Shown: positions 1-43,061 of the stretch, piece after piece
Layout: each line of letters opens with the position of its first letter
Position numbering within the stretch: the first letter of the stretch is position 1
Origin: Aurantimonas coralicida
GTDB lineage: Bacteria; Pseudomonadota; Alphaproteobacteria; Rhizobiales; Rhizobiaceae
DNA: 43,061 bases
NCBI GenBank assembly: GCA_011050685.1
Contig: DRFF01000005.1
Location: 1 to 43,061 of the forward strand
Direction: 5' to 3'
Position numbers and translations under genes: made by a program
The notes under the pieces: generated by a model
Told to the model about the DNA's origin: nothing
The model's database searches: none
What the model saw: the letters and a program-made list of their open reading frames with translations, nothing else

Positions 1-2
1 AG

Positions 3-446
3 GATCATCTGCCGCGCGCGCTGGCCGAGGCCGGGGCCGAGATCCATTTGCGCAAGGTCGCGATGAAACCGGGCAAGCCACTGACGATCGCAAGTATCGG
101 CCAGGCTCTCGTGCTCGGTCTGCCGGGCAACCCGGTGGCGTCATTCGTCAGTTGGCATATCTTCGGCCGGCCTATCGTCGCGGGACTGACCGGTGCTGAG
201 CATCGCCCTCGCCGCCTGATGGCGCGCTTGTCCGAGGGGCTCAGCCGCCGAGCCGGACGCCGCGAGTTCCGTCCCGTCCGCTGGGTGGGCACGGGCCTTG
301 ACGGTCTGCCGGTTCTCAAGCCCGGTCCGGCGGAGTTCTCGGCCCGGGTGGCCGAACTGGCGCGCGCCGACGGGCTGGCCGACATCCCGGCCGAGATCGA
401 CAGCCTTGCGGCCGGCGATCTCGTGGAGTTTCTCCCTTTCGGCTGA
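3..446 (+). CDS. moeA: Molybdopterin molybdenumtransferase MoeA, C-terminal part (5' end outside the window)
   Basis: The open frame runs in from the left edge and ends with TGA at 444-446, giving the last 147 residues of a protein that is normally about 400 long. MoeA inserts molybdate into adenylylated molybdopterin, completing the cofactor used by enzymes such as NarG. Visible family marks are the VAMKPGKPL segment, the VLGLPGNPVASFV segment of the active-site domain, and a C-terminal beta-rich domain IV ending in GDLVEFLPFG. It is convergent with the nitrate reductase operon and ends 63 bases from it. The neighbourhood makes sense because NarG is a molybdenum enzyme. The true start lies outside the window. 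Confidence 0.93.
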   Translation, partial: DHLPRALAEAGAEIHLRKVAMKPGKPLTIASIGQALVLGLPGNPVASFVSWHIFGRPIVAGLTGAEHRPRRLMARLSEGLSRRAGRREFRPVRWVGTGLDGLPVLKPGPAEFSARVAELARADGLADIPAEIDSLAAGDLVEFLPFG

Positions 447-494
447 GCATCGCTCGCCGTCCTCCGACGACCCCGGCGACGCCACGTCCCCGGG

Positions 495-524
495 CTGGCC
501 GGCCGCCTGTCAGGCCGCGGCCAG
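495..524. terminator. Candidate hairpin between convergent moeA and nar operon ends
   Basis: A 7-base inverted repeat (CTGGCCG at 495-501, CGGCCAG at 518-524) brackets a G+C-rich centre at the tail-to-tail junction. It overlaps the last codons of the parvulin gene. There is no clear T tract on either side, so a role as a bidirectional terminator is only an inference. Confidence 0.25.
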
Positions 525-1304
525 CGTGACGCCGGTCACCTCGGCGTCACTGACCAAGGTCGCCGTGAAATCCCGAGCGGCCTTCGCCCAGGCGACTTTT
601 TCCAGCATGTCGCGGATGCGCGGCGCCACGGCCTCGAATGGCAGAACCGCCCCTTCGGCGCGCGCATCCAGCCGGATGATGTGCAGCCCGTAACGCGATG
701 CCACCGGTTCCGGCGCGATCGCGCCTTCGTCGAGCACGTCGAGCGCCGCCTCGAACTCGGGCACGGTGTCACCGCTGATCAGCTGTCCCAGCCTTCCACC
801 GGCATCGCGCGAGGAACAGGCACTGTGCTCGCGGGCGAGACGGTCAAACGCGCGCGGATCCCGCCGCACCTCGGTCAGCACGGCAGCTGCTTCGATCCGG
901 GCCTTGGCCAAGGCCGCCGCGTCGCCCGGTCTGACCGGGAAGAGGATGTGCGCCGCCTCATAGAGCGTCGGCGCGCGCCAGCGTTCCGGCGAGGCGTCAT
1001 AGGCGGCACGCAGATCGGCTTCCCGCGGCGCGGCCGGATCGACGGCCGCGTCCAGCACCTGCCGGATCAGGGCCTCGTCGTCGGTCTCCACCCGGCCCTC
1101 GGCCACCTCCTGCGGGTCGGGGGCAAGCCCGCGTCGCCGTGCCTCCTGCAGCAAGAGCGCGCGGATCGCCAAGGCCCGCGCGGCGGCGGTCCAGGCCAGT
1201 CCGGGCTTCGATTTGGGCGTCGGATGATTCTGCGCCTCGGACGCGATCACCTTGGTCGGAATCGTCTCGCCGTTTACGACCACTTCGCTGAAGAGAGATG
1301 TCAT
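510..1304 (-). CDS. Parvulin-type peptidyl-prolyl isomerase of the nar operon (NifM-like)
   Basis: The 264-residue protein has an alpha-helical N-terminal half (about 35-110) and a PpiC/parvulin domain at about 114-213. Typical blocks are EAAHILFPV, GGRLGQLISGDTVPEFEAAL and SRYGLHIIRLD. No signal peptide or membrane segment is seen, so it should be cytoplasmic. Its ATG overlaps the narI stop by 4 bases (1301-1304), so it is the last gene of the nar operon and is translationally coupled. Parvulins in this position are known from other proteobacterial nar operons. NifM, a relative, helps mature nitrogenase Fe protein. By analogy this one may help fold or insert a NarGHI subunit. The fold is secure; the role is inferred. 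Confidence 0.85.
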   Translation of the reverse strand: MTSLFSEVVVNGETIPTKVIASEAQNHPTPKSKPGLAWTAAARALAIRALLLQEARRRGLAPDPQEVAEGRVETDDEALIRQVLDAAVDPAAPREADLRAAYDASPERWRAPTLYEAAHILFPVRPGDAAALAKARIEAAAVLTEVRRDPRAFDRLAREHSACSSRDAGGRLGQLISGDTVPEFEAALDVLDEGAIAPEPVASRYGLHIIRLDARAEGAVLPFEAVAPRIRDMLEKVAWAKAARDFTATLVSDAEVTGVTLAAA

Positions 1305-2008
1305 GATGCACGCTCCGCCGGAGAATTGACGACCCGCTTTCTGGTCCGCACGATCTGATAGCCGGGTCTCCAGAGATACCGGACCGGGGCCGACAGCATG
1401 TGCACGAGCCGCGTGAACGGGAACAGCAGGAAGATCGTCAGGCCGAGCACGATATGCAGCTTGAAGATCAGACTGCTGTCGGCGATTAGGTCGGCGGCGC
1501 CCGCGCGGAAGGTGAAGATGCCCTGCGCCCAGGCCATGAACCGGGTCATCTCCTCGCCGTCGAGATGCTGGAGCGAGACGAATATGGTGGCGACGCCCAA
1601 CACCAGCTGCACCATCAGCAACACCAGAATACCGGTGTCGGCAAAGGTCGAGCTGGCGCGGATGCGCGGGTCGTTCAGCCGCCGCATCAGAAGGATCGTC
1701 CCGCCTACCAAGGCCATGATTCCGGCGATACCGCCGAAGATGATCGCCAGCAACTGTTTGGCGCCGTGGCTGACGCCGAGCGTATCGAAGATCCAGATCG
1801 GGGTCAGAAGGCCCACGAAATGGCCCGCGAAGATGACCAGAACGCCGACATGGAACAGTACGGACCCGATGATAAACTGGTGCCGTCGCAGCAACTGCGA
1901 GGACGACGATTTCCAGGTGAACGGGTCACGCTCGTAACGGACCACCGATCCGATCAGGAGGACCGACAGTGCGATGTAAGGGTAAATTCCAAACAGGAAG
2001 TTGTTCAT
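1301..2008 (-). CDS. narI: Respiratory nitrate reductase gamma subunit (cytochrome b) NarI
   Basis: The 235-residue integral membrane protein starts MNNFLFGIYPYIALSV and shows about five hydrophobic segments. NarI takes electrons from quinol, carries two b-type haems and passes electrons to the NarH iron-sulfur clusters on the cytoplasmic face. Candidate haem-ligand histidines lie in the FHVGVLVIFAGHFVG stretch and in the later LHIVLGL and RLVHMLSAP stretches. The length matches the family. A GGAGG ribosome site sits just before the ATG (2006-2008). The gene starts 11 bases after narJ and overlaps the parvulin gene by 4 bases. Confidence 0.96.
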   Translation of the reverse strand: MNNFLFGIYPYIALSVLLIGSVVRYERDPFTWKSSSSQLLRRHQFIIGSVLFHVGVLVIFAGHFVGLLTPIWIFDTLGVSHGAKQLLAIIFGGIAGIMALVGGTILLMRRLNDPRIRASSTFADTGILVLLMVQLVLGVATIFVSLQHLDGEEMTRFMAWAQGIFTFRAGAADLIADSSLIFKLHIVLGLTIFLLFPFTRLVHMLSAPVRYLWRPGYQIVRTRKRVVNSPAERAS

Positions 2009-2019
2009 TCCGGCCTCCG

Positions 2020-2724
2020 TCAGTTGCCTGCCCCGGCTCGCGCCGGGTTGAGGGGTTTGTCCATCGCGGCCAGAATGTCGCGCGATACGGGGCAGCCCGC
2101 GTTGGGATCGGGCGCGAAGGTGACTTGCGCCTCTTCCCAGACCGCGTCGAGCGCCACCAGATCCTCGGGGTCGTCGTCCTTTTGCGACAAGAGCGCCGCC
2201 GCGACGCCGGTGTCGGCCCCTGCCCGGCCCATATCGGCCAGCGCGACCAATATCGCGGCATAAGGCGTCTCGCGTCGGGTCAGCCGTTCGGCAAGCGCCA
2301 CCAGGATCGGTCCTGCGTCGGCCAGGATCTCGCGCGCCTCCGCCATGAGCCGGGTCGAGAGGAATTCCAGCAGCACCGGCAGGTGATCCGGCAGTTCAGG
2401 CCCGACCAGGTCGAAGCCTCCTGCCCGGTAGGTTTCCAGGAGGTCCACCATCGCGCCGCCGCGATCGCGGCTTTCCCCGTGGACATGCTCGAACAGATTG
2501 AGCGACAGGGTTCGCGAGCGGTCGAACAGCAGGACATAAGCCTCCTGCAATTCGATGATGTCGCCCTCGGTGAGACGCTGTAGAAGGGGCTGCAGCGCCT
2601 CGATCAGAGGCGGCGTCAGCACCGCCTCCTCGGTCAGGACGGCGCGGATGTCCGGGATCGCCGCCTGCAACTCGCTCGAGGGATAGGTCAGCAGCGCGGA
2701 AAGCGCTTTGAACGTCCGGGTCAT
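2020..2724 (-). CDS. narJ: Nitrate reductase assembly chaperone NarJ
   Basis: The 234-residue all-helical protein belongs to the TorD/NarJ redox-enzyme maturation family. The start chosen is the ATG at 2722-2724 (MTRTFKALSALLTYPSSEL), which overlaps the narH stop in an ATGA. A longer in-frame reading into narH has no family similarity. Family marks are LLTYPS near the N-terminus and the central FEHVHGESRDRGGAMVDLL block. NarJ binds apo-NarG, holds it until molybdenum cofactor and iron-sulfur clusters are inserted, and helps attach NarGH to NarI. It is not part of the final enzyme. Confidence 0.95.
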   Translation of the reverse strand: MTRTFKALSALLTYPSSELQAAIPDIRAVLTEEAVLTPPLIEALQPLLQRLTEGDIIELQEAYVLLFDRSRTLSLNLFEHVHGESRDRGGAMVDLLETYRAGGFDLVGPELPDHLPVLLEFLSTRLMAEAREILADAGPILVALAERLTRRETPYAAILVALADMGRAGADTGVAAALLSQKDDDPEDLVALDAVWEEAQVTFAPDPNAGCPVSRDILAAMDKPLNPARAGAGN

Positions 2725-4241
2725 GACCAGCCCTCCGCCGGGGTTATGTGCTTGCGACCGCCGAACAGAGTGCCCTTCGACACCCCCGACGAGCAACCGT
2801 TGCCATCGGTAAAGCCGCAGCCGCCACGCAAATCATAGGCATCCTCGACCACCTCGCGGTGGGTTGTGGGAATGACGAAGCGATCCTCGTAATTGGCGAT
2901 CGCCATGATCTGATACATCTCGTCGATCTGATGCGGGGTCAGGCCGACGCGCTTGGCGACGCCAAGGTTGATCACGCCGTCGACCGTTTTCGACCGCATG
3001 TAGGACCGCATCGCAAGCATGCGCTCCAGTGCCGAAACGACCGGTACCTCGTCGCCCGCCGTCAGCATGTTGGCGAGGTATTTCACCGGGATACGCAGCG
3101 ACTTCACGTCGGGCATGTCACCGTCCGCGGCGATCTGGCCGGCCTCGGCGGCGTTCTGGATCGGGCTGAGCGGCGGAATGTACCAGACCATCGGCAAGGT
3201 CCGGTATTCGGGGTGCAGCGGAAAGGCGATCTTCCATTCCATCGCCATCTTCCAGATCGGCGATTTGCGGGCCGCCACAATCCAGTCTTCGGGCACGCCC
3301 TCGGCCCTTGCCGCGGCGATCACCTCGGGGTCGTTCGGGTCCAGGAACACGCCGAGCTGGGCATCGTAGAGATCCTGGTCGTTTTCGACCGAAGCCGCCT
3401 CGGCGATCTTGTCGGCGTCATAAAGCATCACGCCGATGTAGCGGATGCGCCCGACGCAGGTTTCCGAGCAGACCGTCGGCAGGCCGGATTCCAGACGCGG
3501 ATAGCACAGCGTGCATTTCTCCGACTTCCCCGTCGACCAGTTGTAGTAGATTTTCTTGTAGGGACAGGCTGACACACACATCCGCCAACCGCGGCACTTC
3601 TCCTGGTCGATCAGCACCACGCCGTCTTCCTCGCGCTTGTAGATCGCGCCCGAAGGACAGGCCGAGGCACAGGCCGGGTTAAGGCAATGCTCGCACAGCC
3701 GCGGCAGGTACATCATGAAGGTGTTTTCGTACTGGCCGTAGATTTCCTTCTGGATGCCCTCGAAGTTGTAATCCTTCGATCGCTTGGCGAATTCGCCGCC
3801 GAGGATCTCCTCCCAGTTCGGACCCCATTCGATCTTTTCCATCCGCTCGCCGGTCAGTTTCGAGCGGGGCCGCGCGGTCGGGAACGCCTCCATCTCGGGC
3901 GCCGACTTCAAATGGTCGTAGTCAAAATCGAAGGGCTCGTAGTAATCGTCGATCTCGGGCAGGTCCGGATTGGCGAAGATATTGGCGAGGATGCGCCACT
4001 TGGCACCCTGCTTGGGCCGCAGCTTGCCGCCCTTGGTGCGTTCCCAGCCGCCGTTCCAGCGTTTCTGGTTCTCCCAATCCTTCGGATAACCGATGCCGGG
4101 CTTGGTTTCGACATTGTTGAACCAGGCGTATTCGACGCCGTCGCGACTGGTCCAGACGTTCTTGCAAGTGACCGAGCAGGTGTGACACCCGATACATTTA
4201 TCGAGGTTGAGCACCATGCCGATTTGCGCGCGAACTTTCAT
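2721..4241 (-). CDS. narH: Respiratory nitrate reductase beta subunit NarH (iron-sulfur)
   Basis: The 506-residue protein carries the four iron-sulfur clusters that wire NarI to NarG. The start is the ATG at 4239-4241 (MKVRAQIGMVLNLDKC), overlapping the narG stop by 4 bases. An upstream extension within narG is not conserved. The first cysteine group is C16, C19, C22 and C26. The central groups are CEHCLNPACASACP and CRGWRMCVSACPYKK; the tryptophan in the latter is typical of the [3Fe-4S] cluster site. A further group is CTLCYPRLESGLPTVC. Length and motif order match proteobacterial NarH. It is a peripheral protein on the cytoplasmic side of the membrane. Confidence 0.98.
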   Translation of the reverse strand: MKVRAQIGMVLNLDKCIGCHTCSVTCKNVWTSRDGVEYAWFNNVETKPGIGYPKDWENQKRWNGGWERTKGGKLRPKQGAKWRILANIFANPDLPEIDDYYEPFDFDYDHLKSAPEMEAFPTARPRSKLTGERMEKIEWGPNWEEILGGEFAKRSKDYNFEGIQKEIYGQYENTFMMYLPRLCEHCLNPACASACPSGAIYKREEDGVVLIDQEKCRGWRMCVSACPYKKIYYNWSTGKSEKCTLCYPRLESGLPTVCSETCVGRIRYIGVMLYDADKIAEAASVENDQDLYDAQLGVFLDPNDPEVIAAARAEGVPEDWIVAARKSPIWKMAMEWKIAFPLHPEYRTLPMVWYIPPLSPIQNAAEAGQIAADGDMPDVKSLRIPVKYLANMLTAGDEVPVVSALERMLAMRSYMRSKTVDGVINLGVAKRVGLTPHQIDEMYQIMAIANYEDRFVIPTTHREVVEDAYDLRGGCGFTDGNGCSSGVSKGTLFGGRKHITPAEGWS

Positions 4242-7200
4242 TCCGCTGCCTCCGCTGACGCGACCGGCGTATCCAGCCAATCGACCTTTTCCATCTTGCG
4301 CACGATCACGAACTCGTCCCGGTTCGACCCGACGGTGCCGTAGTAGTTGAAGCCGTAGCTCAACTGGGCATAGCCGCCGATCATGTGGGTCGGCTTCAGA
4401 ACCGTCCGCGTGACCGAGTTATGGATACCGCCGCGCTTACCGGTGATCTGGCTGCCGGGCGTATTCACGATCTTTTCCTGCGCGTGGTACATGAACAGCG
4501 TGCCTTCCTTGATGCGTTGCGAAACCACCGCCCGCGCCGTCAGAACGCCGTTCGCGTTGAAGACCTCGACCCAGTCATTGTCGACTAGCCCGGCCTTCTT
4601 CGCATCCACCTCGGACAACCACACGACCGGACCGCCGCGGTTCAGCGTCAGCATCAGAAGATTGTCGGTATAGGTCGAATGGATGCCCCATTTCTGGTGC
4701 GGGGTGATGAAGTTCAAAACGACATGCTTGTCGTTGCCCGCCTGCCCTATCGCTGGCGCGATGGTCTTCAGATCCACCGGCGGACGCCAGGTCACGAAGG
4801 CTTCGCCGAAGGCGCGCATCCACTCGTGGTCCTGGTAAAGCTGCTGGCGGCCAGATAGCGTGCGCCAGGGGATCAGTTCGTGGACGTTGGTGTAGCCGGC
4901 GTTGTAGCAGACCTCCTCGCTCTCGATCCCGGACCATGTGGGCGACGAAATGATCTTGCGCGGCTGCGCGGCGATGTCGCGGAAGCGGATTTTCTCGTCC
5001 TGCTTGGGTCTTGCCAGATGGCTGTGTTCGCGCCCGGTGATCTTCTCCAGCGCCTCCCAGGCCTTGACCGCCACCTCGCCGTTGGTTTCCGGCGCCAGCA
5101 TCAGGATGACCTCGCAAGCATCGATCGCGGTGTCGATCCTGGCCATGCCCTTGGTCACGCCCTCATCGGTGACGCGGCCATTGAGATCCTGAAGGTGATG
5201 CACCTCGGTCTTGGTGTCCCAGGCGATACCCTTGCCACCATTGCCGACCTTTTCCATCAGCGGCCCGACCGCGGTGAAGCGCTTGTAGAGGTTGGGATAA
5301 TCCCGCTCCACCGCGATGTAGTTCGGCGCGGTCTTGCCGGGGATCAGCTCGCATTCGCCGGCCTTCCAGTCGGCCACGACCGATTGGGCCAGCTCGCCGG
5401 GGCTGTCGTGCTGCATCGGCAACGCGACCACGTCGGTTTCCACTCCCAACACCTCGGGCGCGATTTCGGAGAACTTCCTGGCCAGGGCCTTGAATATCTC
5501 CCAGTCCGATTTCGACTCGTAAGCCGGGTCCACAGCCGCCTGCAGCGGGTGGATGAACGGGTGCATGTCGGAGGTGTTGAGGTCGTCCTTTTCGTACCAA
5601 CTGGCCGTCGGCAGGACGATGTCGGAATAGACGCATGTGGTCGACATGCGGAAATCCAGCGTCACCAGGAGATCGAGTTTTCCTTCGGGGGCCTGATCGT
5701 GCCACTTGGCCTCGATCGGCTTGACCCTGCCTTCCTCGCCCAGATCCTTGCCGAGGACGCCGTGATCGGTGCCCAAGAGATGGCGCAGGAAATATTCATG
5801 TCCCTTGCCCGACGATCCCAAAAGGTTCGAGCGCCAGACAAACAGGTTGCGCGGCCAGTTTTCCGGTGCGTCCGGGTCTTCGCAGGACATTTCCAGCGCG
5901 CCGGATTTCAGCCCTTCGGCCACGTATTCCGGCGCCGTCTTGCCCGATGCCTTGGCGGCGCGGCCAACCTCCAGCGGGTTGGTCTTCAGCTGCGGCGCAG
6001 AGGGCAGCCAGCCCATGCGTTCGGCCTGGATGTTGTAGTCGATCAGGCTGCGCTCGGCCCAATTGCCCGCCGGCGCCGTCGGCGACAGGATCTCGCCCGC
6101 CGTGACGGTTTCGTAGCGCCACTGGTCGGTGTGCGCGTACCAGGCGGAGGTCGAGTTCATGTGCCGGGGTGGGCGTGCCCAGTCCAGCGCGAAGGCCAGC
6201 GCCGTCCAACCGGTCTGCGGGCGGAGCTTTTCCTGGCCCACATAGTGCGACCAGCCGCCACCCGACTGACCGACGCAACCACACATCACCAACATGTTGA
6301 TGATGCCGCGATAGGCCATGTCCATATGGTACCAGTGGTTCAGGCCAGCGCCCAGAATGACCATCGACTTGCCGCTGGTCTTTTCGGCATTGGTAGCGAA
6401 TTCACGCGCGACGGCTACGATCCGGTCGCGCTTGACCCCGGTGATCTTCTCCGCCCAGGCCGGCGTGAACGGCACATCGGCGTCGAAAGAAGTGGCGACA
6501 TGTTTGCCGCCCAGCCCACGGTCGAGGCTGTAATTGGCGCAGAACAGGTCGAACACCGTCGTCACCAGCGCCTCGCCATCCTTCAGCTTCAGGCGGCGGA
6601 CTGGAACGTTGCGGGTCAGGACCTCGGGGTGGTCGCATTTGGTGAAATGCTCGGTCGCCTCGCCGCCGAAATAGGGAAAATCGACACCGACCACATCGTC
6701 GCGATCCTCCTCCAGGACCAACGTCGTCTTCAGGTCGATCGCCTTCCCGCCCGCGTTCTCCTCAAGGTTCCAATGTCCGCTTTGCCCCCAGCGGAAGCCG
6801 ATCGAGCCATTGGGGACGACCACAGCGCCGGTGTTGCTGTCGATCCCGACCGTCTTCCAGTCGGGGTTGTTGGATTCGCCCAGCGCATCGGTGAAATCGG
6901 CGGCGCGCAGCATCCGGCCCGCAACGTAGCCTCCGTCCTTCTTGTCCAGCCGCACCAGCAGCGGGAAATCGGAATATTTGCGGGTGTAATCCTCGAAATA
7001 CGGCACCTGCCGGTCGAGGTGATATTCACGCAGGATGACGTGGCCAAACGCCATCGCCAGCGCGGCGTCGGTGCCCGCCTGCGGGTTCAGCCAGATGTCG
7101 CCAAACTTGGCGGCCTCGCTGTAATCCGGGCTGACGACGGCGGATTTGGTGCCCCGGTAGCGCGCCTCGGTATAGAAATGCGCGTCCGGCGTGCGGGTTT

Positions 7201-7975
7201 GCGGCACGTTCGATCCCCACAGGATCAGGAAGCCGGAATTGTACCAGTCGGCGCTTTCCGGCACGTCAGTCTGCTCACCCCAGGTCTGCGGGCTGGCGGG
7301 CGGCAGGTCGCAATACCAGTCGTAGAACGACATGCAGGTGCCACCCATCAGGCTGAGGTAGCGCGAGCCCGCCGCGTAGCTGACCATCGACATCGCGGGG
7401 ATCGGCGAGAAACCGAAGACGCGGTCGGGTCCGTAGGTCTTGGTGGTGTAGGCATTGGCCGCCGCGACGATCTCGGTGACCTCGTCCCAGCTGGCGCGGA
7501 CGAACCCGCCCTTGCCGCGGGTCTTGGTGTAGCTGGCCCGCTTGGCCGGGTCGGCTTGGATCGCCTTCCACGCCTCGATCGGGCTCATCGTGGCGCGCAA
7601 TTCGCGCCACAGCCGCATCAGGCGCCCCCGCACCAAGGGCGTCTTCACCCGATTGGCCGAATACAGATACCAGCTGTAGCTGGCCCCCCGCGCGCAGCCG
7701 CGCGGCTCGTGGTTGGGCATATCGGGCCGGGTCCGCGGATAATCGGTCTGCTGGGTCTCCCAAGTCACGATCCCGGACTTGACGTAGATCTTCCACGAAC
7801 AGGACCCGGTGCAGTTCACCCCGTGGGTGGACCGCACGATCTTGTCGTGGCGCCAGCGATCGCGGTAGACGTCCTCCCAATCCCGGCTCTCGATGGTGGT
7901 CTGGCCGTGACCATCGGCGAAGGTGTCCTGTCGCGTGGACTTGAGGAAATTCAGTCGGTCGAGAAGATGGCTCAT
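4238..7975 (-). CDS. narG: Respiratory nitrate reductase alpha subunit NarG (molybdenum catalytic subunit)
   Basis: The 1245-residue protein is full length for NarG. It reduces nitrate to nitrite at a bis-MGD molybdenum centre. The N-terminal FS0 cluster ligands are His51, Cys55, Cys59 and Cys94, the His-plus-three-Cys pattern that separates NarG from periplasmic Nap. The molybdenum-ligand region reads SFYDWYCDLPP near residues 216-226; Asp219 should match the ligand aspartate of E. coli NarG. There is no twin-arginine signal, which fits the cytoplasmic orientation. The start ATG (7973-7975) follows a good AGGAGAG ribosome site and lies 17 bases after the narK stop. A very long antisense open frame opposite this gene is a codon-bias artefact. 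Confidence 0.98.
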   Translation of the reverse strand: MSHLLDRLNFLKSTRQDTFADGHGQTTIESRDWEDVYRDRWRHDKIVRSTHGVNCTGSCSWKIYVKSGIVTWETQQTDYPRTRPDMPNHEPRGCARGASYSWYLYSANRVKTPLVRGRLMRLWRELRATMSPIEAWKAIQADPAKRASYTKTRGKGGFVRASWDEVTEIVAAANAYTTKTYGPDRVFGFSPIPAMSMVSYAAGSRYLSLMGGTCMSFYDWYCDLPPASPQTWGEQTDVPESADWYNSGFLILWGSNVPQTRTPDAHFYTEARYRGTKSAVVSPDYSEAAKFGDIWLNPQAGTDAALAMAFGHVILREYHLDRQVPYFEDYTRKYSDFPLLVRLDKKDGGYVAGRMLRAADFTDALGESNNPDWKTVGIDSNTGAVVVPNGSIGFRWGQSGHWNLEENAGGKAIDLKTTLVLEEDRDDVVGVDFPYFGGEATEHFTKCDHPEVLTRNVPVRRLKLKDGEALVTTVFDLFCANYSLDRGLGGKHVATSFDADVPFTPAWAEKITGVKRDRIVAVAREFATNAEKTSGKSMVILGAGLNHWYHMDMAYRGIINMLVMCGCVGQSGGGWSHYVGQEKLRPQTGWTALAFALDWARPPRHMNSTSAWYAHTDQWRYETVTAGEILSPTAPAGNWAERSLIDYNIQAERMGWLPSAPQLKTNPLEVGRAAKASGKTAPEYVAEGLKSGALEMSCEDPDAPENWPRNLFVWRSNLLGSSGKGHEYFLRHLLGTDHGVLGKDLGEEGRVKPIEAKWHDQAPEGKLDLLVTLDFRMSTTCVYSDIVLPTASWYEKDDLNTSDMHPFIHPLQAAVDPAYESKSDWEIFKALARKFSEIAPEVLGVETDVVALPMQHDSPGELAQSVVADWKAGECELIPGKTAPNYIAVERDYPNLYKRFTAVGPLMEKVGNGGKGIAWDTKTEVHHLQDLNGRVTDEGVTKGMARIDTAIDACEVILMLAPETNGEVAVKAWEALEKITGREHSHLARPKQDEKIRFRDIAAQPRKIISSPTWSGIESEEVCYNAGYTNVHELIPWRTLSGRQQLYQDHEWMRAFGEAFVTWRPPVDLKTIAPAIGQAGNDKHVVLNFITPHQKWGIHSTYTDNLLMLTLNRGGPVVWLSEVDAKKAGLVDNDWVEVFNANGVLTARAVVSQRIKEGTLFMYHAQEKIVNTPGSQITGKRGGIHNSVTRTVLKPTHMIGGYAQLSYGFNYYGTVGSNRDEFVIVRKMEKVDWLDTPVASAEAAE

Positions 7976-7992
7976 CTTGCTCTCCTTTCAGG

Positions 7993-10722
7993 TCAGACTG
8001 CGGAGATGGCGGGCGAGGAACGGCCGGCGCGCTCGGTTGCGGCCAGGAGGCCGCCCCGCCGGGTGTAGTAGAACCAGGTCAGCACGACGCAGATCACGTA
8101 GAAGCCGAGGAACCCCCAGAGCGCCGCCACCGGCCCGCCGGTCATGGCGATCGAGGTGCCGTAGGCTTTCGGGATGAAGAAGGCGCCATAGGCTGCGATG
8201 GCGCTGGTAAAGGCGATGATCGCCGCGCTTTCACGCTCCGCCTGCTTGCGCAGCGCGCCCCCGTCCAGCTCCGGCATCAGACGCGGGATTTCGCGCCCCA
8301 TGATCGCGGGGATCATCTGGAATGTGGAGGCGTTGCCGACCCCGGTCAGGAAGAACAGCGTCATGAACGAAGCGAAGAAGCCCCAGAACGCGCCCGGCTG
8401 TTCCTTGATGCCGAGGAAGAAGATCACCCCGAACACCGCCACGATCATTCCCAGGAACGTCCAGAAGGTGACCCGGCCGCCGCCGTATTTGTCGGAGATC
8501 CAGCCCGTGCCGGCGCGCGACAGCGCCCCGACCAGCGGCCCGAGGAACACGAACTGCAGCGCGTTCACGTCTGGGAACTGAAGCTTGGTGAGCAGCGGGA
8601 AACCAGCGGAATAGCCGATGAAGCTGCCGAAAGTGCCGGTGTAAAGCACGCACATGATCCAGTTGTGCTTGCGGCTGAAGATGATCGCCTGCTCCTTGAA
8701 GCTGGCCTTGGCGTCGGCGATGTCGTTCATCCCGACCCAGGCAGCGATGGTGGCCGCGATGATGAACGGCACCCAGACGAAGCCGGCGTTCTGCATCCAG
8801 AGCAGGCCGCCATCCGACATGGTCTGCGGCTGACCGCCCAACGCGCCGAAGACACCGGCGGTGATGACGAGCGGCACCAGGAACTGCATGACGGAGACGC
8901 CGAGATTGCCGAGGCCCGCGTTCAGCGCCAGCGCGTTGCCCTTTTCCGCCTTCGGGTAGAAGAAGGCGATATTAGCCATCGACGAGGCGAAGTTGCCGCC
9001 GCCGAAGCCGCACAGCAGCGCCAGAACCAGGAAGATCAGGTAAGGCGTATCGGGATTTTGCACCGCATAGCCGATGCCCATGGCCGGTAGCAGCAGCGAG
9101 GCGGTGGAAAGGGTCGTCCACAGCCTGCCGCCGAAGATCGGCACCATGAAGCTGTAGAAGATGCGCAAGGTCGCACCGGAAAGCCCCGGCAGCGCCGCCA
9201 GCCAGAACAGCTCGCCCGGCGTGAAGTCGAAGCCGATCGCCGGCAGACGCGCCACGACCACCGACCACACCATCCAGACCGAGAAGGCCAGAAGCAGTGC
9301 CGGGATCGAGATCCAGAGGTTCCGGCGCGCGATGCGGCGGCCTTTGTCCTCCCAGAAGCTCTTGTCCTCGGGGCTCCACTCTTCCAGCGTGTGCGCATCC
9401 TGCGAGGCGTCCGAGACCGGCATCCCCAGCATTTCGGGTAGTTGCGGCAAATGGTTCAGGACTGCGCCCTGCTCCGTCCGCTCCATCACGCGGATCGCCA
9501 TGTGCATCCAGAGCAGCGAAACGCCCACCAGCAGGAACAGCAGCGCAAAGGCCGAGGTATAGATGCCAGTCAAGTCCAGCGCTGCGCCGAATATGATCGG
9601 CAGGATGAACCCCCCAAGGCCGCCGATCATGCCCACCAGCCCGCCGACAGCGCCGACATGCTTGGGGTAATAGGCCGGGATGTGCTTGAATACCGCCGCC
9701 TTACCGAGGCTCATGAAGAAACCGAGCGCGAACAGGATTAAGACGAAAGGCCAGAAGTCCAGCTGGGTCGAAAAGGCGATCGGGCCGTCCTTGCCCTGGA
9801 TCACATAGTCTGTTGCCGGATAGGACAGCATGAACAGCAAGATGGTGGAAAACCCCAGGCTCCAGTACATCACCGACCGGGCGCCGAAACGGTCCGACAA
9901 CGCCCCGCCATAGGCCCGGAATAGCGATCCCGAAAGCCCGAAAGCCGCCACTGCCATGCCGGCCATGCGGATGTCGACGTCGTAGACATCCATCAGGTAA
10001 TGCGGCGTCCAGAGCGCGATGGCGACAAAGCCGCCGAACACGAAGAAGTAGTAGAGCGAGAAGCGCCAGACCTGCAGGTTCTTCAGGGGCGCGAACTGCT
10101 CGACCAGCGAGGGCGGCCGCGCGCCGCTTTTGCGGCGAGCCACGAGTGCCGGGTCATCCTTGGCGAACAGGAAGAACACGACCGCCATCAGCGCCAGGGC
10201 AGCGGCCCAGACTTGGGCAACCCCGTGCCAGCCATAGGCGACCATTACGAAGGGCGCGACGAACGTGGTGACCGCTGAGCCGACGTTGCCGGCCCCGAAG
10301 ATCCCCAGCGCGGTGCCCTGCCTGCCCGCGCCATACCAGCGCGAGACATAGGCGACGCCGATAATGAACGATCCGCCGGCCAGGCCAATGCCGAGCGCGG
10401 CGATCAGATACATCGGATAGCTTGACACCCAGGTCAGCATCCACGTCGCCGCGGCCGTCAACAGCATCTGCGCCGTGAACACGATACGGCCGCCGTATTT
10501 CTCGGTCCAGACACCAAGAATAAGCCGGGTAAGCGATCCAGTCAGAATGGGGGTGGCGACCAGCAAGCCGAACTCGAACTCGTTGAGCCCCAGCTCGGCC
10601 TTTATCTCGACGCCGATGATTGAAAAGATCGTCCAGACCGCGAAGCAGGCCGTGAAGGCGATCGTGCTCAGCCCCAGCGCTCGTGTGCGCTCGGCATCCG
10701 AGACGTGTGCCTGCTCCATCAT
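7993..10722 (-). CDS. narK: Fused nitrate/nitrite transporter NarK (two MFS domains in one chain)
   Basis: The 909-residue membrane protein holds two complete major facilitator units, about residues 10-430 and 455-900, joined by a charged linker around EEWSPEDKSFWEDKGRR. Each half shows about 12 hydrophobic segments and glycine-rich NarK/NasA-type signatures, for example GIGLAGGSFIIGVAYVSRWY in the first and LLCGFGGGNFASSMANIAFF in the second. In Paracoccus the equivalent NarK1-NarK2 fusion combines proton-linked nitrate uptake with nitrate/nitrite exchange, so one polypeptide can start and then sustain respiration. The ATG at 10720-10722 has GGAG 7 bases upstream; a second ATG follows directly. 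It is the first gene of the nar operon and lies behind an FNR-type box. Confidence 0.95.
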   Translation of the reverse strand: MMEQAHVSDAERTRALGLSTIAFTACFAVWTIFSIIGVEIKAELGLNEFEFGLLVATPILTGSLTRLILGVWTEKYGGRIVFTAQMLLTAAATWMLTWVSSYPMYLIAALGIGLAGGSFIIGVAYVSRWYGAGRQGTALGIFGAGNVGSAVTTFVAPFVMVAYGWHGVAQVWAAALALMAVVFFLFAKDDPALVARRKSGARPPSLVEQFAPLKNLQVWRFSLYYFFVFGGFVAIALWTPHYLMDVYDVDIRMAGMAVAAFGLSGSLFRAYGGALSDRFGARSVMYWSLGFSTILLFMLSYPATDYVIQGKDGPIAFSTQLDFWPFVLILFALGFFMSLGKAAVFKHIPAYYPKHVGAVGGLVGMIGGLGGFILPIIFGAALDLTGIYTSAFALLFLLVGVSLLWMHMAIRVMERTEQGAVLNHLPQLPEMLGMPVSDASQDAHTLEEWSPEDKSFWEDKGRRIARRNLWISIPALLLAFSVWMVWSVVVARLPAIGFDFTPGELFWLAALPGLSGATLRIFYSFMVPIFGGRLWTTLSTASLLLPAMGIGYAVQNPDTPYLIFLVLALLCGFGGGNFASSMANIAFFYPKAEKGNALALNAGLGNLGVSVMQFLVPLVITAGVFGALGGQPQTMSDGGLLWMQNAGFVWVPFIIAATIAAWVGMNDIADAKASFKEQAIIFSRKHNWIMCVLYTGTFGSFIGYSAGFPLLTKLQFPDVNALQFVFLGPLVGALSRAGTGWISDKYGGGRVTFWTFLGMIVAVFGVIFFLGIKEQPGAFWGFFASFMTLFFLTGVGNASTFQMIPAIMGREIPRLMPELDGGALRKQAERESAAIIAFTSAIAAYGAFFIPKAYGTSIAMTGGPVAALWGFLGFYVICVVLTWFYYTRRGGLLAATERAGRSSPAISAV

Positions 10723-10785
10723 GATCTATCTCCGCTTCCGACGCGTTTCGTCGCGCCGGAGTGGGACGGAAGAAGCCGCCGCGAC

Positions 10786-10799
10786 TTGACCGAGATCAA
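10786..10799 (-). promoter_or_regulatory. FNR/NarR-type binding site upstream of narK
   Basis: The sequence TTGACCGAGATCAA differs from the FNR-type consensus TTGAT-N4-ATCAA at one position and keeps the 5-4-5 geometry. Its centre is about 70 bases before the narK ATG. If it sits at the usual -41.5 of class II activators, transcription would start near 10751 and leave a leader of about 28 bases. It probably makes the nar operon dependent on low oxygen and on nitrate/nitrite signals through FNR and/or the divergent NarR-like protein. Confidence 0.8.
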
Positions 10800-10899
10800 A
10801 CCGCAGCGGCCGGCGAGAGCAATCGAACTAGATTTGATGATAGGCGCCGCAATGACCTGGGTTTGTCAGGCGTCAGGGATTCATATTGCCTATATCCAC

Positions 10900-10913
10900 T
10901 AGACTGATGTCTA
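10900..10913 (+). promoter_or_regulatory. 14-base inverted repeat before the narR-like gene
   Basis: TAGAC-TGAT-GTCTA is a perfect 5-4-5 inverted repeat centred about 55 bases before the regulator's ATG, in an A+T-rich stretch likely to hold its promoter. The geometry equals that of Crp/Fnr sites but the half-sites are not the FNR consensus. An autoregulatory operator is possible; this is inference. Confidence 0.3.
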
Positions 10914-10961
10914 TTTATTAATTACCAAATATCAAGCGAACTGTCGGAGATGAGTTGATTC

Positions 10962-11699
10962 ATGCGTGAAACGGTCCTTCCGGCGATCCGCCGCCTTCCG
11001 CTGTTTCGATCGATGGCGGAGGAGAATTTTCTCGCCCTGACGCGCGCGGCGTACGATCAGACCTTTCCGCCCCAGATCCAGCTGATCGACGAGGGCGAGT
11101 CTGCCGATTTTCTCCACATCGTCGTGGAGGGCTCGATCGAGCTCTTCGCGGGCTGGCAGGAGCGTGAAACCACGCTGGCGGTGGTGCGGCCGCGTTCGAC
11201 CTTCATCCTCGCCGCCTGCATGCGAGACGCGCCTTACCTAATGTCGGCGCGCACACTGGAGAAAACCCGCCTCATCCTGGTGCCCAGCAGCGATGTGCGA
11301 ACCATCTTCCGCACCGATGGCGAATTTGCGTTGGCCACCATCGCCGAGCTTTCGGCCGGTTACCGCGGCATGGTCCGGCACGCCAAGGATCTCAAGCTGC
11401 GCAGCGCACGCGAGAGGTTGGCCGCTTACCTTCTGTGTCAAGCCGGGGCCGCCGGCGACAGAGCAAGCTTTGTCCTACCCATGGAAAAGCGGGTGCTCGC
11501 CTCGTTCCTCGGGATGACGCCCGAGAGTCTCTCACGAGCGATGAAATCGCTGCAGACAGATGGCGCCGTGGCCGACGGTCAGCGGGTCATCATCACGGAC
11601 CGCCCTGCACTGGAGGCGCTGGCGAAGCCCACTTCGCTCATCGACGGGCCGGATTGCGATGGCTTGCAAGGCGACGGGGCAGCCGTGGACGTATCGTGA
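10962..11699 (+). CDS. narR: Crp/Fnr-family regulator, NarR/DNR-like (no iron-sulfur cysteines)
   Basis: The 245-residue protein has an N-terminal cyclic-nucleotide-binding-type sensor fold (about 10-115), a dimerisation helix (about 120-150) and a C-terminal winged helix. The recognition helix reads TPESLSRAMKSL; Glu188, Ser191 and Arg192 match the FNR residues that read TTGAT half-sites. The N-terminal four-cysteine set of FNR is absent: the cysteines seen are at 86, 159 and near 229. It should therefore not sense oxygen through a [4Fe-4S] cluster. Paracoccus NarR has the same type, and is divergent from narKGHJI exactly as here; it responds to nitrate/nitrite. The gene symbol rests on this context. 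Start ATG 10962, with GGAGA 11 bases upstream. Confidence 0.8.
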   Translation: MRETVLPAIRRLPLFRSMAEENFLALTRAAYDQTFPPQIQLIDEGESADFLHIVVEGSIELFAGWQERETTLAVVRPRSTFILAACMRDAPYLMSARTLEKTRLILVPSSDVRTIFRTDGEFALATIAELSAGYRGMVRHAKDLKLRSARERLAAYLLCQAGAAGDRASFVLPMEKRVLASFLGMTPESLSRAMKSLQTDGAVADGQRVIITDRPALEALAKPTSLIDGPDCDGLQGDGAAVDVS

Positions 11700-12088
11700 T
11701 CACGCGGGCCTGAGACCGCCACTCGGCCGCGACGGCCGTCTGGCGTTTCGTCCCGTCGTCGGCATTCTTTCGTTTCCTGCTCGACCGTCGCTGCCGGACT
11801 TCACACGACGGTGCAAGCGGATGTCGGCACCATGGAGAAAGGGACGCCGTTCCGCATCCTTTGTTTTGGAGTGTGTGGCGCCCGAGCACACGTGCCGCGC
11901 CGCCGGTTTTGGCGCACCCGCCCGACGGAACCCGTGGATAAACCTGTCGCGGAAGCGTTATGCGCTGGGAAACGGTACCGGACTCTTGAAGAACATTTCG
12001 TGAAAGTATAGGCAGACCCCATGGTTGATGGGCGCGAGAATCCATTGCAGCACGAGTTTGTCCCGCACGTTTCGCAGACGGGTCCGCG
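11700..12088. other. 389-base stretch without a recognisable gene
   Basis: Between the regulator and parE only short, mutually overlapping open frames occur on both strands. None has a ribosome site with recognisable protein similarity. A short palindromic hairpin (CGGCCG-CGA-CGGCCG, about 11726-11740) lies just after the regulator but has no T tract. The right end holds a candidate parE promoter. Confidence 0.6.
11985..12012 (+). promoter_or_regulatory. Candidate parE promoter
   Basis: CTTGAA (11985-11990) and TATAGG (12007-12012) are separated by 16 bases. They resemble the alphaproteobacterial housekeeping pattern CTTGAC-N17-TATA-like. Transcription would begin about 70 bases before the parE ATG. 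Confidence 0.4.
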
Positions 12089-14113
12089 ATGAGCGACGAC
12101 CTGTTTTCGGGCAATGCGGCGCGTCGGCCGAAATCGCCAAAGCCGGCCGACCAGCCTTTGCCGGTGCAGAATTCAGCGCAGCCCGCCGAATACACGGCGG
12201 CCGATATCGAGGTGCTGGAAGGGCTGGAGCCGGTTCGCCGCCGCCCCGGCATGTATATCGGCGGCACCGACGAGAAGGCGCTGCATCATCTCTTTGCCGA
12301 GGTCATCGACAATTCGATGGACGAGGCGACCGCCGGACACGCCAATTTCATCGAGGTCGCGCTGGAGGCGGACGGCACCTTGTCCGTCGCCGACAACGGT
12401 CGCGGGATTCCGGTCGACCCTCATCCCAAATACAAGAACAAGTCGGCGCTTGAAGTCATCATGACGACGCTCCATGCCGGCGGAAAATTCGATTCGAAGG
12501 TCTATGAGACCTCGGGCGGCCTGCACGGCGTCGGCGTCTCCGTGGTCAACGCTCTGTCGGAGGTTTTGGAAGTCGAGGTCGCGCGCAATCGCAGGCTCTA
12601 CCGCCAGACCTATGCGCGGGGATTGGCGACATCGACGCTCGACGAAGTCGGCGAGGTTCACAATCGTCGTGGCACGCGGGTGCGGTTCAAGCCGGATCCG
12701 CAGATTTTCGGCGCCGGCGCCAGGTTCCGCCCCGAGCGGCTGTTCGCCATGGCTCGCTCGAAAGCTTACCTCTTCGGCGGCGTCGAGATTCGCTGGTCCT
12801 GCGATCAGAGCCTGCTCGTGCCCGGCGGCGACATCCCGGCTCGCGAGACATTCCACTTCCCCGGCGGACTGAAGGACTATCTCGACGTCACGCTCGGCAA
12901 GGAGCATCGCGTCACGGCGCAGATCTTCGCCGGCCGGACCGAGAAAGTCTCGGGCCACGGGGCTGTCGAATGGGCGGTCAGTTGGACGCCGGAAGACGGC
13001 TTCATCCGCTCCTACTGCAACACCATTCCCACACCCGAGGGTGGCACCCACGAGGCGGGCCTGCGCTCGGTGCTGCTGCGCGGGCTCAAGGCCTTCGCCG
13101 AGGTTTCCGGGAACAAGCGGGCTGCGATCATCACCGGCGACGATCTGATGCTGACGGCTTCGGCCATGCTGTCGATCTTCATCAGGGAACCGGAATTCGT
13201 TGGCCAGACCAAGGACCGGCTGGCCACCGCCGAGGCGCAGCGGATCGTCGAGCAATCGATGCGCGATTCCTTCGATATCTGGCTTGCCTCCTCGCCGCAG
13301 GACGCGGCGCGGCTGATCGACTGGGTGGTCGAGCGTGCCGACGAGCGGCTCCGCCGCCGCCAGGAGAAGGAGGTCAGCCGCAAGAGCGCGACGCGCAAGC
13401 TGCGGCTGCCGGGCAAGCTCGCCGACTGCTCGCAAAACGGCGCCGCCGGGGCCGAGATTTTCATCGTCGAGGGGGATTCCGCCGGCGGCTCGGCCAAGCA
13501 GGCGCGCGATCGCCGTCTGCAGGCGATCCTGCCGCTGCGCGGCAAGATCCTCAACGTGGCGAGCGCCGGTCGCGAGAAACTCGGCGCCAATCAACAGCTT
13601 GCCGATCTGATCCAGGCGCTGGGCTGCGGCACCCGCGCGAAATACCGCGACGAGGATTTGCGCTACGAGCGTGTCATCATCATGACCGACGCCGACGTCG
13701 ACGGCGCCCATATCGCCTCTCTGCTCATCACCTTCTTCTATCAGGAGATGCCCGAACTGATCAGGGGCGGTCACCTGTTTCTTGCGGTGCCGCCGCTTTA
13801 CAAGCTGACCCAAGGCGGAAAATCCTTCTACGCCCGCGACGACAAGGATCGCGAGCGGTTGATCGCAAAAGAGTTCAATGGTCGGGGCAAGGTCGAGGTC
13901 TCGCGCTTCAAGGGCCTTGGAGAGATGCTGCCCTCGCAGCTCAAGGAAACGACCATGGACCCGAGGAAACGCACCTTGCTCAGAGTCGTTATGGACGAAG
14001 CGCCGGAATCGGGCACGTCGATCGCGGTCGATGCGCTGATGGGAAACAAGCCGGAAGCCCGCTTCCGCTTCATTCAGGATCGCGCCGCATTCGTCAAGGA
14101 ACTGGACATCTGA
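12089..14113 (+). CDS. parE: DNA topoisomerase IV subunit B ParE
   Basis: The 674-residue protein carries the ATPase subunit of topoisomerase IV, which with ParC unlinks daughter chromosomes. An N-terminal GHKL ATPase domain is shown by EVIDNSMDEA, VADNGRGIPVD and GGLHGVGVSVVNALS. A transducer domain follows, and a TOPRIM domain has EGDSAGGSAKQARDR and DADVDGAHI. The spacing between TOPRIM motifs lacks the long insert of many GyrB proteins. The N-terminal about 35 residues are a poorly conserved tail. The ATG at 12089 has only a weak upstream ribosome site (GGGT). An in-frame later start is possible but no ATG occurs before the conserved region begins. Confidence 0.93.
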   Translation: MSDDLFSGNAARRPKSPKPADQPLPVQNSAQPAEYTAADIEVLEGLEPVRRRPGMYIGGTDEKALHHLFAEVIDNSMDEATAGHANFIEVALEADGTLSVADNGRGIPVDPHPKYKNKSALEVIMTTLHAGGKFDSKVYETSGGLHGVGVSVVNALSEVLEVEVARNRRLYRQTYARGLATSTLDEVGEVHNRRGTRVRFKPDPQIFGAGARFRPERLFAMARSKAYLFGGVEIRWSCDQSLLVPGGDIPARETFHFPGGLKDYLDVTLGKEHRVTAQIFAGRTEKVSGHGAVEWAVSWTPEDGFIRSYCNTIPTPEGGTHEAGLRSVLLRGLKAFAEVSGNKRAAIITGDDLMLTASAMLSIFIREPEFVGQTKDRLATAEAQRIVEQSMRDSFDIWLASSPQDAARLIDWVVERADERLRRRQEKEVSRKSATRKLRLPGKLADCSQNGAAGAEIFIVEGDSAGGSAKQARDRRLQAILPLRGKILNVASAGREKLGANQQLADLIQALGCGTRAKYRDEDLRYERVIIMTDADVDGAHIASLLITFFYQEMPELIRGGHLFLAVPPLYKLTQGGKSFYARDDKDRERLIAKEFNGRGKVEVSRFKGLGEMLPSQLKETTMDPRKRTLLRVVMDEAPESGTSIAVDALMGNKPEARFRFIQDRAAFVKELDI

Positions 14114-14160
14114 TCCGATCCAGCTGAAATGCCGTCGATTGCTCAATCGGAGGACTTCCC

Positions 14161-14754
14161 ATGCCCCATCTCAGACACTGGCTTGCCGGTACCGCATTCC
14201 TCGTCATGGCCATGAGCCATACGGCCGCTCTGGCCCAGGCAGACGCCGGAGCCCCCGTTGCCGCTCCGGACGCCGCTCAACCGGCTGAAGCCCCGGTGAC
14301 ACCCGACACCGCGCAACCCGCTGAGGCCAAGACGGCGCCGGCAAGCTCCGGCGATCCCGAGCTCGCCGCAAAGGCAAAGTCGGCCGCTGAAGCCCTGTCG
14401 CCGCAGGTCCAGGATGTCCAAATCGTCGGACCATGGTCGGACGGTACGCGTGAGGGCGTCTGGCGGACGGTCATGGTGCAGTCGCAGACCGACGATTCCG
14501 CCTTTCATTTCTTCGTTCAGCAACTCGAGGGTGCGGGAAGCGACCTGAGCCTGCGCGCGACGACAGAGGTCGTCGAGATCAATCAGATCGAAGGCGCGGT
14601 CGTAGGCTATCGCGCCGACGAGCCGAGCGAAGAACAGCCGAATAGCCTGACGCTGTTCTTCGACATCCTGCCCTCCGACGGGGAAATCGCCGAGACCTAC
14701 GAGCTGCACTTCTTTCCGGGGGAACCTTATAGCTTCGGTCCTGCCACCAACTGA
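14161..14754 (+). CDS. Exported protein of unknown function
   Basis: I do not recognise this 197-residue protein. It has a clear signal peptide (hydrophobic stretch about 8-25, probable cleavage after AALA-Q), then an alanine/proline-rich linker to about residue 65, in which AQPAEA and AQPAEAP repeat. A compact domain of about 125 residues follows, with regularly alternating polar and hydrophobic residues suggesting beta strands, and ends in FFPGEPYSFGPATN. It should lie in the periplasm or, less likely, at the outer membrane; no lipobox cysteine is present. A strong GGAGG precedes the ATG. It follows parE by 47 bases, possibly in the same transcript, and overlaps the next gene tail to tail by 28 bases. 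Confidence 0.8.
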   Translation: MPHLRHWLAGTAFLVMAMSHTAALAQADAGAPVAAPDAAQPAEAPVTPDTAQPAEAKTAPASSGDPELAAKAKSAAEALSPQVQDVQIVGPWSDGTREGVWRTVMVQSQTDDSAFHFFVQQLEGAGSDLSLRATTEVVEINQIEGAVVGYRADEPSEEQPNSLTLFFDILPSDGEIAETYELHFFPGEPYSFGPATN

Positions 14755-15467
14755 TAGGGCGCGACCGAGGCATCCCGTTGAAGATGCCGTCGGATCACCG
14801 CGCTCGCGGCGTCGGGCGCTTCCATTGTCACCATGTGACCGACGCCGTCGAGGAGATTAAGCATGCTGCCCGGCATAGCGGCAGCCATTTCGCGGGATCG
14901 GTCCGGCGAAATGATCTGATCGTGGATCCCGGCCAAAACCGTCGTCGGGACGTCTATGCACGGCAAAAGCGATGTCAGGTCCCGCCGTCCGATGATGGCC
15001 TCCTGCTGACGCGCGAAGATATCGGCTCCGATCGCTTCCGCCATTGCGACGATCCGCCGGCGCAGCTGCGGGTCGGTGCGGCCATTGGGACCGAGCAGTC
15101 GGTCGGAAAGGATCTCGGCGACGGCCGCGATCCCCTTGTCGTGAGCCAATGTGACCAGGCGCCGGCGCATGGCCGTCTGCTCTGCGGTGTCGGCCTTGGC
15201 GCTGGTCGCCATCAGAACCAGGTCGGTGACGCGTTCGGGTGCGATTCGCATGACTTCGAGGGCCACATACCCGCCCATCGATAAGCCACAGAGGAAAAAC
15301 CGATCCGGCGCGACCTCTACCAGACGCTCGGCCATCGCCGCGATGGTCGGATCGGACGTCGTATCGGCCATCACGACGCCGCAGGATGGGACGGACGCGA
15401 TCTGGTCCCGATAGAGATCGTCGGTACACAACAGACCCGGAATCATCACGATCTGTGTCAGATTCAT
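14727..15467 (-). CDS. Alpha/beta-fold hydrolase
   Basis: The 246-residue protein has the classic alpha/beta-hydrolase catalytic set: nucleophile serine in CGLSMGGY, aspartate in GIHDQIISP and histidine in GVGHMVTMEAP. The substrate is unknown; relatives include esterases, C-C hydrolases and enol-lactonases. There is no signal peptide, so it is cytoplasmic. I chose the ATG at 15465-15467 (MNLTQIVMIPGLL) because AGGG lies about 8 bases upstream. An ATG at 15503 gives 12 more residues without a ribosome site. The 3' end overlaps that of the exported protein by 28 bases, and the gene is divergent from the helicase. Confidence 0.82.
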   Translation of the reverse strand: MNLTQIVMIPGLLCTDDLYRDQIASVPSCGVVMADTTSDPTIAAMAERLVEVAPDRFFLCGLSMGGYVALEVMRIAPERVTDLVLMATSAKADTAEQTAMRRRLVTLAHDKGIAAVAEILSDRLLGPNGRTDPQLRRRIVAMAEAIGADIFARQQEAIIGRRDLTSLLPCIDVPTTVLAGIHDQIISPDRSREMAAAMPGSMLNLLDGVGHMVTMEAPDAASAVIRRHLQRDASVAPYQLVAGPKL

Positions 15468-15610
15468 CTTTTGTACCCTGTAAATCACCGGAAATCGCCC
15501 CATATGCGGCGCTGCGGTTGACTCGCGACGAGCGTCACCCTATCGCCCTGTCGACTGGGCTTTCAAACGCTATCGACCCCCCAATTCAACAATTCAAGAG
15601 AACCGCTAGC

Positions 15611-17140
15611 TTGAAACTCTTTTCCGAACTCGGCCTCAGCGCCAAGGTCCTGGCCGCCGTAGAGGCAGCTGGATACAGTGAACCGACGCCGATCCAGGAA
15701 CAGGCCATCCCCCACGCGATAGAAGGCCGGGACGTGCTCGGCATCGCGCAGACGGGTACTGGCAAGACGGCCTCCTTCGTGCTGCCGATGTTGACGCGGC
15801 TCGAAAAGGGGCGCGCGCGCGCTCGGATGCCGCGGACGTTGATCATCGAACCGACCCGCGAGCTCGCGGCGCAGGTCGAGGAATCCTTCGTCAAATACGG
15901 CCTCGACCAGAAGATCAATATCGCGCTGCTGATCGGCGGCGTCTCGTTCGGCGATCAGAACAAGAAGATCGACCGCGGCGTCGACGTTCTCATCGCGACG
16001 CCAGGTCGCCTGCTCGATCATTTCGAGCGCGGCAAGCTGTTGATGACCGCTGTCGAAGTGCTCGTCATCGATGAAGCGGATCGCATGCTCGACATGGGGT
16101 TCATCCCTGATATCGAGCGGATCTGCAAGCTCTTGCCGATTACGCGGCAGACGCTGTTCTTCTCCGCAACGATGCCACCCGAGATTACCCGGCTTACCGA
16201 GCAGTTTCTACAGAATCCTGTCCGCGTCGAAGTGGCGAAGCCGGCGTCCGCCGCCCTCACCGTCACCCAACGGTTGATCGCCTCGAAGAAGGACGATTTC
16301 GAGAAGCGAGAGACGCTGCGCACGATCATTCGCGAGCAGGACGACCTGACCAACGCGATCATCTTCTGCAATCGCAAGCGCGACGTGGCCACGCTGTTCC
16401 GCTCGCTTGAGAAACACGGCTTCTCGGCGGGTGCGTTGCACGGCGACATGGACCAGCGCTCGCGAACCGCGATGCTCCAGAGCTTCCGCGACAACCAGAT
16501 CCAGCTTTTGGTCGCGTCCGATGTCGCGGCCCGCGGACTCGATATCCCGGCCGTCAGCCATATTTTCAACTTCGACGTTCCAATTCACGCCGAAGACTAC
16601 GTGCATCGCATCGGCAGAACCGGCCGCGCTGGTCGGTCGGGCAAGGCCTTCACCCTCGTCGCCAAGTCCGACAAGAAATATCTGGATGCGATCGAGAAGC
16701 TGATCGGCGGTGAGATCGCATGGCATGGGGAGTCGGTCGCGACGCTCGTCGACGCCCCGTCAGAAGACAAGCCAGCCCGTCGTAGCAGTCGTCGTGGCAC
16801 CGGCACGCGCCGCCGCGACAACAGCGAGAAGGCGCCTTTGGCGCCTGAAGCCGCGTCAGTGGTGGAAGAGCCGGCGGTGGCCCGCGCCGAAGCCGGAGAA
16901 TTGGATGTTCCGGTGGACGCTCTCGCGGCAGAGAGCACCGCATCCGAGGCACCCGCACGCAGCCGGACAAGCCGCAAGCGGTCCGGCACGAACGGCGAAC
17001 GCGCCAGACCGGCCGCCGCGGCTGCTCCCCGCTCACGGGCGGCGCAGCCGGCCAGTCGCGCGCGGACCGACGACGGCAACGCTCCGGTCGGCTTCGGCGA
17101 AGACATTCCAGCCTTCATGCTCATCGGCACCGGCGCGTAA
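15611..17140 (+). CDS. DEAD-box ATP-dependent RNA helicase (RhlE type)
   Basis: The protein is about 509 residues when started at the TTG at 15611 (MKLFSELGLSAKVL), where family similarity begins. A longer open frame upstream to 15386 overlaps the divergent hydrolase and lacks similarity. Motifs in order: Q motif GYSEPTPIQEQAIP, Walker A AQTGTGKT, PTRELA, DEAD in VIDEADRMLDMGF, SAT, and the C-terminal HRIGRTGRAGR. After about residue 400 comes a low-complexity, Arg/Ala/Pro-rich tail typical of RhlE and probably used for RNA binding. It likely remodels structured RNA in ribosome assembly or RNA decay. A weak AAGAGA lies before the TTG, so the start is uncertain. Confidence 0.88.
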   Translation: MKLFSELGLSAKVLAAVEAAGYSEPTPIQEQAIPHAIEGRDVLGIAQTGTGKTASFVLPMLTRLEKGRARARMPRTLIIEPTRELAAQVEESFVKYGLDQKINIALLIGGVSFGDQNKKIDRGVDVLIATPGRLLDHFERGKLLMTAVEVLVIDEADRMLDMGFIPDIERICKLLPITRQTLFFSATMPPEITRLTEQFLQNPVRVEVAKPASAALTVTQRLIASKKDDFEKRETLRTIIREQDDLTNAIIFCNRKRDVATLFRSLEKHGFSAGALHGDMDQRSRTAMLQSFRDNQIQLLVASDVAARGLDIPAVSHIFNFDVPIHAEDYVHRIGRTGRAGRSGKAFTLVAKSDKKYLDAIEKLIGGEIAWHGESVATLVDAPSEDKPARRSSRRGTGTRRRDNSEKAPLAPEAASVVEEPAVARAEAGELDVPVDALAAESTASEAPARSRTSRKRSGTNGERARPAAAAAPRSRAAQPASRARTDDGNAPVGFGEDIPAFMLIGTGA

Positions 17141-17314
17141 CGCCACCCGCCGCAGGTCTCGCGCGCACATTTCGGACGGACCAGGATGTCCTGGCCCGCC
17201 GAATGGATGCGTTTCGCGCCGGTCGCTTTCAGCCGCATTGGTCGATCGCCTGGAGAAGATCACGATATCGGCGGAACGCGCGAAACCGCGCTTGATCCAC
17301 TGCAGTTGATCGGC

Positions 17315-18703
17315 TTATCGAAATTCTATGCCGGGTAATTGCTCGCTTAGTCGGCGTAATTCAGTCACGGCCTGAACGGTCATCTCGGCGCTGAGAGCAA
17401 CCGAGCCATCATCCCGATCATCTCTGCCGATCACTGATGAATTCTGGTAGATCCAGGGCAGAACACCCATGCCATCCGGCGCGACCTCGATGCTCACTTC
17501 GCGGAGACGGCCGGCGATGCGCCGCTCGACGTCCGCGAGTAGCTCGGGCACGCCTTCGCCGGTGATCGCCGAAACCAGGTGGGCGGCCTGAGTTGCTTGC
17601 TGTCCCTCGCGGACCGTCGCCAAATGGTGGCTGACGGACTCGTCCAGCAGATCGATCTTGTTCCAGACCTCGACGACATGCTCGCTGTCGTCGGCATCGA
17701 TGTCGAGATCGCGCAGGATTTTCCGCACGTCCTCGGCCTGCGCCAAAGTGTCGGGATCGGCCATGTCGCGCACGTGCAGGACGATCTCGGCTTCGATCAC
17801 TTCTTCCAGGGTTGCCCGAAACGCCGCGACGAGATGGGTCGGCAGGTCTGATACAAAACCCACGGTATCGGAAAACATCACCTCGGTTCCGTGGGGAAGT
17901 GCCGCACGGCGCAGGGTTGGATCGAGCGTGGCGAACAGCAGGTCCTTGGCGAAGACGTCGGCGCCGGTCAACCGATTGAAAAGTGTCGATTTTCCCGCAT
18001 TCGTGTAACCGACCAGCGCCACCACCGGGTGCGGCGCTTTCTTGCGCTTGGCACGATGCAACTGACGTGTGCGCCGCACCGACTCCAGATCCTTCTCCAG
18101 CCGCTTGATGCGCTCCTGCAACTGGCGGCGATCGGATTCGATCTGCGTTTCGCCGGGGCCGCCCAGAAATCCGGCACCGCCGCGCTGTCGCTCGAGATGG
18201 GTCCAGCTACGTACGAGCCGGCCGCGCTGATAGTTCAGATGCGCCAACTCGACCTGAAGCCGGCCCTCCTTGGTTCGGGCGCGCTGGCCGAATATCTCGA
18301 GGATGAGCCCGGTCCGGTCGAGGACTTTCGCGTCGAGTTCCTTTTCCAGATTGCGCTGCTGGACCGGCGTCAGCGGATGGTCGAAGACGACAAGGCCGAT
18401 GTCCTCGCTCGCTACGAGGCCCTTCAGTTCCTCGACCTTGCCGGCGCCGATCAGCGTCGCCGGGCGCGGCCGAACGCCACTGACGGTTCCGCTGGCCACG
18501 ATATCGAGGCCGATCGCCGCGGCCAGGCCCATCGCCTCCTCCAAGCGCGCCTCGTCGCTCCGGCGCGCCAGCTCGGGGCTGCCCTGGCTTGCCTCGTCCC
18601 GCGATTGAAACTGCTTGAAAACCGGCACGAAAACCGCCGCGCGCGTTACCACACTGCCGTGTTCGATCGGACCCTTTGGTCTGGATTCCTTATGCTCGGC
18701 CAA
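17315..18703 (-). CDS. hflX: Ribosome-associated GTPase HflX
   Basis: The 462-residue protein has the N-terminal HflX domain (EAMGLAAAIGLDIVASG and RPATLIGAGKVEELK), a basic coiled linker (LKRLEKDLESVRRTRQLHR) and a C-terminal G domain. G-domain motifs are GYTNAGKSTLFN (G1), DTVGF (G3) and NKIDLL (G4). HflX splits stalled or stressed ribosomes and 50S particles. The start appears to be TTG (18701-18703), directly after the hfq stop, with GGGAAGG a few bases upstream inside hfq. The hfq-hflX pairing is widespread in proteobacteria and implies cotranscription and translational coupling. Confidence 0.94.
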   Translation of the reverse strand: MAEHKESRPKGPIEHGSVVTRAAVFVPVFKQFQSRDEASQGSPELARRSDEARLEEAMGLAAAIGLDIVASGTVSGVRPRPATLIGAGKVEELKGLVASEDIGLVVFDHPLTPVQQRNLEKELDAKVLDRTGLILEIFGQRARTKEGRLQVELAHLNYQRGRLVRSWTHLERQRGGAGFLGGPGETQIESDRRQLQERIKRLEKDLESVRRTRQLHRAKRKKAPHPVVALVGYTNAGKSTLFNRLTGADVFAKDLLFATLDPTLRRAALPHGTEVMFSDTVGFVSDLPTHLVAAFRATLEEVIEAEIVLHVRDMADPDTLAQAEDVRKILRDLDIDADDSEHVVEVWNKIDLLDESVSHHLATVREGQQATQAAHLVSAITGEGVPELLADVERRIAGRLREVSIEVAPDGMGVLPWIYQNSSVIGRDDRDDGSVALSAEMTVQAVTELRRLSEQLPGIEFR

Positions 18704-18949
18704 TCACGCCTTCCCGTCTTCGTCGCCATCATACATGTTGACCGGCTGCGAGGGCATGATCGTCGAGATCGCGTGCTTGTAGACCAGTTGGGAATGACCG
18801 TCGCGCCGCAGCAGGACACAGAAATTGTCGAACGACGTCACCACGCCGGTCAATTTCACGCCGTTGACGAGGAAGATCGTCAGCGAAATCTTTTGCTTCC
18901 GGACCGTATTGAGAAAGAGATCCTGCAGATTTTGGGTGCGTTCAGGCAT
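18704..18949 (-). CDS. hfq: RNA chaperone Hfq
   Basis: The 81-residue protein is a typical short alphaproteobacterial Hfq. The start is the ATG at 18947-18949 ([18 protein letters not shown]), preceded by AAGGACAAGG; an upstream in-frame ATG has no support. Sm1 is seen as [23 protein letters not shown] and Sm2 as [11 protein letters not shown], which places the KHA uridine-binding residues. Hfq forms a hexameric ring that pairs small RNAs with mRNAs. In rhizobia it also affects nitrogen-control genes (NtrBC, NifA), which is notable because the ntr genes lie upstream. It abuts hflX. Confidence 0.97.
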
Positions 18950-19082
18950 CAAACCTTGTCCTTTTCCTATTCTTATTGGCCGCGGCAACGACCGCCTGGC
19001 GGCTGTCGATCCGTGCGTTTGGCTCGCTCTCTAACTGAGCGCTTACGGTGTCGGTGCTTTGCCTCGCAACCTCGACCACAAC

Positions 19083-19104
19083 AAAAACTCGGCCGTCTGG
19101 CCGA
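19083..19104 (-). terminator. Rho-independent terminator of the trkA transcript
   Basis: On the minus strand TCGGCC-AGAC-GGCCGA forms a perfect 6-base-pair stem with a 4-base loop and is followed by GTTTTTG. It begins about 28 bases after the trkA stop. A second small hairpin (GCTCC-GCC-GGAGC, 19112-19124) lies between. The terminator implies that hfq-hflX has its own promoter in 18950-19082, where I could not pick a convincing one. Confidence 0.65.
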
Positions 19105-19131
19105 TGATCGGGCTCCGGCGGAGCGACCGGA

Positions 19132-20508
19132 TCAAAAAAACTCCAAACTCACGCGGAACAACTGCTCGACATGACGGACGGCGCTGGCGGTCGCAAAGAT
19201 CACGACACGGTCCTTCGCCTTGATCTTGGTTTGCCCACTGGGCCGAACAAACTCGCCATTGCGATAGATCGCGCCGATCCGCAAGTTCTCCGGCAAATCC
19301 AGCTCGCGCAGCGGCTTGCCGACCAGCGGCGATGTCTCCAACGCCTCGGCCTCGATCACCTCCGCCACGCCGTTCTGGATCGAGTGGACTGCGCGGATTC
19401 GTCCGCGCCGCACATGCTGCAGGACCCGCGATATAGTGACCGACCGGGGGTTGATGAAGGCGTCGATTCCCAGCGTTCGGGTAAAACTTTGGTAGTCGGG
19501 GTTGTTCAGCAAGGTCAGATTGCCGCCGCAGCCGAGTCGCTTGGCCATGACGCTCGCGAGGATATTGACCTTGTCGTCATTGGTCAGCGCCACCAACAGA
19601 TCGCTCTGCCTGATGTCGGCCTCGTTGAGGATCACCTGATCCAGACCGCTGCCGTGCAGCACGATGGTTCGCTTCAATGTGTCGGCGATAGCGACCGCCC
19701 GGTCGTGATCCGCCTCGATGACACGAACCTTGGCGCCGAGATTACGGCGCTCCATCTGTTGCGCGACGTAAAGGCCGATATTGCCGCCGCCGACAATCAC
19801 GATGCGGCCGGCTTCGGGCTCCTCGTGTCCGAAAAGACCAAGCGTCCGGCGTACGTGGGAGCGCTCGGCGACGACATAGGCGATGTCGCCGGCCACCATC
19901 TGGTCGTTCGAGGTCGGAATGAACAGCCGCTCCCCACGCCAGATCCCGACGACGGTCGCCTTGAGATCGGGAAACAGTTCGGTCAGCTGATCGAGCGGCG
20001 TGTCGACCACCGGACAATCGTCGCGGCATTCGATCGCGACCATCGCGATCGTATCGTCGGCAAAACGCACGGCATCCATCGCCCCAGGCAGGGCGATCCG
20101 TCGCAGCACCATCTCGCCGACCTCGACCTCCGGGGAAATGATGACGTCGATGGGCATGTTATCGGTCGAGAACAGATCCTGCCAATGCGAACGCAAATAG
20201 CTCTGGGACCGGATGCGCGCGATCTTGGTCGGAACATTGAACAGCGAATGGGCGACCTGGCAGGCCACCATGTTGACCTCATCATGCAAGGTCACCGCGA
20301 TGATCATGTCCGCCTGCTCGGCGCCGGCCTCGGCCAGCACGTCCGGATGAGCCCCGTGGCCGACGAAGCCGCGAGCATCGAGATTGTCGCGGATCGCCTG
20401 GACGAGCGACCGCGACGTGTCGATCACCGACACGTCATTGCGTTCGGATGCAAGGCGCTCGGCGATGCCATAGCCGACCTGGCCCGCGCCACAAATCACC
20501 ACTCTCAT
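19132..20508 (-). CDS. trkA: Trk potassium uptake regulatory subunit TrkA
   Basis: The 458-residue protein has two RCK units in tandem. The N-terminal Rossmann repeat begins CGAGQVGYGIAERLASE and the second begins IVGGGNIGLYVAQQMERR; each is followed by a TrkA_C domain. It is a peripheral cytoplasmic protein that binds NAD(H) and gates the TrkH/TrkG potassium channel, which is not in this window. The ATG (20506-20508) has AGAGG 8 bases upstream. It lies downstream of ntrX, 176 bases away, an arrangement conserved in alphaproteobacteria. Confidence 0.96.
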   Translation of the reverse strand: MRVVICGAGQVGYGIAERLASERNDVSVIDTSRSLVQAIRDNLDARGFVGHGAHPDVLAEAGAEQADMIIAVTLHDEVNMVACQVAHSLFNVPTKIARIRSQSYLRSHWQDLFSTDNMPIDVIISPEVEVGEMVLRRIALPGAMDAVRFADDTIAMVAIECRDDCPVVDTPLDQLTELFPDLKATVVGIWRGERLFIPTSNDQMVAGDIAYVVAERSHVRRTLGLFGHEEPEAGRIVIVGGGNIGLYVAQQMERRNLGAKVRVIEADHDRAVAIADTLKRTIVLHGSGLDQVILNEADIRQSDLLVALTNDDKVNILASVMAKRLGCGGNLTLLNNPDYQSFTRTLGIDAFINPRSVTISRVLQHVRRGRIRAVHSIQNGVAEVIEAEALETSPLVGKPLRELDLPENLRIGAIYRNGEFVRPSGQTKIKAKDRVVIFATASAVRHVEQLFRVSLEFF

Positions 20509-20684
20509 GGAATGCGCCTCTTTTGCCGACCCGCGAGCCGATCACCACAGGCGTCCATATCGGCTTGAGAGGTTTTGCGCAAAGGATTCCGGGTCTGCCC
20601 AGGCCCCATGTTGCCTATCATCCGCCGGGGAGAACGCGGCGCCATCCGCCGTTCCCGTCCATATGTGCGCGTCGGTCCACGTCG

Positions 20685-22049
20685 TCAGATGCCAAGCGAC
20701 TTCAACTTACGGTGCAAAGCAGACCGCTCCATGCCGACGAACTCCGCAGTGCGAGAGATATTGCCGCCGAAGCGATTGATCTGCGCGACGAGATACTCCT
20801 TCTCGAACACTTCGCGCGCGTCACGCAGCGGCAGGGCCAGTATCTGGCCATCCGACTGACTGGGCGTGCGCGGCAGCATTTCGCCGACCTCACGTGGCAG
20901 CATGTCCGCCGAGATCTGCGTTTCCGCGTCGCCCTCTCTGGACAGGATCATCAGCCGTTCGACATTGTTGCGCAATTGCCGGACGTTTCCGGGCCAGTCG
21001 CTGGACTGCAAGACCGCCATTGCTTCGGGGCTGATGGCCTTCGGCTTGATGCCGGTCTGCTCGCTGATCTGCGTCATGAAGGCCTCCATGAGCAGCGGAA
21101 TATCCTGGCGCCGGTCGGCGAGCGGGGGCACGACAATCGGGACAACGGCGAGCCGATGGTAGAGATCCTCGCGGAATATTCCGTCGGCGATCATCGATTC
21201 CAGATTCTGCGCCGTCGACGAAATGATCCGGACGTCAACCTTCACCCGCTTGGAGCCGCCGACCCGCTCGAACGTCTGCTCGGTAAGAACGCGCAGGATC
21301 TTGTTCTGGGTCTCGCGGGGCATGTCGCCGACCTCGTCGAGATACAAGACGCCACCATGGGCTTCCTCGAGCGCCCCAACCTTGCGCTCGACCCCCGGCG
21401 GCGTCTCCGTGCCGAAGAGCTCCACCTCCATGCGATCGGGCATGATGGCGGCCGCGTTGAGAGCGACAAAGGGTCCGTCGGCGCGGCTCGAGCCGGCGTG
21501 GATCGCGCGCGCCACCATTTCCTTGCCGGAGCCAGATGCCCCGAGAATCATCACCCGGCTGTTGGTCGGACCGACCCGTTCGATCAGCGTCCGTAACTGG
21601 TTCATCGGATGCGACTTGCCGATCAATTCGGCGAAATCGGACGAACGTCGGCGCAGTTCGGAAACCTCGCGCTTCAGCTTCGAGGTCTCCAGCGCCCGTT
21701 CGGCGACGAGAATCAGCCGGTCAGCCTTGAACGGCTTTTCGATGTAATCGTAGGCGCCCCGTCGGATCGCCGACACGGCCGTCTCGATATTGCCGTGTCC
21801 GGAAATCATGACGACGGGAACTTCAGGATGCTGCGCCTTGATCGCATCGAGAAGATCAAGTCCGTCCAGCCGGCTGCCTTGCAGCCAGATATCCAGAAAG
21901 ATCAGTCGCGGCACCCGGTCGGCGATCGACTGAAGCGCCGCATCCGAGCCGCCAGCCGTTCGCGTTTCATGACCCTCGTCCTCGAGGATCCCCGCTACCA
22001 GTTCGCGGATGTCGGCTTCGTCATCGACGATCAAGATGTCCGATGCCAT
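20685..22049 (-). CDS. ntrX: Nitrogen-related response regulator NtrX
   Basis: The 454-residue protein has a receiver domain (phospho-acceptor Asp53 in LIFLDIWLQ), an AAA+ domain (Walker A GASGSGKE, Walker B LYLDEVGD) and a Fis-type helix-turn-helix ending ALHRKLKSLGI. The start is the ATG at 22047-22049 (MASDILIVDDEADIR), 29 bases inside the 3' end of ntrY; a longer upstream frame lacks similarity. The GAFTGA loop that contacts sigma-54 is missing: the LFG segment continues TETPPGVERKVGALEEA. NtrX in alphaproteobacteria is known to lack it and to act also on sigma-70 genes and in redox and cell-envelope control. It forms a pair with NtrY. Confidence 0.95.
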   Translation of the reverse strand: MASDILIVDDEADIRELVAGILEDEGHETRTAGGSDAALQSIADRVPRLIFLDIWLQGSRLDGLDLLDAIKAQHPEVPVVMISGHGNIETAVSAIRRGAYDYIEKPFKADRLILVAERALETSKLKREVSELRRRSSDFAELIGKSHPMNQLRTLIERVGPTNSRVMILGASGSGKEMVARAIHAGSSRADGPFVALNAAAIMPDRMEVELFGTETPPGVERKVGALEEAHGGVLYLDEVGDMPRETQNKILRVLTEQTFERVGGSKRVKVDVRIISSTAQNLESMIADGIFREDLYHRLAVVPIVVPPLADRRQDIPLLMEAFMTQISEQTGIKPKAISPEAMAVLQSSDWPGNVRQLRNNVERLMILSREGDAETQISADMLPREVGEMLPRTPSQSDGQILALPLRDAREVFEKEYLVAQINRFGGNISRTAEFVGMERSALHRKLKSLGI

Positions 22050-24282
22050 CGATCTCACCTGTCCTTTCTTCCGTCTCTTCTTCGTTCGGCTCGACGGCAG
22101 TTTCCATCGCCGGCAAGGTGATACGTACCAATGCGCCTTGAGGCTGGTCCGGCGCATCATCGAGGGCGATGGTTCCGCCGTGATCCTCGATAATCTTCCG
22201 GACGATCGCCAGGCCGAGCCCCGTACCCTTCTCGCGTGTCGTCATGTAGGGCTCAAGCAGACGATCTCGATCCTCGCGCGGAAATCCGCGACCGTTGTCG
22301 ATGATTTCGACGATGTGGCGGTCCCGGCCCGGCTCCGCCCGGATGACGATGCGACCCTCTATATCCTCGGTTGCCTCGAGCGCCTCGACCGCGTTCTTCA
22401 CCAGATTTCCAAACGCTTGTGACAGCAACCGGATGTCATAGGAACCGAGCATGGGCTGATCTGGAATATTGGCCTCGAAGGCGATCCCGTGGTCGCCCAT
22501 TTCGCGCATGAAGACCGCCTCGCGCAGCGCTTCGCGAAGATCCTTGGCTTCCATCTTCGGCTTCGGCATCCGCGCGAAGGTAGAGAATTCGTCGACCATG
22601 CGGCCGATATCGGAGACCTGCCGCACGATCGTTTCGATGCAACGGTCGAAGACTTCCCGATCGTCCTCGACGCGTTTGCCGTAGCGGCGGCGGATGCGTT
22701 CGGCGGACAGCTGGATCGGGGTGAGCGGGTTCTTGATCTCATGGGCGATACGACGAGCAACGTCCGCCCAGGCTGACGAGCGCTGAGCCTCGACAAGGTC
22801 GGTGATGTCATCGATTGTCACCACGCTCGACTGGGCCTCCTCCCCTGCCTCGGAGGACGTGATCCGGATCGCCAGCGTCCTTTCTCGGTCCCTGATGCGC
22901 AGTTTGACTTCCTCTTGATACTCCGGCCGCGAGGATATCGACGCGGCGCGGTAAATTCTGCCGATGAGCGGAAACGTCTCATCGAGATTTCGGCCCACCA
23001 CGAGTCGAGATTCCACATCGAGAATGCGCTCGGCCGACGGATTGACCATCGTCGCCGTGCCATCCCGTTCGACACCGATCACTCCGACGGTCACGCCGGA
23101 CAGAACGGCCTCGGTGAAGCGGCGGCGTTCGTCGATAACATCCTTGGCGTGAACCAGTTCCGAACGCTGGCTGCGAAGCTGTAGGATCATGTTGTTGAAT
23201 GTGTTCGACAGCGATCCGACGTCGCCGTCGGACGCGCGCACGGGAACGGATATGGACAGATTGCCGTCGCTGACCTCATCGGCCGCGCCCATCAGCATCC
23301 GGATCGGTCGGACGAGCCGGTCGGCGACGCCGATTCCGGTCCAGATCGCCGACAACAGGACGATCAGCGTGATCCCCAGATACAAAAGCGCGAAGGCGAG
23401 TTGAAGGCCGAAGCGATTGGACTGGAGGCTCGAATATTCCGCCGACCGTTCCTCCATCAACCGCAGCGCGGCGATCACCTCCGGATCGACGGCGCGCACG
23501 GTGTAAAGATAGACGTTGGCGATCTGCCGCAGCTTGATGATCGCGCCTACGAGGTTGGTCACGCCGGGGGGGATAAAGACGAGGTTGCCTTCCGCCGCCT
23601 GTTTCAGAGCGTCGTCCGGGGGGACCGGCAGCGGTCGTTCGACCGCGACGTCAGCTGCCAGGAATGGCGTGCCGTCCGGTCGCAAAAGCTGCGCTCCGAG
23701 CAGGGAGCGCCCCTTGGCCTGGTCGGTCATCAAATTCTGAAAGCCGGTCGGATCGAGACCGAACAACCGCCGTTGCTGATCCAGGTCGTAGGCCATCGAA
23801 AGCGTTGAGCCCTGAAGGTTGCGGGCGTTCTCGTTGACATAGGCCCGCGCCACGCTGATCGAGGATTCCACAATGGTGCGGGTGCGAATCTCGAACCAGC
23901 GATCAAGACCGAGATCGAGCGTGATCCCGGCAACGATAGCCACCAGCAGCGCCGGCAGCGCGGCGACGATGGAAAACAGCAAGACGATGCGAACGTGCAG
24001 ACGCGACGCGGCCTTTCCCTGCCGCCGCGCCCGGACCATGCGCATGACCTCCCGTCCGATCAAAAGGCAGAGGATCAACACGAAGGCGCCGTTGACGACC
24101 GTCGCAATGGTCACGATCGTGTCCGTCGGCGCGATCGGCGTCAGTCCCATGAGGACGACGAAGGAGATCGCCCCCGTCACCAGTGCCCCTACGACGGCCA
24201 GAAGGCCCGGAACAAGCATGAACCGCCGCCGTTCCAACAGGAACGGAATCTCGCTTTCTGATGGCACCGGATGAGAAGTCAT
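22021..24282 (-). CDS. ntrY: Membrane sensor histidine kinase NtrY
   Basis: The 753-residue protein starts at the ATG at 24280-24282 (MTSHPVPSESEIPFLL). It has three N-terminal membrane segments (about 22-47, 57-77 and 97-122), a sensor region of about 170 residues, a fourth segment (about 294-319), HAMP (about 320-375), PAS (about 385-490), a HisKA box AHEIKNPLTPIQ with His514, and an ATPase domain with NGRGFP and GTGLGLAIVRKII. It phosphorylates NtrX and in Brucella also responds to redox state. The sequence before the ATG lacks a strong ribosome site. It overlaps ntrX by 29 bases. Confidence 0.96.
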   Translation of the reverse strand: MTSHPVPSESEIPFLLERRRFMLVPGLLAVVGALVTGAISFVVLMGLTPIAPTDTIVTIATVVNGAFVLILCLLIGREVMRMVRARRQGKAASRLHVRIVLLFSIVAALPALLVAIVAGITLDLGLDRWFEIRTRTIVESSISVARAYVNENARNLQGSTLSMAYDLDQQRRLFGLDPTGFQNLMTDQAKGRSLLGAQLLRPDGTPFLAADVAVERPLPVPPDDALKQAAEGNLVFIPPGVTNLVGAIIKLRQIANVYLYTVRAVDPEVIAALRLMEERSAEYSSLQSNRFGLQLAFALLYLGITLIVLLSAIWTGIGVADRLVRPIRMLMGAADEVSDGNLSISVPVRASDGDVGSLSNTFNNMILQLRSQRSELVHAKDVIDERRRFTEAVLSGVTVGVIGVERDGTATMVNPSAERILDVESRLVVGRNLDETFPLIGRIYRAASISSRPEYQEEVKLRIRDRERTLAIRITSSEAGEEAQSSVVTIDDITDLVEAQRSSAWADVARRIAHEIKNPLTPIQLSAERIRRRYGKRVEDDREVFDRCIETIVRQVSDIGRMVDEFSTFARMPKPKMEAKDLREALREAVFMREMGDHGIAFEANIPDQPMLGSYDIRLLSQAFGNLVKNAVEALEATEDIEGRIVIRAEPGRDRHIVEIIDNGRGFPREDRDRLLEPYMTTREKGTGLGLAIVRKIIEDHGGTIALDDAPDQPQGALVRITLPAMETAVEPNEEETEERTGEIDGIGHLDRR

Positions 24283-24304
24283 GATTCGCCGCAAATGATG
24301 ATCA

Positions 24305-24322
24305 CGTTGCCACACAGCAACG
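24305..24322 (-). other. Small hairpin in the ntrC-ntrY gap
   Basis: CGTTGC and GCAACG form a perfect 6-base-pair stem with a 6-base loop in the 80-base gap between the ntrC stop and ntrY. No T tract follows, so it may be an mRNA-processing or attenuating element rather than a terminator. Confidence 0.25.
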
Positions 24323-24362
24323 GATTGTGTCTAATCTGCAACGAAATTCGGCAGATATCCAG

Positions 24363-25808
<1,446 letters not shown>

Positions 25809-25818
25809 TCCCGTGTCC

Positions 25819-26961
25819 TCAGATTTCCGTTCCGACAGGCAGATCGTGCTCGTCGGGAGTTCGCGCTTCGCGCCAGGCCGGCATCAGAACGCGGAAGATC
25901 GTGTGCCCCGGCTGCGACTCGCATTCGATGACCCCGCCATGATCGCCGACGATCTTCGCGACCAGGGCAAGTCCAAGGCCGGAGCCGCTCGGCTTGGTCG
26001 TCACGAAGGGATCGAAGATGTGCTGGCGGAGGTCATCGGGGACCCCGGCGCCGTTGTCTTCCACGGCGAATTCCAACGGTAAGGTAACGCGATCCTTTGT
26101 GCCGGGAACCGACAGCCGGACGCCGGGCTTGAATGCGGTCGAAAGGCGGATTTCGCCGCCCTCGCGACCATTTACCGCTTCCGCCGCATTCTTCAGGAGG
26201 TTGAGAAAGACCTGCACTAGCTGGTCCCGGTTGGCCAGGACCGCCGGCAGCGAGGGGTCGTAAAGCTCGGCGATCTTGATATCCCGGGCAAAGCCGCTTT
26301 TGCCGAGCATCTTCACATGCTCCAGGACCGAATGAATATTGACCGCCGATCGCTCGATCGGTCGCTGGTCGGAGAACACCTCCATCCGGTCGACCAGCTT
26401 GACGATCCGATCGCTCTCCTCCTGGATCAGCCGGGTTAAACCTCGATCCTCGTCGCTGGCCGAGGTGGCCAGGAGTTGCGCCGCGCCCTTGATTCCGGAC
26501 AGCGGATTGCGGATTTCATGGGCCAGCATGGCCGCCAGCCCGGTGACGGACCGGGCGGCAGACCGGTGGGTCAGTTGGCGGTCCATCTTCTCGGCAATGG
26601 AGCGAAGCTGGATCATCACCACGACGAGGTCGGGCTCGTCCGGTAAATTCGAGACGTACAAATCCACCAGCCGTTCGCCGCCGAGACGCGGCGAGGAAAG
26701 GTCGACGCGGTACTCGCTGATCCGCCCCTGCTGCTGTCGGACCTGCTCGATCAGAGCGAAGAGCGGGCTGTCACCCGGCACGAAGTCCTGTATCCGCCGT
26801 TTGGCGAGACTGGCCATGCCGGCCGAAAAGAATTGCTCCGCATCGGAATTGGCGAACCGGAAATGCCCATCGCGATCGAGAACGACGACGGGATGCGGCA
26901 AGGCATTCAGGATGCGCGTGTGTTCCGACGCAACGGCCGGGGATTCAAACGGGATTGTCAC
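25819..26961 (-). CDS. ntrB: Nitrogen sensor histidine kinase NtrB (GlnL)
   Basis: The 380-residue soluble kinase has a PAS domain (about 15-120), an H-box [14 protein letters not shown] with His148, and a C-terminal ATPase domain with [10 protein letters not shown] (N box), VEDNGAGVP and [12 protein letters not shown]. NtrB phosphorylates or dephosphorylates NtrC depending on PII protein. It starts with GTG (26959-26961), 3 bases after the dusB stop, so it is coupled to dusB. This dusB-ntrB-ntrC order is the classical nifR3-ntrBC operon. Confidence 0.96.
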
Positions 26962-26964
26962 AAG

Positions 26965-28065
26965 TCAGGCCGCATCGCGAAGGAAATCATGCTGGAAGGT
27001 CGGCTCCACATCGGACAAGCGTGCGTCGCCAAAAAGATGCCGCAGGCAGATGACGACGCCCGCCGGCTCACGACCCGCCATGACCGACGCTCTATCTGCC
27101 ACCGTGATCGGCCCGACGCTCCCGCCGAAACGGTCAAGGTACCAGCCCAGATGCTTGCGCGCATGGCGGACGCCGACCTTCAATCCGTAGTGGGCCAGCA
27201 TCATATCGTAGTGCTCCTCGACGAGATCGAACAGGCGGATGGCGGACAGGTCCTTCAAGCCGACCCTGCCGGCGAGAAGCCCCGGCAGCCAGGGCCGTCC
27301 CTGCGCCCCGCGACCGACCATGACGGCATCGGCCCGGCTCGATGCCAGCATCGGTTCCAGTTGATGCGAATGGGTGAGATCGCCATTGGCGACAACCGGC
27401 ACGGTGACCACGTCCCGCACCGCCGCGATCGCCGGCCAGTCGGCCTTCCCCTCATAGAAATCGGCGCGGGTTCGCCCATGCACCGTGATCATACGGACGC
27501 CCGCCGCCTCGGCCCTCGCCGCAAGTTCGGGAGCGTTGATTGAGGTGCGATCCCAACCAAGCCGCATCTTCAGCGTTACCGGAATATCGCCAGCGCCGGC
27601 GACGGTCGCTTCGACGATACGCAACGCCAGATCAGGTTCGCGCATCAGTGCCGAGCCGGACAATCCGCCGACGACTTTTTTCGCCGGACAGCCCATGTTG
27701 ATGTCGATGATGTCGACGCCGAGATCCGCCAGCCGTTCGGCCGCCTGGCGCATCCATTTCGGATCGCGGCCGGCGAGTTGGACGGCATGGGTGCCCGATC
27801 CGTCCCGCATCGCCCGCATCGCACTCGCGTCGCAACCTTTGACGAATTCGCCGCTGGCGACCATTTCGGATACAACCAGCCCGGCGCCGAATCGGCGCGC
27901 GAGACGACGAAACGCCACGTCGGAAATACCCGACAAGGGCGCGAGGAAGACGCGGTTATCCAGGCGGTTAGGCCCAACCGCCAGCGGTTGCTCGACACCG
28001 CGCGGGGTTGATCGCCAAGCGCCGGTTTCGGAGCACTTTCCAGGTTGTGTCGATTCTCGCATCAT
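26965..28065 (-). CDS. dusB: tRNA-dihydrouridine synthase DusB (NifR3)
   Basis: The 366-residue flavoprotein reduces uridine to dihydrouridine in tRNA. The TIM-barrel signature NRVFLAPLSGISDVAFR opens the conserved region. INMGCPAKKVVGG holds the catalytic Cys126, and MVGRGAQGRPWL is part of the FMN phosphate site. The start is one of two adjacent ATGs (28063-28065 or 28060-28062), leaving a nonconserved head of about 35 residues; an in-frame extension to 28293 would run into divergent ispDF and has no similarity. The ribosome site is weak. It heads the ntr operon and may help balance its expression. Confidence 0.93.
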   Translation of the reverse strand: MMRESTQPGKCSETGAWRSTPRGVEQPLAVGPNRLDNRVFLAPLSGISDVAFRRLARRFGAGLVVSEMVASGEFVKGCDASAMRAMRDGSGTHAVQLAGRDPKWMRQAAERLADLGVDIIDINMGCPAKKVVGGLSGSALMREPDLALRIVEATVAGAGDIPVTLKMRLGWDRTSINAPELAARAEAAGVRMITVHGRTRADFYEGKADWPAIAAVRDVVTVPVVANGDLTHSHQLEPMLASSRADAVMVGRGAQGRPWLPGLLAGRVGLKDLSAIRLFDLVEEHYDMMLAHYGLKVGVRHARKHLGWYLDRFGGSVGPITVADRASVMAGREPAGVVICLRHLFGDARLSDVEPTFQHDFLRDAA

Positions 28066-28069
28066 TGGG

Positions 28070-28114
28070 TTGCACTTTATAGAGGCGTGCTCAAAAGACA
28101 AGCATATTGCACTT
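28070..28114. promoter_or_regulatory. Divergent dusB / ispDF promoter region with an 8-base direct repeat
   Basis: The 107-base gap must carry promoters for both directions. TTGCACTT occurs at 28070-28077 and again at 28107-28114. I could not assign clean -35/-10 pairs. The minus strand has CTTGTC and TATAAA separated by 15 bases, which is shorter than optimal. Confidence 0.3.
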
Positions 28115-28172
28115 GCGAAGTCGCCCTCATCTGTGATCCAGACTGGGGCGACACAAGGGAAGGATCGCCAGA

Positions 28173-29366
28173 ATGAAACCCACTGTCGCGGCGATCGTCG
28201 TTGCCGCGGGGCGCGGCGAACGGGCCGGCCAATCCCATGAAGGGCCGAAACAATATCGCCGCATCGCGGGACGGTCCATTCTGGCTCGGACACTTGATGA
28301 TCTCCGTTCGCATCCGGCCATCGAGCGCCTCGTCCTGGTCATCCACCCCGACGACCGTGAGCTGCTGCGGAAGGCTCTCGGGACCGATGGCGACAACGAC
28401 CTGCAAATCGTCGTCGGCGGTTCGACGCGCCAGGAATCGGTGCGTCTTGGACTGGCTGCCCTGGCCGAGACGCCGCCGGATCGCGTCCTCATCCATGACG
28501 CCGTGCGCCCCTTCGTCGACGCGGCGCTGATCGATCGAACGCTGGCGGCTCTCTCCGATACCGTCGGTGCCATCCCGGCGCTGCCCGTCGCGGATACCCT
28601 GAAACGTGGTGCGGAGGCTGGCCTGATCGCCGCGACGGTCGACCGGCGGCAACTCTTTGCTGCCCAGACGCCGCAGGGCTTTCTCTTCGGTCCGATCCGC
28701 GACGCGCACGAACAGGCCGCCCGGTCCGGCCGAACCGATTTCACCGACGACGCCTCGATTGCCGAATGGGCCGGGCTTGCGGTGCGGATCGTCCACGGCT
28801 CGCCCGACAATGTGAAACTGACGACCACGCGTGATATCGCCTTGGCCGACGAACGATTGAGGAGAGCCACGGGTATGATCGATGTCAGAACCGGTAATGG
28901 CTATGACGTCCACCAGCTGGTCGAGGGCGACCATGTAACCCTGTGCGGCGTGCGGATCGACCATGATCGCGCGCTGTCCGGACATTCCGATGCCGATGTC
29001 GGGCTGCACGCGCTCACCGACGCCCTGCTCGCCACCTGCGGTGCGGGCGATATCGGCGATCATTTCCCGCCCAGCGATCCGCAATGGCGGGGCGCCCCGT
29101 CGCACATCTTCGTGGCGAAGGCTGTGGAGATCGTGCGCGCGAAGGGGGGGCGGATCATGAATGCCGATGTGTCGCTGATCTGCGAGGCGCCGAAGATCGC
29201 GCCCCATCGCGAGACGATGCGTGAGGCGATCGCGGAAATGACAGGGATCGGCCTCGATCGGGTCTCGGTCAAGGCGACGACCAACGAAACCATCGGCTTC
29301 GTCGGGCGACGAGAGGGCATTGCGGCGATCGCCACGGCGAGTGTTGCTTACGGAGAAAGCGCGTGA
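28173..29366 (+). CDS. ispDF: Bifunctional IspDF (MEP cytidylyltransferase / MECDP synthase)
   Basis: The 397-residue fusion catalyses two steps of the non-mevalonate isoprenoid pathway. IspD (about 1-230) shows [11 protein letters not shown], the CTP-binding loop, and [10 protein letters not shown]. IspF begins near Met235 ([15 protein letters not shown]); its metal ligands Asp245 and His247 and the [12 protein letters not shown] block are present, with [13 protein letters not shown] near the end. IspE, the intervening enzyme, is elsewhere. Such fusions are typical of alphaproteobacteria. The ATG at 28173 follows AAGGGAAGG, and the stop overlaps the cinA start (GTGA). Confidence 0.97.
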
Positions 29367-29872
29367 CGGAAGAAGCGGGTGAGATCGCCGACAAGGCCCG
29401 CAGGGTCATCGAGGCCTACACCGCGCGCGGCCTGAAAATTGCCACCGCCGAGTCCTGCACGGGGGGGATGATCGCGGCAGCCCTGACGGATATCGCCGGG
29501 TCTTCGGCTGTCCTTGACCGCGGGTTTGTAACCTACTCGAACGAGGCCAAGATCGCGATGATCGGTGTTGATCCGGAAAGTCTCGCGGCCGATGGCGCTG
29601 TGTCGGAGACTGTTGCGCGTCAGATGGCGGAGGGTACCTTGCGAGCCGCGAACGCGGATGTCGCCATATCCGTCACCGGCATCGCCGGTCCAGGTGGCGG
29701 TTCGTCGGCAAAGCCCGTCGGCCTGGTGCATTTCGCATGCGCGGGTAACGGTATGACACGACACGTCGAAAAACGTTTCGGTGACCTTGGCCGTTCGGCT
29801 ATCCGAGGCGCCAGCGTCAGGGTGGCGCTCGATCTATTGCTGGAAGCGGTGAGAGATCAACCGGCCTGCTGA
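29363..29872 (+). CDS. pncC: Nicotinamide-nucleotide amidohydrolase PncC (short CinA)
   Basis: The 169-residue protein corresponds to the C-terminal CinA domain alone. It deamidates nicotinamide mononucleotide to nicotinate mononucleotide for NAD recycling. Family blocks are [30 protein letters not shown], and [22 protein letters not shown]. The start is the GTG at 29363-29365, overlapping the ispDF stop, so the two genes are coupled. The 3' end overlaps the convergent START-domain gene by 16 bases. Confidence 0.93.
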
Positions 29873-30339
29873 GAATCGGCCGGGCGGGTATCGAAACCGT
29901 AGACTGCGTCGGCGCGCTCCTCGAATGCCTTGGCGAACCGCCGAAAGGCAAAGTCGAACATCGATCCCATTAAAAGGCCGAGCGTCCGACTCTTGAACTC
30001 GTATTCGATGAAGAAATTGACGTCACAGCCGCCGTCGCTGGCTGCCTCGAAGGTCCAACGATTGTCGAGATAGCGGAACGGCCCGTCGACATATTTGACA
30101 TCGATCCGGCGTTCGGCGGGCTTGAGTAGAACCTGCGTCGAGAAGGTTTCCCGAACCATCTTGTAGGCGACCGTCATGTCGGCCACGAGCAAGGTCTTGC
30201 CGTCTTTCTCCCGTCGGGAGCGCACGACCAACTGCTGGCAGAGCGGCAGGAATTCCGGATATTTTTCGACATCCGCGACGAGCGCGAACATTTCGTCTGG
30301 GCTATGGCGCACATGGCGCGTCGTCTCAAACTTTGCCAT
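29857..30339 (-). CDS. COQ10/RatA-like START-domain protein
   Basis: The 160-residue protein is a polyketide-cyclase/COQ10-type START (SRPBCC) domain: ETTRHVRHSPDEMFALVADVEKYPEFLPLC at the N-terminus, then DMTVAYKMVRETF and FFIEYEFKS. Eukaryotic COQ10 binds coenzyme Q and aids its function; the E. coli relative RatA was reported to block 70S initiation. In this organism the ubiquinone-related role is more likely, but this is not decided by sequence. It is 12 bases downstream of lipA and probably cotranscribed. The C-terminus after about residue 145 is not conserved. Confidence 0.88.
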   Translation of the reverse strand: MAKFETTRHVRHSPDEMFALVADVEKYPEFLPLCQQLVVRSRREKDGKTLLVADMTVAYKMVRETFSTQVLLKPAERRIDVKYVDGPFRYLDNRWTFEAASDGGCDVNFFIEYEFKSRTLGLLMGSMFDFAFRRFAKAFEERADAVYGFDTRPADSQQAG

Positions 30340-30351
30340 GGTTCCGCAATA

Positions 30352-31326
30352 TTAGGCTGCGGCCTCGCGGGCAAGGCGCGCCGCTTTAAGCCGGTCGAAA
30401 TCTTCGCCGGCATGATGCGACGAGCGGGTCAGCGGGCTAGACGCGACCACGAGGAAGCCTTTCGCCAGCGCCACGGTCTCAAAGGACGTGAACTCTTCCG
30501 GAGTCACAAAGCGCATCACCGCGTGGTGCTTCTTGGTCGGCTGCAGATATTGCCCGATGGTGAGGAAATCGACGTCGGCCGTCCTCAGATCGTCCATCAA
30601 TTGCAGCACTTCGTTCCGCTCCTCGCCGAGACCGACCATGATGCCGGATTTGGTGAACATCGTCGGATCGAGTTCCTTGACCCGCTGCAAGAGGCGGATC
30701 GAATGGAAGTAGCGGGCTCCAGGCCGAACCGTCAGATAGTTCGACGGCACCGTTTCCAGATTGTGGTTGAAGACGTCGGGCTTGGCGGCCACCACCGTTT
30801 CGAGCGCACCGGGTTTGCGCAGGAAATCCGGCGTCAGGATCTCGATCGTCGTTCCCGGCGCGATGGCGCGGATCGCGCGGATCGTCTTGACGAAGTGTTC
30901 CGCGCCGCCGTCGGGCAGATCGTCGCGGTCGACCGAGGTGATAACGACATGGGCCAGCCCCATTGCCGCCACGGCCCGCCCGACACTCTCCGGTTCGCTT
31001 TGGTCAAGTGCCTTCGGCAGGCCGGTGGCAACGTTGCAGAAGGCGCAGGCACGGGTGCAAATCCCGCCCATGATCATGAAGCTCGCGTGCTTCTTTTCCC
31101 AACAGCCGCCGATATTGGGACAGCCGGCTTCCTCGCAAACCGTCACCAGATTATTGGAACGGGTAATTTCGCGGGTTTCGTAATAGCCCTTGGACACCGG
31201 CGCCTTGACGCGAATCCAGTCCGGCTTCTTCAGACTGGCCGTCTGATCCGGACGATGGGCTTTTTCGGGATGCCGCGGCCGGGGAGTCTCCCCGGCCGGC
31301 AGGCGGTTATCGAGCACGGTGACCAT
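30352..31326 (-). CDS. lipA: Lipoyl synthase LipA
   Basis: The 324-residue radical-SAM enzyme inserts two sulfur atoms into protein-bound octanoyl groups to make lipoyl cofactor. The auxiliary cluster motif [16 protein letters not shown] is followed by the radical-SAM motif [10 protein letters not shown]. The C-terminal [10 protein letters not shown] supplies the serine ligand of the auxiliary cluster. It lies downstream of the pyruvate dehydrogenase genes, whose E1-beta and E2 need lipoylation. ATG 31324-31326; stop TAA. Confidence 0.97.
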
Positions 31327-31368
31327 AGGCTCAATCTAGTTCGGGCAGCCGCTGCGTGCAAACGGTTC

Positions 31369-31629
31369 CTAGGCCCCACGACCGCGAAACATGCGGAAAA
31401 TCGCGATCAACAAACTGGCTCCAATGAAACCAATGACCAGGTAGGCAAACCATCCGGTAAACCCGAGATTGAACAGCGCCAGAATCGCGTTGAGGACAAT
31501 CGCGCCCACAATTCCGAGGATAATGTTCATGACGAGACCCATGTCGCTCTTCATGAACTTCTCGGCAAGCCAACCGGCCAAGCCGCCGATAATGATCGCG
31601 ACGATCCAGCCAACACCATTTATTTCCAT
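31369..31629 (-). CDS. GlsB/YeaQ/YmgE-family small membrane protein
   Basis: The 86-residue protein has three hydrophobic segments (about 7-22, 31-53 and 58-78) and the family pattern GGLAGWLAEKFMKSDMGLVMNIILGIVGA. It ends in the basic tail FRMFRGRGA. The family is called transglycosylase-associated but its biochemical role is unknown; members are often stress-induced. AGGAGAG lies 5 bases before the ATG. It sits between lpd and lipA. I looked for an EcfG-type GGAAC...GTT promoter upstream and found only a poor match. Confidence 0.9.
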   Translation of the reverse strand: MEINGVGWIVAIIIGGLAGWLAEKFMKSDMGLVMNIILGIVGAIVLNAILALFNLGFTGWFAYLVIGFIGASLLIAIFRMFRGRGA

Positions 31630-31778
31630 GTCACTCTCCTATCAATGAGACAATTGAACTTAGAAATTGGGCCGCGAATCCTTCCGGCAAGATGCGATGA
31701 AAACAAAAATTTCGTTTGAAACTATCGCGCAGGAACGACGTTATAGGAAGTTTGCCAAGGAAAACATGATGATCCGTA

Positions 31779-33233
31779 TCACATGTGGATAACCCGGCCA
31801 TAAGCGTCGAGTACGCTTTCGTGCATCATTTCCGAAAGGGTCGGATGCGGGAAGACGGAGTGCATCAGCTCTTCCTCGGTGGTCTCGAGGCCCATGGCGA
31901 TGACGAAGCCCTGGATCAGCTCGGTCACCTCGGCCCCCACCATATGCGCGCCGAGCAATTCGCCGGTCTTGGCGTCGAACACGGTCTTCACCAATCCCTC
32001 CGGTTCGCCCAGCGCGATCGCCTTGCCATTGCCCCGGAAGGTGAAACGACCGACCTTAACCTCCCTGCCTGCGTCCTTGGCCTTTGCTTCCGTGAGGCCC
32101 ACCGAGGCGACCTGCGGCTGGCAATAGGTGCAGCCGGGGATCTGCGTCGTCTTCATGGGGTGGACATCCATTCCCTTGATCTTCTCGACGCAGATCGTCC
32201 CCTCATGCTCGGCCTTGTGGGCCAGCATCGGCGGTCCGGCCACATCGCCAATGGCATAGATGCCCTCGACATTGGTCCGGCCAAAGCCGTCGATCTTGAC
32301 CACGCCCCGCTCGATCGCCACGCCGGCCTCCTCAAGCCCAAGGCCTTCGATGTTGCACTGGACGCCGACGGCCGAAATCAGCCGCTCGGCCTTCAGAGTC
32401 TCGGTCTTGCCTCCCTTGGCTTCGACGGTCACCTCGACACCCTGCCCGGATTTCGTCACCTTCGAGACCTTGGCGTCGGTGAGGATCTTGAGGCCCTGCT
32501 TCTCCAGCTGCTTGCGGGCGACGCCCGCGATCTCGCCATCCTCGACCGGCATGATCTGCGGCAGCAGTTCGACGACCGTCACCTCGGCGCCCATCGTGCG
32601 GTAGAAGGAGGCGAATTCGATGCCGATGGCGCCCGAGCCCATGACGATGAGCGACTTGGGCATCGACGCCGGCTTCATCGCCTCGAAATAGGTCCAGATG
32701 CGATCGCCGTCCGGCTCGATGCCCGGCAGAACGCGCGGTCGAGCGCCGGTGGCGACGATCACATGTTTGGCCTTGTAGGTCCCCTCCCCGAGCACGCCCT
32801 TGGGCACCGGATTCTGCGGCTCCACTGCCGGCTTCTTCATCTTGCCGACCGACACCTCGACAGGCGCGTCCTTCCCCACCTTGGTAATCTTCGCCTCGCC
32901 CCAGATGACGTCGATCTTGTTCTTCTTCATCAGAAAGCCGACACCGCCACTCAGCTGCGCCGAGACCCCGCGCGAGCGCTTGACCACGGCGGCGATATCG
33001 AAACCGGGCTTGGCGATCGTCAGTCCGTAGTCCTTGGCGTTCTCGGCATAGTGGAAGATCTCCGCCGAGCGCAGGAGCGCCTTGGTCGGGATGCAGCCCC
33101 AGTTGAGACAGATGCCGCCGAGGTGTTCGCGCTCCACGACGGCGGTCTTGAACCCCAGTTGCGCCGCCCGAATCGCCGCGACATAGCCGCCAGGGCCGCC
33201 GCCGATGATCAGGATATCGTAGGCATCAGCCAT
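31779..33233 (-). CDS. lpdA: Dihydrolipoyl dehydrogenase (E3)
   Basis: The 484-residue flavoprotein reoxidises dihydrolipoyl groups with NAD+. Features are the FAD-binding GGGPGGYVAA at the N-terminus, the redox-active disulfide GGICLNWGCIPTK with Cys42 and Cys47, an NAD-binding GSGAIGIEFASF, FAD-binding YAIGDVAG, and the C-terminal catalytic HPTLSEMMHE. There is no lipoyl domain at its N-terminus. A proline/lysine-rich insertion (KMKKPAVEPQNPVPKG) is typical of this alphaproteobacterial subgroup. Its start overlaps the SGNH hydrolase gene by 8 bases, placing it within the pdh operon and making it the likely pyruvate dehydrogenase E3. Confidence 0.97.
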   Translation of the reverse strand: MADAYDILIIGGGPGGYVAAIRAAQLGFKTAVVEREHLGGICLNWGCIPTKALLRSAEIFHYAENAKDYGLTIAKPGFDIAAVVKRSRGVSAQLSGGVGFLMKKNKIDVIWGEAKITKVGKDAPVEVSVGKMKKPAVEPQNPVPKGVLGEGTYKAKHVIVATGARPRVLPGIEPDGDRIWTYFEAMKPASMPKSLIVMGSGAIGIEFASFYRTMGAEVTVVELLPQIMPVEDGEIAGVARKQLEKQGLKILTDAKVSKVTKSGQGVEVTVEAKGGKTETLKAERLISAVGVQCNIEGLGLEEAGVAIERGVVKIDGFGRTNVEGIYAIGDVAGPPMLAHKAEHEGTICVEKIKGMDVHPMKTTQIPGCTYCQPQVASVGLTEAKAKDAGREVKVGRFTFRGNGKAIALGEPEGLVKTVFDAKTGELLGAHMVGAEVTELIQGFVIAMGLETTEEELMHSVFPHPTLSEMMHESVLDAYGRVIHM

Positions 33234-33918
33234 TGGTCGTCTCCTCGGCCGGACGGGCGGAGTGAGACGCCTTGTCGGCTTCGTTCAATATCGCTCTCAC
33301 CGGCTCAACCAGTTCCTCGCCGAGAGCGCGGGTGTGCGCGGCGGAGAGATGAACTCCGTCCAATTCAGTTGTCTCGCAGACCTCGGACGCATCGAAGAAA
33401 GCGCAGCCATATTCTTCTGCCACCTTGGTAAAGGCCGAGCGGAAATGCTGCGTTTCCTCGACGCCATGGCCGAATAGCAAGGCAAAGTCGGGCTCCATCG
33501 TTTCGCAGAACATGGGCGGGGCAACGATCAGGATTTGCGGCGCCGCATAGCCACGCTGATATGGGAACCCTTGGACGATCTCGACCAGCCGCTCCATGCC
33601 CTGGCGTGACTCGAACACCCTGCCTCCACCGGTGTGGCGCTTGAGGTCGTTTGTTCCCAGCATGAGGATGACGAGATCGAGTGGCTGATGCGCGCCAAGC
33701 GCGGTGGCGATCGTCTTCACCCCATTGCGCTCGGCCATCACCATCTGGTCATCGAACACCGTGGTACGGCCGTTCAGGGCGTCCGTGATGATCACGACAT
33801 CATCGCCGAGCGCTTTGGCCAGGACATTCGGCCAGCGGTCATCGAAGGCGTGCCGCAATCCGGTTTCGGAGTCATAGCCCCAGGTCAGCGAGTCGCCGTA
33901 GCACAGTACCGTCTTCAT
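33226..33918 (-). CDS. SGNH/GDSL-family esterase
   Basis: The 230-residue protein has the SGNH hydrolase blocks: CYGDSLTWG (serine nucleophile), the asparagine of LNGRTT, GTNDLKRH and the catalytic pair DGVHLS. No signal peptide is present, so it is cytoplasmic. The family includes arylesterases and acyl hydrolases; the substrate is unknown. The start is the ATG at 33916-33918 (MKTVLCYGDSLTWGYD). It overlaps the following lpd by 8 bases. Its place between pdhC and lpd recurs in Rhizobiales and suggests a linked role, perhaps removal of misplaced acyl or lipoyl esters, which is speculation. Confidence 0.88.
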   Translation of the reverse strand: MKTVLCYGDSLTWGYDSETGLRHAFDDRWPNVLAKALGDDVVIITDALNGRTTVFDDQMVMAERNGVKTIATALGAHQPLDLVILMLGTNDLKRHTGGGRVFESRQGMERLVEIVQGFPYQRGYAAPQILIVAPPMFCETMEPDFALLFGHGVEETQHFRSAFTKVAEEYGCAFFDASEVCETTELDGVHLSAAHTRALGEELVEPVRAILNEADKASHSARPAEETTNG

Positions 33919-33938
33919 CAAACCATTGTCTCCGCCCT

Positions 33939-34433
33939 CTACCGTCCGTCCAGCAATTTCGTCACGTCTTCCAGGCTGCGCACTTCCGGAGTCAACTCGA
34001 CAGGCGCCTCGGAGCGCTCGGACAGTCGGAAGATATCCCCGCGTGCCGAATCGAGGACGCGTTCGGCGATGATGGCCGTCTGCTCGCACATCACGAGAGT
34101 GTTCGTCTGGCTCGGTCCGATCGTTTCAGGAGGGTAGCTCAGGCACAGTTCGAGGCCGTCCACACTCCAATCCGCAACAACGATCTTTGCGCCCAGGCTC
34201 GACGACCAAACCGAAGCGGACCCGCCGGGCGCAAGATATTCGACCTGTACGGAGGGGTCGTCGGGGCCGTCGCCCCCGTAAAGTAGCGTCATGTCGATGA
34301 AGTCGAACGTGGCGGATTCACTCGCGCCGCCTGCCACCGCCGCCGCCATCTCGAAAACGCCGATCAGGCACCCCAAGGCTGCGACCAGTGCGACCCGACG
34401 GCCTCGCGCGCCATGGGAGGATGGGATGTGCAT
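33939..34433 (-). CDS. Exported protein of unknown function in the pdh operon
   Basis: I do not recognise this 164-residue protein. From the ATG at 34431-34433 (MHIPSSHGARGRRVALV) it has a basic N-terminus and a hydrophobic stretch (about 13-34) with likely cleavage near AVAGG, so it appears secreted to the periplasm. The mature part contains two cysteines (LCLSYP and VMCEQT) that could form a disulfide. It starts 4 bases after the pdhC stop and ends 20 bases before the SGNH gene, so it is cotranscribed with cytoplasmic enzymes, which is odd. An ATG further upstream inside pdhC is less likely. Confidence 0.75.
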   Translation of the reverse strand: MHIPSSHGARGRRVALVAALGCLIGVFEMAAAVAGGASESATFDFIDMTLLYGGDGPDDPSVQVEYLAPGGSASVWSSSLGAKIVVADWSVDGLELCLSYPPETIGPSQTNTLVMCEQTAIIAERVLDSARGDIFRLSERSEAPVELTPEVRSLEDVTKLLDGR

Positions 34434-34437
34434 CGCC

Positions 34438-35844
34438 TCAAACCAGCATCGACATCGGGTTTTCAATCAGCTGCTTGAACGCCCCGATCAGCTCTGCGCC
34501 AAGCGCGCCGTCGACCGCCCGGTGGTCTGTGGACAGCGTCGCGCTCATCACCGTCGCCACCACAACCGCGCCGTTTTTGACCACCGCCCGTTGCTCGCCG
34601 GCCCCAACCGCCAGGATCGTCGCGTGCGGCGGGTTGATGACCGCGGCAAAGTCCTTGATGCCGAACATGCCGAGATTGGACACCGCGGTGGTGCCGCCCT
34701 GGTATTCTTCCGGCTTCAGTTTGCGTGTACGGGCGCGCTTGGCCAGATCCTTCATCTCGTTGGAAATCGCAGAGAGGGTCTTCTCCTCCGCCCGCCTGAT
34801 GATCGGGGTGATCAGGCCGCCCTCGATCGACACCGCGACGCCGACATCGGCATGCTTGTGCTTGAGCATCGCCGCCTCGGTCCAGGAGACGTTGGCGGTC
34901 GGAACGGCCTTGAGGGCCAGCGCCATCGCCTTGATGATCATGTCGTTGACCGACAGCTTATAGGCGGGACGGTCGCCGGCCTCGCCCTTGATCATCGGCG
35001 CGGCATCGTTGAGCTGTTTGCGCAGTGCCAGCAGCGCGTCGAGTTCGCAGTCGATCGTCAGATAGAAATGCGGGATCGTCGTCTTTGCTTCGACGAGGCG
35101 CTTGGCGATGGTCTTGCGCATACCGTCGTGCGGCACCTTTTCGTAGGAGCCTTCTTCGAAGAGCTTGAGGATGGACTCGTCGCTAGCGGCCTTGGCCATC
35201 GGGGCAGCCGCCGGCTGCGCGGCCGCCGCGCCTGTTTCGGCCGGCGCCGCCTTCCTGGCGCCGCCCTTGGCCGCGGCTTCCACGTCGGTCTTCACGATCC
35301 GGCCACGCGGGCCGGAGCCTTCAACGGTGGCAATATCGATGCCGGCGTCCTTGGCCAGCCGCCGCGCCAGCGGCGAGGCGAAAACGCGGTCACCCTTGGC
35401 GCCATCCGACGCCGCTGGCTCGCCCCCGCCCGAAGCGCGGCTGTCGGCGCGCATCGCAGCGTCTTTCGCATCGGCCTCAGAACCCGTGACGGCCGCGTCG
35501 GCCTGCGGATTAGCTTTGATCGCGCCGGCCTGTCCGTTGCCGTGAGACGCCTTCTCACCACTCGCAGCGTCCCCGCCCGCCGCGGCGTCCTCGGCGCTCT
35601 CGCCGTCGGCGGCGAGGATGGCGATGATCTCGTTGACCTTGACGCCCTCGGTGCCGGCCGCGACGACGATCTTGGCGACAGTGCCCTCGTCGACGGCCTC
35701 GACCTCCATCGTCGCCTTGTCCGTCTCGATCTCGGCGATGATGTCGCCGGAGGACACCTTGTCACCCTCCTTGACCAGCCATTTGGCGAGGTTGCCCTCT
35801 TCCATGGTCGGTGAAAGCGCGGGCATCGTCACGTTGATCGGCAT
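34438..35844 (-). CDS. pdhC: Pyruvate dehydrogenase E2, dihydrolipoyl acetyltransferase
   Basis: The 468-residue protein has a single lipoyl domain (1-80; lipoyl-lysine Lys43 in [11 protein letters not shown]), an Ala/Gly-rich linker (about 85-160), a peripheral-subunit-binding domain ([18 protein letters not shown]), a second Ala/Pro-rich linker and a C-terminal catalytic domain ending near [13 protein letters not shown], the HxxxDG active site. The start is the ATG at 35842-35844 ([17 protein letters not shown]) with GAGGAGA upstream; a longer frame through the SRPBCC gene is spurious. It transfers acetyl groups to CoA and forms the core of the complex. Confidence 0.97.
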
Positions 35845-35857
35845 CCGGAACGTCTCC

Positions 35858-36340
35858 TCAATGGCCCTTACGCCGGGCGTCGTGTTCTTGTGCGTGGGCT
35901 GCCAGCTTGGCGACATGCGCCGACCAGCCGCTGCGATGGTCGAGCAGCAGCGCGGCGCGCTCGGCTTCCGGCGCCGCTTGCCAGCCCTGATGTTCGATCG
36001 TGACGCGGGTGCCGCTCCCCCGCTGTTCAAGCGTGACCGAGACCACCGTGTCGAAGTCCCAGTCCTCGTCGGCCCAAACCATGACGAAGCCGCGTGGGGG
36101 ATGATAGGCCGTGACCTTCGCGCGCGTGGTCCGTTGCCGTCCCGACGGATCTTTCCAGGGTTCCAGGAAGCGACCGCCATGCTTTGGCTCGAATTCCAGC
36201 TCTTCGCGCCACCAATTCTTGAAACATTCTGGCTCGGTCAGGCAGTCCCACACCGAGGCCGGCGAGACATCGACATCCTGGACGATCACGAGGCTATCGC
36301 CAGCCTCGTTCGATCCGATGTTCGCGGTCTCGCCGTGCAT
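35858..36340 (-). CDS. SRPBCC/AHSA1-like protein inserted between pdhB and pdhC
   Basis: The 160-residue protein belongs to the SRPBCC superfamily, AHSA1-like branch. Marks are [21 protein letters not shown] at the start, [20 protein letters not shown], and a [10 protein letters not shown] strand near the end. AHSA1-like proteins bind hydrophobic ligands or partners; eukaryotic Aha1 stimulates Hsp90, while most bacterial members are uncharacterised. It starts 4 bases after the pdhB stop and ends 13 bases before pdhC, so it is inside the operon. Why it is here is unknown. Confidence 0.88.
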
Positions 36341-36344
36341 CGCG

Positions 36345-37793
<1,449 letters not shown>

Positions 37794-37804
37794 CGTCGGT
37801 CCCC

Positions 37805-38923
37805 TTACTCGGCCGTCTGCGGAGTTTCATCCGCGTAGATATCGGTCCACAGTTCGGCGATGTCCGGCTCCGGATCGTTCTGGGCGAAATCCGCCGCGTC
37901 GGCCACAATCTCCCGGACCTCCTTGTCGATGGTTTTTACATCGTCATCGGACATGGCGTGGTCTTCCATGAGCCGACGCTTGACCTGCTCGATCGGATCG
38001 GACTCCGACCGCATCTTCTGAACCTCGTCGCGGGTGCGGTATTTCGCTGGATCGGACATGGAGTGGCCGCGATAGCGATAGGTCATCATTTCCAGAATGA
38101 TCGGCCCGTCGCCCTTGCGGCAATGTTCGACCGCAAGATCGCCCGCTGCCTTCACTGCGCGTACGTCCATGCCGTCAACCTGAATGCCCGGAATCTTGAA
38201 GGACAGACCGCGATGGGCGAAGTTGGTCTCGGCCGAGGCGCGGTTGACCGAGGTCCCCATCGCGTAGCGATTGTTCTCGATCACGTAGATCACCGGCAGC
38301 TTCCACAGCGAGGCCATGTTGAAGCTCTCATAGACTTGGCCCTGGTTGGCCGCGCCATCGCCGAAATAGGTCACCGCGACCGCGTCCGTGCCGTTGTAGC
38401 GGTTGGCAAAGCCAAGCCCGGTGCCGATCGAGACCTGCGCACCAACGATGCCGTGACCGCCGAAGAAGTTCTTCTCCTTCGAGAACATGTGCATCGAGCC
38501 ACCCTTGCCCTTGGAATAGCCGCTGCGACGCCCGGTCAACTCGGCCATAACACCGCGCGCTTCCATGCCGGTGGCGAGCATATGGCCATGGTCGCGGTAG
38601 CCTGTGACGACCTGATCGCCCTCCTTCAAGGCCATCTGCATGCCGACGACCACGGCCTCCTGACCGATGTAGAGATGGCAGAAGCCGCCGATGAAACCCA
38701 TGCCGTAGAGCTGCCCGGCCTTTTCCTCGAAGCGGCGAATCAGCAGCATGTCGCGATAGGCCTGAAGTTCGCCATCCTTAGAAAAGGGCGCCGGCTTGGG
38801 CGGTTCGAAATGCTCAAGTGTCTTGACGATTTCTGCGGACGAATCCGCTGACACGCCCTTTTGCGAACCGCTCGCTCCGCCGGCGTCTTTTGCCGTGGGG
38901 GATTTCTTCTGCCTGGCCGCCAT
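37805..38923 (-). CDS. pdhA: Pyruvate dehydrogenase E1 alpha subunit
   Basis: The 372-residue protein carries the thiamine-diphosphate motif [20 protein letters not shown]...NN, with GYRDHGHML and the phosphorylation-loop-like [15 protein letters not shown]. The N-terminal 50 residues are Lys/Ala/Ser-rich and not conserved. The start is the ATG at 38921-38923 (MAARQKKSP) with GGGAGG a few bases upstream; an upstream extension overlaps the promoter. It is the first gene of the pdh operon and lies behind a strong promoter with two upstream sites. Confidence 0.96.
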
Positions 38924-38973
38924 GCTGCCTCCCGGTCTTGACCTGCCGACATGCGGCCACAAATCCTGATGGG

Positions 38974-39002
38974 AGTATAGACGGAGCGCAGCCGTCATCA
39001 AG
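38974..39002 (-). promoter_or_regulatory. pdhA promoter (-35 CTTGAT, -10 TATACT, 17-base spacer)
   Basis: On the minus strand CTTGAT (39002-38997) and TATACT (38979-38974) are exactly 17 bases apart, a near-consensus housekeeping promoter. Transcription would begin near 38967, leaving a leader of about 44 bases to the pdhA ATG. Confidence 0.75.
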
Positions 39003-39016
39003 CGATGCAGAGCCGT

Positions 39017-39036
39017 TTAACGGATTTCACGTTTAA
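39017..39036 (-). promoter_or_regulatory. Promoter-proximal TTAAC-N9-GTTTA site upstream of pdhA
   Basis: TTAAC-GGATTTCAC-GTTTAA resembles the perfect inverted repeat 38 bases away, sharing TTAACGGAT and the N9 spacer. It lies 14 bases upstream of the -35 element, centred near -60 from the predicted start. An imperfect operator is inferred. Confidence 0.45.
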
Positions 39037-39046
39037 TTGCCGCTAT

Positions 39047-39081
39047 GCAGCAAATTAACGGATAATCTGTTAATTTGCTGC
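39047..39081. promoter_or_regulatory. 35-base perfect inverted repeat upstream of pdhA
   Basis: Both arms are 13 bases (GCAGCAAATTAAC at 39047-39059, GTTAATTTGCTGC at 39069-39081) around a 9-base centre GGATAATCT. This is long and exact. It lies in the A+T-richer gap between ftsB and pdhA and has no adjacent T tract, so it looks more like an operator than a terminator. Centre is about -97 from the predicted pdhA start. Confidence 0.6.
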
Positions 39082-39181
39082 CTTACTATGCATGTCTTTG
39101 TAAATCCAGGGCTGAATCGGAATCCGACCGCCCCTTGCAGGGCGCCGCCAGGCGTCGTTTAGCCGGGCGGATTCGCGGCCG

Positions 39182-39490
39182 TTAGCGAAGGATGACGATC
39201 TCGTCGTCGGTGGTCACATTGAGCGCCCGGCGTGCTCGCTCGTCGATCATGTCGCGCTCGAGCGTTCCGTCGTGGAGGAGCTGGACTCGCTGTTCGAGCC
39301 GTTCGCGAACTTCAGTCACTTCGTCGATCTTGGCACCACGTTCGGCCAGCTCCCGGCTCAATGCCGCCTTTGCCTCCAGGCTATAGCGTCCGCTTTGAGC
39401 ATGGATCGCGAAATACGCCAGAAAGCTGACCGTGATCGCCGGCACGATCAAACGGCCGATATGGCTCTGTCGCTTTTGGATGGTACGCAT
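39182..39490 (-). CDS. FtsB/DivIC-like septum formation initiator
   Basis: The 102-residue protein has a short cytoplasmic head, one membrane segment (about 12-30), and a coiled coil (about 35-75, LSRELAERGAKIDEVTEVRERLEQRVQLL), then a C-terminal DMIDERARRALN segment. This is the architecture of FtsB, which with FtsL and FtsQ triggers septal peptidoglycan synthesis. Its location between eno and pdhA is conserved in Rhizobiales. A strong AGGAG precedes the ATG at 39488-39490. Confidence 0.88.
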   Translation of the reverse strand: MRTIQKRQSHIGRLIVPAITVSFLAYFAIHAQSGRYSLEAKAALSRELAERGAKIDEVTEVRERLEQRVQLLHDGTLERDMIDERARRALNVTTDDEIVILR

Positions 39491-39641
39491 CTTGGCTCCT
39501 TGCCGCCATCATCGCAGGCCTCGCTTAAGAGAGCGTAAACCAAGTCCCGACCGCGGTTGGTCCAGATGCGGATCGCCTCCGCTGTTTTCGCCTGTGTCCG
39601 GCGCCCTAGGTTCCACCGTCCGAGCAACGGACAACTGGACG

Positions 39642-40556
39642 ATGGACCGAACGGATCATGAGAGCGTCGAGGGCAAGCAGGGGGCATCCGACAAGCCCCG
39701 GCAAGCGAAAGACGTGACCGAACAACGGCTCGAGGACGAAGGCTCGCCGCTGAGCCACAGCGAGCGGCATCAAATCGAGGACCGGCTGAAATTGCGGCCG
39801 GTCGCCGTCTACGAGTTGGTTCGCCAGGAAGGCGAAGACGAACTGTCGCGCCCGACCAGCAGCCTTTGGTGGTCGGGCCTCGCGGCGGGGCTGTCGATCG
39901 GCTTTTCGGTCTTTGCGCAAGCGGCGATCCGCGCCAACCTGCCCGATACGGACTGGCGCCCGCTGATCGATTCCTGGGGCTACGCGGTCGGCTTCCTGAT
40001 CGTCATTCTCGGACGTCAGCAACTGTTCACCGAAATCACACTGACGGCGACGCTGCCGGTCCTGGCCCGGCCGAGCTGGCGCGGCCACCTCGCGATCGCC
40101 CGCCTCTGGCTCATCGTCTTTGCCGCCAATATGGTGGGAACGACCATCTTTGGCGCGGCGATCGCCTTTGATGTCCTTAATTTGCCCGACATCGCCAAGG
40201 CCGCGATCGAAATTTCGCAGGAAGCCATGGAACCGGGTTTCGGTCCTACACTTCTGCGCGGAATTGCCGCAGGCTGGCTGATGGCTACGGTGGTCTGGCT
40301 ATTGCCGTCGGCGGATAAATCCAGCTTCCTGGTGATCGCGCTCCTGACCTATCTCATCGCCCTGTTCCACCTGTCCCATGTGGTGGCGGGATCGGTGGAA
40401 GCGATGGCCCTGGTCTTTTCCGGTCACCTGTCGTTCGTCGATGCGGTCACCGGCTTCTATGTCCCGGCCCTCATCGGCAACATCCTGGGCGGCGCCACAC
40501 TGTTCGCGCTGATCAGCTATGGTCAGGTCGCCGAGGAGCTGGACGAGCGCAGCTAA
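39642..40556 (+). CDS. Formate/nitrite transporter (FNT) family channel, YfdC-like
   Basis: The 304-residue protein starts at the ATG at 39642 (MDRTDHESVEG). The first about 75 residues are hydrophilic, then come about six membrane segments (about 77-100, 110-130, 150-175, 200-222, 232-255 and 275-297) of the aquaporin-like FNT fold. LFHLSHVVAGSVEAM holds the likely central histidine, and FYVPALIGNILGGATLFALI is the last helix. The substrate may be nitrite, formate or another small anion; the YfdC subgroup is uncharacterised. A long open frame to the left is not coding. It is on the opposite strand to its conserved neighbours, next to an acquired-looking gene. Confidence 0.85.
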   Translation: MDRTDHESVEGKQGASDKPRQAKDVTEQRLEDEGSPLSHSERHQIEDRLKLRPVAVYELVRQEGEDELSRPTSSLWWSGLAAGLSIGFSVFAQAAIRANLPDTDWRPLIDSWGYAVGFLIVILGRQQLFTEITLTATLPVLARPSWRGHLAIARLWLIVFAANMVGTTIFGAAIAFDVLNLPDIAKAAIEISQEAMEPGFGPTLLRGIAAGWLMATVVWLLPSADKSSFLVIALLTYLIALFHLSHVVAGSVEAMALVFSGHLSFVDAVTGFYVPALIGNILGGATLFALISYGQVAEELDERS

Positions 40557-40576
40557 GTGACCCGGGGGATTTGACC

Positions 40577-41707
40577 ATGTCCAACCACTTTACTGCTCAG
40601 CCGCCTCTCTTGGGACTTACGGAAGATGAGGCGGTCGATGCCATGGTCGCGTGGTTCAGAGAAAACTTTGAGGACCCCGCACAGAACACTCCGCATAATT
40701 CTCAAGAAGGAGGCTACCAATACATTTGGGGCGGCCCGTACGATGCTCGAGACCAGCTGTCTGATTTCTCGCCTCAGATCATCTCGGAGTTTGGTGACGA
40801 AGCGGAGGTGCGTCTAATAGACAGGGCCGTCGACGGGGTTGAATCAGAGGGGCTGTCTGATTGGGCGCCCAATCTTGGTCGAGTAGACCGCGATCACGAC
40901 AACGACGGCTTCGTTCTTGGTACAGCTGAGGGGGCAATGATCGTCACAGAGAAGGGGGAGATGATCGCTGCATCTCCCGGAAAACAGGTCGTATATGAGG
41001 CTCCGAGGCCAAAATTTGTTGGCGTAGACGCCAAGGCTGCCGTAACGGAAATCGTCGAGTGGTTTGGAACGAAATTCGCGCCGGCAACCGCTGACAATAG
41101 CGACCAATATCGTGGATGGCCTGTCTACGCATCGGAACTCTCTACGATGGAAGCGCTATCCTCCTTGAATGATGCTCTGACGACGGAGTTTGGCCCTATT
41201 AACGGGATGATGATTGCCGGCGATGCCGCTGACAAGATCGAACGGCAGATGAATGGCGTCGATCGCTGGGTCAGAACCACTATATTGACACCTCCGATTG
41301 CAGATAGGCCTGCGAAAGCGCCGAACACAGAGAAACAAGCTCGTGAGAGGGCCGCGACAGCGCTGGATGCTCTCTCTGCCGCTATGGATGAACTGCCTCG
41401 TCCATCGCCATCCATCGGGCACAACAATCCGCCGGAGCCCATTAACTTTGGCCCTTTTAGCTGGATGGACTGGCACGAACTCGAAACAGCAGTCGCGTCT
41501 GCAAAATCACAGACCGAGAGCCCTTCCCCCGAGCCCGTGGACATTCATCGCTCGGCCGAAACGATCGAAGCGAAGGCTAGAAAAATTCGTGATTGGGCAG
41601 CAGAAGGCTTCGTGAAAGGATTCTCGCAGGCCGCCGGGGTGACGTTCTACGGGCTTATGATTGCGGCTGCTTCAGCGTTAGCTTTATGGGCGGGGTTTCT
41701 CCCTTAG
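40577..41707 (+). CDS. Membrane-anchored protein of unknown function with internal duplication
   Basis: I do not recognise this 376-residue protein. It starts at the ATG at 40577 after GGGGGA. Two similar segments occupy about 19-90 and 155-232: AWFRENF (25-31) matches EWFGTKF (161-167); ISEFG matches TTEFG; LIDRAVDGVE matches KIERQMNGVD. The first also has the striking YIWGGPYDAR (49-58), and the second WPVYASEL. An acidic stretch (DRDHDNDGF) follows the first repeat. SIGHNNPPEPI (279-289) resembles a motif I recall from accessory proteins of alphaproteobacteria. A single hydrophobic segment (about 354-374) ends the chain. G+C is lower than its neighbours: 30 of 60 in 41281-41340 against 39 of 60 in 42121-42180 within eno. 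Recent transfer is likely; function is unknown. Confidence 0.85.
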   Translation: MSNHFTAQPPLLGLTEDEAVDAMVAWFRENFEDPAQNTPHNSQEGGYQYIWGGPYDARDQLSDFSPQIISEFGDEAEVRLIDRAVDGVESEGLSDWAPNLGRVDRDHDNDGFVLGTAEGAMIVTEKGEMIAASPGKQVVYEAPRPKFVGVDAKAAVTEIVEWFGTKFAPATADNSDQYRGWPVYASELSTMEALSSLNDALTTEFGPINGMMIAGDAADKIERQMNGVDRWVRTTILTPPIADRPAKAPNTEKQARERAATALDALSAAMDELPRPSPSIGHNNPPEPINFGPFSWMDWHELETAVASAKSQTESPSPEPVDIHRSAETIEAKARKIRDWAAEGFVKGFSQAAGVTFYGLMIAAASALALWAGFLP

Positions 41708-41737
41708 CCTAAGATGCAGGCGAATGCGGCAGGCGGT

Positions 41738-43060
<1,323 letters not shown>

Positions 43061-43061
43061 C

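Follow-up and report, generated by a model that had tools for sequence, protein, structure and literature searches.

A probable stand-alone conflict gene inserted between an FNT-type channel gene and the enolase gene in Aurantimonas coralicida

In the window (the whole 43,061-nucleotide stretch of A. coralicida DNA analysed here), a gene for a 376-aa protein is flanked upstream, on the same strand, by a gene for an FNT-type channel (PF01226, E=8e-46) and at the other end by an enolase gene (eno; PF00113, E=2.6e-133) on the opposite strand; a DivIC/FtsB-type gene (PF04977, E=7.7e-12) follows beyond FNT (Table 1). These Pfam matches agree with the setting given in the original prediction, made from the sequence alone, which had named FNT, eno and ftsB around the gene. 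The start of the gene is only 20 bases past the FNT stop, so read-through transcription from FNT would be possible. The encoded protein is organised as an N-terminal domain (NTD1), a segment resembling a decayed NTD, a helix, the sequence IGHNNPPE, further helices and a hydrophobic tail; the YIWGGPYDAR block and SIGHNNPPEP motif picked out in the prediction are both present in the translation.

Table 1 Features of the gene between FNT and eno and of its predicted product
Feature	Coordinates	Strand	Basis or remark
Gene, most likely inserted; ORF of 376 aa	40577..41707	+	ORF call and translation
GGGGGA, possible ribosome-binding site	40564..40569	+	7 bases upstream of ATG; read directly
Approximate insert	40557..41720	.	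Replaces the 72-90 bp hairpin spacer of four relatives
Segment 1 (aa 12-98), divergent HEPN/RES-NTD1 domain, PF18870-like	40610..40870	+	Profile matches and isolated fold
Segment 2 (aa 148-238), possible decayed second NTD-like copy	41018..41290	+	8.4-bit profile score
Predicted helix (aa 252-272) ahead of the motif	41330..41392	+	AlphaFold model
IGHNNPPE motif (aa 280-287)	41414..41437	+	Translation and alignment
Predicted helices (aa 296-314 and 320-342)	41462..41602	+	AlphaFold model
C-terminal hydrophobic helix (aa 357-375), putative membrane span	41645..41701	+	Kyte-Doolittle 1.80, octanol-scale sum 7.25, AlphaFold

The G+C content of the ORF is 55.5% and its GC3 57%, compared with a GC3 of 76-86% in four neighbours (FNT, 76%; eno, 86%; 77% and 82% in two genes that we take to be of pdh type), bearing out the lower G+C originally reported. 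The codons AGA, ATA and AAT, said there to be frequent, make up 3, 2 and 6 of the 377 codons (2, 1 and 2 of 375 in FNT; 0, 1 and 7 of 427 in eno): the shift in composition is general, at third positions, and does not lie in those three codons. A second dip in G+C of the same depth (0.557) is found at 31001-32000, spanning the gap between genes presumed to encode lipoyl synthase and dihydrolipoyl dehydrogenase, and the dip at the gene is thus not unique in the window.

Among the eight genomes of the genus, the window's own counted, enolase was detected in all and FNT in seven. Four of the seven others (G002, G005, G006 and G007) have FNT and eno on one contig with no gene between them and a gap of 72-90 bp (counted from the FNT protein match), compared with 1.18 kb in the window. 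A GC-rich hairpin, seen by eye, lies in these spacers between the convergent genes, and the window has the gene in its place. In BLAST comparisons of the window with the four relatives the left match ends at 40547-40566 and the right match resumes at 41721-41726; no flanking direct or terminal inverted repeat was evident in 40400-41900. The eno side could be a place where insertions recur, as FNT was matched elsewhere than beside eno in G003 and G004 and no FNT turned up in G001. When 60 relatives' genomes were searched for the protein, two gave a match (the window's own genome and G014), and none of the seven other same-genus genomes did; the gene is thus neither a fixture of this locus in close relatives nor, at a GC3 of 57%, of normal composition. 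Absence from the seven other genomes of the genus, the four gene-free sites and the composition support the foreign origin guessed in the original prediction, and this real gene was most likely inserted, as a single foreign gene; gene loss in the relatives, rather than gain here, may be the alternative.

Segment 1 has the pattern WF...FEDP...GGYQYIWGGPYDA...F...WAP, and in an alignment of 11 such segments (A1) W15, F16, P23, Y36, G41, G42, P43, F61 and W85 are invariant. Pfam family PF18870 (HEPN/RES-NTD1) was matched by nine of the 11 A1 domains (best E=1.3e-7). Segment 1 of the window alone matched it at E=0.0019 (19.0 bits; 15.5 bits for the whole protein), below the curated Pfam cut-off of 27.4 bits, which is counted against our preferred reading of the protein; six relatives with a PF18870 match likewise fall short of this cut-off. 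Against the A1 profile, to which the window row contributes, segment 1 gave E=1.4e-32, and it scored 97.3 bits against a profile built without the window. The isolated domain was modelled by AlphaFold with a pLDDT of 87.8, the full model being less even here (one block at 59). Foldseek, run on PDB with the isolated domain and on both PDB and BFVD with the full model, returned nothing at E<=0.001, and comparison of sequence profiles with solved structures gave nothing convincing. The PHROG family phrog_17908, which has no assigned function, was matched at E=2.4e-15 over aa 17-119, a likeness confined to the N-terminal part. Since a single-sequence search with the window protein returned 31 genome-contig and five viral-contig pattern stretches and no confirmed relative, an NTD profile was needed to collect relatives; PF18870 itself found no match in 20 relatives, the window's own genome included. 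On sequence homology drawn through intermediates, segment 1 is assigned as a divergent HEPN/RES-NTD1 domain.

The original prediction had described two diverged copies of one segment, and here the two halves of the claim fared differently. The domain is clear in segment 1, whereas a decayed second copy in segment 2 is possible but doubtful: against the window-free segment-1 profile segment 2 scored 8.4 bits, as two correctly ordered pieces, and none of 5000 shuffles reached this score (best, 7.2). Against a profile of three other second copies it scored 0.7 bits, equalled by 337 shuffles; hhalign of segment 2 alone gave 7%, and the AlphaFold block pLDDT over it is 42-61, leaving two equal copies unsupported. 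An hhalign value of 98%, obtained by pooling segment 2 with other second copies, was rejected because the other rows drive the score. Elsewhere a second copy is clear in two Thalassospira proteins (39.1 and 42.6 bits) and weak in an Acidiphilium protein (9.9 bits); the protein at locus L327 has only a weak NTD-like stretch (9.0 bits).

From about aa 252 onwards the protein carries a separable module, defined here as the GHN-tail module, IG(H)NxPPE plus a helical, Gly/Ala-rich tail. In an alignment of 31 such modules (A2) the N and both P residues are invariant and G and H are present in at least 90%; when genomes were searched with the A2 profile, itself built with the window row, the window was found at E=1.1e-27. 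The AlphaFold block pLDDT is 81-98 over the C-terminal helices and 55 for aa 281-290, which contain the motif. An octanol-favourable 19-mer occurs in the last 75 residues of 33/39 GHN proteins vs 7/55 HEPN proteins, and the median Ala+Gly content there is 25% vs 12% (GHN rows without truncated or duplicate ones, HEPN rows with duplicates kept). A Kyte-Doolittle value of 1.6 is reached in the tail of ten of the 39 GHN proteins, that of the window among them (1.80). Hydrophobicity is graded across the family, and insertion into the membrane is not evident throughout the GHN class; from the sequences, membrane association appears plausible for the class and a good prospect for the window protein, in which the one C-terminal span of the original prediction corresponds to a single strongly hydrophobic helix, a putative membrane span.

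Profile searches with the NTD gave 57 loci in named genomes and 46 on viral contigs, and five of 385 genomes of the class were matched, the window's included. Among 121 NTD ORFs, redundant rows included, 57 have a HEPN C-terminus (with Rx4H in 56), 44 a GHN tail and 11 a long tail, the remainder being short or truncated (8) or other (1). The loci in named genomes comprise 18 with GHN and 10 with long tails (all alphaproteobacterial), 27 with HEPN, one other and one short. With the class of each locus taken from its record title and that of each genus from general knowledge, a GHN or longer tail is present in 28 of the 30 alphaproteobacterial loci and a HEPN-type RNase domain in 26 of the 27 others. 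One HEPN locus (L039) is titled alphaproteobacterial and the titles of four more (L065, L067, L071 and L072) give no class; the other exceptions are from Novosphingobium (L041, other) and Leclercia (L069, short). In Duganella guangzhouensis (L070, 5569-7906) two NTD-HEPN genes form a tandem pair.

A tree of 98 distinct NTDs was built by a quick method from 86 columns, with 48 of its 95 inner branches left unresolved. On it the HEPN label requires 5 changes vs 32.9 when shuffled, and a set of 38 GHN, six long-tail and one HEPN rows has an SH-aLRT support of 96. Three GHN rows (L017, L073 and L118) fall outside the main GHN set, which we count as contrary evidence. Two Bradyrhizobium loci (L026 and L030) are sisters on the tree (98) and differ in their C-termini. 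The first of these, from B. canariense (5923-8025), encodes the NTD, a long hydrophobic tail and a C-terminal RNase E/G-like stretch (PF10150, E=1.3e-12; weak S1 match).

Exchange was also seen from the side of the tail. At E<=0.001 the GHN-tail profile had matches in 11 of the 385 genomes of the class, of which six lay below 1e-7, and five loci carry the tail without a significant NTD1 (L253, L325, L326, L135 and L327). The N-termini of the first four are not matched to one another by BLAST below E=1 and none scores above zero bits for NTD1, L327 has only the weak NTD-like stretch mentioned above, and none of the five has a Pfam match above cut-off. At L326 (1393-2205), where the end of the tail was incompletely read, an N-terminus matching the PADLOC candidate PDC-S36 (1.2e-16) is fused to the GHN tail. 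Swapping of both NTD and tail suggests a stand-alone conflict protein that would have a sensor in front and a membrane-acting effector behind.

Plasmid records matching the window protein number 27 at E<=1, the best 20 all at 7e-5 or better. Among the matches listed, these cover approximately aa 13-110, extending to 171 in five Phaeobacter rows, and two of the 20 are annotated as 'HEPN domain-containing' or 'HEPN-associated N-terminal domain'. Only two of 50,697 named phage records were matched, which counts against a conflict role and lowers our confidence in it. On seven of nine annotated plasmid stretches the homologue has candidate defence or related genes close by: it lies 23 bp behind an ATP-binding gene that itself follows a type ISP restriction-modification (R-M) gene (L004); near genes for a cytosine methyltransferase, Vsr and a HEPN-like nuclease (L005); behind DUF3800 with another HEPN gene close (L007); and near an N-6 methylase (L008), a restriction endonuclease (L009), relB (L010) or an Abi gene (L012). 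The remaining two (L006 and L011) have no R-M, Abi, toxin-antitoxin or nuclease gene. At L012, a Sphingobium plasmid, the NTD and tail module are in different reading frames (4881-5698), so this gene looks broken. Ten neighbours of genome loci (nine upstream ORFs and one downstream, picked as the longest frame at 10 of 15 loci and not all necessarily genes) gave Pfam matches to PIN-type DUF4411, T5orf172, NYN, MmeI and a dehydrogenase, one each, and the other five had none. These are raw counts without a plasmid baseline, and the presence of defence genes beside homologues is suggestive only. In the window neither neighbour, FNT or eno, is a defence gene, a further point against the preferred reading.

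The homologues on the 27 plasmid records and at the 46 viral-contig loci could also be expected of a maintenance or addiction toxin of a plasmid or prophage, checked by its own NTD or by a diffusible partner and now stranded on the chromosome. In PMC3710099 the HEPN and RES domains paired with this NTD are presented as toxins, in keeping with this explanation. Against it, the window shows no partner gene, FNT and eno being the neighbours, the neighbouring ORFs of ten homologous loci differ with no constant antitoxin seen, and no partner recurs when 11 upstream ORFs read by eye are added to those scanned; we consider such a toxin unlikely.

The motif was also followed outside this family. The pattern ATHGGNCAYAAYNNNCCNCCNGAR matches 117 viral stretches and a single permuted pattern 13, raw counts and not per-base rates relative to cells. 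Stop-to-stop frames of at least 100 residues contain 103 of the 117, and blastp with the motif masked placed these frames in 20 clusters. Eleven of these have at least two members, the two largest 30 each; the tail module itself accounts for one three-member cluster and one singleton, and some of the singletons may be due to chance. For the permuted control, seven of 13 stretches lie in such frames and form five clusters, one with more than one member. The 117 stretches use 83 DNA spellings (74 without the free codon), a diversity that fits selection on the peptide. The original prediction had spotted SIGHNNPPEP in the window protein and missed this recurrence in viral proteins. At the motif loci (L121-L237) are what we take, partly from the look of the sequences, to be recombination-associated N-termini, NifU-like tails and scaffold-, helicase- and integrase-like proteins. 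One scaffold-like homologue has no motif in its first 200 residues, and the NifU-like family matched 11 phage records, none naming an alphaproteobacterial host.

A family with the motif near the N-terminus was found in 13 named-phage records (7 Rhizobium, 2 Sinorhizobium, 2 Azospirillum, 1 Ruegeria and 1 Microcystis phage), its members gathered by similarity and not by motif; a recombination gene lies beside the member in two records. Among the eight records read, strict IGHNxPPE is present in none, GHNxPP in four and only IGxN in four, so the signature, if real, would be looser than the octapeptide. In genomes, the strict motif occurs in three of 289 of the class (the window, one family member and one other) and two of 299 of the phylum (one being the window). 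A restriction to Alphaproteobacteria is indicated only tentatively. The idea that it marks host housekeeping proteins, tested with loose GHNxPP in 60 relatives, was rejected: 44 match, with 90 places vs 53 for the reversed pattern, and eight of 30 places read are one presumably helicase-like C-terminus with R or K, not E, after the motif. Literature searches did not find IGHNNPPE or spellings of GHNxPP, nor anything on PDC-S36, and a word search found nothing on the membrane effectors or short linear motifs in question.

As a tentative proposal, the mobile elements of Alphaproteobacteria might share IGHNxPPE (loosely IGxNxPP) as a so far undescribed short linear motif that docks to one common host factor. 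Phages, prophage-like contigs and defence-type proteins would each have acquired the peptide, at termini or linkers of unrelated proteins, and the window protein would be a membrane-tailed conflict protein sharing or contesting the docking site of invading phages. The missing strict motif in the eight named-phage homologues and the five clusters from the permuted control weaken this proposal. The 20 BLAST-unconnected viral clusters, two of them the tail module itself, would also accommodate a non-toxic, membrane-tethered adaptor whose NTD would recognise a nucleic-acid factor of phage or host, with IGHNxPPE docking to a host protein used by other phage proteins as well. This is improbable: the strict motif is missing from the same eight homologues, the docking partner is purely hypothetical, and HEPN RNases on the same NTD elsewhere are left unexplained.

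The domain of segment 1 was named HEPN/RES-NTD1 by Anantharaman et al. 2013 (PMC3710099), and the window protein shares with proteins of that type the homologous ~90-aa N-terminal domain, the mobile-element setting and the modular C-terminus. The table there gives as C-termini HEPN MAE_28990, RES, an ABC ATPase and two unnamed novel domains; the IG(H)NxPPE hydrophobic tail is set apart from the named ones and could correspond to one of the two unnamed domains. Unlike those proteins, the window protein has neither HEPN nor RES and has a doubtful second copy: no R[NDH]xxxH of a HEPN RNase (MAE_28990/MAE_18760 type) follows the NTD, and Pfam RES gave no match at E<=10. PADLOC 2.0.0 (5027 models) likewise gave no family at E<=10, PDC-S36 included, which is counted against a defence role, although the PDC-S36 N-terminus at L326 sits on the same C-terminal module. 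A type II toxin-antitoxin system is not indicated, FNT and enolase being the neighbours and no antitoxin adjacent.

Abortive-infection membrane-effector proteins carry a sensor in front and a membrane-acting tail behind. The window protein resembles them in layout, by analogy, and differs in that no sequence or structure similarity to them was found. Taken together, the protein is probably a horizontally acquired single-gene conflict protein of anti-phage or abortive-infection type. Such a role is indirectly supported by the other fusions of the two modules, the NTD with HEPN and, according to PMC3710099, RES, and the tail with the PDC-S36 N-terminus. The tail-anchored sensor, or stand-alone defence or stress protein, originally offered is accordingly upheld in part, through the NTD homology, the PDC-S36 fusion and the putative tail. 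In a working model of this conflict protein, the NTD would recognise, or be relieved by, an infection-related trigger and free the C-terminal Gly/Ala-rich helical tail, which would enter or crowd the inner membrane and stop growth; the tail would substitute for the HEPN RNase of most relatives outside Alphaproteobacteria, and the motif might dock to a partner. That the gene is instead a foreign one decaying without present function is a poor prospect, since, for all that segment 2 looks decayed and poorly folded and that only one genome in the eight of the genus has the gene, its reading frame is unbroken and residues conserved in other NTD and tail rows are present.

If the conflict reading is true, a membrane-directed effector class would be added to a sensor domain known from RNase toxins, with the effector split by lineage, an RNase outside Alphaproteobacteria and a hydrophobic tail within. 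It would also offer a route to stand-alone conflict genes that go unscored by PADLOC, the one defence catalogue searched. Should the motif prove to serve in docking, many unrelated phage proteins would use a single host factor.
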